From contig WFXF01000082.1 of NCBI GenBank assembly GCA_015490755.1, positions 1-64,000 of the forward strand: a stretch of 64,000 bases of DNA, written 5' to 3'. The notes under the pieces were generated by a model. That model worked only from the letters and a program-made list of their open reading frames with translations, was not told the origin of the DNA and made no database searches. This stretch comes from Gammaproteobacteria bacterium (GTDB lineage Bacteria > Pseudomonadota > Gammaproteobacteria > JAADGQ01). This document shows, in pieces, positions 1-64,000 of this stretch (within the stretch, counting starts at the first letter, position 1; each line of letters starts with the position of its first letter). Made by a program: the position numbers and the translations under genes.

Positions 1-406
1 CACCATCTTTGACCAGCATGGAGTATCGCCATGAACGCTTGCCGAAGCCAAGGTCATTTTTATCAACCAGCAAACCCATGCCTTCGGTGAATTCACCATT
101 ACCATCAGGAATAAATGTAATGTGCTCTGCGTGCTGGTCTTTTTTCCATTCGTTCATTACAAAAGTGTCGTTGACTGACATGCAGATGATTTCATCAACA
201 CCATTTTCTTTGAATGTCGGTGCCAGTTCATTAAAGCGAGGCACATGGCTGCTGGAACAGGTCGGTGTAAATGCACCTGGCAATGAAAATACAATGACCG
301 TTTTTCCTTTAAACAACTCATCACTGGTGATATTGAGCCAGTCGTTATTCTGGCGAATAGGGAATGTAACTTGAGGGATTTTTTGGCCTTCTCTGTTTTC
401 GAACAT
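1..406 (-). CDS. Peroxiredoxin (Prx5-like / peroxiredoxin-glutaredoxin hybrid family), 3' end cut by window edge
   Basis: Manual minus-strand translation from ATG at 404-406: [61 protein letters not shown]...; PGAFTPTCS peroxidatic Cys motif. Absent from the ORF track because it runs off the edge. Confidence 0.9.
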
Positions 407-558
407 GGTTTGCTTCTCTCTGTTGCTTAAGTAGGTAAAGAGTATGTTAGAAGAAAATAGTTTATTTGTTAAATTGATTGTTTTTATTGGAGTGATAGAA
501 AATAACTATCTATGGCCATTCAGAATATACGATGTTTATTATGTATCGAATAAACAGG

Positions 559-1488
559 TTAAGTATTGAGTTGATGGATGCAGTCAGGGGTGGCGGCTAA
601 AATAGATTGTCGAATGACTTCAATGGCTTCAGGGCGTGGGAACTGTTTGCGCCATGCGATAGCAATACGGCGTGAAGGTGCGGGAGGGGTGAGTGGGCGA
701 TAGCTCACCAGTTTGTTGAGGGTTTGGCAGCTATCCATGACGGCGGTGCAAGGAAATATTGAAACTCCTGCTCCTGTCGCTACCATCTGGCGAATCGTCT
801 CTAATGAACTGCCTTCAAGAGTGCGTTGCAGAGCGTTGGTATTGATGACTTGGCCTAGAGCCGGGAAGTGTTGTAAAACCTGATCACGAAAACAGTGACC
901 CGCACCTAGTAAAAACAGGTTCTCTTCAGTCAGTTGGCTGCCATCAATCGTGCTGTTTTTATTCCATGGATGCTCGGCAGGAAGTGCGACTACAAAGGGC
1001 TCGTCATAGAGGTCTTGAGTCTGGATGCCAGGCTCATCAAAAGGGAGAGATATGATGATGACATCTTTTTGCCCCAGTTTGAGCTGTTCGCTGAGAACAG
1101 CTGTATAGTTCTCTTCAAGCAGCAGCGGCATGTCAGGTGCACGTTTGTGAGCTTCGGGGATAAAACGGGGTAGTAGATAAGGTGCGATGGAGTAGATAGC
1201 TCCTACGCGAAGTGGTTTGGCGAGTGGGTCTTGAGTTTGTTGAGCGATAACGTTGATCTGCTCGGTTTCTTCCAATACACGTTGCGCCTGAATAACGATG
1301 CGTTCACCGATTGGCGTTAAACTGATATCACCTGTTTTGCGTTCAAAAATTTTCAGGTTAAGTTGATCTTCAAGTTTGCGAATAGCGACACTGAGTGTGG
1401 GTTGGCTGACAAAGCACTGCTGTGCTGCCTGCCCGAAATGGCGTGTACGCGCAACGGCAACAATGTAACGGAGTTCGGTGAGTGTCAT
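559..1488 (-). CDS. oxyR: LysR-family hydrogen peroxide-responsive regulator OxyR
   Basis: MTLTELRYIVAVARTRHFGQAAQQCFVSQPTLSVAIRKLEDQL HTH, plus GAGHCFRDQVL and the downstream Cys region typical of OxyR; next to a peroxiredoxin. Start chosen at the internal ATG (1488). Confidence 0.92.
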   Translation of the reverse strand: MTLTELRYIVAVARTRHFGQAAQQCFVSQPTLSVAIRKLEDQLNLKIFERKTGDISLTPIGERIVIQAQRVLEETEQINVIAQQTQDPLAKPLRVGAIYSIAPYLLPRFIPEAHKRAPDMPLLLEENYTAVLSEQLKLGQKDVIIISLPFDEPGIQTQDLYDEPFVVALPAEHPWNKNSTIDGSQLTEENLFLLGAGHCFRDQVLQHFPALGQVINTNALQRTLEGSSLETIRQMVATGAGVSIFPCTAVMDSCQTLNKLVSYRPLTPPAPSRRIAIAWRKQFPRPEAIEVIRQSILAATPDCIHQLNT

Positions 1489-2756
1489 GAGTTGTTTGAA
1501 GCTTCTTTTTCCATTTTGGCCTTGAGTGTTTTCCAATGGCTAATATAGTTGGTTTCACTGATTTTAATACTGACTTGCTTGCTTTTTTCAATCCAGATTC
1601 CATGGTTGTTGAAAGAGTAAACAGGAAACAGATCATCACGTTCTGATAATGGCTTTATATCGTCCATCAGGTTATCAAGTATTAATGGATCACTATTTTG
1701 AGTTGGATAGTAGGCTAATACCATATGGGGCTCTTCTGCTAAAGTGGATTCGACATAGATCATTCGCATCTGATTTTCGTCAATCCCCATTTTTCTGAGC
1801 GTGAAAAATTTTGCGATGGAGAAATCTTCACAATCTCCACCGTTTGTTGTCAGCATTTCAATCGGTGTCGCCCAATAATCTTCAAGATTCCAGTGTTTGT
1901 TATCACTCCTGAACCGGAGCTGGTTAAAAAAGAGGTTCGTACGTTCCATTTGCTCTTTTTTGTCTATGTCTTGATTTTTATAGGTTTCAATAAGCGCATA
2001 CCATTTTTTTACACGTTCTTTGGTTTGGGAGCGAAAAATATTGCTTATCAATGAGGAGAAAAAACCTTTTTCAGGAGGTTTGGGTAGGGTTGAGGGTTCA
2101 GTCTGAGTGACTTCAGAAAAATAGACGGGTAAGACAGGAGGTTCATTGTTTGTGACTACAGTGACCTGCTTGCTCTCATCTGGAAGGGGTTGTGCATCAT
2201 GCATGGCAACGGTGACGACTGTACTGCTGTCCTGAATCTCTTCTTTATTGTCGTGAGTGGAATCGGCCGGTGGTTGGCTCTGGCTTGATAAATCTTCAGC
2301 AATTTCTGGAATGTCATCATCAATAATGGTGCCTGTCGCAAAATCAGTTCCTATTATTGCATCGCCAGAGATGTGAGTTAAAGTAATTCTGAATGTCTCA
2401 TCGGGTTCAACTTTTCTATCGCCTATGATTGTAACTGTAATGGTTTGGCTGGTTTCGCCCGGGAGGAATGTGATCGTGCCATGAGTGGCAGAATAATCCT
2501 GGTGAGAAGTTGCTGAGCCATCTTCGATAATATAGTCAACACTGACTGTTTGTTCGGTGGCATGGCTTAAGGTCGCCCTGAAAACAGCTTCGTCAGTATT
2601 CTTGTCGCTTTCAAGAACAGAAACACCAGTGATATCAACTTCTGCTGCAAAACAGCCTGAAGCATAGTAGCTGCAAAAAACCACAAGAAGTAGCGCAGTG
2701 TATCGAAGAGTTTTTTTTCGCTTGCGATATTGGGCGCTACTTATGTGGCTATCCAT
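1485..2756 (-). CDS. Secreted protein with N-terminal Calx-beta domain and C-terminal bacterial transglutaminase-like cysteine protease (BTLCP/LapG-like)
   Basis: Signal peptide; Calx-beta pattern DYSATHGTITFLPGETSQTITVTIIGDRKVEPDETFRITL; C-terminal GGDCEDFSIAKF (Cys), EPHMVLAYY (His), LILDNL (Asp) as in LapG-type proteases. Confidence 0.85.
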   Translation of the reverse strand: MDSHISSAQYRKRKKTLRYTALLLVVFCSYYASGCFAAEVDITGVSVLESDKNTDEAVFRATLSHATEQTVSVDYIIEDGSATSHQDYSATHGTITFLPGETSQTITVTIIGDRKVEPDETFRITLTHISGDAIIGTDFATGTIIDDDIPEIAEDLSSQSQPPADSTHDNKEEIQDSSTVVTVAMHDAQPLPDESKQVTVVTNNEPPVLPVYFSEVTQTEPSTLPKPPEKGFFSSLISNIFRSQTKERVKKWYALIETYKNQDIDKKEQMERTNLFFNQLRFRSDNKHWNLEDYWATPIEMLTTNGGDCEDFSIAKFFTLRKMGIDENQMRMIYVESTLAEEPHMVLAYYPTQNSDPLILDNLMDDIKPLSERDDLFPVYSFNNHGIWIEKSKQVSIKISETNYISHWKTLKAKMEKEASNNS

Positions 2757-2780
2757 AAATTTTACAGTAAATTAATAGGT

Positions 2781-5471
2781 CTATTCAGTCGATTCTATTG
2801 GATCACGAACCAGACGTACAGAATATTTATCTGTTTTTTCACCTATTGAATTTGCTCCTTTTTCAAAAGCAATAAACCAGGCTTTATTTGTTCCATCTGG
2901 GTTTGCTGGATCAAGGTAAGGTGATGCTGTCCATATGTTTTGGTTTTGTGATGTGTTAGGAAAAACAGCTGTGTTGATCGCAGGACTATTGCATGTAAGG
3001 TCTGTGATCGAAGCCAGCTCTTTAATGTTTGGTAAGCGCCATTTTGTGTTGTTACCTTCGTTGAGATTTTTTGCATGTTGTAAAGCAGCTTCCCACGAGA
3101 GAGCATCGGCTGTGCCTGTTGTACACTGGTTATCGCTGAGTCCCTCAACACACTGTTTCCAGATCAGTCCAGTCTGGTTGTCCGTAACAGTGTTATTACT
3201 ATCATTTATAGTAAAGCGAAATCCTGATGCTGTATTTTCAGAGCAGGCCTGTTCTTGTGCCAGGTATGACCCTCGAACCAGCCGTACCATGCGGTTAGAG
3301 GTTTTAGGGGATGTTTCATCGTTGCTACCAAGCTCAAAGTTGATGCTCCATACTGTACCCTGATTTTTACTATCATCAGAGGAAGACCAGTAATTAAGAT
3401 TAAACGGATCTATATTTGGAAAAAAGGCAGTATCGACTGTTGCTTTATAAAGTGCCGGGCTGTAATTAACAATTGAGCGTAACTCTTCTCGTGTTGGAAG
3501 TCGCCAGTCACTGTATCCACAAAGAGTTGTGTCAGGAGTTTCCTGATCGTCATCATGGTCATAAGCAGTATTCGCGTTATCAATAAGTGAGTTTGCACCA
3601 TCAAATGTTGTAGGAATATAACTTTCAAGTGGTTTTTTTACTTCCCAGGTCAGGCCAGTAACCTGATCCTCAATGCATGACCATAATGCGTTAGAGTTCA
3701 AGTCGGTTGTGAATGCGTCTCCATATGAATCTAATTTTTTAAAGCTAAAGCCAGCAAGGCCATCAATATCTGTATTGATGAAAGTAAAGTCTCTGCCATG
3801 TCTGGCATCTTCCTCATCGATCAGGTTAGCAGTCACAGAGGTCGTAATTCCTGTGTCATTGAGTCGCACAAGATCATCATTGATGATTGTCGCAGTGGCA
3901 ATCTTTTCATCAGTGCTCAGTGTTGCATTTGTTGGGGCGGATAACGTGAGCTTGAACGTTTCATTGAGCTCAGTGATGCTGTCATTGATAAGATCAACAG
4001 TAATGTTTTGAGTGAGTGTGGTGGTATTGGCAGCGAATGTCAGCTTGCCATTTTTTGCAGTGTAATCTTCACCGGCAATGGCTGAAATATCAGTGGTACT
4101 GAAATCAACGGTGACAGCTTGGTCAGAGCCATTACTCAAAGAGACACTGAAAGTCATGGTGCCATCTTCCGGTGCACTGCTAACGGGTGCGATACTGATC
4201 ACGGGAGCATCATCATCGTTAGTAATTGTCGCGGTTGCTACTTTTTTATCAGTATCAAGCGTGGCGTTTGTTTCACCGGATAGCGTGAGATTAAATGTTT
4301 CATCGGCCTCGGTAATATTGTCATTGGTGAGATCAACGGTGATGTTTTGAGAGAGCGTGGTGGTGTTGGCGGCAAATGTCAGCTTGCCATTTTTTGCAGT
4401 GTAATCTTCACCGGCAATGGCTGAAATATCAGTGGTGCTGAAATCAACCGTGACAGCTTGGTCAGAGCCGTTACTTAAAGTGACACTGAAAGTCATCGTG
4501 CCATCTCCTTCTTTTGCACTGCTGTTCGTGGGTGCGATACTGATCACGGGAGCAGCATCATCGTTAGTAATTGTCGCGGTTGCTACTTTTTTATCAGTAT
4601 CAAGCGTGGCGTTTGTTTCACCGGATAGCGTGAGACTAAATGTTTCATCGGCCTCGGTAATGTTGTCATTGGTGAGATCAACGGTGATGCTTTGAGAGAG
4701 CGTGGTGGTGTTGGCGGCGAATGTCAGCTTGCCGTTGTTTGCGGTGTAATCTTCACCAGCAATGGCTGAAATATCAGCGGTACTGAAATCAATCGTGACA
4801 GCTTGGTCAGAGCCGTTACTTAAAGTGACACTGAAAGTCATCGTGCCATCTTCTTCTTTTGCACTGCTGTTCGTAGGTGCAATACTGATCACAGGAGCAG
4901 CATCATCATTAGTAATTGTGATAACCACTTCTGTCTGTTTGATCGTAGCGTCAGGACTATCGCTGCTTAGAATGATTGAAAATGTTTCATCTTTCTCAGT
5001 CAGATCGTCACTTTTGATAATAAGAGGAATGTTGAAGGTATGGTTTTTTTTGTTTGCTGGAAGGGTAAGATCACCCGAAGTTGCTGTGTAATCACTGCCT
5101 GATTTGGCGGTGCCATCTTTCGTTTCATAGTTCAGAGTGATTGCTTCATTGAGCGCTTTATCGAGTGTGATGGTGATTGCTACTGTTGTGGAGTCTGTAC
5201 CATCTTTTTTTTGCGCCGCATCTTCTACGATTGAAACAGCTTTGTTATCTATATCAATATTTGCTGGTGAGGTATCAATTGATTCACTGACACTACATGC
5301 TGTAGTACCAAAAATAATCAGTGCGGCTGCAAGCAATTCTTTAAGGCAGTCAGTTTTTCTGCATTGTTTTTGATGGGGGTTGGATGGATTTTTTTTAATC
5401 ACAGTAAAATCACTCCTGTTTAATTTAAAATTGGTGGAAGTAATTGCTGGGTGGCAAAAGGTGGTAAGCAT
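2781..5471 (-). CDS. Lipoprotein with four Calx-beta repeats and C-terminal DUF1566 (Lcl-type) domains
   Basis: Lipobox-like LIIFGTTACS; repeated DYTANNGKLTFAANTTTLSQSITVDLTNDNITEADETFSLTLSG; C-terminal VTGLTWEVK...YSDWRLPTREEL...YWSSS and TGLIWKQC...KWRLPNIKEL...IWTASPY motifs. The true start may be downstream of the given ATG. Confidence 0.85.
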   Translation of the reverse strand: MLTTFCHPAITSTNFKLNRSDFTVIKKNPSNPHQKQCRKTDCLKELLAAALIIFGTTACSVSESIDTSPANIDIDNKAVSIVEDAAQKKDGTDSTTVAITITLDKALNEAITLNYETKDGTAKSGSDYTATSGDLTLPANKKNHTFNIPLIIKSDDLTEKDETFSIILSSDSPDATIKQTEVVITITNDDAAPVISIAPTNSSAKEEDGTMTFSVTLSNGSDQAVTIDFSTADISAIAGEDYTANNGKLTFAANTTTLSQSITVDLTNDNITEADETFSLTLSGETNATLDTDKKVATATITNDDAAPVISIAPTNSSAKEGDGTMTFSVTLSNGSDQAVTVDFSTTDISAIAGEDYTAKNGKLTFAANTTTLSQNITVDLTNDNITEADETFNLTLSGETNATLDTDKKVATATITNDDDAPVISIAPVSSAPEDGTMTFSVSLSNGSDQAVTVDFSTTDISAIAGEDYTAKNGKLTFAANTTTLTQNITVDLINDSITELNETFKLTLSAPTNATLSTDEKIATATIINDDLVRLNDTGITTSVTANLIDEEDARHGRDFTFINTDIDGLAGFSFKKLDSYGDAFTTDLNSNALWSCIEDQVTGLTWEVKKPLESYIPTTFDGANSLIDNANTAYDHDDDQETPDTTLCGYSDWRLPTREELRSIVNYSPALYKATVDTAFFPNIDPFNLNYWSSSDDSKNQGTVWSINFELGSNDETSPKTSNRMVRLVRGSYLAQEQACSENTASGFRFTINDSNNTVTDNQTGLIWKQCVEGLSDNQCTTGTADALSWEAALQHAKNLNEGNNTKWRLPNIKELASITDLTCNSPAINTAVFPNTSQNQNIWTASPYLDPANPDGTNKAWFIAFEKGANSIGEKTDKYSVRLVRDPIESTE
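3890..4900 (-). repeat. Tandem coding repeats of about 339-345 bp (Calx-beta units)
   Basis: Near-identical blocks such as gtgtaatcttcacc(g/a)gcaatggctgaaatatcag(t/c)ggt(a/g)ctgaaatcaa recur near 4061, 4400 and 4745. Confidence 0.9.
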
Positions 5472-5698
5472 ATTTCAGTGAAGAGGTGTAAATAACCACA
5501 ACCAAAGCTAGAAATGCCAAGCTGTCATTTCGTGAATTATCTATGGAAACTTATAAATCCACGACTTATCGTAGTATTAAAATCAAGATAGGTCAAATTT
5601 GAAAAAATATGTCAGCAATTTTTACATTTGTTGATATTTTATGTGTTCGAATTATTGTTTGGTTTTTAATTTATTGATTTTTTTGTATTTTTGTTGAC

Positions 5699-5714
5699 TG
5701 GCACGGGATGTGCA
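5699..5714 (+). promoter_or_regulatory. Putative sigma-54 (-24/-12) promoter upstream of the PEP-CTERM gene
   Basis: TGGCACGGGATGTGCA: GG-N10-GC spacing of the consensus TGGCAC-N5-TTGC; 95 bp before the ATG at 5810. Confidence 0.7.
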
Positions 5715-5809
5715 TTGATCTGTTGTGTGGGTTGTCTCCGTCTTGAAACGAATGTTTTAATACTGAGTAAGCTGCTTGAAAATTTGTTATTATATAAGGA
5801 GTTATTGTC

Positions 5810-6592
5810 ATGATGAGGCAATTAAAAGTTAAAACTTTTGCTGCGCAGTGTGCGTTAGTTGTAGGTATGATGGGTGCTGTAAATGTAGCGGTTGGGGCGG
5901 TCTCGTCTTCACGGGCTGTTATTGATTGGAGTAGCTTGAGCTGGACTGCAACAAATGGTGCTACGTTAATCTGGACTGGATCTGATGATTATGTTTCAGC
6001 AGAGTATTGGAATGCAGGTGTATCGACTGATTTTAATAGCGCCGGTCCTGCCTCTAATCCTGTGGTGAGTGCTAGTAGTGTTGGCAGCGGTGGTAGCGGG
6101 GCTGCGTATGCTTTCGGTTTGACAACAGATAGTCTTGTAAGGTCGGGTGCATTTACAGGCGACCCTGGTGAGGAAACTCAGGGTGCGGCGGATCGTTATA
6201 ATGATTTTTTGGTCGATGGTGCTGGTGGTATCGGTAATACTGATATAACTTTTACAGTTAACTATGTAATGGTAGCGGATGTAACCAGTGGTATCGGCGA
6301 GTCAAACTCTATGGTTGGGTTCGAGTTGTTTAATAATTTCATCGGTGGGGGTGTTTATGATGATGATTTTGTTTCGCAGATTGGTACTGGTACGACTGGT
6401 AACGTTTACGGCTCATTTTCACTGACTGAAACATTCTTTAATGGTGAAACCGGTTACATTTACGGTGGTACCAGTTCGTATGCTTTTGAAAACAATTTGC
6501 CACCAGCTGGTGTGCCTGAGCCTGGTGTGCTTCCACTGTTAGGTATTGGTTTGCTGGGTTTGTGGGGGGCATCACGTCGCCGCACTGCGTAG
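5810..6592 (+). CDS. PEP-CTERM sorting domain-containing secreted protein
   Basis: N-terminal signal peptide; C-terminus VPEPGVLPLLGIGLLGLWGASRRRTA is a canonical PEP-CTERM signal. Confidence 0.92.
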   Translation: MMRQLKVKTFAAQCALVVGMMGAVNVAVGAVSSSRAVIDWSSLSWTATNGATLIWTGSDDYVSAEYWNAGVSTDFNSAGPASNPVVSASSVGSGGSGAAYAFGLTTDSLVRSGAFTGDPGEETQGAADRYNDFLVDGAGGIGNTDITFTVNYVMVADVTSGIGESNSMVGFELFNNFIGGGVYDDDFVSQIGTGTTGNVYGSFSLTETFFNGETGYIYGGTSSYAFENNLPPAGVPEPGVLPLLGIGLLGLWGASRRRTA

Positions 6593-6703
6593 CCTGAAAG
6601 AATCAATCGTTACTATGGGGAAACGGCCGATACATTGTTGATGTGCAGATGTATAATCGTGTACAATGAGGAAGCTGTTTTTTAAGCTATTAAAGTTAAG
6701 GAT

Positions 6704-7144
6704 ATGATGATGAAAAATAAATTGGCGGGTTTGTTGTTGGCATCCAGTGTTATGGTGCCTACAGCATTTGCTGGTGTAGCAGACGATTTGAGTAACGGTT
6801 TGTCTCTGGATGTAGTATTGCAAAATGCAATTGCTGCAGGTGGAACTGTTGAGTCAGCTACTTTTGAGATGGTGCAGTTAGCGCCAGAGCGTGCAGGTGA
6901 TGTTGTTGTTATGGCTATCGCAGCTTGTGCTGATGCTGTATGTGAGCGTTCTGTAGCTCAGTCAGCAATCTCTGCTGGAGCTGACCCAGTTGCAGTGACT
7001 GCTGCAACTGCAGCACCAAGACGCTTTTCTCGTCCTAGTGGGATGAGCCGTCGTGATTTGCAACGAGCAAGGCATGCGCAGCGTGTTACGGAACGTAGAA
7101 CTCGTCCTTCTGCACGTACTACTCCGTTAGCAAGCTATTACTAA
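6704..7144 (+). CDS. Small secreted hypothetical protein preceding the EPS locus
   Basis: Signal peptide MMMKNKLAGLLLASSVMVPTAFAG; basic, Arg-rich C-terminal third; no recognised domain. Confidence 0.7.
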   Translation: MMMKNKLAGLLLASSVMVPTAFAGVADDLSNGLSLDVVLQNAIAAGGTVESATFEMVQLAPERAGDVVVMAIAACADAVCERSVAQSAISAGADPVAVTAATAAPRRFSRPSGMSRRDLQRARHAQRVTERRTRPSARTTPLASYY

Positions 7145-7258
7145 CTATTTGTTTGCTGTTGAGTGATTAAGTTACTTTTCATGGCTTAATAACCAGCTTG
7201 TCTGTGCTGCTTAAAGTATAGAGCTTTTAATGCCGGTTATAAGTCTATTTTAGAGATG

Positions 7259-7285
7259 CCGAGTGTCAAGTTATTTGACACTCGG
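7259..7285. terminator. Perfect 11-bp hairpin (terminator or attenuator) before the EPS operon
   Basis: CCGAGTGTCAA-GTTAT-TTGACACTCGG; no strong T-run follows. Confidence 0.55.
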
Positions 7286-7330
7286 TTCCCTTCCTGTTTG
7301 TTCCCGATCAAATTATTTTATTGAGAGTTA

Positions 7331-8527
7331 TTGCCAATGAAAGTTAATCCTTTTCCTGTAGCTGCAGGGGTTCTGGTTTTTGGTTTGCTGACAGCGTCTG
7401 GTTCTGTTTCTGCATACGAAAAAGAGTTGGCTCCTGGCTTGTACCCTTCAATTTCTGCAGGTGTTTTGAGCGACGACAATATTTGGCGTACATCATCTGA
7501 TCAAAAAAGTGATAGTGCACTGTTATTTGAGCCATCAGTCTTGTATAAATTTCTATTCAGCAAACATTCATTTGATGCTGACTACTATGGCCAATATGCA
7601 AAATATATAGATTATTCAGATGAAAGCTATGTTGATCATAATGTACGGGGACGTTTGAAGTTAGATTTGGCTCCCGAGATGAAGCTGAATTTAACGGGTA
7701 GATACCTTAAGTCGCATGATTCACGAGGTGGCTCAACGGCAAGAAAAGTAAATGTTTCTCAAGAGCCTGATTTATGGAATCAGGCCGGATTTTTAGGGGA
7801 GTTTGTTTATGGGCGGCGTGAAAGTACTGCTCAGTTGGGAGTCTCTCTAGGAACTCAGGGGATAGATTATACTAATAATGGACAAGACTTGCGTGACCGA
7901 ACAACCAATACATTTAAAAGTACTTTTTATTATAATGTAACTTCCAAGTCAGCATGGTTGTTGGAGTTAGATCGTCGGGATATCGGCTATGTGGATAATC
8001 TTACGGTTAATCGTGATAGTGTTGAAATGCGTTATCTTGTCGGTGCAAAATGGAGTGCGACTGCACAAACTGAAGGTGAAATACGTTTGGGTGTGTTGAA
8101 TAAAAGTGTTGAAGCGCAGGGTAAAGAAGATTTTAACGGCCTGACAGTTAAAGGTGAGCTTTCATGGGAACCGTTGGCAACAGATCGTATTGCCGTTGCA
8201 GTTTTACGTGCGACTCGGGAGAGCCCTGAAGCGACTGCAGACTATTTTGTTACAAATAGTCTGAATGTTACATGGGACCATGTTTTGACTGATCTTGTGA
8301 CTTTCACAGTTGGTTCGTTAATGCAGCGAGATAATCATTCAGGTTCCATTGCCCGGGAAGATGCTTTGTTCGCTTTGGATGTTGGCCTGAATGTTAGTTT
8401 GTTGACATGGCTGGATTTTGAAGGCAGTTATGGTTATTCAACGCGTGATTCTAATATTGACGAGTTGGATTATAATAGTAATGTTTTTAAACTGGCACTC
8501 GTAGCTTCTCCGCCAGAGAAGTTTTAA
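7331..8527 (+). CDS. Outer-membrane beta-barrel protein of the exopolysaccharide locus (EpsL-like)
   Basis: Signal peptide; alternating amphipathic strands (YVDHNVRGRLKLDLAPEMKLNLTGRYLKSHDS... LDFEGSYGYSTRDSNIDELDYNSNVFKLALVASP); position just upstream of the polysaccharide export gene. Confidence 0.7.
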   Translation: MPMKVNPFPVAAGVLVFGLLTASGSVSAYEKELAPGLYPSISAGVLSDDNIWRTSSDQKSDSALLFEPSVLYKFLFSKHSFDADYYGQYAKYIDYSDESYVDHNVRGRLKLDLAPEMKLNLTGRYLKSHDSRGGSTARKVNVSQEPDLWNQAGFLGEFVYGRRESTAQLGVSLGTQGIDYTNNGQDLRDRTTNTFKSTFYYNVTSKSAWLLELDRRDIGYVDNLTVNRDSVEMRYLVGAKWSATAQTEGEIRLGVLNKSVEAQGKEDFNGLTVKGELSWEPLATDRIAVAVLRATRESPEATADYFVTNSLNVTWDHVLTDLVTFTVGSLMQRDNHSGSIAREDALFALDVGLNVSLLTWLDFEGSYGYSTRDSNIDELDYNSNVFKLALVASPPEKF

Positions 8528-8548
8528 CTTAAAATGGTAATATAACCT

Positions 8549-9094
8549 ATGTTTTTTAAAGAGAATTTTGTTAAGGTTTGTATGGTTTTATTTTTGTTTG
8601 CCCTGTTTTTTGCAGGTCAAACCTTTGCTGATTCTCGGGAATACAAAATTGGGGCAGGTGAGCTTTTATCTGTCACAGTGTTTGATGAGCCTGATTTGAG
8701 TCTGAAAGAGATACGAGTCGCTACGGATGGAACAATCTCCATTCCTTTGCTGGGTCAAATCAATGTGAGTGGCTTGACTATTGAAGATGCAGAAAAAAAG
8801 CTGGCTTCTTTTTTGGCGGATGGTTACTTGAAAAATCCGAGAGTTGCGATGTCAATACTAAAATATCGTGTATTGTATGTTACAGGCCAGGTGAGAAAGC
8901 CCGGTGCGTATGACTATAGCGAAGGGTTGACTGTAGAAAAGGCAATTGTACTAGCGGGTGGATTAACACCTAGAGGTAGTAAAAACAAAATTACACTGGC
9001 ACGTGAAAATGACCCTGAGACAATGCATTCAGTTGATGGCAGTGTTATTGTAGGTCCAGGTGATGTGATCACGGTTGGAGAGAGTTTTTTCTGA
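8549..9094 (+). CDS. Short polysaccharide export protein (OPX/Wza family, Poly_export + SLBB)
   Basis: EYKIGAGELLSVTVFDEPDLSLKEIRVATDGTISIPLLGQINVSGLTIEDAEKKLA...VTGQVRKPGAYDYSEGLTVEKAIVLAGG. Confidence 0.92.
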   Translation: MFFKENFVKVCMVLFLFALFFAGQTFADSREYKIGAGELLSVTVFDEPDLSLKEIRVATDGTISIPLLGQINVSGLTIEDAEKKLASFLADGYLKNPRVAMSILKYRVLYVTGQVRKPGAYDYSEGLTVEKAIVLAGGLTPRGSKNKITLARENDPETMHSVDGSVIVGPGDVITVGESFF

Positions 9095-9219
9095 CTTTTC
9101 TGTTTTTGTACTCTTTATTTGTATTGATTAAATTGTAATTATTACTATCGCGTCTCTGTTAATAACCGATGCGGCGATGCTTGTATATAATCCTTTAAAA
9201 GTAAGGTAAATTTCTAGGG

Positions 9220-11445
9220 ATGAATAGTTCACCAAAAAACTCTTCTGCTGCAATAGCGCAGGAGCCTTTGTTGCTTGCGGATGACATGCAGGATGAAGGT
9301 CCCGGGTTATTAGATTATTGGCGCATTGTTATGCGTTATAAATGGAGTATTATCTTCTTGGCGTTGCTGGGTGCTTTGGTGGGGGGGATTACAGCATATT
9401 CTGCAACACCAATTTTTCAGGCTAATAGCACACTTCTGATCGAACCAAACCAGCCAAAAATAACAAATATTTCTCAGCTTGAAGGGAGTTCCCCCATCAG
9501 GTTGTTCTATGAAACCCAGTATGAAATTATTCGTAGTCGTAGCATTACTGAAAAAGTTATTGATAAACTCCGGCTTGAAGATCGCCCTGAACTTTTTGAA
9601 GGTTCGAAAGAAACTGTCGAAGGTGGTAAAAGCAACTGGTTTGCTGAAATGGGTGAGCAGCTTTTTGGTGCACCAAAAGATCTGACTCATCAAGATAAAA
9701 AAGAGGCTTTGGTTAAACTGATTCAGGAAAATCTGTCTGTTAAAGGTGGAAAACTGAGTCAAATTGTGAGTATCAGTTACGAATCTGACGACCCTCAGTT
9801 TGCGGCAGAAATCGTTAATGCAATTACAACCGCTTATATAGAACAAGGTCTGGAGGCACGTCTGTCAACCGTCAAACAAGCAACATCCTGGTTGAGTGGC
9901 CGCTTGGGTGAATTGCGGGATCAACTTGAGGCCTCAGAAGATGCGTTGCGTAACTATCAGCTAAAAGAGGAGATGATTGCAACGACGAACCGTACTAATA
10001 TCATTAATGCAAAATCAGCAAGTGCGACAGCCGCGTTGGTCAAAGCGCAAACAGAGCGCTCTGAAGCTGAAATTCACTATAATCAAATTCGTCGAGTATT
10101 ACAAAGTGGTGGTGATTCTGAAGAGCTGGTTCACATGTTGGATAGTCCTACAGTATTAAAGCTTTCAGATGAAGTGGCTAACCTGAATCGAAAAATCTCA
10201 GAGCTTTCAGAGCGATATGGTGTAAAACACCCTAAAATGATTGCGGTTAAGTCTGACCAAAAGGAGGTACAGCAAAGATTGAAAGCTGAAATTGATAAAG
10301 CAGTTTCAGGTATTCGCGCTGCCTATGAAGGGGCTGTAGATAAAGAACGGGAAATGGAGCGCTCACTTGATAGACTGCAGCATGGAATGCGAGAAATTAC
10401 AGGAAAAGCATTTCAGTTGGCAAAGCTTGAAAGAGAAGTTGAATCTAATCGCCAGCTCTATGAAACTTTTCTTGCACGCTTTAAAGAAATTGGTGTGGAA
10501 AAAGAGAATGATCTGAGTAATGCACGTGTTATTGATGTCGCACAAGTTCCAGTGTTGCCTTATAAACCCAATAAAAAACGAATTATGCTGGTGTCACTGA
10601 TTTTGGGTCTGTTTGCAGGTATTGCTTTAGCATTTATACGCGAGAGAATTGATAATACATTCAATACTTCAGAGCAGGTTGAAGAGAAATTGATGCTGCC
10701 CGTATTCTCTATGATTCCGAAGCTGAATAAGTCGGATGGTAATCCTGACCGTCAAAGTATCACCAATCCGCGAAGCACCTTTGCAGAAGCTATGAATGCT
10801 GTTCGAACGGGTATTATCTACTCAAGGATTGATGATCCGATCAGAACGATTATGGTGACCTCTGCCGTACCTGGAGAAGGTAAAACGACACTCTCAATCA
10901 ATCTGGCCACCTCATTTTCCAAACTGGGCCGCACTTTATTGATCGATCTTGATCTGCGAAAGGGTCGTTTAGGTCAAGCGTTTGGAGTTACTGAAAATAT
11001 TGGTTTGATGGAGTGGTTGATGAAAAAAGGCGACCTTGAAAAGAACCTTGTTCAGGATGAAGAGCAGAAAGCACTTTATGTGATGCCTTGTGTAACCAAA
11101 CCACGCAATCCACTGGAGCTGGTTTCATCACAAACTTTTCAGTCAGCATTTGCCGAATTAAAAGAAAAGTTTGACTATATTGTGATTGATACGCCCCCCG
11201 TGCTTGCTGTGAGTGATGCAATTGTTATCAGCCATTTGGCTGATGGTGTTGTATTATCTCTGAAAGCCAGTGCAACCACGCAGCATATGGCACAAGATGC
11301 CCTTAAACGTCTGAGTTCAGGTGGGCATGGAGCGATGGGTGTTGCAATGGCAATGGTTGATTTTCGCAAATTGAGTAGTTACTACGGAAGTTATTATGGC
11401 TCTTATTATGGTTCATACCACGAGCCAATTAAAAATAAAGCCTAA
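9220..11445 (+). CDS. Polysaccharide co-polymerase / tyrosine autokinase (Wzz domain + BY-kinase)
   Basis: Wzz N-terminus; P-loop TSAVPGEGKTTLSINLATSFSKLGRTLLIDLDLR; C-terminal tyrosine cluster SSYYGSYYGSYYGSYHEP. Confidence 0.93.
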   Translation: MNSSPKNSSAAIAQEPLLLADDMQDEGPGLLDYWRIVMRYKWSIIFLALLGALVGGITAYSATPIFQANSTLLIEPNQPKITNISQLEGSSPIRLFYETQYEIIRSRSITEKVIDKLRLEDRPELFEGSKETVEGGKSNWFAEMGEQLFGAPKDLTHQDKKEALVKLIQENLSVKGGKLSQIVSISYESDDPQFAAEIVNAITTAYIEQGLEARLSTVKQATSWLSGRLGELRDQLEASEDALRNYQLKEEMIATTNRTNIINAKSASATAALVKAQTERSEAEIHYNQIRRVLQSGGDSEELVHMLDSPTVLKLSDEVANLNRKISELSERYGVKHPKMIAVKSDQKEVQQRLKAEIDKAVSGIRAAYEGAVDKEREMERSLDRLQHGMREITGKAFQLAKLEREVESNRQLYETFLARFKEIGVEKENDLSNARVIDVAQVPVLPYKPNKKRIMLVSLILGLFAGIALAFIRERIDNTFNTSEQVEEKLMLPVFSMIPKLNKSDGNPDRQSITNPRSTFAEAMNAVRTGIIYSRIDDPIRTIMVTSAVPGEGKTTLSINLATSFSKLGRTLLIDLDLRKGRLGQAFGVTENIGLMEWLMKKGDLEKNLVQDEEQKALYVMPCVTKPRNPLELVSSQTFQSAFAELKEKFDYIVIDTPPVLAVSDAIVISHLADGVVLSLKASATTQHMAQDALKRLSSGGHGAMGVAMAMVDFRKLSSYYGSYYGSYYGSYHEPIKNKA

Positions 11446-11538
11446 ATAATTACCGAACCTACCTTGTTTCGATTGTTTTTCCATAGGGGCGAGTCTTGTG
11501 TTCGCCTTTAGATCACGCATTAAAAATATTACAGCATT

Positions 11539-12864
11539 ATGATGCCAAAAATACTTTTATCAATCGCTATTATTGCAAGTTTGCTTGTTTCTGTGTGGGT
11601 TTTTTTGTGGGGCTATACCGATTTAAATGCACTGACTGCTCGCAATGCCATGGCAATCTGGGAGAAGCAGGAGTCAGGCTTTGATGACGTAGCCTGGCAG
11701 CGTGCAGTCAAAAACATGCAAAAGGCGTACAGACTTGACTCTGCTAATGCGAGCCTGAGTGCCGACCTTGGTCGACTGTATGCATGGCAGGCGTTACAAA
11801 AACCGGAGTGGTCAAAGCATGCGCATGAAAATCGTGAAAAAGCGATTAAATACTATCAGAAAGCGATCGCAGCACGCCCTTCATGGGCGCTCGCATGGAT
11901 GATGTTTGCAGAAGCTAAATTCATGAATCAAGAGCTTGACCAGGTTGCTTTTGATGCGTTGGAAAAAGCGATGGTGCTCGGCCCATGGGAAAGAGATATT
12001 CAGCAAAAATCGTTATGGCTGGGTATGGTGTTATGGGCACATCTTTCTGATGATTTGCAAGCACAGCTGGTACGAATGATTGATCGGGCTTTGATTCAGC
12101 AACCACACTATGTAATGGAAACAGCCTCTGTTTTTGGAGGAGTCTGGATTGTTGAACCATTGCTTGAAAGCAGGTTTCTGTTAGATGAAAAGCAACAGAA
12201 GTATTTTAATAAAGAGATGATTCGTTTGTCGGCCTATCACTGGGATCAAATCTCTAATGAATCACAGCAACAAATAAAAGAGATCACTTCAAAAGCCATT
12301 CGTATTAATCCGGCTGTTGTTGCAAAGATTGCAGTGGAAACAAGTGCTCACGGACTCATTTCAGTCTTGTTAGATGCCGTGGCGTACCTTGATGATGAAA
12401 AGGCGGCAATACGTCTGGAAAAAAGTGTTGTGCAAATAGGGTTTAGTGAGTGGAAGTATCTCACTAAAAGTGAGCGCAATATGGTGAAACGAGTGGTTAA
12501 AAAACTTTTTAATACTCAACCAAGGAGTGTGCCGGATATTGCGGTTAAAGTGGACGCACCATGGCTCATTACACCTCTTTTGAAAAGCAAGCCCTTGTTA
12601 GCCAATAAAGCAGATGTGAATCATTTACAAAGGCAGGTGATTCGTCTGGGGCTTAGGCATTGGGAAACTTTATCAAACAATAGACGTAAAGAGATAAAAC
12701 GAACGATCAGTCAGGCAGTAAAAAGTAATGCACGAGGCGTGATTAATATTGCGGTAGAAAATGACTGGGGTGAAAAAATCACTCCCTATCTGACAAATCG
12801 GGGTGATTTGAATTATCTGTTTGATCAATTGATTGCGCTTGAAAAAAAGAGAGAGGGGTCATAA
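11539..12864 (+). CDS. Tetratricopeptide-type protein of the EPS locus
   Basis: TPR-like pattern WQRAVKNMQKAYRLDSANASLSADLGRLYAWQAL...AIKYYQKAIAARPSWALAW; N-terminal TM; syntenic with Wzc and Wzy genes. Confidence 0.75.
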   Translation: MMPKILLSIAIIASLLVSVWVFLWGYTDLNALTARNAMAIWEKQESGFDDVAWQRAVKNMQKAYRLDSANASLSADLGRLYAWQALQKPEWSKHAHENREKAIKYYQKAIAARPSWALAWMMFAEAKFMNQELDQVAFDALEKAMVLGPWERDIQQKSLWLGMVLWAHLSDDLQAQLVRMIDRALIQQPHYVMETASVFGGVWIVEPLLESRFLLDEKQQKYFNKEMIRLSAYHWDQISNESQQQIKEITSKAIRINPAVVAKIAVETSAHGLISVLLDAVAYLDDEKAAIRLEKSVVQIGFSEWKYLTKSERNMVKRVVKKLFNTQPRSVPDIAVKVDAPWLITPLLKSKPLLANKADVNHLQRQVIRLGLRHWETLSNNRRKEIKRTISQAVKSNARGVINIAVENDWGEKITPYLTNRGDLNYLFDQLIALEKKREGS

Positions 12865-12867
12865 TAA

Positions 12868-14337
12868 ATGGGTCATAGTTCAGATCAACCTGACCAGCTT
12901 GAATCTTACCGTTCAAACAGGGCTCTTTTTATTGCTCTGTTAATATTGTTAGCATGGTTACCTTTCCCGTTAGGCAGTGCACGCCCTTGGGCATGGGCGT
13001 TAATGGAAGGAGCGACAATGTTGCTTCTGGCTGCTTTTTTTATCACAAGGTTTCGTCATCAGAGGGTTTTACCCAAAATTGTTTATGAAGTTCGCTGGCC
13101 ACTCTACTTATTGGGGTTATGGTTGCTTTACTTCCTGGTTCAGGTGATTCCGTTACCCATGTCAATACTGGAGGTGGTCAGCCCTTCTGCTCATGCACTC
13201 TATAGTTATGCATCAATTGGGGAAGTACGGGAGATGGCTCCTTTAAGTCTTGATGTGCATGCAACACTGGTTCAGTTTTTGAAGATATCGACTTATATTG
13301 CTCTGTTTTTTCTGGTGCTCTGTTTGACTGATAGCCAGAAGCGCCTTATTTTACTTGCAACTGTTCTCTTTTATGTGGGATTTGTACAGGCTGTATATGG
13401 TATTTTTTCACATTTTTCTTTTGGACTGTTGTGGGATCCCAGCCCTTCTAATCTTGGTGTTGCGGGTACTTATGGAAATCCGAATCATTTTGCAGGTTTG
13501 ATGGAGATGACCATTTCGATCGGGATTGGTCTATTATTCTCAAAAATGATGACAAAAGCTTATTATCCCAATTGGCGTATGCGGCTAAGGTCTTTGGCCA
13601 GTGCAGCACTGGATCGAAAAAACAGCATCTATATCTTTATCATCATTATGGTGGGTGCTCTATTTTTTAGTGCGGCGCGAGGCGGTAATATTGCGTTTTT
13701 TACTGCTCTGTTTTGCATTCTGTTTGTGGGTGTTTTTCGTAAAGGCAAACAGTCTCATGAATGGCAGTTACTTTTATGGGTTGCTGTGTTTGCCGGTATT
13801 GCTATTTTATGGATGGGCCTGGGTGGGTTGCAGGAAAAATTGATACGATCCGGTTTGCATGTTGATCGTATTCCTGTATGGCAGGATACATTGGGGTTAA
13901 TTGGTGATTATTGGGTTTTTGGGGCAGGAGGGGGAATTTTTGAGTGGCTATATCCGATGTATCGGGAGAATTACACAGGAGGTGCATTTTTTGATCATAC
14001 CCATAACGATTATTTAGAACTGTTATCCAATCAAGGGATTGTTGGTTTTCTGCTTTTGATGGGAGCGCTGGTTTTACTGTTTGTTAAAATACTGAAAGGC
14101 TATTTGAAGCGACGAGATCATGCCATGCGTGGCATCATGTTTGCGGCATTGGTGGGTGGTTTATCAATGCTGATTCATAGTACGATTGATTTTAATATGC
14201 AAATCCCAGCCAATGCGGCCTATTTTTATGTTTTGTTGGCAATGGGAGTTGCTGCGACTCACCTTAAGTATAAAAAAACCAGAATGAAAAAGAGGAGGCA
14301 GCAGGCTGTAGAGCAATCTGCATTGCCAGACTTTTAG
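12868..14337 (+). CDS. O-antigen ligase/polymerase family membrane protein (Wzy_C)
   Basis: Multi-TM; GTYGNPNHFAGLMEM and HTHNDYLELLSNQGIVG motifs of Wzy_C proteins. Confidence 0.9.
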   Translation: MGHSSDQPDQLESYRSNRALFIALLILLAWLPFPLGSARPWAWALMEGATMLLLAAFFITRFRHQRVLPKIVYEVRWPLYLLGLWLLYFLVQVIPLPMSILEVVSPSAHALYSYASIGEVREMAPLSLDVHATLVQFLKISTYIALFFLVLCLTDSQKRLILLATVLFYVGFVQAVYGIFSHFSFGLLWDPSPSNLGVAGTYGNPNHFAGLMEMTISIGIGLLFSKMMTKAYYPNWRMRLRSLASAALDRKNSIYIFIIIMVGALFFSAARGGNIAFFTALFCILFVGVFRKGKQSHEWQLLLWVAVFAGIAILWMGLGGLQEKLIRSGLHVDRIPVWQDTLGLIGDYWVFGAGGGIFEWLYPMYRENYTGGAFFDHTHNDYLELLSNQGIVGFLLLMGALVLLFVKILKGYLKRRDHAMRGIMFAALVGGLSMLIHSTIDFNMQIPANAAYFYVLLAMGVAATHLKYKKTRMKKRRQQAVEQSALPDF

Positions 14338-14388
14338 TAATAGAATAGGTGGCCAAACCTGCGTATTTTTTGAACATGGAGGTTCATA

Positions 14389-14604
14389 ATGAACGTAGCA
14401 ATTAGTGAGAAGACGTTGCAATCGATGCAACTGACTGAGAAGCAGCTGAAAAGGGAGCTTGCAGTTTTGCTTTATAGTATGGAGAAGATGACATTGATGC
14501 AGGCTTGCGAACTCGCAGAATTGAGTAATGCTCAGTTTGAAGAGATATTAGTGAGTCGCAATATGCTTGTCTATTATGACGTAAAAGATTTTGATGAGTT
14601 TTAG
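14389..14604 (+). CDS. UPF0175 family small protein
   Basis: ELAVLLYSMEKMTLMQACELAELSNAQFEEILVSRNMLVYYDVKDFDEF resembles UPF0175. Confidence 0.7.
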   Translation: MNVAISEKTLQSMQLTEKQLKRELAVLLYSMEKMTLMQACELAELSNAQFEEILVSRNMLVYYDVKDFDEF

Positions 14605-14649
14605 TATTGGAATGTAAGGCTTGTCATTTATAAATAGGGGGAGGGAAAT

Positions 14650-15765
14650 ATGTCTGCTGATATTGGATTTTATTTAATAAGCTTGTTATTCACAGCTGTT
14701 TTAATATTTATATTCAAAACACAGGCCGTTCGTGTTGGTTTGGTTGACCGGCCCGATGCACGGAAGCAGCATCAAAGTGCGACACCATTGGTTGGTGGTG
14801 TGGGTATTTTTTGCGGATTTTTTATTTCATTTATTACCTTGGAACTTTCTGTCCATACTCTTTGGAGCTTCTTCGTTGCTGCTTTGATTATGATTGTTGT
14901 TGGGGTTTTGGATGACTATTATACCTTGCCTTTTAAACCTCGCTTGGTTGCACAGGTTGTTTCTGCGGGTGTCATGGCTTTTGGTGGCGGCATTGTGCTT
15001 AATGATTTAGGCGCACTTTCATTTTCAGGTGGTTTTCTTGTTATGGGAATTTTTGCGATTCCTCTCACTGTATTTGCAACGGTGGGAATGATTAATGCGC
15101 TTAATATGTCCGATGGAGTGGATGGTCTGCTGGGTAGTCTGGTTTTCATTGCGCTGGTGGGGCTTGCTGTTGTTGCTTACGTTGGGGAGGCTTATGCGCA
15201 ATTGCAAATAGTGCTGTTATTGGCAAGTTGTATGCTTGCTTTTTTGTTATTTAATCTACGCACACCTTTGCGAAGTCGCGCTTCTGTTTTTCTGGGAGAT
15301 GCTGGAAGTATGTTTCTGGGGTTAGCGTTAACATGGTTGGTGATCTCTTTGTCTCAAGGTGAAAATCGGGCAATGTCACCCGTAACGGCGTTATGGTTGG
15401 TTGCTTTGCCATTGATCGATACGGTTAGTATTATGTTTCGGCGTATTTTAAAAGGTAACTCTCCTTTTCTGCCTGATCGAGAACACTTTCATCATGTTTT
15501 ACTTTTAGCAGGTTTTTCTGTGAGTCAATCTGTTGTTATTATGGCAGGCGTAGCAGCTTTATGTGTTGCTTTTGGTTTGGCTGGATATTATCTTGGAATT
15601 CCGGAGCTGCTGATGTTTTTTCTATTTTTAGGTCTGTTTGCCTTACACTTTTGGGGCATGAAGCGAGCCTGGACAGTCATGCGTTTTTTGAATCGTTCGA
15701 TTTGTCGACGACATAAGGTGCTTGATAAGGATAAACTGGATTTTCCTGAGCGCCGTGCAAGATAG
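14650..15765 (+). CDS. Undecaprenyl-phosphate GlcNAc-1-phosphate transferase-type glycosyltransferase (WecA/MraY family)
   Basis: VDRPDARKQHQSATPLVGG, DDYYTLPFKPRL, NALNMSDGVDGL, FLGDAGSMFLG, DREHFHHVLL. Confidence 0.93.
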   Translation: MSADIGFYLISLLFTAVLIFIFKTQAVRVGLVDRPDARKQHQSATPLVGGVGIFCGFFISFITLELSVHTLWSFFVAALIMIVVGVLDDYYTLPFKPRLVAQVVSAGVMAFGGGIVLNDLGALSFSGGFLVMGIFAIPLTVFATVGMINALNMSDGVDGLLGSLVFIALVGLAVVAYVGEAYAQLQIVLLLASCMLAFLLFNLRTPLRSRASVFLGDAGSMFLGLALTWLVISLSQGENRAMSPVTALWLVALPLIDTVSIMFRRILKGNSPFLPDREHFHHVLLLAGFSVSQSVVIMAGVAALCVAFGLAGYYLGIPELLMFFLFLGLFALHFWGMKRAWTVMRFLNRSICRRHKVLDKDKLDFPERRAR

Positions 15766-15776
15766 GTTGGGTGTAG

Positions 15777-16100
15777 TTACTCTTTAGCTGCAAAAATTTG
15801 TGGAATTTTATCTTCTGTAAATCTTTGGAATTGCTGTGATGGTTGTTCTTCTAATTCATCAATACGGATAATTGAACTTACCGGAATATAACTGCATTTA
15901 ATTGAGCGCGTTAAACTATCGGTCGCTCTTCTTTCGCTCCAGCCTATGCGTTTTTCTAAAGCTCTTCGCTCTCCTGAACGCAACCCTTCTACTTTCAAAA
16001 AACCTGGAAGTTCTGAATGGGAGACTTTTTTAGCAAATATCTCAAATACTTTCACTTGGCTATGAAATGTGATTTTGTATAAACAGTTTTCTTTTTCCAT
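15777..16100 (-). CDS. DUF1820 family protein
   Basis: YKITFHSQVKVFEIFAKKVSHSELPGFLKVEGLRSGER...SYIPVSSIIRIDELEE. Confidence 0.75.
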   Translation of the reverse strand: MEKENCLYKITFHSQVKVFEIFAKKVSHSELPGFLKVEGLRSGERRALEKRIGWSERRATDSLTRSIKCSYIPVSSIIRIDELEEQPSQQFQRFTEDKIPQIFAAKE

Positions 16101-16179
16101 GTCGTAATCCTTTAATAACTAGGCAGTTTTCAAAATATTGTCATAAATCTTAACATGCTTTTTGCTTGTTTTTTTGTGC

Positions 16180-17001
16180 TTAGTCACACTTCTGAGTTCG
16201 ACTTGGCGTTGCATCTGGGTAAAAAGTAATAATGCTTTTGTTCTGTACAACTAATAGCGCTTTAAATTCTGGTGTATTTTCTTCAGGTGGTACAGTATAT
16301 AAACAGCTCTGCTTACTTTTAGAGCGTCCAGGGTTTAGCTGTGCATAGGCGCGAGTTGTATGAATCAGTAAGTCAGCTGCGTTTAGCGAATAAGCATAGC
16401 CTTTTATTCTGGTCTCTACAGTTTTTCCTTTCCATTGGTGTTGCACACCCAATGAATAGATCGTATTGGGAATAATCTCTTCAATCCCTTTCTTGACAGG
16501 TAAAGGCCCTCCCCATGCTTTTTGCTGCATTTCCAGATAGCGCCCAACGTAATGCAACCCTCCCATTTTGTTTGATTTGGGGTCACCACAAAAAATATGG
16601 GCGAATCCACGGCGTTTAAACCAGATTGTTGTTAGGGTATCAATGATGTTCTGTTTGCTACATGCGCCAAACAGTTCACATCCGACCTCCTTACGGATAC
16701 GTTTAATAACAGGGGATGATGTTTTTTTAGATAACAATTTTTTGAAGTCGGATGACTTTACTTTGGCTCCAAAATTGCCACATAGCTCAAGAATACTTTT
16801 GTCAAAGGCATTTAGTTTGGGTGGGGGGGGTGTAATATCTCTTTTTTGGTACTTAGGGAAATCAACTTTAACCGGATTGTGTTTGTTATCAAAAAAAGGT
16901 GTAAATTTGCTGGGGGGTGTTGATGCTTCAGGAACGACAGACATCGCAGATAAAGGGCTGAATATTGTAACCAAAAAGAGAGTTATTATGATTCTTTTCA
17001 T
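16180..17001 (-). CDS. Secreted protein, possible EndoU-like nuclease fold
   Basis: Signal peptide MKRIIITLFLVTIFSPLSAMS; FAHIFCGDPKSNKMGGLHYVGRYLEMQQ (two spaced His), and terminal CLYTV...IITFYP reminiscent of EndoU proteins. Confidence 0.5.
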   Translation of the reverse strand: MKRIIITLFLVTIFSPLSAMSVVPEASTPPSKFTPFFDNKHNPVKVDFPKYQKRDITPPPPKLNAFDKSILELCGNFGAKVKSSDFKKLLSKKTSSPVIKRIRKEVGCELFGACSKQNIIDTLTTIWFKRRGFAHIFCGDPKSNKMGGLHYVGRYLEMQQKAWGGPLPVKKGIEEIIPNTIYSLGVQHQWKGKTVETRIKGYAYSLNAADLLIHTTRAYAQLNPGRSKSKQSCLYTVPPEENTPEFKALLVVQNKSIITFYPDATPSRTQKCD

Positions 17002-17072
17002 TTCAGGTTTTATCCGTTGATTAAAAAACTGAGGCTTGAGTTATTTATGAAATAGATGATAATGCAAAACCT

Positions 17073-17756
17073 ATGAAAATACTCGCAATTGATACAGCGT
17101 CTGATGCTTGTTCTGCCGCACTCTGGCTGGATGGTGATGTTCATGAACGCTATGAACTGGCTCCTCGTCAGCATACTTCTCTGATTTTACCTATGGTTGA
17201 ATCATTGCTCATTGAGACTGAAATGGCTTTAACACAGCTGGATGCGCTTGCTTTTGGCCGTGGCCCTGGTGCTTTTACAGGAGTGCGCATTGCCACTGGT
17301 GTGATTCAAGGGTTGGCTTTCGGTGCTGATTTGCCTGTGATTCCTGTTTCATCACTGGCTGCGTTAGCACAAGGTGCATACCGAATTCATCAACAAAAAA
17401 ATATTCTGGCCGCATTTGATGCGCGAATGGGTGAGGTGTATTGGGGGCAATATAGTGTGGAGGGTAGCGGTTTAGTTGAATTGGTGAATGATGAGCTTGT
17501 CTGTACTCCACAGTCTGTACCTAAACCCGGCAAGAAAATGGAGGAGTGGCTGGGTGTGGGTAACGGCTGGAAGGCTTATGCTGATGAGCTCAATTGTGCT
17601 TGTCAGGATATTAATATTTCAGCACGGGATGTTGATTATTTACCTCATGCACAAGATGTCGCACAGCTTTCAGTAGATTATTTTAAAAAGGGGTTGGTAG
17701 TATCAGCAGAGCAAGCGTTGCCGCTTTATCTGCGCGACAATGTTGTTAGAACATAA
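17073..17756 (+). CDS. tsaB: tRNA threonylcarbamoyladenosine biosynthesis protein TsaB
   Basis: MKILAIDTASDACSAALW...QHTSLILPMVESLL...FGRGPGAFTGVRIATGVIQGLAFG. Confidence 0.95.
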   Translation: MKILAIDTASDACSAALWLDGDVHERYELAPRQHTSLILPMVESLLIETEMALTQLDALAFGRGPGAFTGVRIATGVIQGLAFGADLPVIPVSSLAALAQGAYRIHQQKNILAAFDARMGEVYWGQYSVEGSGLVELVNDELVCTPQSVPKPGKKMEEWLGVGNGWKAYADELNCACQDINISARDVDYLPHAQDVAQLSVDYFKKGLVVSAEQALPLYLRDNVVRT

Positions 17757-18243
17757 TCGTTGCCCAATAGATAAACTGTAATCCAGCGCAGGCAAATATA
17801 CCTGCCAGCACATCATCAAGCATAATGCCCAAACCTCCATGAACGTGCCGATCAAGCAGATTGATTGGCCAAGGCTTCCAGATATCAAATAGTCTGAACA
17901 GTAGAAAGCCAATGATGATCCAGAGCCACCCGGTGGGAGCGGCAATCATGGTGATCCAGAATCCGACAAATTCATCCCATACGATGCCTGGGTGGTCATG
18001 CACTTGCATCGCTTTGGAGGTGACGTGGCAGAGCCATATTCCAAATAGTGCTGCTACGGTTATAAACAACAGGTAACTGCCAAGGGGTAAATATTGAATG
18101 ATCAGGTAGATGGGAATCGCTGCAAGTGTACCGTAAGTGCCAGGTGCTTTTGGCAGTAAGCCGCTACCAAAACCAAAGGCTAAAAAATGTGCAGGTGTTT
18201 TTAAAAAACTGGCTGGAACGTGTTTATGTTTCAAAGTGATCAA
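17746..18243 (-). CDS. pgpA: Phosphatidylglycerophosphatase A
   Basis: FGFGSGLLPKAPGTYGTLAAIP, IVWDEFVGFWITM, FDIWKPWPINLLD, GGLGIMLDDVLAGI. Confidence 0.95.
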   Translation of the reverse strand: MITLKHKHVPASFLKTPAHFLAFGFGSGLLPKAPGTYGTLAAIPIYLIIQYLPLGSYLLFITVAALFGIWLCHVTSKAMQVHDHPGIVWDEFVGFWITMIAAPTGWLWIIIGFLLFRLFDIWKPWPINLLDRHVHGGLGIMLDDVLAGIFACAGLQFIYWATIMF

Positions 18244-19198
18244 AGCCGTGTTGTTTAAGATTGATGGTTTGATTATTGCTATTGATGCAGCGTAACCCCG
18301 ATTGCTTTTCTATGTTTCCAATGCAGGTGAGGCCGCATTCAAAAGAGTTCATGATATGCTGAGCTCTATTTTGGTGTATTTGAGGAATTGTTAAAATCAG
18401 TTCGTAATCATCACCCGCAGTCAATGGTACTGTTAAATCGTCTGTTTTTGATATGGATGATTTAAAAGGGGGCGATAGTGGAAGTTTATCTGTGTGCAAG
18501 GTTGCACCAACCTGGCTCTGATCTAAAATATGTGAGAGATCAGCGAGCAATCCATCAGAAATATCAATTGCCGCATGAACCAGGCCCTGTAAAGCAAGTG
18601 CTTCTGTGACACGCGGTTTGGGGTAATCTAATCGCTGCCGTAAAAATTGAGTATCACTTGTTGTTGGTTTTAATTCTGCCTGCCAATGTTTCAGCGCCAG
18701 CCCCGCATCACCCAAAGTGCCGGTGACATAGATTAAATCACCCGGCTGGGCCGCACTTCTTAAATAACCCTGGTTATTTTTAATCAATCCAAAAATTTGT
18801 ACTGTGATGCTTAATACTGAGCCGCGAGTGGTGTCACCACCGATGAGTTGCAGGCCGAACTGGTGGGCTAATTCTGAAAACCCCTGAGAGAATTTTTTAA
18901 GCCATAAAGAGTCATTGTCAGGCAAAGTGAGAGCGAGAGTTGCCCAGGCAGGTTTTGCGCCCATCGCGGCCATATCACTGAGGTTTACGGCCAAAGCTTT
19001 GTAACCGATGGCTTCAGGAGCGGTCTCTTTGGGAAAATGAACGGATGATATGAGTGTATCAACCGCAATTGCCAATGAATGCCCTGAAGGTACATCGACG
19101 ATCGCAGCATCATCACCAATGCCCAGCGTAACATCGTCACGCTCCGCTGTCGCATGGGTGAAAAACTTTTCTATCAGGTTGAATTCAGGGCTGGACAT
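18224..19198 (-). CDS. thiL: Thiamine-monophosphate kinase
   Basis: FNLIEKFF...GIGDDAAIVDVPSGHSLAIAVDTLISSVHFP, LSDMAAMGAKPAWATLAL, DISDGLLADL. Confidence 0.96.
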   Translation of the reverse strand: MSSPEFNLIEKFFTHATAERDDVTLGIGDDAAIVDVPSGHSLAIAVDTLISSVHFPKETAPEAIGYKALAVNLSDMAAMGAKPAWATLALTLPDNDSLWLKKFSQGFSELAHQFGLQLIGGDTTRGSVLSITVQIFGLIKNNQGYLRSAAQPGDLIYVTGTLGDAGLALKHWQAELKPTTSDTQFLRQRLDYPKPRVTEALALQGLVHAAIDISDGLLADLSHILDQSQVGATLHTDKLPLSPPFKSSISKTDDLTVPLTAGDDYELILTIPQIHQNRAQHIMNSFECGLTCIGNIEKQSGLRCINSNNQTINLKQHGFDHFET

Positions 19199-19220
19199 GA
19201 CCTGTTTCAGTTCAAGTAGG

Positions 19221-19661
19221 CTATTTTTTAGGTGAACGCTTCATTGCCACTTCTTCAGGGCGAATCTGGTGAGCGAGTTTATCTAAAACACCATTAATAA
19301 ACTTATGCCCTTTATCCGCGCCGAATACCTTGGCGAGTTCCACACCTTCATTGATAATGACTCGATAAGGCAATTCCGGGTGATAGATCAATTCATAAGT
19401 GCTCATGCGAATAATAGAGCATTCAACGGGGTTGACATCTTTAAGCGGGCGATCAAGAGTCGGGGTGATTTTTTCATCCAGCTCTTCAACGTGTTTAATC
19501 GTTTGACTCAACAGTTCGTTGAAATATTTTTTATTTACCTTGTCTACGGGGCGTATTTCAAGGAACTGTTTTTCTATGTCAGCTGCAGATTGGTTCGTTA
19601 GTTGCCATTGATATAATGCTTGAATGGCACTGCGCCGTGCGAGGCTTTTTGAACGGCTCAT
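19221..19661 (-). CDS. nusB: Transcription antitermination factor NusB
   Basis: [15 protein letters not shown]...[52 protein letters not shown]. Confidence 0.96.
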
Positions 19662-20128
19662 AACTTTTTCAACAAACTGATCATTTCAATGGCTGAAAGT
19701 GCAGCATCGACACCCTTGTTGCCTGCTTTGGTGCCGGCTCTTTCAATGGCTTGCTCAATCGTATCAACAGTTAATACACCAAAAATAATCGGCAAATCAT
19801 GTTGCATCGATACGGTAGCGACTCCTTTTGAACATTCGCCCGCCACATAATCAAAATGGGGGGTGCTGCCGCGAATGACTGCACCAAGCGTAATAATTGC
19901 ATCGTATTTTTTGCTGGCTGCCAAGCGCTGTGTGGCAATTGGGATTTCAAAAGCGCCTGGTACGTAGATGAGATCAATGTCTTGCGTATTGATGCTGTGG
20001 CGCTTTAATGTATCAACCGCACCGCTGAGTAAAGGCTCCACAACAAAACTGTTGAAACGACCTGCGACGATAGCAATTTTGGCCTGGCCAATATTGAAGT
20101 TACCTTCGATGATGTTAATCTCTTTCAT
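19658..20128 (-). CDS. ribH: 6,7-dimethyl-8-ribityllumazine synthase
   Basis: [24 protein letters not shown]...[15 protein letters not shown]...[24 protein letters not shown]. Confidence 0.96.
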
Positions 20129-20172
20129 TGTTTGCCTTTCGTTTTAATAATATTAAGTTAGAGTATGGGATG

Positions 20173-21270
20173 TTATTTGATATATTCAGTGACTTCCAGC
20201 CCGAAACCGGATAAGCCATGGAGTTTTTTCTGTGAGCCCAGTATACGCATTTTACCGATGCCTAGGTCATTGAGTATTTGAGCGCCTAAACCGTAGAGGC
20301 GCAAATCTTCACCGACAGGAGGAACCGGTAGATTAATGCCTTGGTGATCCAGCTGAATATTTTGAATGCGTTTGATCAGCTCGTTCTCATCTTCGTGAAG
20401 CCTGAGTAGAACCAGTGCACCTTGTCCTTCATCAGCAATACGCTGTAGTGCGGTACGCAGTGCTAATTTTTTATTATGAAGCTCGCCTAAAATATCGGTG
20501 AGGCTGTCTTGAATGTGAACCCGAACCAAAGTGGGCTGTTGCTTCGTGATATCACCGAGAGTTAATGCAAAGTGTAGTGCTTGATGCAGATTGTCACGGT
20601 AGGCGGTGAGTTTGAATGTAGCAAACTCTGTTTCAAATGGGCATTCAGCAACTTTTTCAACTGTTTTTTCATGCTGGGTGCGATAATGAATCAAGTCGGC
20701 AATCGTTCCCATTTTCAAGTTGTGTCGTTTTGCAAACAGCTCTAAATCCGGGCGGCGTGCCATTGTGCCATCGTCATTAAGTATTTCGACGATGACCGCT
20801 GCAGGCTCTAAACCTGCCAGCCGGGCAAAGTCACAGCCACCTTCAGTATGGCCTGCACGGGCGAGTACACCACCGGGTTGTGCCATGACTGGAAATATAT
20901 GGCCGGGTTGACTGATGTCTGAAGGTTTTGCGTCAGCGGCAATTGCGGCTTGTACCGTTGTTGCCCGATCAGCAGCAGATATGCCGGTGGTGATTCCCTT
21001 GGTTGCTTCGATAGAGAGCGTGAAGTTGGTGGCATGTTTCGCATCGGTACCGCTGACCATAAGTGGCAGGTTCAGCTGTTCACAGCGCTGCCGGGTCAGT
21101 GTCAAACAGACCAGACCACGCCCATAACGAGTCATGAAATTGATATCTTCAGGGCGCACACAACTTGCTGCCATGACCAGATCGCCTTCATTTTCGCGGT
21201 CTTCATCATCCAGAATAATGACCATTTTCCCCTGGCGGATCTCATCGATAATTTCTTCTGTGCTGTTCAT
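20173..21270 (-). CDS. ribBA: 3,4-dihydroxy-2-butanone 4-phosphate synthase with degenerate GTP cyclohydrolase II-like domain
   Basis: RibB half MVIILDDEDRENEGDLVMAA...GHTEGGCDFARLAG is canonical; the RibA-like half lacks the zinc-binding Cys cluster. Confidence 0.92.
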   Translation of the reverse strand: MNSTEEIIDEIRQGKMVIILDDEDRENEGDLVMAASCVRPEDINFMTRYGRGLVCLTLTRQRCEQLNLPLMVSGTDAKHATNFTLSIEATKGITTGISAADRATTVQAAIAADAKPSDISQPGHIFPVMAQPGGVLARAGHTEGGCDFARLAGLEPAAVIVEILNDDGTMARRPDLELFAKRHNLKMGTIADLIHYRTQHEKTVEKVAECPFETEFATFKLTAYRDNLHQALHFALTLGDITKQQPTLVRVHIQDSLTDILGELHNKKLALRTALQRIADEGQGALVLLRLHEDENELIKRIQNIQLDHQGINLPVPPVGEDLRLYGLGAQILNDLGIGKMRILGSQKKLHGLSGFGLEVTEYIK

Positions 21271-21926
21271 GAGGTGAATCCATGCTCTTGCAGGAATGCA
21301 GTTGTGATGCCCGCACCATTTGCAATGGCAGCTTTTTCACCCAGCATTAAACGTTCGAGGTAGCGGGCGATCAAGTCAACTTCCAGATTCACCGGAGTAC
21401 CAACTTTGTGACTACCCATAATCGTTTCCTGCAATGTATGGGGAACGATATTGAGTTCAAATTCAGCGCCGTTGACGGCGTTGACTGTCAGACTGATACC
21501 ATCAAGGCAGATGGATCCTTTTGTGGCTATATATTTTGCGAGCTCAGCGGGTGCATTGATGGTAAAGCGTACGGATTGACCATCTTGCCAGCGTGCGGTG
21601 ACTGTACCGATGCCATCAACATGGCCGCTGACCAAATGTCCACCTAAATGGGTTGTTGGGGTCAATGCTTTTTCCAGATTGACGGAGCTTCCTGGTGAAA
21701 GTCGTGACAACGTGGTGCAAGCGATGGTTTCATTGGAAACGTCGGCACTAAAGCTTTGCCCGGTGAGTGTGATTGCAGTCAAGCAAACACCGTTAACAGC
21801 AATACTGTCACCCAGTTGGGTATTAGTAAGATCCAGACTGCCGGTATTTACCGTGAGGCGCTGGCTGCTGGGCGTTTTTTCGATGCTCGTGATTTTGCCA
21901 ATGGCTTGTATGATTCCGGTAAACAT
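21267..21926 (-). CDS. ribE: Riboflavin synthase alpha subunit
   Basis: MFTGIIQAIGKI...LGDSIAVNGVCLT...GGHLVSGHVDG...ICLDGISLTVN. Confidence 0.96.
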   Translation of the reverse strand: MFTGIIQAIGKITSIEKTPSSQRLTVNTGSLDLTNTQLGDSIAVNGVCLTAITLTGQSFSADVSNETIACTTLSRLSPGSSVNLEKALTPTTHLGGHLVSGHVDGIGTVTARWQDGQSVRFTINAPAELAKYIATKGSICLDGISLTVNAVNGAEFELNIVPHTLQETIMGSHKVGTPVNLEVDLIARYLERLMLGEKAAIANGAGITTAFLQEHGFTS

Positions 21927-21928
21927 AA

Positions 21929-23038
21929 TTAATCCGAAGCGTTATTGACTTTTGCGGTAATTCGCCACTCTTTTCCGACTGCGCGCATATCCGTAATGTT
22001 AAGCTCAATGCGATCAACCATTTCCGATAAACCAGGCAGTTGAAACAAAGGCTGTGCTGTGCTGCCCATTAAATGAGGAGCCATATAGATGACAAGTTCA
22101 TCAATGAGCCCAGCAGTTAGCATACCACTACTTAGTGTGGGGCCAGCCTCTACAAGCACTTCGTTGACTTGTTGTATCGTCAGTGCATCCATGAGCGCAG
22201 TTAAATCGACATGACGACCTTTTAGTGGAAATTGAAAAACGTCAACATCATCGTGCTGAACAATCTGACTGGTGACTTCGGTGTCGTGTGATCCTGTGGC
22301 AATAATCGTTTTGCCATCCTGAGTGAGTATTTTGGCTGTTTCAGGGATTCGTAAGCGCGTGTCAACCACAATGCGTAATGGCTGCATGTATTCATCAATA
22401 TCAACATCTCTGACGGTTAATAGTGGATCATCCGACAGGATAGTATTGATTGCGGTAATAATTGCCGAGCTGCGTGCACGCAGCAGGTGTACATCTCGCC
22501 TGGCAGCCGGTGAGGTAATCCAGCGACTCTCTCCGCTGGCCATTGCTGTTCGTCCATCCAGACTCATGGCAAGTTTGCAACGCACAAAAGGGCGGCCTTT
22601 GCGCATGCGTGAGATAAAACCTGGATTAAGTGCTTCCGCAGAGCTTTGTAAAACACCACTTTCAACCTTGATGCCTGCTTGAATAAGTTCTTGTATCCCA
22701 TTGCCTGAAACAACAGGATTTGGGTCTTTCATCGCAATCACAACACGCCGGACTCCCACACGAATCAGCGCATCAGTGCAAGGTGGTGTCAGACCATAAT
22801 GACAGCAAGGCTCCAGAGTGACATAAACAGTTGCACCATGAGCGAGTTTTCCTGCTACTTTAAGTGCATGAATTTCGGCGTGGGGCTGGCCAACATATTG
22901 ATGCCAGCCTTCGCCTACAATTTTATCATCACGCACAATTACGCAACCCACACGCGGGTTTGGATCGGTGGTGTATAAACCACGCTCGGCCAGTTTTAAT
23001 GCATGAGCCATATATCGAAAGTCGCAACTGTAAGCCAT
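21929..23038 (-). CDS. ribD: Bifunctional riboflavin deaminase/reductase RibD
   Basis: PRVGCVIV, HAEIHAL, TLEPCCHYGLTPPCTDALI; reductase half VRCKLAMSLDGRTAM. Confidence 0.96.
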   Translation of the reverse strand: MAYSCDFRYMAHALKLAERGLYTTDPNPRVGCVIVRDDKIVGEGWHQYVGQPHAEIHALKVAGKLAHGATVYVTLEPCCHYGLTPPCTDALIRVGVRRVVIAMKDPNPVVSGNGIQELIQAGIKVESGVLQSSAEALNPGFISRMRKGRPFVRCKLAMSLDGRTAMASGESRWITSPAARRDVHLLRARSSAIITAINTILSDDPLLTVRDVDIDEYMQPLRIVVDTRLRIPETAKILTQDGKTIIATGSHDTEVTSQIVQHDDVDVFQFPLKGRHVDLTALMDALTIQQVNEVLVEAGPTLSSGMLTAGLIDELVIYMAPHLMGSTAQPLFQLPGLSEMVDRIELNITDMRAVGKEWRITAKVNNASD

Positions 23039-23064
23039 GGTTTTTATGTAGGTTACTACTTAAT

Positions 23065-23529
23065 TTATTTAGTGGGTATATGGTTTTCTAAACGTTCAAC
23101 CTCTTCACGAAAAGCATTGACATTTTCAAAGCAAAGGTAGACGGAAGCAAAACGTACGTATGCAACTTCATCCAGCTCTCGCAGTTCATTCATAACCCAT
23201 TCGCCGAGTGTGCGTGATTTGACTTCTCGTTCGCCACTGCCGCGCAGCTGATGTTTGATACGATTAAGCGCTGCATCAATATTTTCTGTGCTGACGGGAC
23301 GTTTTTCCAGTGCTCTTAATATACCTGCACGTAATTTTTCATCGTTAAACGGTTCACGACAGCCATCACTTTTGATGATGCGAGGCATGACAAGTTCCGC
23401 AGTTTCATACGTTGTGAAACGCTCACTACAGGAAAGACACTCCCGTCGCCGTCGCACCATGTCACCTTCACTCGTTAAACGTGAATCAATGACCTTGGTG
23501 TCGGCAGCGAAACAGAACGGACAGCGCAT
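23065..23529 (-). CDS. nrdR: Transcriptional repressor NrdR
   Basis: [42 protein letters not shown] zinc-ribbon and ATP-cone. Confidence 0.97.
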
Positions 23530-23544
23530 CAGGGTACTTTGTGT

Positions 23545-24801
23545 TTAGTCGCAGTAAACTGGAAAACGTTGGCACAACTCCAGCACTTGTTGTTTAACAC
23601 GAGCAATGGTTTCCTGGTTGTTGACATCATCCAGCAGGTCACAAATCCAGCCCGCTAATAATTTAGCCTCTTCTTCTTTGAAACCACGGGTTGTCATGGC
23701 GGGTGTGCCGATGCGAATACCGCTGGTGACAAAAGGAGATTGAGGGTCATTAGGTACGCTATTTTTGTTGACGGTGATATTAGCTGCGCCCAATGTGGCA
23801 TCGGCTTCTTTCCCTGTTATTCCCTGTTTAATGAGGTCAATCAAAAACAGGTGATTATCTGTTCCTTTCGACACAATATTGTAACCACGTTCGATCAGCG
23901 TATTGGCCATTGTCTGTGCGTTAATAATGACCTGTTTTTGGTATGTTTTAAATTCAGGTGACAAAGCTTCTTTGAACGCAATCGCTTTACCCGCAATAAC
24001 GTGCATTAGTGGGCCGCCCTGGGTGCCAGGGAAAACCATTGAATTGAGTTTTTTTTCAATTTCAGGATTAGCTTTGGCGAGGATAATCCCACCGCGTGGA
24101 CCACGTAAGGTTTTATGAGTAGTGCTGGTGGTGATATCAGCAATATTAACAGGGCTGGGATAATGGCCTGCGGCAATCAGACCGGCAACATGAGCCATGT
24201 CAACAAACAGATAAGCCCCCACTTTATCGGCAATATCACGAAAGCGCTGCCAATCAACAATACGAGAATAGGCACTGAAACCCGCAACGATCATTTTAGG
24301 TTTGTGTTCTAATGCCAGAGCTTCAACTTCTTCGTAATCAATCTCACCCGTATCACTGTTTAAACCATACTGAATGGCATGAAATATTTTTCCTGAAAAG
24401 TTGACTTTGGAACCATGTGTTAAATGGCCGCCATGAGCCAGACTCATGCCCAGAATGGTATCGCCAGGTTGTAATAATGCGAGGTAAACGGCAGCATTTG
24501 CCTGGGAGCCTGAGTGAGGTTGAACGTTTGCGTAATCAGCAGCAAACAGCTCTTTCAGGCGATCAATTGCAAGCTGTTCGATCACATCTACATTTTCACA
24601 ACCACCGTAATAGCGTTTGTATGGATAACCTTCGGCGTATTTGTTAGTCAGTACTGAACCTTGTGCTTCCATTACACATGGGCTAGTGTAATTTTCTGAT
24701 GCAATAAGTTCGATATGCTCTTCTTGTCGAGTAGTTTCACTCTCCATTGCCGCCCAAACTGCTGGATCAAAATCGGAAATCTGTACCTTACGGGAAAACA
24801 T
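23545..24801 (-). CDS. glyA: Serine hydroxymethyltransferase
   Basis: [56 protein letters not shown]. Confidence 0.98.
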
Positions 24802-24961
24802 CGGCCACCTGCACTTGCTTCAAATCAAAAAAGGGCGTAATGATAACTGATTGACTGAAAATATCCTACCTGCGGTGAGTTAGATATAATGATCTTTGAG
24901 TATGGTTATAAGCAAAAGTAAAAGAGCCGATAAAGCAGAATGACCTGATTGAGATGATTTT

Positions 24962-27136
24962 ATGCAGATAAAACGGCAACTATTTAATATAAAAAACAGT
25001 TCGTTTGTGGCTGTGTTGCTACTCTGTCTGGCGATATTACTTTTGTCTGTTTTTACATCGTCAAAAGAGCCACAACAAGAAATATTCCCATCAGGTTCAC
25101 AAATGGATTTGCCGTGCTTTACTCCTGAAACAGGTGATTTGGGCGCTATTATGAAGCGGGGAGAACTGCGCATTTTAATGAGTGCTGAAGAGGGTCCATA
25201 TTTGCCGCGCAAGGGTTCACCGATCGATTTTGAAGTTGAAGTCGCAACCAAATTTGCTCAAACATTAGGTTTGAAAGTTAAAACAGTTTATGTAAAGCGG
25301 TTTGAAAAACTGTTGCCTGCTTTATTGGCAGGAGAAGGTGATTTGATTGCTGCAAACCTGACCATTACGGAGCCCCGTAAAGAGTTGATCGATTTTACGG
25401 TGCCGCTGGCACATGTCAAAGAGCAGTTAGTCTATCGTGCCACTGACCCACCTATGGATAATGTGTCTCAAATTGTTGGGCGTACGATTGCAGTACGTAA
25501 GTCGACCTCTTTTTGGCAGAGTCTCATGACTTTGAAGGAGTTATACCCCGGCTTCAATATTGAAGCACTGCCTGAAAGCTATAGTAATGAAAAAATTATG
25601 GAGTTATTGGTCAGTGGAAAAATAGATCTGACAATTGAAGATAGCAACACATTGGAAACCTATAGGAGTTATAGAGATGATGTGCGAGTTGCTTTTGATG
25701 TTACGCAAGATCGAGCTGTTGGCTGGGGGGTCAGAAAAAGTAATCCATTATTGCTGGAAGCTTTGAATCGTTTTTTAAATATGGAGCAACTTACCCGGCG
25801 TCAAACCATACCTTATTGGGATGACCTGCCTGGCATAGAGGCGCGGAATACACTGCGCGTATTGACAAAAAATGATGCTGCCAGTTATTTCTTGTGGCAA
25901 GGCGAATTGATGGGTTTTGATTATGAGTTAATTCGCAAATATGCAAATCAAAAAAAACTGTGGCTGGAGGTTATTGAAGTACCTGACCACAAGCAGATGA
26001 CAGAAATGCTAATTGATGGGCAGGCTGATGTGATGACGGGTTTCCTTATGCCTTCGGATGCGATTGAAAAAAAAGGGGTCGCTTTTAGTGAACCCTATCA
26101 TTTTACAGCGAACGTTATTGTGGCACGCGAAAACGGTTCTGCATTAATGACCACTGATGATCTTTCCGGAAGAGTTATTTATGGTTTTGCAAATAGCCCT
26201 GGCTGGACGAATTTGCAACTATTGCAAAAAGAGAAGGGTGGCTTTACGTTGATTCCTATTGGTGAAGATTTGTCGGTTGAAGATGTTCTGGATCGTGTTA
26301 ATGAGGGTGTGTTTGATTTGGCGGTGCTTTATCGGCATGAGGTGGAAGCTGAATTAAAGTGGCGGCGTGGTATTAAAATGGTTTTAACTCTGGATGATAA
26401 TATTCCTCACGTCTGGGGAGTGCGTGCAAGCAATAAAGAGCTGTTAAGTAGTCTTAATAAGTTTATCCGTAAGGAGTATAAGGGTTTGTTTTATAATGTT
26501 GTTTACCGCCGATACTTTGAGTGGGAGTCAGATAAAGGTTCGAAAGGAGTAGGTCGTTCGAGGGATAAAAATGATCAGGGCTTAACGCCTTATGATGATT
26601 TAATAAAAAAATATGCCAGCATCTACGGGGTGGATTGGCGTTTGGTGGCCGCTCAAATGTATCAGGAAAGCCGTTTTAACCCGTCGGTCGTCTCTTGGGC
26701 CGGGGCGAGAGGTTTGATGCAGGTATTGCCGCGTACGGCTAAGTCAATGGGGATTGAAAATCTGACTGACCCTGAATCGGGAATTGAAGCCGGAGTCAAA
26801 TACCTTGGCTGGTTACGTGAGCGCTTTGAACAAGAGCTTTCAGTGAAAGATCGGCAGTGGTTTGTTTTGGCATCTTACAATGCAGGTCTTGGTCATGTTC
26901 GTGATGCACGTCGTTTGGCTCGTCAAAAGGGGTGGAATGCGGATCGCTGGTTCGATAATGTAGAGCGAGCCATGCTGTTGTTATCAAAACAAAAATATGC
27001 CAGAAAATCCCGTCATGGTTATGTACGTGGTCGAGAGCCTGTTCAATATGTACGTAAAATAAAGCAGCGCTACGAAGCTTATATTCAGCAGGTCAAAGTA
27101 GAGCCTGCAGTCTTGCCAAATAATATTAAGCTGTAA
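24962..27136 (+). CDS. MltF-like lytic transglycosylase with two tandem SBP_bac_3 domains
   Basis: Two solute-binding-like domains (GELRILMSAEEGPY... and NTLRVLTKNDAASYFLWQGELMGFDYELIRKYA...) followed by an SLT domain (VAAQMYQESRFNPSVVSWAGARGLMQVLPRTAKSMGI...VLASYNAGLGHV). Confidence 0.88.
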   Translation: MQIKRQLFNIKNSSFVAVLLLCLAILLLSVFTSSKEPQQEIFPSGSQMDLPCFTPETGDLGAIMKRGELRILMSAEEGPYLPRKGSPIDFEVEVATKFAQTLGLKVKTVYVKRFEKLLPALLAGEGDLIAANLTITEPRKELIDFTVPLAHVKEQLVYRATDPPMDNVSQIVGRTIAVRKSTSFWQSLMTLKELYPGFNIEALPESYSNEKIMELLVSGKIDLTIEDSNTLETYRSYRDDVRVAFDVTQDRAVGWGVRKSNPLLLEALNRFLNMEQLTRRQTIPYWDDLPGIEARNTLRVLTKNDAASYFLWQGELMGFDYELIRKYANQKKLWLEVIEVPDHKQMTEMLIDGQADVMTGFLMPSDAIEKKGVAFSEPYHFTANVIVARENGSALMTTDDLSGRVIYGFANSPGWTNLQLLQKEKGGFTLIPIGEDLSVEDVLDRVNEGVFDLAVLYRHEVEAELKWRRGIKMVLTLDDNIPHVWGVRASNKELLSSLNKFIRKEYKGLFYNVVYRRYFEWESDKGSKGVGRSRDKNDQGLTPYDDLIKKYASIYGVDWRLVAAQMYQESRFNPSVVSWAGARGLMQVLPRTAKSMGIENLTDPESGIEAGVKYLGWLRERFEQELSVKDRQWFVLASYNAGLGHVRDARRLARQKGWNADRWFDNVERAMLLLSKQKYARKSRHGYVRGREPVQYVRKIKQRYEAYIQQVKVEPAVLPNNIKL

Positions 27137-27145
27137 AGTTAAGTA

Positions 27146-27244
27146 ACGGTGGTGGTGACCGTATTTATCGATCTCATCATGGCTGTGGCAGTAGGCGTGG
27201 TTATAGCGAGTTTTGTGTTTATGTTACGCATAACGATGCATTAG
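27146..27244 (+). pseudogene. Remnant of SulP-family anion transporter (internal TM segment only)
   Basis: Plus-strand frame gives TVVVTVFIDLIMAVAVGVVIASFVFMLRITMH*, matching the late TM segment of SulP proteins; no start and no adjacent SulP sequence. Confidence 0.6.
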
Positions 27245-27869
27245 TGATCAATCCAAACCCCATGTAGGAGAGAAAAAACAGTGCCGTCGCATAGAGCGTA
27301 CCCTTGGCTTGTTCAGGTGCAAAACCAGGCGTAAGCCATTCGAGATGAATAGTCCACAGCCCCAGAACGATAAACAAGCCGAGCACGATCAGCTTGATTA
27401 AGACAATGTAAAATTCAGTCCGTCCCACGGCAGCGGAACCAAGGAAGTTTATGGCTAAAAACAACCCGATCACCCCAGCTTCAGCAAGTGCCGTGTTCAG
27501 TGCCGTAGAAGGCAGGTGCAATAAAGGTAAAAAATAACCTGCAAAGCCTTTGGCAAACAGGGCAATAGAAATAACATAGGTTAACCAGGAGAGAATGCAC
27601 AGCGCTCCAGTCAGCACTCCGTCACCAAGACCGCGCAGAATGAACTCCATCGGTCCTGCATTGGAGATGATTTTCGCCCCCAGGGTGGCGTAGGAGTAAG
27701 CAACTAACAGCGCCAATCCACCTGAGATTATAAATACCAATGGCAGGTTGTCTCCGGCAATACGTGCGCCCAGGCCAAACACCGAGAAAATACTGGCACC
27801 GATCATGGTGCCTACTGCGATAGAGACAGCTTGCCACAGACCTATTTTTTTATTCATTTTAGAAAGCAC
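27219..27869 (-). pseudogene. C-terminally truncated APC-family amino acid permease
   Basis: KIGLWQAVSIAVGTMIGASIFSVFGLGARIAG... up to LYATALFFLSYMGFGLITNASLCVT*; homologs are about twice this length. Confidence 0.75.
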
Positions 27870-28043
27870 CTTTTGTATTGGAGACTAATCTTTGAAGCTT
27901 ATCTGTTTGAGTGAGTGACCTCTGTAACTCAGGTAGCACACAGGCATTTAAACGTCTGTGTGCTACTTTAATTCCTCTAAGTAAGTGAAGCGTCCTGTGT
28001 GGATGTGGGAGTATAGTCCTCTCGTCTATCGAAACCAGAGCGA

Positions 28044-28424
28044 TTATTTGGCAATCTTGTCCAATGTATAAACAACTAAAAATAAAGCCATTAAAATGAC
28101 TAAAGAAGATAAAATGATATTTGTTTTTTTTACACTGTATGGTATTGATTCGTCCGACTCTATGGATTTTTTATAGGTAAAAAACCTTATAGTAGATGTG
28201 ATTACTATTAAAACCCCAACGATGAACAACAATAATCCTGAAACTTCCGCATATAATGAAGAGTGAAAATGATTTTCATCACCAAGCTCTTTGCCTAGAT
28301 ACGAAATAAAAAGGTCAAATTTTTCAATAAGAAATCCAAATGCCATTATGGTAATGGCCGTTCTAATCCAGGCTAGGTAAGTGCGCTCATTAGCAGAATG
28401 GTCAGTGTAACGTTTAATCATGTT
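28044..28424 (-). CDS. YidH/DUF202 family membrane protein
   Basis: HSANERTYLAWIRTAITIMAFGFLIEKFDLF; start at the internal ATG (MIKRYTDH). Confidence 0.85.
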   Translation of the reverse strand, partial: NMIKRYTDHSANERTYLAWIRTAITIMAFGFLIEKFDLFISYLGKELGDENHFHSSLYAEVSGLLLFIVGVLIVITSTIRFFTYKKSIESDESIPYSVKKTNIILSSLVILMALFLVVYTLDKIAK

Positions 28425-28962
28425 ATTTCCTTTGTCCCCTGACATGGCTGGGAAAAATCATTCGTCTCGAAAAAAATATAAAACAATGACCTCTTGTCTC
28501 CCCGTCATGGGTGTAACTACTATTATCACTTTAAAGCTATTTATTGGCTCGCGATTTGTGAAATTTGATTAGAGGTTCTTTAATCAGTAGTGCATGGTAA
28601 CAGGGTAATATCAAAATAACGGTGATACCAGTGTGGGGGAAGATATTTGATTCGGTAAGGTGAAATTACCGCTGATGTTGGGTCGAGATGGCGTCTTATT
28701 GTTGTGACTCCGAATATGCATCGAGTTCACTATCCAGTTGAGGGCAATGAAATCAGTAACAATTTTGGATTCAATCTCTCTCTTTGGGGTCGATTATTCA
28801 TCAATACAATGAGTCGAAACAGGTCTCATGGTTATCAGGTATGTTGACTTTACCTTTCACTGAAAAATTGCGGGCTATGCCGTAAGCGGCGAGAATGGAG
28901 TAGGTCTGACAAATTCTAAATCATGCCAAATCTGTATCCAGCAAAAAAGTTAAATCCAGGGC

Positions 28963-29175
28963 TTATGAGGTTTTGTTATTGTTTTGGTGACTTTTAACCT
29001 TACAGCTATTGAAACCGAGTAGGGCGTAAGGTGGGCACCAACCGATTAATCCTGTTAATAAAGGTAAAAAACCGACGGCTCCCCACCAGCTTTGAAAATA
29101 GATACCTGCACCAATAACGGTCAGCCCAATAATAATCCGTATTGTTTTATCAATACCGCCAACATTTTTTTTCAT
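28963..29175 (-). CDS. DUF2892 family small membrane protein
   Basis: MKKNVGGIDKTIRIIIGLTVIGAGIYFQSWWGAVGFLPLLTGLIGWCPPYALLGFNSC. Confidence 0.88.
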   Translation of the reverse strand: MKKNVGGIDKTIRIIIGLTVIGAGIYFQSWWGAVGFLPLLTGLIGWCPPYALLGFNSCKVKSHQNNNKTS

Positions 29176-29254
29176 AACGATCCCTTCAACAGCTCTTACA
29201 TTAAATGAGTAACATTCACTTTAAGGGATTTCACATCATCGGTATGTGACTAAG

Positions 29255-29959
29255 TCACTTTGCCCAGTTTTTTGATTGTGTATACCGATAGAGAGCCTCT
29301 ACGTCAGTTATGAAGATCTCTTTTCGACCGACAGATAGCAGTTTTTTTGCATCCAGAGTCTTTAATGTGCGGCTGACAACTTCACGTGAGGTTCCCAGTT
29401 CAGCTGCAATCTCCTGATGAGTAATTTTTAATGCAATATTAATATGACCTTGAGCCGTCGCTAAATGGACAAGGTAGGCGGCAATGCGTATATCCAGACG
29501 CTCAAAAGCAACCTCCTCCAGTAAGGTGATAACATTCGCAAGCCTTTTTGAGATCAGGCCAAAAATGAATGTACACCAAACTTGATATTCAGAAATCCAT
29601 GAACGAACGAGATCAGCCGGTATGATAACTGCTTCAATATTACTATCCGCTTCAGCAATAGCCGGAAAGTGAGCATCACTCATAATGCAAGATGCTGTAA
29701 ACACACAGCTATCTCCTGAATTAATGCGATAGAGCGTAATCTCACGGCCTGATGCCGCAACTTTGTAAATTCGTGCCTGGCCGGACAAAACTAAAGCTAA
29801 ATGGGCGCAGCGATCATTCTCCGAAGCAATCACATATCCTTTGGGTAATCGAACGAATGTTGCGGCATTAAAGAGCTTCTCCTGAAATGAACATTCCATA
29901 TCTTTTATGAATGAAAAGTGCTCAATAATGGCTTGCTTTGTGTTTGGGCTGTCTATCAT
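29255..29959 (-). CDS. Crp/Fnr family transcriptional regulator
   Basis: cNMP-binding-like N-terminus; HTH IALKITHQEIAAELGTSREVVSRTLKTLDAKKLLSVGRKEIFI. Confidence 0.92.
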   Translation of the reverse strand: MIDSPNTKQAIIEHFSFIKDMECSFQEKLFNAATFVRLPKGYVIASENDRCAHLALVLSGQARIYKVAASGREITLYRINSGDSCVFTASCIMSDAHFPAIAEADSNIEAVIIPADLVRSWISEYQVWCTFIFGLISKRLANVITLLEEVAFERLDIRIAAYLVHLATAQGHINIALKITHQEIAAELGTSREVVSRTLKTLDAKKLLSVGRKEIFITDVEALYRYTQSKNWAK

Positions 29960-30017
29960 TTCGTTACTATTTTATGAAAGTATCAAGTATAACGAACCAT
30001 GTTAATTTAACAATGCC

Positions 30018-30182
30018 CTAGGAGGCTGTCCGAGAATGGAAGTCGTATCGAGGGAAAGCCATTTCGGCCAGATTTGGTGTAAATTTGAGGCGAATAGTTG
30101 TTCTATTTAACGAAAATTTACACCAAATATGGCCGAAATGGATTTTCCGCAGTAGACTTTTCATTCTCGGACAGGCTCCTAG
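30018..30182. repeat. Long palindromic hairpin element, copy 1
   Basis: Termini CTAGGAGGCTGTCCGAGAATG / CATTCTCGGACAGGCTCCTAG; inner arms 30059-30086 and 30114-30141 pair 27/28; head AATAG-N-CTATT. Confidence 0.9.
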
Positions 30183-30348
30183 AACTTAATCTCGGTTCTA
30201 AACAGTTTCAGTAAAGGGTTAGGTCCTTTTTCCCGGATTTAAGCTTATGTTATGGCGAAGTGCATCCATGAAAACTTAAAAATCATAAAATTAATTTATG
30301 ACCTGAATATTTATAAAAACCATTTTAACCGTCGATAGAGTAAGGAAC

Positions 30349-30397
30349 GAGCACGGCAAAATTTCTGCAACTATGGCGTAGAAATTTTGCCGTGCTC
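30349..30397. repeat. Perfect 18-bp inverted repeat hairpin
   Basis: GAGCACGGCAAAATTTCT-N13-AGAAATTTTGCCGTGCTC just upstream of the 30428 CDS. Confidence 0.85.
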
Positions 30398-30427
30398 AAA
30401 TGTTTCCTGTTTTAATACGGAGGTTGT

Positions 30428-31369
30428 ATGGGGTTTACTGTAAAGCGTGTAATGATGGTTCTATTGCCAACGTTGTTGTGTTCATACCCTGCTTTTCCGG
30501 ATTTTCCCCGCCCATTAAATTTTCAGCCCGATGGTAATACTGGAATGCCAGGGAATTGTGGTGTGGGTGGCGGTTTTGGTGATATGTGTGATTCTGGTGC
30601 AGCTGAGCCGGATGATACCCCTTTTTTTCAAGACCTTGTGATGGTGGATGGTGTGCAGTATTGGCATCAGATTATTGGTGATCCTGCTGCAGGTTTTGCT
30701 TATGAAATTTATGTTGAAAGCGCAGGAGGAAGTTACTCCAGTAGCGGTGGAAAACCATCGGCTTATCGTCTAAGTAACTATGAGCAGCAGAGTGGTAACG
30801 GATTTGATCCGTTAGGGCGAAACCCGGAAAATGGTGTTGAATTTACGGGTAATGGTACGGGTGATCCAACAAAAGTTGTAATGCGTCAGGTCATGGGTGG
30901 TGAGTGGGATGAAAAAAATCGTACCTGGAGCTGTGGTGATGCTGGTTTTTGTTATGAATTTATCAAGGCTGATCTGAAACTAAAACCCAAAATCACACAA
31001 GTTATCAATGATAGTGCCCAATATATACAAAGCTTTTTTGAACTGGATATGAGCAATAGTAATTATGATGATGATACGCTGGCTGGTGAAATTATAAATA
31101 TCATGAAAATTACTGATCCTGATATGCCTTTGGAGAGTCCAGAGTCAAGCTATTTTGATATGGCCGTTGATAGTCAGGAGGGGCGCTCCAATGTGACAGG
31201 GGGGCGCTATATTTATACCCCCGGAGCTGGTTGGGTTGACCGAGGTGATGGTGGTACCGGTAAAGATTTTACGACATGGAAATATGAAGCGGGAACATAT
31301 CAGTATGTGGGCCAAACGGAAAGCCCGCTTAAAAATATATGGGAAATTGTAGAAGGCCCTATTGAATAA
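30428..31369 (+). CDS. Uncharacterised secreted protein, paralog of the 51-55 kb family
   Basis: Signal peptide; shared motifs TPFFQ, YWHQIIGDPAAGFA, SGNGFDPLGRNP, EFTGNGTGDPTKVVMRQVMGGEW, LKPKITQ, ITDPDMP, NVTGGRYIYT. Confidence 0.85.
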   Translation: MGFTVKRVMMVLLPTLLCSYPAFPDFPRPLNFQPDGNTGMPGNCGVGGGFGDMCDSGAAEPDDTPFFQDLVMVDGVQYWHQIIGDPAAGFAYEIYVESAGGSYSSSGGKPSAYRLSNYEQQSGNGFDPLGRNPENGVEFTGNGTGDPTKVVMRQVMGGEWDEKNRTWSCGDAGFCYEFIKADLKLKPKITQVINDSAQYIQSFFELDMSNSNYDDDTLAGEIINIMKITDPDMPLESPESSYFDMAVDSQEGRSNVTGGRYIYTPGAGWVDRGDGGTGKDFTTWKYEAGTYQYVGQTESPLKNIWEIVEGPIE

Positions 31370-31495
31370 AAAGACAAATCAATCAAAAAATATTGCAATT
31401 TTGTGTGGTATGTTGTAACCGCACTATGGTTATTGTTGTTAGACTATACACGTTCTAAAAATAAGTGTTTGTGAATAATTATTAAAAAGGTATGA

Positions 31496-33553
31496 GTGAT
31501 GGGGAACAAATTAATACTGAGTGCCTTTGTGGCATTGATGACGGTGGTTATTGCCGGTTGTGCGCAACAGACAAAGCAAGTTGGTGTGACTTCGGCCAAT
31601 AAACAGGTTGATGTTGAAAAGTTATTTATTGTGGATTGTTTGTTGCCGGGGCAGGTGCGTAAGTTAGGTGGAAAGATGACTTATTTGACACCACGCCGTC
31701 CGATTAAAACTTCAGCGATTGATTGTGAGATTCGTGGCGGAGAGTATGTTGCCTATGATCGCTCTGATTATCGCACAGCTCTAAAGGTTTGGCTTGATGG
31801 CGCCAAGGCAGGAGATCCGGAAGCGCAAACTAATGTAGGTGAAATTTACGAAAAGGGCTTGGGAATTCAGCCTGATTATGAATTAGCTTATGTCTGGTAT
31901 AAAAAAGCGGCAGAACAAAATTATTCCAGTGCCCAAATTAATTTGGGTTATATGTATGAAAAAGGTTTGGGAGTTGAAAAGGATGTTGCGAAAGCATTGA
32001 ACTGGTACCGCAAAGCATCAGGTCTGACGGATGATGATCTGGAGTTTTCTTCAACTATTGAAGTTGCAGTGGCCTCCCAGGTAGAGCAGGAGACCCAGAA
32101 GTTAAGAGAAGAGATTGAGCGTCGAAAACAAGAGGTACAATTGCTTCGTCAGCAATTGAATAAAACGGAGCAAGAATTAAAATCACGCAAGACAGCTTTA
32201 AGTATGGCAGAGAATAAAGTTGTTAGCCTAAATAAACAGTTAAAGTCTTTAAGTACAAAAGGAGCCAAAGATAAGCTAAAAGCTGTGAAGCAGGATTTAG
32301 CAGCAGAGGAGGCGAAAATTATAACTCAGCAAAAGGAGTTAGCCTGGCTGGAGAGCGAATTGAAACAGCAAAAGTCGGGGCTGATAAAAGAGTTGGAATC
32401 AGTCAAGGTTCAAGAAGAGCGGTTGAGTGAAAATCAAGAAAATGAACTGGCAGGGCCTATTATAGAGCTGCTTGACCCACCTGTCGTGGTGACTCGAGGT
32501 ATTCCTAGCGTGAGGTTACGTACGCCGGTGAAAGAGCGTTTAATTGTGGGTAAAGTGACTGCCCCAGCTGGAATTCTTGCGATTACAGTGAATGATCAGC
32601 CTCAAAAGCTGGCAAAAAATAATGTCTTTAAAACAAATATCGAGATTGAAAAGAGAGATACACCTGTTTCAGTGGTTGCGGTTGATAAACAAGGCAGACG
32701 GACAACCGTTGATTTTATGTTTGTGCCTAAATTTCGTAATGCACCTGCAACGATAGCCAGGCCTCTGGAAAAAGCTCAATCACGGCGTGTTAGCTCAATT
32801 GATTTTGGCTCTTATTATGCTTTGATTATTGGTAATAACCGATATCCGCAAATGCCTGATTTGGCAACGGCTGTATCAGATGCTGAGCGTGCTGAAAAAG
32901 TATTGCGAGATCAATATGGGTTTAAAACCAGTTTGTTAGTGAATGCAACACGCTACGATATTTTGTCTGAATTAAACAGGTTGCGTGAGCAGTTAACGGA
33001 TAAAGATAACTTGCTAATCTATTATGCAGGTCATGGTGAGATTGACCGGATTAATATGCAAGGCTATTGGTTGCCTGTCGATGCAGAGCCGAATAGTACG
33101 GCAAACTGGATCTCCAATGTATCAATTACCGAGCAGTTAAATGCAATGAAAGCCAAGCATGTTATGGTGGTAGCAGATTCTTGTTATTCAGGTTTACTAA
33201 CACGTTCATCCCTTGCACGATTAGATGTTGACCTGACTGATGAAGTTCGTCGCAAATGGATGAATGTGATGGCTAAAACACGTTCGAGAACAGTATTGAC
33301 ATCCGGTGGGGTCAAACCTGTCATGGATAGTGGTGGAGGCAACCATTCTATTTTTGCGGAAGCATTTTTTGATGCTTTGGAGTCGAATACGAATATACTG
33401 GAAGGTTATAAAATATATCGCGATGTTGCGAATAAAGTACAGGCAAGCGCAGCAAAATTCAGTGTTGAGCAAACGCCTCAATACGCCCCCATTCGTCACG
33501 GTGGACATGAGTCAGGTGAGTTTCTTTTTGTACCTGTAAACTATAAATTATAG
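31496..33553 (+). CDS. Caspase-like (peptidase C14) lipoprotein with Sel1 repeats and coiled coil
   Basis: Lipobox VIAGCAQQ; Sel1 repeats AQTNVGEIYEKGLGIQPDYELAYVWYKKAAEQ; caspase fold YYALIIGNNRYPQMPDLATAVSDAERAEKVL, YYAGHGE (His), DSCYSG (Cys). Confidence 0.92.
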   Translation: MMGNKLILSAFVALMTVVIAGCAQQTKQVGVTSANKQVDVEKLFIVDCLLPGQVRKLGGKMTYLTPRRPIKTSAIDCEIRGGEYVAYDRSDYRTALKVWLDGAKAGDPEAQTNVGEIYEKGLGIQPDYELAYVWYKKAAEQNYSSAQINLGYMYEKGLGVEKDVAKALNWYRKASGLTDDDLEFSSTIEVAVASQVEQETQKLREEIERRKQEVQLLRQQLNKTEQELKSRKTALSMAENKVVSLNKQLKSLSTKGAKDKLKAVKQDLAAEEAKIITQQKELAWLESELKQQKSGLIKELESVKVQEERLSENQENELAGPIIELLDPPVVVTRGIPSVRLRTPVKERLIVGKVTAPAGILAITVNDQPQKLAKNNVFKTNIEIEKRDTPVSVVAVDKQGRRTTVDFMFVPKFRNAPATIARPLEKAQSRRVSSIDFGSYYALIIGNNRYPQMPDLATAVSDAERAEKVLRDQYGFKTSLLVNATRYDILSELNRLREQLTDKDNLLIYYAGHGEIDRINMQGYWLPVDAEPNSTANWISNVSITEQLNAMKAKHVMVVADSCYSGLLTRSSLARLDVDLTDEVRRKWMNVMAKTRSRTVLTSGGVKPVMDSGGGNHSIFAEAFFDALESNTNILEGYKIYRDVANKVQASAAKFSVEQTPQYAPIRHGGHESGEFLFVPVNYKL

Positions 33554-33579
33554 TTTTTATTGCCCATGCCGATATTGAA

Positions 33580-33610
33580 GCCTTACTCCTCTTGGGGTAA
33601 GGCTTTTTTT
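33580..33610 (+). terminator. Rho-independent terminator after the caspase-like gene
   Basis: GCCTTAC-TCCTCTTGGG-GTAAGGC-TTTTTTT. Confidence 0.85.
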
Positions 33611-33667
33611 GTCATGTTACTTTCATAAAATGGTGTTGAAATAGCAGTAATGAATGAAAGTAGCTTT

Positions 33668-33683
33668 TGTGATGATCATCACG
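33668..33683. promoter_or_regulatory. CRP-like binding site upstream of the cNMP-domain gene
   Basis: TGTGATGATCATCACG, i.e. TGTGA-N6-TCACg, about 70 bp before the ATG at 33754. Confidence 0.45.
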
Positions 33684-33753
33684 AACTGATGATGAACTTT
33701 AAACAGGTATGTCATCTCTTACATAATTTTAAGGGCAATTGGAGAAATAAACG

Positions 33754-34296
33754 ATGCTTGATACTATGGTGCAAGTCGTTGACTCGGTTCAATCAAATGA
33801 AACAGAACAGCGCTCTTTAGATCAAGAGCTTTTCAATGCAGTTAGAGACTCTTCATTGAGCGAAGAGCTGGATGATGATGAATGTAGGATATTAGCTGGT
33901 ATTGCTGAACTTCATGTTTTGAAAGATAAGGCACACTTGATTAAAGAAGGTTACGATAGCCAGTATTTGTATGGCGTAATGAATGGAACGTTGATCGTTG
34001 CTAAATCAAATGCTCAAGGTTGTGTGATGCTGGATACCCGAAAATCCGGGAGTATTGCGGGTGCTTTAAGTTTTGTGACAGGAAAGCCGCATACCGCATC
34101 AATCACTTCGAAGGGTGATTCGAATGTATTTAGTTTTGAGCGAACGGACTTTGAAAGCTTAATGGATGCAGAGCCGCGTCTTGTTTATAAAGTCATGAAA
34201 GCCATTATGCGCGATATGCACGATATCGTTGCACGAATGAATGTTCAGCACGTAGAGCTGACTAATTATATTAGTAAACAGCACGGAAGATATTAA
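33754..34296 (+). CDS. Cyclic nucleotide-binding domain protein without HTH
   Basis: LHVLKDKAHLIKEGYDSQYLYGVMNGTLIVAKSN...GSIAGALSFVTGKPHTASITSKGDSNVFSFERTDFESLM; ends after the dimerisation helix. Confidence 0.85.
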   Translation: MLDTMVQVVDSVQSNETEQRSLDQELFNAVRDSSLSEELDDDECRILAGIAELHVLKDKAHLIKEGYDSQYLYGVMNGTLIVAKSNAQGCVMLDTRKSGSIAGALSFVTGKPHTASITSKGDSNVFSFERTDFESLMDAEPRLVYKVMKAIMRDMHDIVARMNVQHVELTNYISKQHGRY

Positions 34297-34333
34297 ATAA
34301 CGATCCAGGTTGCTGCACAGTCAGCAATTCAGG

Positions 34334-34369
34334 GAATAACAAAATCAACTCCTTATGATTTTGTTATTC
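34334..34369. terminator. Bidirectional terminator hairpin between the cNMP gene and pstB
   Basis: GAATAACAAAATC-N10-GATTTTGTTATTC, perfect 13-bp stem between convergent genes. Confidence 0.75.
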
Positions 34370-34383
34370 AGCCAGGTCGGACT

Positions 34384-35223
34384 TTAGCCAAAGCGTCCTG
34401 TAATATAATCTTCTGTTAACTTATGTTGTGGATTGGTGAAAATCTGTTCGGTTGGGCCGACTTCAATTAACTTACCCAAATGAAAGTAGGCGGTGCGTTG
34501 TGATACACGGGCGGCTTGTTGCATTGAATGAGTTACAATTACTATGGTGTATTGTTCGCGCAACTCATCAATGAGTTGTTCAATAATCGCTGTTGCTATT
34601 GGGTCAAGTGCAGAGCATGGTTCATCCATTAGAATGACCTCTGGATCCACGGCAATGGCTCGGGCGATGCATAAACGTTGTTGTTGACCACCAGAGAGTG
34701 CTGTACCCGGTTGATCCAGGCGATCTTTAACCTCTTTGAATAAACCGGCTTTTTCCAGACTTGTATGGATAATTTCATCCAGCTCGGCTTTGTTGTTGGC
34801 CAAGCCATGGATACGTGGGCCAAATGCAACATTTTCATAGATTGACTTAGGAAAGGGGTTGGGTTTTTGAAATACCATACCTACTCGGGCGCGCAGTAAG
34901 ACAACATCCATATTTTTATCATAGATATTCCGATCATCAATCAAAATATCACCCGATACTTTACAGCTCGCTATCGTATCATTCATACGATTAAGGCAGC
35001 GTAAAAATGTGGACTTACCACAGCCTGAAGGGCCAATCATAGCGATAACTTCATTGCTTCCGATATCTATAGTGACATCATGAATAGCATGTTTTTCGTC
35101 GTAATAAACATTAACGCCACGGCAAATAATTCGTGGATTATCAACAGTCACCTGACCGACTGTCTTGTGAGGCTGGTCATCGGTATCGATGCTATTGTAT
35201 TCTGCGGTATTGGAGTTTTCCAT
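34384..35223 (-). CDS. pstB: Phosphate ABC transporter ATP-binding protein PstB
   Basis: [58 protein letters not shown]. Confidence 0.97.
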
Positions 35224-35281
35224 GAAATATTCTAAACCTCTAATGATAAAAAGGGTTATGTATCCTTTTATATTATGTATT

Positions 35282-36586
35282 TCACCAGCGCTTTTCAAAG
35301 CGCTTTCTAAGAAAAATAGCAAGTGAGTTCATCGCAATCAAAAATGCAAGCAGTACCATGATTGCTGCAGATGTTTTTTCAACAAACGCACGTTCGGGGC
35401 TGTCAGCCCAGAGAAAAATTTGTACCGGCAAGACCGTAGCAGGGTCTGTTACACCGGCTGGAATATCGACAATAAACGCAACCATGCCAATCATTAGCAG
35501 TGGTGCCGTTTCTCCCAGTGCTTGAGCCATTCCTATGATTGTACCAGTGAGCATACCAGGCATCGCGAGTGGAAGTACGTGGAACATGACGGTTTGCATT
35601 TTTGATGCTCCAATTCCAAGTGAAGCCTGACGTATGCTGGGTGGAACCGATTTAAGTGCTGTGCGACTGGCAATAATAATTGTAGGTAATGTCATTAATG
35701 CTAATACCAAGCCACCGAGAATAGGTGCCGAGCGCGGCAGATGAAACACATTGATAAAAATAGCCAGCCCAAGTAGTCCAAAAATAATTGATGGAACAGC
35801 GGCAAGATTATTAATGTTAACTTCAATCAGGTCAGTCCATCTGTTTTGAGGCGCAAACTCTTCCAGATAGACTGCAGTTGCAACACCGAGTGGAAAACAG
35901 ATTATAAGAGTAATAAATAGTGTTAATAGTGATCCAACGAGAGCGCCCCATATACCTGCTAATTCAGGCTCACGGGAATCACCTGCTGTAAAAAATGTGA
36001 GGTTAAAACGCTTTTCAACAGCATTGCTTTCAATTAAATGATCAAACCAGGCAATATCCTGATCCTTTAAACGTCGCTCATTCTCAGGGAGTGTGCGGTC
36101 AATATGTCCTTTCATGAGCATGTCATAATCATCATCAGCAGGAACCCATATTCGTGCTGTTGTTCCAATTAAATCTGGATTATTCATGACCATTTCGCGA
36201 AGCTGAAATGTTGCGCCAGGGCTGAGCAATTTATAGAGTTTCTTTTTGTCTTTACGCTTTTTTACATCAGGGAATATTGAGCGCAGGCTGCTTTTAATCA
36301 GCCCACCATAGTTTGCCGAGGAGAGAGTCTCGCTATCACGGGTACCATCCGGATCTATTTTATTTTCATCGAAGTGAACATCAATCTGGATAAAGGTTTG
36401 TTGAAAAGCGGTATAACCTTTACTGCTGATATTAAAAAATAGAAAGGAAAGAAACAGTAAGCTGAGCGTGATTGCAAGTACACCATAAAAGCGAAAGCGA
36501 CGCTCTTGTGCATAGCGTTTTTTTAGACCGGCTTGAACACGGGAAGCGGTACTGTTATTCGGAGCGTTAGGTGCTGATTGACTCAT
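35282..36586 (-). CDS. pstA: Phosphate ABC transporter permease PstA
   Basis: Permease core [20 protein letters not shown]..., [41 protein letters not shown]. Confidence 0.95.
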
Positions 36587-36628
36587 ATGTTTATAGGTTT
36601 TTCTATTTAATTAAAGATCGCAAATAAA

Positions 36629-38038
36629 TTAATCGTATTGTTCGCGGTATTTACGAACAATATGCAGTGCAATGAAATTTAGAGTGAGTGTAATCATAAA
36701 CAAAATCAGCCCCAGAGCGAATGCAGCCAATGTTTTAGGGCTGTCGAACTCCTGATCCCCCACAAGCAAAGTGACAATTTGTACAGTGACCGTAGTGACT
36801 GTTTCCAGCGGGTTTGCGGTGAGGTTGGCTGCGAGGCCAGCAGCCATGACTACAATCATCGTCTCACCAATGGCACGAGATACCGCTAGCAATACACCAC
36901 CCACAATACCTGGCAGTGCCGCTGGAATAATGACTTTTCGAATCGTTTCAGATTTAGTTGCACCCATTCCGTAAGCACCATCACGCAAAGATTGAGGAAC
37001 GGCATTAATGACATCATCCGAGAGTGATGAGACAAAAGGGATGATCATGATACCCATGACAACTCCAGCGGCTAGAGCACTTTCGGATGAAACATCAAGA
37101 CCTAAAAAAGCACCGTAATCACGAATCATCGGAGCAACCGTCAGTGCGGCAAAAAACCCATAAACAACAGTGGGCACACCTGCAAGTATTTCCAGTAAAG
37201 GTTTGGCAACAGTACGAAATTTAGGCGATGCATACTCTGTGAGGTAGAGCGCGGACATCAAACCGATCGGTACGGCGATACACATAGCGATAACAGTGAT
37301 AAGTAATGTGCCAGCAAAGAGAGGAATAGAGCCGAATGCTCCGGAAGAGCCTACTTGATCTGCCCGAATGGCCATTTGAGGGCTCCATTCGGTGGAGAAC
37401 AGAAATTCAGTTATGGGGACAATTTTAAAAAAGCGAATAGCTTCGAATAATACGGATAAAACAATTCCCAGTGTAGTAAAAATTGCGATGGTTGAGCTAA
37501 TGATCAGAAAAATTTTAACTGAAAATTCAACCTCATTGCGTGCTCGTTTTTCTTTGCTGATATTTTTAACGGCAAAAGCTGCACAGCCAATGGCAGTACC
37601 CAGGACCAAAACAGTTAAAGCAGCATTACTGATCTGTCGTAAATTATTATAGTGGTTTGCAGCTGATTGAATGGTGGCATCCACTTCGCCAGAAGTAATG
37701 CCACCATTCGCCAGATTTTTTATATCATTAATAAAAAGGCTTAAACGGCTGCTTGACAGGCTCTGCAGTGTTTCAGGTAAATTAGATACAATCAGGTGAG
37801 CAATGATCGTTGATTCAAATGCACTCCATAGCCCAAAAATAATCAGAGCTGGAACGCTGCACCAAATAGCTGTTAAATAACCATAATAGCCAGGCAATGA
37901 GTGTAATTTTTTAACCTTCCCACTGACAATAGCGAGGGAACGTCGTTTCCCAAATTGGTAAGCTATTGCAGTTAAAGTTAGTAATAATAGAATTAGAGTA
38001 GAGGTTTGCATCGGATTTCTACTGAATAATAAAAACAA
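36629..38038 (-). CDS. pstC: Phosphate ABC transporter permease PstC
   Basis: LLEILAGVPTVVYGFFAALTVAP..., GMGATKSETIRKVIIPAALPGIVGGVLLAVSRAIGETMIV. Start may be at 38011. Confidence 0.94.
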   Translation of the reverse strand: MFLLFSRNPMQTSTLILLLLTLTAIAYQFGKRRSLAIVSGKVKKLHSLPGYYGYLTAIWCSVPALIIFGLWSAFESTIIAHLIVSNLPETLQSLSSSRLSLFINDIKNLANGGITSGEVDATIQSAANHYNNLRQISNAALTVLVLGTAIGCAAFAVKNISKEKRARNEVEFSVKIFLIISSTIAIFTTLGIVLSVLFEAIRFFKIVPITEFLFSTEWSPQMAIRADQVGSSGAFGSIPLFAGTLLITVIAMCIAVPIGLMSALYLTEYASPKFRTVAKPLLEILAGVPTVVYGFFAALTVAPMIRDYGAFLGLDVSSESALAAGVVMGIMIIPFVSSLSDDVINAVPQSLRDGAYGMGATKSETIRKVIIPAALPGIVGGVLLAVSRAIGETMIVVMAAGLAANLTANPLETVTTVTVQIVTLLVGDQEFDSPKTLAAFALGLILFMITLTLNFIALHIVRKYREQYD

Positions 38039-38091
38039 ATGGCAGCTGGAAGATCCAGCTGCCGAAAAATGCTGCTTATAATGCCAGTCTT

Positions 38092-39138
38092 TTATTCAAA
38101 AGAGAATTTTTTAAGGCTTTTTACATCCGATGCAAATTTTTCTCGTTCGGCTTCAGGCATTGGAATCATGCCTTTGTCGACTAAATAACCCTCTTCGCCC
38201 CACGCCTTATCACTGGTGAATTCGGCCAAAAACTCTTTGAGGCCTACTATTTTTCCAACGTGTGCTTTTTTCAGGTAAAAATAAAGTGGGCGAGAGATTG
38301 GATAGTCTCCTTCTGCGATCGCCTCAAACTCTGGTGTGACACCGTTAATTCGTGCTCCCTGAACTTTGTCAGTATTTTGATCTAGAAAGCTATAGCCAAA
38401 TATACCTAATGCATTAGGGTTGGCTTCAAGTTTTTTTACGATCAGGTTATCATTTTCACCCACTTCTATGTATGGGCCATCTTCACGGATTGTGTGGCAG
38501 ATCGATTTATACCTGTTTTTATCCTGTTTTTTAATAGCTTTAATCCATGGAAATGTTTTGCAGCCACCTTCCATTGCTAATTCGACAAATGCATCGCGTG
38601 TGCCCGAAGTTGGTGGAGGGCCTAATACTTCAATTTTAGTATCGGGTAGCTTTTTGTTGATGTCGGACCATTTTTTGTAAGGGTTCGGAACTAAAACTTC
38701 ATTGCCCTTGGGGTCGGGAACCTCTTTTGCAAGGGCTAAAAAAACCTCCTGAAGGGTCAGGTCAAATGGTTTGGATTTTTTTGAATTGGCAACAGCAATG
38801 CCATCATAGCCAATTTTTACTTCTACGATCTCTTTGACACCATTTTTGCTGCACATGTCAACTTCTGATTGTTTGATGCGGCGTGATGCGTTAGTAATGT
38901 CAGGAGATTTGATTCCTACACTGGCACAAAATAACTTTAGACCGCCACCTGAGCCTGTGGCTTCAACTTTAGGCGTTTTGAACTTGCTGGTTTTGCTAAA
39001 CTGTTCAGCTGCTACTGTGGCAAATGGATACACAGTAGAGGAGCCTACAATGGTCACATAATCGCGAGCTGCGAATGTTTGGGATGTACCCAGTAATGTG
39101 ATTGAAACAAGCGAGGTTAAGGCAATTTTTTTTAACAT
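38092..39138 (-). CDS. pstS: Phosphate ABC transporter substrate-binding protein PstS
   Basis: MLKKIALTSLVSITLLGTSQTFA signal peptide; VGSSTVYPFATVAAEQF...EATGSGGGLKLFC. The ORF track start (39201) is extended into the repeat remnant. Confidence 0.95.
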   Translation of the reverse strand: MLKKIALTSLVSITLLGTSQTFAARDYVTIVGSSTVYPFATVAAEQFSKTSKFKTPKVEATGSGGGLKLFCASVGIKSPDITNASRRIKQSEVDMCSKNGVKEIVEVKIGYDGIAVANSKKSKPFDLTLQEVFLALAKEVPDPKGNEVLVPNPYKKWSDINKKLPDTKIEVLGPPPTSGTRDAFVELAMEGGCKTFPWIKAIKKQDKNRYKSICHTIREDGPYIEVGENDNLIVKKLEANPNALGIFGYSFLDQNTDKVQGARINGVTPEFEAIAEGDYPISRPLYFYLKKAHVGKIVGLKEFLAEFTSDKAWGEEGYLVDKGMIPMPEAEREKFASDVKSLKKFSFE

Positions 39139-39176
39139 ATCAGATCCTCTATCCGAGTTTAATTCTAAAGCCAATC

Positions 39177-39209
39177 CCAGGAGCTTTTCATTCTCGGACA
39201 AACTCCTGG
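39177..39209. repeat. 33-bp remnant of the palindromic element (copy 3)
   Basis: CCAGGAGCTTTTCATTCTCGGACAAACTCCTGG; contains CTTTTCATTCTCGGACA as in the right end of copy 1. Confidence 0.75.
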
Positions 39210-39251
39210 TTCCGAATGGGGAGAATAACAGTCAAATGTTACATAAATATG

Positions 39252-39971
39252 TCAATTTTCTTTTGATAGTTCATGAGCAATTTCGTCGGGGTGGGTGTGG
39301 CGTACATCTTTGCCATTAACGAGATAAATGATGTATTCACAGATATTTTTTGCGTGGTCACCAATGCGTTCTAATGCTCGTGCGGCCCATATCACATCAA
39401 GCACCCGCCGAATAGAGCGGGGGTCTTCCATCATATAGGTGATGAGCTGTCTGAGTACGGCTTCATACTCACGGTCGACCTTGGCATCTTTTTGTGCAAT
39501 TTCAAGGGCTGCTTCGGCATCGGTGCGAGCAAAGGCATTCAAGGTATCACGAACCATCTGTTGGGCCTTTTGCCCTAAATGTTCAATTTCGGCGTAGTTA
39601 TTTTTAGGACGTTCCTGGTCGGCCAGCTGGACGGCCATGCGGGCAATTTTTGCAGCTTCATCACCAATGCGTTCCATATCGGTAGTTGTTTTGATGACTG
39701 AAACAATAAAGCGTAAATCACTTGCAGCCGGTTGCCTTAATGCCAGAATTTGTGCGCACTCTTCATCAATGGTGACATCCATTGCGTTGACTTTGTAATC
39801 ATTGTTGTTGACGGCATCACCACGTGTACGATCACCATCCGTTAATGCAGCCAATGCGTCGGCTAATTGTTGCTCTACGAGCCCACCCATTGCAAGAACC
39901 TGGTTATGGAGATCCTTGAGTTCGGTATTGAATTGTTTGTGTGTGTGGTGGTTTATGTCAAGATTGCTCAT
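39252..39971 (-). CDS. phoU: Phosphate signalling protein PhoU
   Basis: ELKDLHNQVLAMGGLVEQQLADALAAL...RFIVSVIKTTTDMERIGDEAAKIA...RALERIGDHAKNICEYIIYLV. Confidence 0.96.
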   Translation of the reverse strand: MSNLDINHHTHKQFNTELKDLHNQVLAMGGLVEQQLADALAALTDGDRTRGDAVNNNDYKVNAMDVTIDEECAQILALRQPAASDLRFIVSVIKTTTDMERIGDEAAKIARMAVQLADQERPKNNYAEIEHLGQKAQQMVRDTLNAFARTDAEAALEIAQKDAKVDREYEAVLRQLITYMMEDPRSIRRVLDVIWAARALERIGDHAKNICEYIIYLVNGKDVRHTHPDEIAHELSKEN

Positions 39972-40237
39972 TGTTTTCTCTTGGATTATTTGTCGGTATG
40001 TTTTTATTCTAACAAATAAATGTGACAGCTTCATGAATGCTTTTTACGGAAACTTTATATTTGAAGGGGCTGGAAGCTGCTGGTCTGTTTGTTCAAGGTA
40101 TAAGGTATTAAGCGATCTATTTTTGTCAGTACGGTGGCCTGAATATCACTTTTTATAGCTGGAGGTAGGTGTTGTAAGCGATATTGGTTTTGGTGATACT
40201 TTGGTTTTTCGTGTGTGGGTATTTGTGTGGTTTTAGC

Positions 40238-40269
40238 AAAAAAGGGGCGATTACCTTCGCCCCTTTTTT
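40238..40269 (-). terminator. Rho-independent terminator of the cold-shock gene
   Basis: AAAAAAGGGGCGA-N6-TCGCCCCTTTTTT. Confidence 0.85.
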
Positions 40270-40282
40270 GTTGGGGAGGGGA

Positions 40283-40492
40283 TTACGACGCGAGTCGTAT
40301 CTCACTCGCCAGGAGACCTTTAGGGCCTGTCTCTATTTCATATTCTACTTTCTGGCCTTTTTTCAGTGTCTTGTAGCCTTCCATGGTTACAGCTGAAAAA
40401 TGTGCGAATACCTCCTCACCATCTCCTTCTTCCTGTTCGATAAAGCCGTAACCTTTGGCGTTGCTGAACCACTTTACTACTCCCTTTGCCAT
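40283..40492 (-). CDS. Cold-shock domain protein (CspA family)
   Basis: MAKGVVKWFSNAKGYGFIEQEEGDGEEVFAHFSAV. Confidence 0.96.
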   Translation of the reverse strand: MAKGVVKWFSNAKGYGFIEQEEGDGEEVFAHFSAVTMEGYKTLKKGQKVEYEIETGPKGLLASEIRLAS

Positions 40493-40836
40493 AGTCTTTT
40501 ACCTCTTTGTTATAAGTTACTTACCTGTAATCAAAAATAAATGGTGTAATTACCACCATTCACGTTTGTTTTCGGCTCGAAAATCAAATAGTTGAATTTT
40601 TATTTAAAATTTTATGGTGCTGCAAACCCATATCAAAATTAATATTGGATTGTCAAGGCGATAATACAACTGTTTGGTTGTAGGGTGTCAAGTTTTTTTA
40701 CATGTTTTTATCGTGTATGTAATTATTTTACAAAACATAGGGATAAGCCGACATAAGTTCATCATTATTGTACAGAAGCATTTTTGTGATAAAAATATGG
40801 AATATTCTCATCAAGTTTTGGTTATACTAAACAAAT

Positions 40837-41154
40837 ATGGAAGACGAAATGGATCATTTTAGTGATAGCTTGGCAGTAGCCGAAGCGCTGCCAAAATTGA
40901 AGCAGCCCTCTATGTACAGGGTTTTGTTGTTAAACGACGACTACACACCAATGGATTTTGTTGTGCATGTGCTAGAGACATTTTTCTTTATGGATATAGA
41001 GCAAGCGACAGCAGTGATGTTGCAAGTACATACTAAAGGTGTTGGTGTTTGCGGTACGTTTCCATATGAAATTGCGGAAACAAAAGTATCATTAGTTAAT
41101 GGATTTGCAAAGGAGAATGAACATCCACTGCAGTGCGCAATGGAAAAGAGTTAA
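40837..41154 (+). CDS. clpS: ATP-dependent Clp protease adapter ClpS
   Basis: [58 protein letters not shown]; precedes clpA. Confidence 0.97.
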
Positions 41155-41183
41155 TGTTTAAATAACTATTTGAGAGGTTTTTT

Positions 41184-43478
41184 ATGTTAAGCAAGGAACT
41201 CGAATTTACGCTTAACCTGGCTTTCCATGAAGCTAGAGAACAGCGTTATGAATTTATGACAGTAGAGCAGCTTTTATTTGCCTTGCTTGATAACCCAAAA
41301 GTGGCAGCTGTGCTCAGGGCATGTCACGCTGATATCGATAAACTGAAAAAAAATATTCAGACATATATCAAAGAAAATACTTCCGTTCTTCCTGAAAAGG
41401 AGGAGAAAGAGACACAGCCCACGTTAGGTTTTCAGCGTGTATTGCAGCGTTCGGTTTTTCATGTTCAGTCTGCAGGTAAGAAAGAGGTTAATAGTACTAA
41501 TGTACTTATTGCAATCTTTGGTGAGCAGGAGTCACAAGCGGTTTATCTTCTTAATGAGCAAGGTATTACTCGACTGGACATTGTGAACTATGTTTCTCAC
41601 GGTATCACAAAGACACAAGAGAGTGACCAGGATAGTTCGGGGGCTGTGAAAGGGGCATTTAGTGGTTCGTCTTCCGCTTCAGATAAAGATGAAAAGGGTG
41701 CGGTGGCTGCAAAAAAACCGCTGGAAGCTTATGCTGTTAATTTAAATCAGTTGGCTAAAAAGGGTAAAATTGATCCTCTTGTCGGGCGAGAGTATGAGGT
41801 GCAGCGTACTATTCAGATCCTTTGTCGACGCCGAAAAAATAACCCTCTGTTAGTAGGGGAGGCGGGTGTAGGTAAAACCGCTATTGCTGAAGGTTTGGCA
41901 AAAATGATTGTTGATGGTGAAGTTCCTGATGTGATCGCAAATAGTACAATCTATTCACTGGATTTAGGGGCCTTGTTGGCAGGTACTAAGTATCGTGGTG
42001 ATTTCGAAAAGCGCTTGAAAGCTGTTTTAGGGCAGCTTAAGAAAGAAGAGGGCTCAATTCTCTTTATTGATGAAATTCATACAATTATCGGTGCAGGCTC
42101 TGCATCGGGCGGTGTGATGGATGCTTCAAATTTAATAAAGCCCGTTTTGGCAACAGGTGATTTGCGCTGTATGGGATCAACAACTTTTCAGGAGTACCGA
42201 GGCATTTTTGAGAAGGATCATGCATTAGCGCGTCGTTTTCAAAAAATTGATGTGAACGAACCTTCAGTTGAGGATACGATTAATATTTTACAGGGACTGA
42301 AATCTCGCTTTGAAGCACACCACAATATCAAGTATACCCGTGCGGCTTTAGAGTCGGCTGCCGAACTATCAGAGCGGTATATTACTGATCGTCATCTGCC
42401 TGATAAAGCAATTGATGTGATTGATGAAGCGGGCGCTAATCAACGGCTACTATCGCCTGCCAAGCGGAAAGCAACGATGGGTGTGAAAGAGATTGAAGAG
42501 GTTGTTGCTAAAATAGCACGAGTACCCACCCAAAGTGTCTCTAATTCAGATCGGGATAAACTACGTAATTTAGACCGAGATTTGAAAATGGTTGTTTATG
42601 GGCAGGATGAAGCGATAGATACTCTTGTTTCTGCTATTCGTATGTCGCGTTCAGGCTTGGGGAATGAGAAAAAACCGATCGCATCCCTATTATTTGCTGG
42701 ACCAACGGGGGTTGGTAAAACTGAGGTGACACGTCAACTTGCCCATTTTATGGGGGTTGAGCTGATACGGTTTGATATGTCTGAGTATATGGAGCGGCAC
42801 TCTGTTTCTCGTTTGATTGGTGCTCCTCCGGGGTATGTAGGTTATGACGAAGGTGGTTTGCTGACAGAAGCGGTTAATAAATCGCCCCATGCAGTACTGT
42901 TGCTGGATGAAATTGAAAAAGCACACCCTGATCTGTTTAACCTGTTATTGCAAGTAATGGATCATGGAACATTAACAGATAATAATGGCCGTAGAACTGA
43001 CTTTCGTAATGTAATTATGGTTATGACCAGCAATGCTGGTGCGGAGCTGATGACACGCTCTTCTATGGGGTTTACAACGCAAAATCATGCGACCGATGGT
43101 ATGGAGGCGATCAAAAGAGCATTTACTCCTGAGTTTCGCAATCGCCTGGATGCTGTTGTGCAGTTTAAATCACTTGAGAAACGCACAACACTTAATGTTG
43201 TTGATAAGTTCATTATTGAGCTTGAGGCACTTCTTGAGAAAAATGGTGTGACTCTTGATGTGGATGATTTGGCGCGTAGCTGGTTGGCCGATAAGGGGTA
43301 CGATCCTTTGATGGGCGCACGCCCGATGGAGCGTTTGATTCAGAATCGTATTAAAAAGCCTCTGGCAGAAGAGCTGTTATTTGGTCGCCTTGCTTCTGGT
43401 GGGCATTTACGCATCAGTATGGACGATGACGAGCTTTCATTTGAAATAAACGAGGCTGAGGAGCCGGTAGAGAGTTAG
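41184..43478 (+). CDS. clpA: ATP-dependent Clp protease ATP-binding subunit ClpA
   Basis: Two AAA modules ([32 protein letters not shown]) and a Clp N domain. Confidence 0.97.
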
Positions 43479-43508
43479 TGCGGTTGTACTAAATTATGTT
43501 CACCATCA

Positions 43509-43543
43509 AGGAAGCCCATGATATTTAATAATATCGGGCTTCC
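43509..43543. terminator. Hairpin between convergent clpA and infA
   Basis: AGGAAGCCC...GGGCTTCCT with an extended GATATT/AATATC stem. Confidence 0.75.
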
Positions 43544-43573
43544 TGCTGGTTTTTCGTATCTTGCCGAGTTTGG

Positions 43574-43792
43574 TTAACGGCCTCGGTAAGTGATGCGGCC
43601 TTTTGATAAATCATAGGGTGTTAGCTGAACAGTGACTTTGTCGCCCGTTAGTATGCGAATATAATGTTTTCGCATTTTTCCTGAAATGTGTGCTGTTACG
43701 ATATGACCATTTTCCAGTTCTACACGAAACATCGCGTTCGGAAGGGTGTCAATCACTGTTCCTTCCATTTCGATATGTTCTTCTTTCGCCAT
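43574..43792 (-). CDS. infA: Translation initiation factor IF-1
   Basis: [70 protein letters not shown]. Confidence 0.98.
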
Positions 43793-43871
43793 TGATTACC
43801 CGCTTAGGTGTGTTTGTCAGTTTCTAAAAGAGGCGTATAGTGCCTGAATGTGCTGTTTTTATCAAAATTTT

Positions 43872-44579
43872 TCACTCATTAACGGCTTCATGATGAAAAT
43901 CTTCAATAATGCAATAACGATTTAGCAGTTTTAAAAATTCTGTACGGGGTATCTCTGTGGCACCTAAACTTTGCAAATGATCTGAGCGGATTTGGCAGTC
44001 GATTAATTTGATGTCTTGCTTTTGGAGTTGCTCGATTAATTTTACAAAGGCAACTTTAGATGCATTGGGTACACGATGAAACATAGATTCACCGAAAAAA
44101 ATTTGCCCCAGTACAATGCCATATACACCTCCAACCAACTCTCTATTTTGCCAAACTTCAACAGAGTGGGCGACCCCAAATTTGTGCAGTTCACTATAAG
44201 CATGGAGCATTTCCGGTGTAATCCAGGTGTCAGAGCTGTTTTTTCTGGGCGCTGCACAGGCCTTCATGACTTGGATAAATGCTTTATCGAAGGTGATTGT
44301 GAAACAGTTTTTATTAATGACTTTACGTAAGCTGCGAGAAATGATGAGTTCGTCAGGAAACAGAACAGCACGTGGGTCGGGTGACCACCATAAAATTGGT
44401 TCGCCTTTATTAAACCAGGGAAATATCCCATGACGATATGCTTGGGTAAGCCATTCAGGCGTTAATAATCCACCTGTTGCAAGCAACCCGTTGGGCTCTT
44501 TAAATGCTTGCTCGACGGGTGGGAATGGGTTGGCTGTTATCGCTTGTGGTTTGAGCCAGTAAAGTTTTTGGTTATTCAC
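43872..44579 (-). CDS. aat: Leucyl/phenylalanyl-tRNA-protein transferase
   Basis: FPPVEQAFKEPNGLLATGGLLTPEWLTQAYRHGIFPWFNKGEPILWWSPDPRAVLFP. Confidence 0.97.
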   Translation of the reverse strand: MNNQKLYWLKPQAITANPFPPVEQAFKEPNGLLATGGLLTPEWLTQAYRHGIFPWFNKGEPILWWSPDPRAVLFPDELIISRSLRKVINKNCFTITFDKAFIQVMKACAAPRKNSSDTWITPEMLHAYSELHKFGVAHSVEVWQNRELVGGVYGIVLGQIFFGESMFHRVPNASKVAFVKLIEQLQKQDIKLIDCQIRSDHLQSLGATEIPRTEFLKLLNRYCIIEDFHHEAVNE

Positions 44580-44601
44580 ATGAAAAAATAGATTGTTAAC
44601 A

Positions 44602-44892
44602 TCACTTTATCTGTTTAATCTCGGCCGCTACTTTATACAGGTTGTTTACGGGGGTGATACGTTTAACTTCAATAGTAGCATTAAGAGAGGGGGTTATTTT
44701 TGTTTCTGGAATGACGGAAATTTCCAGGATGGTGCCAACGGTGAGTGGTTGGTTTATCTGGAATAGCAAACCACTGGCACTAAGATCAATAACCTCTCCT
44801 TGTTGCATGGAGTTATTACTGTTTTCTCTGTAAGTGATTTCACACTTTGTCGGCACTCTAGGGAACTTTCTTCGCTCATCATCGCTTAGCAT
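44602..44892 (-). CDS. PilZ domain protein
   Basis: DERRKFPRVPTKCEITYRE...GEVIDLSASGLLFQINQPLTVGTILEISV. Confidence 0.85.
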   Translation of the reverse strand: MLSDDERRKFPRVPTKCEITYRENSNNSMQQGEVIDLSASGLLFQINQPLTVGTILEISVIPETKITPSLNATIEVKRITPVNNLYKVAAEIKQIK

Positions 44893-44985
44893 CGCGCATC
44901 CTTTCAATATGTTTTCAGCTCTTCCTTTTTCTGTTTGTAGAGACTTACTGCAAATAGATTGACTCACAAAGTGGGTATCGGCCGT

Positions 44986-45975
<990 letters not shown>

Positions 45976-45980
45976 TTATT

Positions 45981-46147
45981 CTAGGAGGCTATCGGACTTA
46001 GGAGGAATCTACTACGGCGGTGGGAAATCAGTCCATTTTTCCGGTTTTTTCGTTAAATAGATCCACTATTCGCCTCAAAATACCGAAAAACTGTCCTTGA
46101 TTTCCCACTCGCCTCGCTACGATTCCCTAAGTCCGACAGCCTCCTAG
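45981..46147. repeat. Long palindromic hairpin element, copy 2
   Basis: Starts CTAGGAGGCTATCGGACTTAGG, ends CCTAAGTCCGACAGCCTCCTAG; head in the opposite orientation to copy 1 shares TTTGAGGCGAATAGT..TCTATTTAACGAAAA. Confidence 0.9.
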
Positions 46148-47520
46148 CGTATGACAAGAAAGAATGCGCCATTACCGCGTTGAATATTAAGCAAAATACC
46201 TTTTTTACTATTATATTTAGTGGCTTTGCGCAGGTCTCCAATAGACCGTATTGGAGTGCGGTTAACGGAAGTGATGATGTCGCCAACGCGTAAGCCTTTT
46301 TTGGCCGCAGGGCTGCCACTTTCAATACCAACAATCTGTACACCTTCTACTTTACCAGCAAGCGGGTGATTGGGGTCAATTTTTCCTAATATTGCTCCTG
46401 CCAGCTGTTTGCCTAAGCCACTTGATTCAGCTTTTGCCTGTTTCGGTTCTTCAATGGTAATGCTGATTGATTTGCGTTTACCGTTACGGATAATATCTAT
46501 GCTGACTTTGCTGCCTACACGTAGTAAGCCGATTGCATTACGTAGTTGTGCTGCTCTGTGCACAGGTTTCCCATTAACAGCAGTGACAACATCACCAACC
46601 TTTAATCCGCCTTTATCCGCAGGTGAGTTTTCACCAACTTGGGCAATCACTGATCCGCTATAGCCCTCAATGCCAAGCGCCTCTGCAAGTTCATGTGTCA
46701 GGTCTTGTGCCGTGACTCCCAGGCGCCCCCTGTGGACTTCTCCATATTGAATCAACTGAGTCATGATGTCGTGAGCCATATCGCTGGGGATGGCAAAGCC
46801 AATGCCCACACTGCCACCTGCTCCAATAATGGCTGTATTGATACCAATTAATTGGCCATTGAGGTCAACAAGAGCACCACCCGAGTTTCCCGGATTGATC
46901 GAAGCATCGGTTTGAATAAAGTTCTCATAACCTTCAATACCCAGACCAGAGCGCCCTAAAGCACTAATGATGCCGGAAGTGACCGTTTGCTCGAGCCCAA
47001 AAGGGTTGCCGATAGCGACAACAAAGTCACCGACTTGAAGTGTACTGGAATTTGCCATTGTGAGTTCTGAAAGATTTTTGGCCTCAATTTGAACAACAGC
47101 AAGATCAGATTCAGGGTCAAAGCCGATTACTTTGGCTTCAAAGTGGCGCTTGTCATGCAGTGTCACGGTAATTTTATCAGCGTTGGCAATGACGTGATTG
47201 TTGGTAAGGATATAGCCTTTTTTTGCATTAACAATAACACCAGACCCTAAGCTTTGTCGGGTTTTCTTTTGGGGCAGCTCAGGAATATTAAAGAAGCGAC
47301 GAAAAAATGGGTCGTTGAGTAGAGGGTTTTGTTTAACTTTTACTTGGGATTGTGTGGATATATTTACAACCGCTGGCATAACCTGCTCAAGCATAGGGGC
47401 AAGAGTAGGTCGCCCATTATCGTTCAAAAGTAAAGGGAGGGCTGCACTGGTCGTCATTGAATAGACAATCAAAAAGAGAGTAAGCACTAACCCTGATACT
47501 TTAAGTGACTGTATTTTCAT
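46144..47520 (-). CDS. Do-family (DegP/DegQ-like) periplasmic serine endopeptidase with two PDZ domains
   Basis: LTNNHVIANADKITVTL, DLAVVQIE, QTDASINPGNSGGALVDLNGQLIGINTAI, two PDZ domains. Confidence 0.96.
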   Translation of the reverse strand: MKIQSLKVSGLVLTLFLIVYSMTTSAALPLLLNDNGRPTLAPMLEQVMPAVVNISTQSQVKVKQNPLLNDPFFRRFFNIPELPQKKTRQSLGSGVIVNAKKGYILTNNHVIANADKITVTLHDKRHFEAKVIGFDPESDLAVVQIEAKNLSELTMANSSTLQVGDFVVAIGNPFGLEQTVTSGIISALGRSGLGIEGYENFIQTDASINPGNSGGALVDLNGQLIGINTAIIGAGGSVGIGFAIPSDMAHDIMTQLIQYGEVHRGRLGVTAQDLTHELAEALGIEGYSGSVIAQVGENSPADKGGLKVGDVVTAVNGKPVHRAAQLRNAIGLLRVGSKVSIDIIRNGKRKSISITIEEPKQAKAESSGLGKQLAGAILGKIDPNHPLAGKVEGVQIVGIESGSPAAKKGLRVGDIITSVNRTPIRSIGDLRKATKYNSKKGILLNIQRGNGAFFLVIR

Positions 47521-47656
47521 GATAACTCTTCCTGGAAAGTGATTGTAGCTGTGTTCAGTATGAACTTTGAACGATATAAAAGTTCATTACATGTCAATTG
47601 CTATATAAGTCTGCCTGAATTATTACAGGCAGACTTAAATACAAATTTAAGTGTTG

Positions 47657-47986
47657 TTAATTAGCCGCATGTTTGGCTGTAGCGTTTTTAACCATATTTT
47701 GTAAATCACCGCGTTGATAAAGTTCCATGGTGATGTCGCAGCCGCCGATCAATTCACCATCAATGTAAATTTGTGGAAATGTTGGCCAGTCAGAAAATTT
47801 CGGCAGGTTTTTGTAGATTTCAGGCTCTTCAAAAATATTGATATACGCAAACTCTTCTCCACATGCTTTTAGAGCTTCTGAAGAGCGGCTGGAAAAACCA
47901 CATTGTGGAAATTGTGGTGTGCCTTTCATAAAAATAATGACGGCATTACTTTCGACCAATTGTTTGATTTGATCCATGATGTCCAT
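47657..47986 (-). CDS. grxD: Grx4 family monothiol glutaredoxin
   Basis: VIIFMKGTPQFPQCGFSSRSSEALKACGEEFAYINIFEEPEIYKNLPKFSDWPTFPQIYIDGELIGGCDI. Confidence 0.97.
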   Translation of the reverse strand: MDIMDQIKQLVESNAVIIFMKGTPQFPQCGFSSRSSEALKACGEEFAYINIFEEPEIYKNLPKFSDWPTFPQIYIDGELIGGCDITMELYQRGDLQNMVKNATAKHAAN

Positions 47987-48097
47987 AAGTTACCTCTCAA
48001 TATTATAAAATGACGATTAAAACTGCATTGCAGTATACCTACTTATTAGTGGATTAAAAATGGGGTGAATTGCAGGCATTATTGAGCTTTGTTTATA

Positions 48098-48799
48098 TCA
48101 GTAATAGCCCGCCCGCGCGCAGACCCAGACATCCACCCGTTCAACTCCACTATTGATCAACTCCTTGGCCAACAGTTCAACTGTCGTGCCAGTCGTCATC
48201 ACATCATCAAATAGCGCAACATGTGATGCGTCGATTTCTTTGCTGATCTGGAACGCATTTTTCAAATTTTCATGGCGCTGTGTGGCGGTAAGGTCAGCTT
48301 GTTTAGGCGTGTGCCGGATACGTTGGCATGAGTGGTAGTCAATGGGAATGTTGAGTGACTTGGCGATTGGTCTCACTAATTCGAGAGATTGATTAAAGCC
48401 ACGCTCACGAATTCGTTTGGGGTGCAAGGGAACGGGAATGATGATGTCAGGTTTGGTGATTTTGGGTTGATTAAACTGGTGTGACATCAGTTCGCCTAAT
48501 AAACGTGCATAAGCAAGTTTCTTTGAATACTTCACTTGCTGGATCATATAGTCCAGTGGTGGTGCGTAATTAAAGGGTGCTATGCAATGAGTGTATGCCG
48601 GAGGCTTTTTCTGGCATGTTCCGCAAAGTTGATTCATTTGCAGGGGTAATGCGCAACGCGGACAGGTGTGAAGCTGAAAGGGGAGGTCATCACAGCAGCC
48701 AAGACAGAGGTCGAACTCTGTTTTTGAATCAGCATTGCACAGTAGACAGCGGGGTGGAAAAAGATTGTTTTGTAGTTTTTTTAGCCAGTTGTAAACCAT
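48098..48799 (-). CDS. comF: ComF family phosphoribosyltransferase-like protein
   Basis: Zn-finger CLLCNADSK...CPRCALPL..CGTCQKKPP; PRTase motif HVALFDDVMTTGTTVELLAKEL. Start at the internal ATG (MVYNWLKK). Confidence 0.92.
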   Translation of the reverse strand: MVYNWLKKLQNNLFPPRCLLCNADSKTEFDLCLGCCDDLPFQLHTCPRCALPLQMNQLCGTCQKKPPAYTHCIAPFNYAPPLDYMIQQVKYSKKLAYARLLGELMSHQFNQPKITKPDIIIPVPLHPKRIRERGFNQSLELVRPIAKSLNIPIDYHSCQRIRHTPKQADLTATQRHENLKNAFQISKEIDASHVALFDDVMTTGTTVELLAKELINSGVERVDVWVCARAGYY

Positions 48800-48884
48800 A
48801 GTTATTCTCCCTGGTTGACAGCGTTTTGCATTCCTTGCATAGTTGGCCGCTTTACGATAGCAGAAATTCAAGTCGGAGCGCAGC

Positions 48885-49916
48885 ATGGCAGACCAAACTT
48901 ATCAACGCATTAATAAACTGACCGAGCGTTTATTAGGCGGGGGGAAAATGTCAGTTGAAGAGGGGGGCTGGATGATTCGTCTGGCTGACCAGTATCTGTC
49001 ATCACTCATGGCGGGAGCGGATCGTTTGCGCCGTACATTCCGGGGTAATGATATTGAAGCATGTGCAATTTCAAATATTCGTTCAGGAAACTGTTCGGAA
49101 GATTGTACCTTCTGCTCTCAAAGCGCGCACCATGATGGGCAAGCACCCACATATAACTATATTCCCGTCGAAAATGTGGCGACTCAAGCCAGAAAAGCAC
49201 GCAGTTGGGGGACGACTGATTTAGGTATTGTCTCTAAAGGGTGGGGTGTTCGTTCTGATAAAGAGCGTGAGCAAATGCGTGAATATCTAAATGCGCTAAA
49301 AGGTAGTTCAGACATTGGTCGCTGTGCGAGCGTGGGCGTGCTGGACAAAGAGACCGCGATTGACCTCAAAAATATGGGGCTGGAAAATTACCATCATAAT
49401 TTGGAAACGGCCGAGAGCTTTTTTTCTAATATCTGTACTACACACTCTTTTCAAGAGAATATTGATACGCTTAAGCATGCACGCGACGCAGGTCTGAAGG
49501 TCTGCTCAGGTGGTATTTTAGGGATGGGTGAAAATTTGGATCAACGTGTCGAACTGGCTGAAACACTGCGTGATCTGGAGATTGATTCAGTGCCATTGAA
49601 TTTTCTTGTTCCACAAAAAGGAACGCCACTGGAAAATATCACTCCGATGGCACCGATGGAGATCCTGAAAACAATTGCTGTGTATCGTTTTATGTTGCCT
49701 CAGGCAGAAATTCGTATTGCTGGCGGTCGTCCTTTTCTACGTGATTTACAGTCAATGGTATTCATGGCAGGTGCTTCGGCTGTGATGATTGGTGACTATC
49801 TGACCACGAATGGGCGACAGGTCGAAGATGATTTGCAAATGCTGAAAGATCTTGGCGTTGTGGTTCGTGGGGATACACAAAAACGTCGAAAGTCTGTCTG
49901 TTCGAATGCAGCGTAA
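48885..49916 (+). CDS. bioB: Biotin synthase
   Basis: SNIRSGNCSEDCTFCSQSAHH radical-SAM motif; NLETAESFFSNICTTHSFQENIDTLKHARDAGLKVCSGGILGMGE. Confidence 0.98.
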   Translation: MADQTYQRINKLTERLLGGGKMSVEEGGWMIRLADQYLSSLMAGADRLRRTFRGNDIEACAISNIRSGNCSEDCTFCSQSAHHDGQAPTYNYIPVENVATQARKARSWGTTDLGIVSKGWGVRSDKEREQMREYLNALKGSSDIGRCASVGVLDKETAIDLKNMGLENYHHNLETAESFFSNICTTHSFQENIDTLKHARDAGLKVCSGGILGMGENLDQRVELAETLRDLEIDSVPLNFLVPQKGTPLENITPMAPMEILKTIAVYRFMLPQAEIRIAGGRPFLRDLQSMVFMAGASAVMIGDYLTTNGRQVEDDLQMLKDLGVVVRGDTQKRRKSVCSNAA

Positions 49917-49920
49917 TTAG

Positions 49921-51096
49921 GTGGGTCAGGCGGTGTCACTCATCGATTCATTACACGAATCACTATCGCTGAAAAAATCACAAAATCTCTATCGTCATCG
50001 ACGAATTGTATCTTCACCTCAAGGAGCTGAAATAGTCGTTGATGGTCAGTCGGTGCTCTCATTTTGCAGTAATGATTATTTAGGATTGGCCAGTCACCCT
50101 GATGTCATTGCTGCATTGCAAGAGGGGGCATCGGCTTATGGCGTGGGAAGTGGGGCATCTCACCTGGTTACGGGGCACAGCTGTGCGCATCATGAACTGG
50201 AAAATGCACTGGCAAAATGGACAGGGCGTGAGCGAGCCTTGCTGTTTTCATCGGGGTATATGGCGAATATCGGAGTAATTTCAGCACTTTGTCAGCGCCA
50301 TGACGTAGTATTGCAGGATCGTCTCAATCATGCCTCTTTATTAGATGGTGCCCGATTGGCTGGAGCACAGTTGAAGCGTTACGCTCATAACGATTGTGAT
50401 GCACTGACGCAGCGTTTGGTTAAATGTCATGGATCAGCACTCGTGGTGAGTGATGGAGTGTTCAGTATGGATGGCGATGTGGCGCCTTTGTCTGAAATGG
50501 CCGCGCTTGTCAAAATGCATGATGCTGTTTTAATGGTGGATGATGCTCACGGCTTTGGTGTGCTCGGTCAGCAAGGGCGCGGGGTGGTGGACCATTTTAA
50601 GCTGAACAGTAATGATGTTCCGATTCTGGTCGGTACATTAGGTAAATCATTCGGGACTTTTGGTGCTTTTGTCGCAGGCAGTGAAGCACTCATTGAAACA
50701 CTGATCCAGCAAGCTCGCAGCTATATCTATACAACAGCAATACCACCGGCGGTCGCATACGCAACGCTCACCAGTTTGGAGCTATTAAAAAATGATGATT
50801 GGCGACGAGATCACTTGAATATGCTGATTACCCATTTCCGTCAAAGAGCGATAGAAGCAGGATTGCCACTATCTGATTCTCAAACAGCAATACAACCATT
50901 GATTGTGGGAGATAGCGAACGGGCTGTTGTGTTGAGTGAAGCACTATTGGAACAAGGTATTTTAGTTAGTGCCATTCGCCCCCCGACAGTGCCTAAGGGA
51001 ACCGCTCGCTTGCGTGTAACTTTATGTGCAGCGCACACGAAAGCACATGTGGAGCATTTATTGGATCTATTGGCTAAACTATTATCGGACTGTTAA
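49921..51096 (+). CDS. bioF: 8-amino-7-oxononanoate synthase (GTG start)
   Basis: [68 protein letters not shown]. Confidence 0.97.
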
Positions 51097-51133
51097 ATAG
51101 TAGTGATAAATTTTGAATATGTTTCTGGCGGTG

Positions 51134-52276
51134 TCAGCAGCCAGGGATTAAACCGTTCGCACACTTGCTTTCTATGCCTGCGATATTAGAGTTTTGTGAA
51201 GGATCCCAGTATACATCCCATTCATAGCTCATTATATCGGCGGCCCCTCCATCAACATAACTGTATGAGCCTTCCTGGTAGTCCCATGTATTGATATCAC
51301 GATCTTGCCAGCAGTGTTCAATACCCTCTATTGTTGTTTGTGAATTACTGCATTGAGTATAGGTATAGCGTCCACCTGTGATGTTAGGGGTGAAGTTAGA
51401 TGATCCTGATGCGGGATGGCTGATTGTGATTGTACTGTCAATCATCTGAAAGTCCCCCGCTGTGGGGTCAAAGTCAGGCATGTCAGGGTCGGTGATGGTT
51501 AGTGTGTTGATGATGCTTCCAGTGGTTGTATCATCACTATAGGTGATTGAGCTCATATCCAGAACAAAGTTTTGAACCATGTCGGACTCATTAATTTTCT
51601 GAGTAATTTTTGGCTTGAAAAGAAATTGATCTTTTAGGAACTCTGAGCAATATTGATCTGAATTGTCACAACTCCAGGTTTGTGTTGTTGAGTTCCAGGT
51701 GCCTCCCATTATTTGCCGCATAATGACTTTAGTGGGGTCAGCGGTACCATTGCCAGTGTAGTCAAAATCTCGAGAAGGGTTAATACCAAGAGGATCCCAG
51801 CCGTTTCCACTTTGGTCTTCTAATGTGACTGAACCCCAACTCATTATTCTGGAGGGTCTGCCACCACTTGTAGACTCATAAGAAAAAATGCGCGGGATAT
51901 AGCTTTCCATCGCAAATCCTGTGCTTGGGTCACCAACAATCATATGCCAATATCTTTCAAAGGTAACGGGATCAGTGTATGTGCCTTGAAAAAATGGTGT
52001 GGTATCAGGGTCTGATTCAGCAGTATAAGCAATGGGGGATATACCACAGTCACCCAGAAGGTAGGTAGGTACGTTACTCATATTGCATGCCCCAGGGTAA
52101 AAATAACTATTATTTGATCCTAGATTGAAGTTTAAGGTCATTTCACCCAGCGCGTACTCTGGGATTAACAGAAGAAGCAATGGTAAGGTTTTGAGCAGTA
52201 ATTGAGTGACAGCGTTCTTTTTTTTATTCAAGGCAGGTACAAACATCAGTTCCTTGCTTTGAGTTAAAAGTTTCAT
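51134..52276 (-). CDS. Uncharacterised secreted protein, tandem paralog A
   Basis: MTLNFN...TPFFQGTYTDPVTFERYWHMIVGDPSTGFAMESY...SGNGWDPLGINPSRDFDYTGNGTADPTKVIMRQIMGGTW...; C-terminal CANGLIPGC. Confidence 0.88.
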   Translation of the reverse strand: MKLLTQSKELMFVPALNKKKNAVTQLLLKTLPLLLLLIPEYALGEMTLNFNLGSNNSYFYPGACNMSNVPTYLLGDCGISPIAYTAESDPDTTPFFQGTYTDPVTFERYWHMIVGDPSTGFAMESYIPRIFSYESTSGGRPSRIMSWGSVTLEDQSGNGWDPLGINPSRDFDYTGNGTADPTKVIMRQIMGGTWNSTTQTWSCDNSDQYCSEFLKDQFLFKPKITQKINESDMVQNFVLDMSSITYSDDTTTGSIINTLTITDPDMPDFDPTAGDFQMIDSTITISHPASGSSNFTPNITGGRYTYTQCSNSQTTIEGIEHCWQDRDINTWDYQEGSYSYVDGGAADIMSYEWDVYWDPSQNSNIAGIESKCANGLIPGC

Positions 52277-52388
52277 AAAACAGCCCGCCTGTCTAAATAA
52301 TCTCTCAGGACGTAATCTACAGTGATGGTTCTGTTGAACTCGTTTATTTATTTATCGGCTGTTCAGTGAAAAGCTAACAGCTGAAAGA

Positions 52389-53549
52389 TCAACAACTATT
52401 CGCACCTAAACCATTCAAACACTTACTTTCATTGCCTGCAATACCTCCGTTTTGTGAAGGATCCCAGTATACATCCCATTCATAATTCATAACATCGGCA
52501 GCACCCCCATCAACGTAACTGTAAGTGCCTTCCTCATAATCCCAGTTAATAAAATCCTGAGCAGTGTTATCCCAGCCGGTTGTTTGCCAGCAGTGTTCTA
52601 CACCAGAAGAATTTTGTAGACTACTGCACTGTGTATAGGTGTAGCGTCCACCGGTAACGTTGGTGTTGATGCTGGATGATCCTGAATCAGGGCGACTGAT
52701 TGTGATCAATCCATCAATCATCTGAAAATCGCCTGCGGTGGGGGCAAAATCAGGCATGTCGGGGTCGGTAATGGTGAGTGTATTGATGATGCTACCCGCC
52801 GTTGTATCATCACTATAGGAGATTGTACTCATGTCCATAACAAAGTTTTGAACCATGTCGGACTCATTAATTTTCTGAGTAATTTTTGGCTTGAAAAGAA
52901 ATTGATCTTTTAGGAATTCCGAGCAATATCCATCTGTAGTATTGCAGCTCCAGTCGCCTGTAACAGAGTCCCAGGTACCGCCCATGACTTGTCGCATGAT
53001 TACTTTTGTGGGGTCGGCGGTCGCATTGCCTGTGTAATCAAAACCTCGAGAAGGGTCAATTCCAAGAGGGTCCCAGCCATTACCACTAAAAACTTCCAGT
53101 GGTGTGCTCCAACCCATTATTCTGGAAGGTTTGCCACCGCTTGTTGATTCGTAGGCGTTTACTCTGGGAATATAACTCTCCATAGCAAACCCGGTGCTTG
53201 GATCACCAACAATTGTGTGCCAGTATGATGCTGATGTATCAGGATCAGTATATGTACCATGAAAGAAGCGGGTATTGTCAAGATCCGGTACAGTCATCAT
53301 GGAGCCTATGCTACACATGCTGGAGCCGACGGCAGAGCCTGGAGCATTGCTCATATCGCAGGCTCCTGGAGCAAAGCTATTGTTATGTGGTCCGACATTA
53401 AAGTTTAGAGTCATTCCTGTGGATGCGTATGCTGAGCCAAACAGAAAGAGTAAGGGTAAAGTTTTAAATAATCGAGCGACAATATTCTCTATTTTACTCA
53501 AGGCAAGCACAAACTGCAGTCCTTCACTCTGAGTTAAAATTTTCATAAA
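52389..53549 (-). CDS. Uncharacterised secreted protein, tandem paralog B
   Basis: Same motifs as paralog A; C-terminal CLNGLGANSC. Start assigned to the internal MKILTQSE. Confidence 0.88.
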   Translation of the reverse strand, partial: FMKILTQSEGLQFVLALSKIENIVARLFKTLPLLFLFGSAYASTGMTLNFNVGPHNNSFAPGACDMSNAPGSAVGSSMCSIGSMMTVPDLDNTRFFHGTYTDPDTSASYWHTIVGDPSTGFAMESYIPRVNAYESTSGGKPSRIMGWSTPLEVFSGNGWDPLGIDPSRGFDYTGNATADPTKVIMRQVMGGTWDSVTGDWSCNTTDGYCSEFLKDQFLFKPKITQKINESDMVQNFVMDMSTISYSDDTTAGSIINTLTITDPDMPDFAPTAGDFQMIDGLITISRPDSGSSSINTNVTGGRYTYTQCSSLQNSSGVEHCWQTTGWDNTAQDFINWDYEEGTYSYVDGGAADVMNYEWDVYWDPSQNGGIAGNESKCLNGLGANSC

Positions 53550-53655
53550 ACAGCCCACCTATACAAATAATATTAAGGGTATATCATCCCTCGCGATGGC
53601 TTATTTAAGCTCGCTTATATATTATCTATCGGCTGCCTAATGAAAACCTGAAAAT

Positions 53656-54792
53656 TCAGCAACTGCCAGCTAAACTATTTGCACACTTGCTTTCGTTGCC
53701 TGAAATACCCCCGTTTTGTGATGGAATAAAATAAACATCCCAGTCATAATTAAGAACGTCTGCATCTCCTTCTATGTAACTGTATGTTCCTACTTGGTAA
53801 TCCCAATTATTAATATCATTATCTTGCCAGCAGTGTTCAATACCTTTTGAGAGTTGTGGGTCGTTACATTGGCTGTAAGTATAACGACCACCTGTAATGT
53901 TAGGGTTGAGTATTGATGCATCTGAATCAGGCATGCTGATTTCAATGCTATCGTTGTCCATTTTAAAATCACCCGCTTTGGGGTCAAATTCAGGCATGTC
54001 ATCATCAATAATGACAACAGTATTGGTTAGTTCACCTGTGGTTGAATCATCATCATATTTGATAGTGCTCATATCCAAAGAAAATTTATGAACAAAGTCG
54101 GGTTCATTGATCTGTTGTGTAATGATTGGCTTGAAAAGAAAGTTGCTTTTCAGGAACTCTGAGCAATATTCATCACTGTCCTGACAGCTCCAGGTGTTTG
54201 TGGTTGAATTCCATGATCCCCCCATCACTTGTCGCATAATTGTTTTTGTCGGATCGCCTGTCGCATTGCCGGTGTAATCAAAATTTCTGGATGGATCCAG
54301 CCCTAATGGATCCCAGCCATTGCCGCTTCGAGTCTCTAGCGATTCAGTTCCGCGCTGGAATATTTTGGAGGGTTTGCCACCACTTGTTGATTCATAGCTA
54401 TTGATCACGGGGGTGTAACTCTCCATAGCAAACCCCGTGGCAGGATCACCGACAATAATGTGCCAATAACTTATTTGAGTATCGGGATCAGTATAGGTGC
54501 CTTGGAAAAAGGGGGTTTTATCGGGGTCTGGTTCATCTTCAAATTCGGTGGGGGAGATTCCGCAGGCATTATCAGCAACCGGGGCATCGCTCATATTGCA
54601 TGCGCCAGGGTAAAAGCTGTTATTACCGGGGCCAGCGTTAAAATTTAAAGTCATATTGGTAGCAGACCAGGCGCCGTCTGACCCTAATAAAAACAGTAAT
54701 GGCAAGGCTTTGAATGATTGAGTGATAAGTTCCTTTTTTTCACTCACAGCAAATGCACGCAATTGTGCTTTGCTCTGAGCTGAAAACTTCAT
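53656..54792 (-). CDS. Uncharacterised secreted protein, tandem paralog C
   Basis: Same motifs as A and B; C-terminal CANSLAGSC. Confidence 0.88.
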   Translation of the reverse strand: MKFSAQSKAQLRAFAVSEKKELITQSFKALPLLFLLGSDGAWSATNMTLNFNAGPGNNSFYPGACNMSDAPVADNACGISPTEFEDEPDPDKTPFFQGTYTDPDTQISYWHIIVGDPATGFAMESYTPVINSYESTSGGKPSKIFQRGTESLETRSGNGWDPLGLDPSRNFDYTGNATGDPTKTIMRQVMGGSWNSTTNTWSCQDSDEYCSEFLKSNFLFKPIITQQINEPDFVHKFSLDMSTIKYDDDSTTGELTNTVVIIDDDMPEFDPKAGDFKMDNDSIEISMPDSDASILNPNITGGRYTYSQCNDPQLSKGIEHCWQDNDINNWDYQVGTYSYIEGDADVLNYDWDVYFIPSQNGGISGNESKCANSLAGSC

Positions 54793-55142
54793 AAAAACAA
54801 CCTGTCTGTATGTTTAGTTTAGAATAATTATTGTCTTGGAATATTAATGTTGCTCTTGAGGTGGTTCTTGCATATATAACGAAACGAACCCGATTTATAG
54901 TTATTTTATCTGTTTATCGGTTATGCAATAAAAAACTTTAGAGTTCATTTGATGTGTAATTAAAAAATAATTGACAAGTCATTAAAGAAAAACTCATTAT
55001 GGTCGTTATTATGTCTGCTTGATCGTAATTTCAGGTGCTAACGAAAGGTTTGTTGTGTAATTGGTTGCGTTGAAGCAAAATAATAAAAATAAATATCGAG
55101 AATTGTGGCGCTGTATCGATTTTTATTGACGGATTAACTTTC

Positions 55143-55185
55143 TGACAAGGCTGTCTCTCATTGCTGTTAATAGAGGGGCCTCATT
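55143..55185 (+). promoter_or_regulatory. Conserved leader of FG-GAP gene 1
   Basis: TGACAAGGCTGTCTCTCATT...AGAGGGGCCTCATT resembles the leader of gene 2 at 58192-58223. Confidence 0.5.
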
Positions 55186-57999
55186 ATGAAATCGCGCAAG
55201 CATTTCTATTATTCACGTTTATTTTCAAGTCTGTTTATTCTTTCATCGGGAGCCGCCATTGGTGCAGTTCCTGTCTCTTCGCAAAGTAAGCTTATTGCTG
55301 ATGATGCCTTCAGTGGTTCTGCACATGGCTGGGTAGTCTCTTCTGATGGTGATACAGCTGTTGTTTCCGCTTTTGCAGATTATGATGGCCTGGGAGCTGC
55401 TTATGTTTATGAGCGCACTGCTTCAGGCTGGCAGCAAGTCTCAAAGCTAACGGCTTCGGATGGTTCTGGTCCTGCCAATGGTGAGCCAGGTGATTCATTG
55501 GGTATGGGGGCATCAATCAGCGGAAATACGATTGTTCTGGGTGCGCCTTTAAATGATCATTCCGGTGGAACTGATTCCGGAGGGGTCTATGTTTATGTTA
55601 AGCCAGCCGGTGGTTGGCCCGCCGCGATGACTGAAACGGTCAAGTTGACGGCACCGGGTGGTGGTGCAGAAAAAGCTTTTGGAGGTTCGGTCTCAATTAA
55701 AGGTAATACGCTGGTTGTGGGAGCAACAGGAAAAAAGAACGCTCCCGATTCGGGTGAAGTATTTGTGTATGACGGTTCAGGTGCAAGCTGGAGTCATAAA
55801 GCGACATTGAGTGGTTCAGGCCTACAGGGAAGTGATCGGTTTGGTGCGATCGTGGATACTGATGGTGACACTATAGTTGTTGGTGCGTTTGGAACGAGAG
55901 TGCTCCAAGGTAGTGTCTATGTTTACAACAAACCGGCTTCAGGCTGGGTCAATGCCAGCCATGATGCTTTATTGGTGGCAAGCGATGCAGCTAACAATGA
56001 TTTTTTTGGTGGCAGTGTTGCTGTTGATGGTAATACGATACTGGTTGGTGCGAATGGTAATGATGATGCAGGCTCCAAATCTGGTTCAGCCTACCTGTTC
56101 ACACGCTCAGGCGGTAGCTGGGTAGAGCAAAGCAAAATTACTGCTTCAGATGCACAATCTGAAGATAATTTTGGTTATGCTGTAGATATTGCAGGTGATA
56201 CTGCGGTGGTGGGTGCCTCTAGTTTTGAAAGTACTGGGGCCGAGGCGATCTACCTGTTTACACGATCAGGAGATAGCTGGATAGAGCAAGGCCGATTGAA
56301 CCACCCCGATGGACAAACGGACAGCAAGTTTGGTCTCAGTGTCGCGGTTGATGGTAGTGAAAGTTTTATCATGGCTGGGGCGATGCGAGCAAATGCGGGT
56401 CCTGATCGAGTTCAAAGAACGGCAGGCGCAGCTTATCTGTTTGAACTGGAAGCTCAGAATAAAGCGCCTGTTGCTGTGAATGACAGTGTCAGTACCGATT
56501 ACAATACGGCAGTAACTACTGGTAATGTATTGGCAAATGATACGGATGCCGATGGTGATAGTTTAAGTATCAAAAGTGCTGATGGTATGTCAGTTGAAGG
56601 TGGTACAGTCGTTAATAATGGTGACGGTACATTCACTTATACTCCAAAAGTTGGTTTCAGTGGTAACGATAGTTTCAACTACACTGTCAGTGATGGTAAT
56701 GGTGGTGAAGCGCAGGGAACCGTTGACATTGTAGTCAATGCTGCTGTGAATAAAGTACCCATAGCAGTCAATGACAGTGTCAGTACCGATGAGGATACAG
56801 CAGTTACTACAGGCAATGTTCTGGCGAACGACACCGATGCTGATGGAGATACATTAAGCGTCAGCTCTGCAGATAGTTCTTCAGTAGAAGGCGGCACAGT
56901 TGTCAACAATGGCGATGGTACATTCACCTACACACCCAAATCCGGCTTTAGCGGCAGCGACAGTTTCAACTATGTTGTCAGTGACGGTAACGGTGGTGAA
57001 GCGACAGGCACGGTGACCATCACAGTCAATAACGTCAACAAAGTTCCAGTAGCAGTCAATGACAGTGTCAGTACCGATGAGGACACAGCAGTGACTACAG
57101 GTAATGTTCTGGCGAACGACACCGATGCAGATGGTGATACTTTAAGAATCATTTCAGCTAATAGCACGTCAGCTATGGGTGGTATGGTGCTTGATAATGG
57201 TGATGGAACATTTACCTATACACCAAAAACTGGCTTTTATGGCGTAGATAGCTTTACTTATATAGTTGGCGATGGCAACGGTGGTGAAGCACAGGGTACC
57301 GTTACCATTACTGTTAAACAGGCTGTTGTAATTAATCAACCACCTGTTGCAATGGATGATAGCGTCACAACCGATCAAGGTGTTGTAGTTACAACCGGCA
57401 ATGTTTTAGCCAATGATAGTGATCCTGATGGCGATACGCTAAGTATAGAAAGTGCAGATAGTCAGTCAGCTGAGGGAGGTGCTGTTGTTAACAATGGAGA
57501 TGGTACTTTTACTTATACACCAAAAACTGGCTTTTATGGCAGTGATGGTTTTAACTACATCGTAATGGATGGAAAAGGTGGAAATGCTCAAGGTACAGTG
57601 AAAATTACTGTGAAACGTACTGAACCAAGTAATACACCACCCGTGGCAGAAGATGATTTTGCATGGTCTTGGCTATTTATTGATGAAGGCTTAACGACGA
57701 TCGATTATGTGCTTGAGAATGATGTTGATGCTGATGGTGATACACTCAGGATTAACAGCGTAGATAGTACATCGGTTGAAGGTGGTGTCGTGATTGATCA
57801 TGGAGATGGTACTTTTACATATACGCCTCCCGCAGAATTTACCGGGGAAGATCGTTTTAATTACACTGTAAGTGATGGCAATGGTGGTGAAGATAAAGGA
57901 GAAGTCACTGTTTGGGTAGGTTCCATAGGGGTATGGGGTGCATTCACTCTGTTATCACTATTTGGATATCGCCGTTATCAACAAAAAAAAGAGGGGTAA
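55186..57999 (+). CDS. Secreted FG-GAP repeat protein with cadherin/VCBS-like tandem repeats and C-terminal TM anchor
   Basis: FG-GAP pattern DAFSGSAHGWVVSSDGDTAVVSAFADYDGLGAAYVYER; repeats AVNDSVSTDEDTAVTTGNVLANDTDADGDTLSV...GTFTYTPKSGFSGSDSFNY; tail GSIGVWGAFTLLSLFGYRRYQQKKEG. Confidence 0.9.
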   Translation: MKSRKHFYYSRLFSSLFILSSGAAIGAVPVSSQSKLIADDAFSGSAHGWVVSSDGDTAVVSAFADYDGLGAAYVYERTASGWQQVSKLTASDGSGPANGEPGDSLGMGASISGNTIVLGAPLNDHSGGTDSGGVYVYVKPAGGWPAAMTETVKLTAPGGGAEKAFGGSVSIKGNTLVVGATGKKNAPDSGEVFVYDGSGASWSHKATLSGSGLQGSDRFGAIVDTDGDTIVVGAFGTRVLQGSVYVYNKPASGWVNASHDALLVASDAANNDFFGGSVAVDGNTILVGANGNDDAGSKSGSAYLFTRSGGSWVEQSKITASDAQSEDNFGYAVDIAGDTAVVGASSFESTGAEAIYLFTRSGDSWIEQGRLNHPDGQTDSKFGLSVAVDGSESFIMAGAMRANAGPDRVQRTAGAAYLFELEAQNKAPVAVNDSVSTDYNTAVTTGNVLANDTDADGDSLSIKSADGMSVEGGTVVNNGDGTFTYTPKVGFSGNDSFNYTVSDGNGGEAQGTVDIVVNAAVNKVPIAVNDSVSTDEDTAVTTGNVLANDTDADGDTLSVSSADSSSVEGGTVVNNGDGTFTYTPKSGFSGSDSFNYVVSDGNGGEATGTVTITVNNVNKVPVAVNDSVSTDEDTAVTTGNVLANDTDADGDTLRIISANSTSAMGGMVLDNGDGTFTYTPKTGFYGVDSFTYIVGDGNGGEAQGTVTITVKQAVVINQPPVAMDDSVTTDQGVVVTTGNVLANDSDPDGDTLSIESADSQSAEGGAVVNNGDGTFTYTPKTGFYGSDGFNYIVMDGKGGNAQGTVKITVKRTEPSNTPPVAEDDFAWSWLFIDEGLTTIDYVLENDVDADGDTLRINSVDSTSVEGGVVIDHGDGTFTYTPPAEFTGEDRFNYTVSDGNGGEDKGEVTVWVGSIGVWGAFTLLSLFGYRRYQQKKEG
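56461..57930 (+). repeat. Five tandem coding repeats of about 290-300 bp (cadherin/VCBS-like)
   Basis: Units begin near 56461, 56752, 57040, 57337 and 57631; units 2 and 3 are nearly identical over long DNA stretches. Confidence 0.85.
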
Positions 58000-58046
58000 G
58001 TTAGTCATCTTTCAGGGGTAATATATTCCTTGAATGCATGACTTTA

Positions 58047-58079
58047 AAAGCGGCACTTATTGTAGGTGCCGCTTTTTTT
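58047..58079 (+). terminator. Rho-independent terminator after FG-GAP gene 1
   Basis: AAAAGCGGCAC-TTATTGTAG-GTGCCGCTTTTTTT. Confidence 0.9.
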
Positions 58080-58191
58080 ATATTAAATTTAAGTAAATAG
58101 AAATTGTGCCGATATAGCACTTTGAATATAAAAACTTTGGAGTTGAATGATTAGTTAGTTTTAAAGGATTAATTTTTTTTCGACAGGGTTG

Positions 58192-58223
58192 TCTCTCATT
58201 ATTTTTTCAAGAGGGGCCTTATC
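58192..58223 (+). promoter_or_regulatory. Conserved leader of FG-GAP gene 2
   Basis: GACAGGGTTGTCTCTCATT...AGAGGGGCCTTATC resembles the leader of gene 1. Confidence 0.5.
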
Positions 58224-59612
58224 ATGAGATCGCGCAAGCATTTCTATCGAACACACTTATTATCAAGTCTATTCATTCTTTCATCAGGAGTTGCTGTATC
58301 TGCGTCTTCTCCTGTTACCTCACAGAGTACTCTTATTGCCAGTGATGCCTTTACCGGCTCAGCCTATGGTTGGGCAGTCTCTTCTGATGGTGATACAGCT
58401 GTTGTTTCCGCTTTTGCAGATTATGATGGCCTGGGAGCTGCTTATGTTTATGAGCGCACTGACTCTGGTTGGAAGGAAGTTTCAAAATTAACCGCTTCGG
58501 ATGGTTCAGGCCCTGCCAATGGTGAACCAGGTGATTCATTGGGTATGGGCGCATCAATCAGCGGAAATACGATTGTTTTGGGTGCGCCTTTAAATGATCA
58601 TTCCGGTGGAACTGATTCCGGAGGGGTCTATGTTTATGTTAAGCCAGCCAGTGGTTGGCCCGCCGCGATGACTGAAACGGTCAAGTTGACGGCACCGGGT
58701 GGTGGTGCAGAAAAAGCTTTTGGAGGTTCGGTCTCAATTAAAGGTAATACGCTGGTTGTGGGAGCAACAGGAAAAAAGAACGCTCCTGATTCAGGTGAAG
58801 TATTTGTGTATGACGGTTCAGGTGCAAACTGGAGTCATAAAGTGACATTGAGTGGTTCAGGCCTACAGGGAAGTGATCGGTTTGGTGCGATCGTGGATAC
58901 CGATGGTAATACCATTGTGGTTGGAGCATTTGGTACATCGACATCTCAAGGTAGTGTTTATGTCTACAATAAACCAGCTTCAGGATGGGCCGCTAATACT
59001 ACTCAAGATGCTGTGTTGGTCGCAGGTGACGGTGTACCTAATGACTATTTTGGCGGCAGTGTTGCTGTTGATGGTAATACAATACTGGTGGGTGCAAATG
59101 GCGATGATGATGCAGGCGGCAAGTCAGGGTCGGCCTATCTGTTTACACGTTCAGGCAGTGACTGGGTAGAGCAAAGCAAACTGACTGCATCGGATGCAAA
59201 AGCTGCAGATAACTTTGGTTATGCTGTGGATATTGCTGGAGATACTTTGGTTGTAGGAGCTTCGAATTTTGAAAGTAGTGGAGCTGAAGCGATCTACCTG
59301 TTTAGACGGTCGGATAACAGCTGGAAAGAGGAGGTTCGATTGAACCACCCAGATGATCAAGCGGACAGCAAGTTTGGTCTCAGTGTTGCGGTTGACGATA
59401 GTGAAAGTTTTATCATGACCGGAGCGATGCGAGCAGATGCCGGCCCTGATCGAATGCAGAAAACAGCAGGCGCAGCCTATCTGTATGAACTGGAAAAAGT
59501 ATCAAAACCAGCACCAGCTAACAAAGATAGCGGCGGTGGTGGAGGTGGTTCTTTGGGCTTGTGGGGGTTGTTGGCACTATTAGGCTTTCGAAGTTATAGA
59601 AATAAAAAATAA
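58224..59612 (+). CDS. Secreted FG-GAP repeat protein with GlyGly-CTERM-type sorting tail
   Basis: FG-GAP repeats highly similar to the first gene; C-terminus DSGGGGGGSLGLWGLLALLGFRSYRNKK fits GlyGly-CTERM (rhombosortase substrate). Confidence 0.9.
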   Translation: MRSRKHFYRTHLLSSLFILSSGVAVSASSPVTSQSTLIASDAFTGSAYGWAVSSDGDTAVVSAFADYDGLGAAYVYERTDSGWKEVSKLTASDGSGPANGEPGDSLGMGASISGNTIVLGAPLNDHSGGTDSGGVYVYVKPASGWPAAMTETVKLTAPGGGAEKAFGGSVSIKGNTLVVGATGKKNAPDSGEVFVYDGSGANWSHKVTLSGSGLQGSDRFGAIVDTDGNTIVVGAFGTSTSQGSVYVYNKPASGWAANTTQDAVLVAGDGVPNDYFGGSVAVDGNTILVGANGDDDAGGKSGSAYLFTRSGSDWVEQSKLTASDAKAADNFGYAVDIAGDTLVVGASNFESSGAEAIYLFRRSDNSWKEEVRLNHPDDQADSKFGLSVAVDDSESFIMTGAMRADAGPDRMQKTAGAAYLYELEKVSKPAPANKDSGGGGGGSLGLWGLLALLGFRSYRNKK

Positions 59613-59819
59613 GTTGCAAATAAGGTGAGTATTGGTTTTTAGTAAGCTGTTTTTTCAAAAAAACCAATGCTCATGCAAATGATGGGAATAGCTATTCTCT
59701 AAAAGTTGTGTCACTATAAATTTTTCTTTATTTTACATAAATATAATTTATTTTGAAGGCAATAGTCGGGTATGCCGATGAAGCACATAGCTATTTTATT
59801 GTTTGAGGAGCACAGAGTT

Positions 59820-60437
59820 ATGAAAAAAGCGACACTATTATTTGTAACATTATTTTTTGGAGTAAGTGGCAATGCCGTCGCAGCTGATGACGGTGCAATA
59901 AAGAGAGGTTCAGCAAAAGCATTCTACTGTACCAGCTGTCACGGCTACAATGGCATGGGAACAGCTACAAATTCAGAGTTGGCTGGCAGAAGCAGTAGTG
60001 AGCTTGAAAAGAGACTCTTGGCGGCTAAAAAAGGGAAATCATCCATAAAAAAGACATTGCTGAACAGGTTTTCTGACTCAGATATTCAGGAGATTGCTGC
60101 CTATTTTGGTTCGCTGAAAAAAACGGCTCGGGGTGAAGTGAGCTACATAAGGGATATTGAGCCGATTATCCATAACCGTTGTGTTGAGTGCCACAGTAGC
60201 GAAGGTGAAGGTAAGCATGTGAGCGGTCTGGATCTGAGAAATTATGATGGGTTGATGAAAGGTACGAGCCAGGAGGCGGGTAAAATGATTACACCCGGCT
60301 CCTCTATCGGCAGTTCTCTTATGGTGATGTTAACTCGTAAGGATTATTTGCGAATGCCTTTTGGTCAATCTCCTTTGGCTGATGATGAAATTCGTATCAT
60401 CGGTAGCTGGATTGATCAAGGAGCCAAGAATAACTAA
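59820..60437 (+). CDS. Diheme c-type cytochrome
   Basis: Signal peptide MKKATLLFVTLFFGVSGNAVAA; CTSCHGYNGMG and CVECHSSEGEG; second half resembles PSCyt1-type domains (LDLRNYDGLMKG...IIGSWIDQGAKN). Confidence 0.88.
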   Translation: MKKATLLFVTLFFGVSGNAVAADDGAIKRGSAKAFYCTSCHGYNGMGTATNSELAGRSSSELEKRLLAAKKGKSSIKKTLLNRFSDSDIQEIAAYFGSLKKTARGEVSYIRDIEPIIHNRCVECHSSEGEGKHVSGLDLRNYDGLMKGTSQEAGKMITPGSSIGSSLMVMLTRKDYLRMPFGQSPLADDEIRIIGSWIDQGAKNN

Positions 60438-60446
60438 ATATTTTTT

Positions 60447-60472
60447 TGAAGGGGGCATCAGCTCCCTTCAAT
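60447..60472 (+). terminator. Hairpin after the diheme cytochrome gene
   Basis: TTGAAGGGGGCATCAGCTCCCTTCAA followed by TTT. Confidence 0.65.
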
Positions 60473-60572
60473 TTCTATTGTCACTCCCACTTTTTTGACT
60501 ATTTAGTAACTGGACGCTGATTCCAGATGGTCGTCTGCGTTTTATTAAAACTATAGGTAATAAGCTCTCTCT

Positions 60573-61349
60573 ATGACTCACTCTCGTTTTTCGCTTCATT
60601 TTTCACACTTGCCATTGGTGCAAAAAACGCTTTACACATGTGTATTATGTGTTTTGGGTGTGGGCTATTTATTTGCCATGATCTATGTTTTTGCATCACA
60701 TCACGGGCGTGATGGCGATGATGCGCTATCAGTACAAGATATTATCATTGCTTACAGCGGTTCCAGTAGTGGTACTAAACTGGAGTCTGCTTTGAGAGGG
60801 CCGATGTCGGGCATGCTGGCTGCTGATGAGAATATCAGGATTATAGATTGGGTAGGTCAGGGTGCGAATAAAGAGGCGTTTGAATCTGAGATAAAAACGA
60901 TTTTCGAGAACCGTTGCATCACTTGTCACAATAGTCGCAATCCACACCTGCCAAGCCTGGAAAGCTACGATGAAGTTAAGCTCGTCATCGAAGAAGATCA
61001 CGGTATGAACCTATTTACTTTGGTGCGTGTTTCTCATATTCATCTGTTTGGTTTGACATTTATTTTTTTTCTTATGGGTGTTATTTTTCTTCATACCTAC
61101 CTGCGTAAAGAGTGGTTGAAGATTGTGATCGTTGCGACTCCTTTTGTGGCGATTATTCTTGATATTGCCTCATGGTATATGACTAAGGTTTATGAGCCAT
61201 TTGCCTGGGTTGTGATCGGCAGTGGTGCTCTCATGGGTCTTAGTTTTGCGGTGCAATTTTTTCTATCCATATACCAGATGTGGTTCTACAAGTTACCACA
61301 AGAGGTTGAACAAACTTTTTACTGTAGTGTGATAGAAAAGTCGCCATGA
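60573..61349 (+). CDS. Membrane protein with one periplasmic c-type heme motif
   Basis: N-terminal TM, CITCHNSRNPHLPSLESYDEV, then multiple TMs with membrane His residues (VSHIHLFGLTFIFFLMGVIFLHTYL). Confidence 0.8.
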   Translation: MTHSRFSLHFSHLPLVQKTLYTCVLCVLGVGYLFAMIYVFASHHGRDGDDALSVQDIIIAYSGSSSGTKLESALRGPMSGMLAADENIRIIDWVGQGANKEAFESEIKTIFENRCITCHNSRNPHLPSLESYDEVKLVIEEDHGMNLFTLVRVSHIHLFGLTFIFFLMGVIFLHTYLRKEWLKIVIVATPFVAIILDIASWYMTKVYEPFAWVVIGSGALMGLSFAVQFFLSIYQMWFYKLPQEVEQTFYCSVIEKSP

Positions 61350-63079
61350 AATATCTAGGCATACTGCTGTCTGTTTTCATCCTTAGTGGTTGTGAATTGG
61401 GTGAAACAGCAGATAATAACGCCCTTGAAATAGTGCAGACTGATCCGATGCTCAAGATGGTTGGCGTGGGTGATGCGGTGAAGGGGCGTGTTGTTGCAGA
61501 TCAGTGTGTTGCTTGCCACGGTCTGAACGGTGTCAGGGCACGTAGTGGTTCACCTTTTATTGCAGGAATGGAGCAGGGCTACCTTGTTCGCTCGTTACTT
61601 GCATATCGAGATGGTACACGTAACCACAGCGCCATGAAGGAGGTTAGTGATACTCTCACTCCTTTACAGTTAGCCGATGTTACTGCTTATTATGCTGGTC
61701 TGGAAACCGTCTGGCGCGGTGCAGTTGTGAGCCGTAAATCACGGAATATGGTTAAGAGTAAGCGGGCACATGCTGGTGACTCTATTGCTCAGGGCTGTCG
61801 CTCCTGTCATAGCCAAACAGCCCGTTATCAAAAAGATGAAGCAATTCCTTCACTCGATGGAATGCCATTGGAATATTTCAAGCCTGCTCTTAAAAGTTAC
61901 CTGAATGGTCAGCGTAACAATGAAATTATGAAACTTTTCAAAGGGCGTTTGAGTGAGCAGGATATTTACGATATTGGAATATATTATGCTGCTCGCAAGC
62001 CAAAGAAGGCCGAACCGCCGAGTAGTGGAGATGCTGCTCGCGGTAAGTTTTCTGCTCGGGCCTGTGCTGGTTGCCATGGTTATAATGGCAATAGCCTCAA
62101 CCCACACATCCCTAATCTGGCAGGCCAGTCACAACGATACTTGATAAAGGCGATACGTGATTACCGTGACGGCAAGCGCAGTGATCTGTTAATGCGTGAG
62201 CCGGTAAAAAATCTCAGCAATACAACCATTGTTAATATTGCTGCTTACTATGCTAGGCAACAGCCTGTTTCTCCACTGCACCGGAGTAGTGCGTCCACAA
62301 CCTTTGATCCCATAACTGATGGCGCTCGTCTTGCCGCTGCTTGTAATAGTTGCCACGGTAAAAATGGAAACAGTGTTAAAGATGGTGTGCCACATCTTGC
62401 TGGAATGAATGTCAAGTACTTTACAGCTGCTACGAAAGCGTACCAGACTGGGCAACGCAGACACTCTGCCATGCAAAAAATAGTAGCCTTCTACAGTGAT
62501 ACTGACATTGAAAAGATGGCCTACTACTACGCTATACAGTCGCCCCAACAGGTTGTTAGCGGTGGCGATAGCCTTGATGAAGTAAATGAAATAGCAAACA
62601 GAGCTTGTGGTGACTGTCACGGTGAGAGGGGAGTTAGCCCTAATCCTGCTACAGTACCGAGCCTGGCAGGGCAGCAGGTTGATTATCTGATCAGCGCTAC
62701 TCACGCTTATGCTAAAGGTTTGCGCCACAATGAAAGTATGAAATTGATTGCTGAAAAGCTCAATGCAGATGAGTTAAAACAAATTGCGATCTACTTTGCT
62801 AAACAATCAGCGCCACAGGTGGATACCCAGTTACCCGATAACCCGGCCCGTATTGTCGAAGAGCGCTGTAATCGCTGTCATGGAGAGAGAGGGTACAGTA
62901 CTGAGCTTGGTGTGCCACGTTTGGCTGGACAGGTGGAGTCCTACTTAGTAGTGGCGATGAAGGAGTATCAGGAGGGGGTGCGTAAAAACACAGTCATGTA
63001 TGCTATGACGGAGACACTGAGTCTACTCGAAATAAAAGCGATTGCAGCCTATTATGCTGAGCAACAGTCAGCCCCGTAG
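61346..63079 (+). CDS. Six-CXXCH cytochrome c lipoprotein (tandem c4/c553-like domains)
   Basis: Lipobox LSGCELG; CVACHG, CRSCHS, CAGCHG, CNSCHG, CGDCHG, CNRCHG at about 95-residue intervals. Confidence 0.93.
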   Translation: MKYLGILLSVFILSGCELGETADNNALEIVQTDPMLKMVGVGDAVKGRVVADQCVACHGLNGVRARSGSPFIAGMEQGYLVRSLLAYRDGTRNHSAMKEVSDTLTPLQLADVTAYYAGLETVWRGAVVSRKSRNMVKSKRAHAGDSIAQGCRSCHSQTARYQKDEAIPSLDGMPLEYFKPALKSYLNGQRNNEIMKLFKGRLSEQDIYDIGIYYAARKPKKAEPPSSGDAARGKFSARACAGCHGYNGNSLNPHIPNLAGQSQRYLIKAIRDYRDGKRSDLLMREPVKNLSNTTIVNIAAYYARQQPVSPLHRSSASTTFDPITDGARLAAACNSCHGKNGNSVKDGVPHLAGMNVKYFTAATKAYQTGQRRHSAMQKIVAFYSDTDIEKMAYYYAIQSPQQVVSGGDSLDEVNEIANRACGDCHGERGVSPNPATVPSLAGQQVDYLISATHAYAKGLRHNESMKLIAEKLNADELKQIAIYFAKQSAPQVDTQLPDNPARIVEERCNRCHGERGYSTELGVPRLAGQVESYLVVAMKEYQEGVRKNTVMYAMTETLSLLEIKAIAAYYAEQQSAP

Positions 63080-63157
63080 GGAGATATAAACTATAAAATA
63101 CTGAGTCATAGTAAACCAATGGATTCGTTATGATTCATCACAATTGCTTTTTTCAGT

Positions 63158-64000
63158 TTAGCGGCCAGCCCAACCCCAAGAAGCAAACCATGCCCAAAGA
63201 GACCACCAGTCGGGGCGACCCACAGAGTCTCCTTCACAAGCAGCATTCGCTTCAGCGCTACCAAACACACTATTAATCTGAATATTTCCTACGTCACCGG
63301 AACCACAATCGGCAATAATATTATTGTCGCTCCATGATTCAATACTGCACTCTTCAGATCTCTCCATATTAACGATATTGGTGCCTGAATTTTCTACATT
63401 CAAATGGTTGATAAAACCACTACCATTGATAACAACTTTACCGCTGTTACAACTAATATCACTGATAATTACATCAGGCCTTATAACCAGGTTAACCATA
63501 GGACTTTTACGACTCTTTTTGACCAAATGAACATCATAACTGCTCGGAGCTAAATCTTCGGGCAGGGTGAATTCAAGTGTAGTTGGTGTTGAGGCTGTGG
63601 GTTCATACTCAAAAGATAGACCCTCTTTATTGGTTAGAACCAGTTTCGCGATTATTTCTTCATCTCCGACTATGCTGATAAATCCTGAGCCGCTGAAAAA
63701 AAGTGTTCTTGAGCCTGTCGACTGAGTTGCAGCAATGCTTCTGATATTACGTGCGTGATTTTCCTCTACTCCGATGCGATCAATAGTAGGGGTTACATTA
63801 GTTGGGGGGGCGTCGCCAAAAGCACCAATAGGTATTCCTCCTTCTACCTGCCAATTGATATGGCAGCCATTGCAGTTCATGGCGTTACCAATGTGCCCCA
63901 TAAATGGCTCTTCACTGCCGGGCGATATACCATCACCTTCTGCATCAAACTCAATAGTGTGTAGAGAGATGGCACCATGACATTTTTGACAGGCACGAAT
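63158..64000 (-). CDS. Secreted multiheme c-type cytochrome (5' end beyond window) with IPT/beta-sandwich-like region
   Basis: The frame stays open to the edge: IRACQKCHGAISLHTIEFDAEGDGISPGSEEPFMGHIGNAMNCNGCHINWQ..., giving CQKCH and CNGCH. The track ORF (to 63901) is truncated. Confidence 0.85.
   Translation of the reverse strand: MRACQKCHGAISLHTIEFDAEGDGISPGSEEPFMGHIGNAMNCNGCHINWQVEGGIPIGAFGDAPPTNVTPTIDRIGVEENHARNIRSIAATQSTGSRTLFFSGSGFISIVGDEEIIAKLVLTNKEGLSFEYEPTASTPTTLEFTLPEDLAPSSYDVHLVKKSRKSPMVNLVIRPDVIISDISCNSGKVVINGSGFINHLNVENSGTNIVNMERSEECSIESWSDNNIIADCGSGDVGNIQINSVFGSAEANAACEGDSVGRPDWWSLWAWFASWGWAGR

Follow-up and report, generated by a model that had tools for sequence, protein, structure and literature searches.

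Three similar genes stand in tandem in the genome of a marine gammaproteobacterium (Gammaproteobacteria bacterium, GCA_015490755.1), and a fourth lies apart from them. What family do they encode, and what might its proteins do? All four genes lie in the window, that is, the whole 64,000-nt stretch of contig WFXF01000082.1 that was analysed (Table 1).

Table 1. Family members and neighbouring features in the window
Feature	Position	Strand	Length	Remarks
Family member p4	30428..31369	+	313 aa	Signal-like N-terminus short, ordinary; without Cys tail
Caspase-like (Peptidase_C14) gene	31496..33553	+		Sel1 repeats, coiled coil, lipoprotein-like N-terminus; downstream of p4
Family member p1	51134..52276	-	380 aa	C-terminal Cys pair KCANGLIPGC
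Family member p2	52389..53558	-	389 aa	Length from GTG 53558
Family member p3	53656..54792	-	378 aa	
Intergenic region	54793..55185		393 nt	Between divergent starts of p3 and propeller gene 55186
Candidate partner (gene 55186)	55186..57999	+	937 aa	FG-GAP_2 / Big_9 / tandem-95 surface protein with GlyGly-CTERM tail

The array genes and the reach of their family

In end-to-end alignments, p2, p3, and p4 are 71, 63, and 43% identical to p1, respectively. About 100 columns of the four-protein alignment are invariant, and the motifs quoted in the original prediction, which are real, fall within them. That prediction had also placed a fourth, shorter member without a Cys tail at 30428, and p4 is indeed such a gene. 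A search of the genome adds a distant fifth copy (G000:C13:13437-14063). The near-identical genome HyVt-476 carries orthologs of all three array genes, L006:3382-4524 for p1 (97%), L006:2077-3273 for p2, and L006:870-2006 for p3, while a further genome, G001, carries orthologs of two array genes and one of p4 (L045:2708-3649, 86%). In a tree of 107 family members, p1, p2, and p3 each pair with their own HyVt-476 ortholog, and p2 and p3 each group with a G001 ortholog as well. Thus, the duplication of p2 and p3 predates the split of these species.

The mature parts of all four proteins are under purifying selection, confirming that p1 to p4 are real genes. Relative to HyVt-476, dN/dS is about 0.06, 0.06, and 0.19 for p1, p2, and p3, with dN of about 0.005-0.014, dS of about 0.07-0.13, and most changes at third codon positions; p4 compared with G001 gives a dN of 0.06, a dS of 0.88, and a dN/dS of about 0.07. 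Spurious or decaying ORFs are hardly credible given this selection, the orthologs in related genomes, and 107 homologs with conserved residues, even though purifying selection is not visible in the N-terminal extension of p1 to p3, which offers few sites. The start of p1 to p3 is probably right, since the three genes and their orthologs share it and a similar block lies just 5' of each ATG. For p2, the conserved ATG at 53546 (385 aa) is more likely than the GTG at 53558. A promoter common to the array was sought and rejected, because consensus matches were no better than those of shuffled sequences.

The array had been described as an uncharacterised family that a clear match to a characterised one would overturn. 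Scans of 60 members against Pfam, NCBIfam, and PHROGs gave nothing above chance, PADLOC matched no member, and a sequence-profile search of the PDB found no match at E values up to 10. A literature search, through sources available to us in part, returned nothing evidently on the family; papers on rhombosortase sorting came up. There are no relatives in IMG/VR or among plasmids, so an origin from a virus, phage, or plasmid is rejected. The named matches are gammaproteobacterial MAGs. A sample of 369 genomes from the class yields family matches in 22, including every genome of two GTDB families (11/11 and 8/8, 19/19 together); among 399 genomes drawn across the phylum, the window's own was the sole positive. 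Five copies are present in this genome, and a relative from its genus has up to about seven, estimated from 8 matching pieces. Judged from its sequences, this is an undescribed, paralog-rich family of certain gammaproteobacterial lineages. As a check for methanotrophy, pmoA was searched for; it gave no match, and the control likewise matched nowhere. In genome G038, four tandem members adjoin metG (L059 5658-11844), three of them with long, low-complexity, Thr/Ser-rich tails.

Export, gene neighbours, and sorting tails

The family proteins are acidic (median pI 4.5) and hydrophilic (GRAVY -0.44) and have Sec-type N-termini. They are probably exported, and the 'secreted' of the original prediction has this same support from predicted signal-like N-termini. 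The unusually long N-terminal extension that it ascribed to all members is found in p1 to p3, where about 28 residues precede the hydrophobic segment, but not in p4. The C-terminal Cys pair, likewise, is present in p1 but marks one sub-branch rather than the family, other members having Gly-rich, Thr/Ser-rich, or no tails. A check of the C-termini found a sorting tail of the GlyGly-CTERM type (Gly-rich, hydrophobic, basic) on no member. RTX arrays typical of type I substrates are absent (20 scattered GGxGxD matches among 107 proteins). An outer-membrane barrel is unlikely for such acidic, hydrophilic proteins, few of which end in an aromatic residue, and a cytochrome link was rejected, CxxCH occurring in no full-length member and once in a 98-aa fragment.

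No neighbour is common to all members. Recurrent ones are metG and mrp/apbC, and most members are not coupled to a giant gene, with metG, mrp, and other housekeeping genes common beside them. A single ancestral mrp-metG locus is one possible origin: four GTDB families have members at this location, yet those members are not one clade. Adjacent genes in general show no enrichment for signal-like N-termini.

The picture is different for members with a tightly spaced gene downstream. When a limit of 50 nt, picked after the data were seen, is applied, the tight same-strand downstream gene encodes at least 1000 residues for 7 of 9 family members versus 2 of 279 other genes at the same loci (Fisher p = 4e-11, a test that ignores ancestry). 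The gaps in these seven cases (L012, L046, L052, L072, L074, L078, and L183) range from -43 to 46 nt. L012 is closely related to L052, and the L046 partner is related as well, leaving about five independent cases. By Pfam, the tight partners contain FG-GAP/Calx-beta (L012, L046), FG-GAP (L183), SBBP with CARDB or DUF11 (L074), or NHL with Big_9 (L078) domains; those of L072 (a TPS adhesin domain) and L045 (a 193-aa ORF) are not propellers. Looser neighbours contain PD40 (L066, L179, L184), FG-GAP/LVIVD/Calx-beta (L081, L167), or fn3 (L079) domains, and in places the partner type tracks the family clade, as with PD40 for L066/L179/L184 and FG-GAP/LVIVD for L081/L167. A looser test, which takes all large, acidic, secreted neighbours and merges homologs, gives a weak excess (6 of 11 clusters versus 2.7 expected, P = 0.027). 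The linkage of tightly coupled family members to giant extracellular proteins, most of them beta-propeller proteins, is new here. In one sub-clade, secreted-looking proteins of about 415 aa with similar C-terminal ends and no Pfam match lie directly downstream of family members (L083 9408-10649, L187 12348-13601); they may be a second undescribed partner.

Several partners have C-terminal tails that are Gly-rich, hydrophobic, and basic, a composition that recalls the GlyGly-CTERM/rhombosortase sorting system (TIGR03501/TIGR03902; PMC3237569 and PMC6219818, as far as these were available to us). Scanned alone, the tail of the protein encoded by gene 55186 reaches 16.0 bits, where the TIGR03501 cut-off is 15.5; the other partner tails tested all fall below the curated cut-off. 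The divergent layout of p3 and gene 55186 is the same in HyVt-476 (L006:1-870). Of the family-positive genomes, 21 of 22 encode rhombosortase, versus 9 of 22 family-negative ones (p = 2e-4, ignoring lineage). All family-positive genomes have the type II secretin GspD, but so do most negative ones.

Elsewhere in the window, a 260-aa protein (5810-6592, +) has a clear PEP-CTERM tail, and so this genome may use exosortase-type sorting alongside rhombosortase. An acidic, secreted-looking 896-aa protein (2781-5471, -) contains four Calx-beta and two Lcl_C domains. Genes for c-type cytochromes cluster at 59772-64000, and one of the cytochromes has six CxxCH motifs.

The genomic linkage to giant propeller-type surface proteins points to the family proteins as their probable partners at the cell surface. 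We hold, tentatively and at somewhat under an even chance, that they are exported partners of sorted propeller-type surface proteins, located outside the inner membrane. From this linkage and the co-occurrence with rhombosortase, both read from genome sequences, we infer a physical partnership. In such a scheme, an acidic, single-domain, all-beta protein would cross the inner membrane by means of its predicted Sec-type N-terminus and would then act as a binding, assembly, or co-secretion subunit of a giant, C-terminally sorted propeller protein, possibly using the type II secretion system. The protein that the array serves here would probably be the divergent FG-GAP/tandem-95 GlyGly-CTERM protein encoded by gene 55186, with p1 to p3 as variants of one module.

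Structure, conserved residues, and other readings

A confident AlphaFold2 model of mature p1 (pLDDT 89.3, pTM 0.88) is nearly all beta and forms one compact domain. Foldseek comparison of this model with the PDB and BFVD gave no match at E <= 0.001 (best E values 0.27 and 0.13). A second, weaker model, of a shorter member, is hairpin-rich (pLDDT 79) and likewise unmatched. Several of the stray, low-scoring matches are meander barrels (the TbpB C-lobe, OspA, nitrobindin, and fluorescent proteins), which are compatible with a predicted series of hairpins and assign no fold. These hairpin-rich models and scattered matches, together with the fact that most copies stand alone, could be explained by a protein that acts on its own, binding or scavenging a ligand in a beta-meander (lipocalin-like) pocket without involvement of the surface proteins and with incidental gene neighbours. 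Lacking a confident match to such a fold and leaving the operon bias unexplained, this explanation is a possible but somewhat unlikely one.

Across the 107 members, two lysines, K215 and K221, are invariant (107/107), and H111, E124, Q226, and D240 are conserved at 93-97%; P181 and M241 also belong to the set at 92-98%. One predicted hairpin of the p1 model carries both H111 and E124. Conservation of this kind suggests that the Lys, His, Glu, Asp, and Gln residues may form a functional site. They might be the active site of a secreted enzyme that acts on an extracellular glycan or peptide, the paralogs differing in substrate, and some low-scoring fold matches are to polysaccharide lyases and fucosidases. 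However, no enzyme family or fold was matched at a meaningful score, and we regard an enzyme as unlikely. Rather improbable is the proposal of a new fold, new with respect to the PDB and BFVD that were compared, in which the two lysines with the Glu, Asp, Gln, and His would make up a functional centre dedicated to building or anchoring giant propeller surface proteins; this centre might be a self-made covalent cross-link or an attachment site.

The original prediction noted the caspase-like gene beside p4. The two genes do adjoin, and the caspase-like product has a weak PADLOC caspase match, but the linkage is found in the window and G001, within this genus only; a general caspase link is therefore rejected, and the neighbour says nothing general about family function. 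A module for antagonism or defence (toxin, immunity, or anti-phage), with the tandem paralogs forming a varied repertoire and the caspase-like protein acting as effector, is very improbable for the same reason, as well as for the lack of PADLOC matches and of viral or plasmid relatives, the lineage-wide presence in two GTDB families, and the conservation of the array among species.

Significance and comparison with known systems

Unannotated, lineage-wide, and paralog-rich, with a confident model unmatched in the PDB and operons that tie it to giant propeller/GlyGly-CTERM surface proteins, this family offers a concrete candidate accessory subunit for those proteins. If this is true, several genes per family-bearing genome could lose the label 'hypothetical protein', and surface display of the giant proteins would become testable.

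The family resembles three known groups in part. Like the beta-meander barrels (the TbpB C-lobe, OspA, nitrobindin, and lipocalin-like proteins), its models consist of a series of antiparallel hairpins; the resemblance is in strand order only, since no probability among those fold matches exceeds 0.25 and none is confident. Like the FG-GAP/SBBP/PD40 propeller surface proteins, to which they are genomically linked, family members are acidic beta proteins, predicted to be extracellular. Unlike them, they have no propeller repeat (FG-GAP, SBBP, PD40, or NHL) by Pfam, and p1 is modelled as one compact domain. The GlyGly-CTERM/rhombosortase system differs in that family members have no GlyGly-CTERM tail of their own, and its definition, in the portions of the source papers available to us, includes no accessory protein of this kind. 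Nevertheless, this system co-occurs with the family in 21 of 22 genomes, and the protein encoded by gene 55186 and several coupled partners carry GlyGly-type tails.
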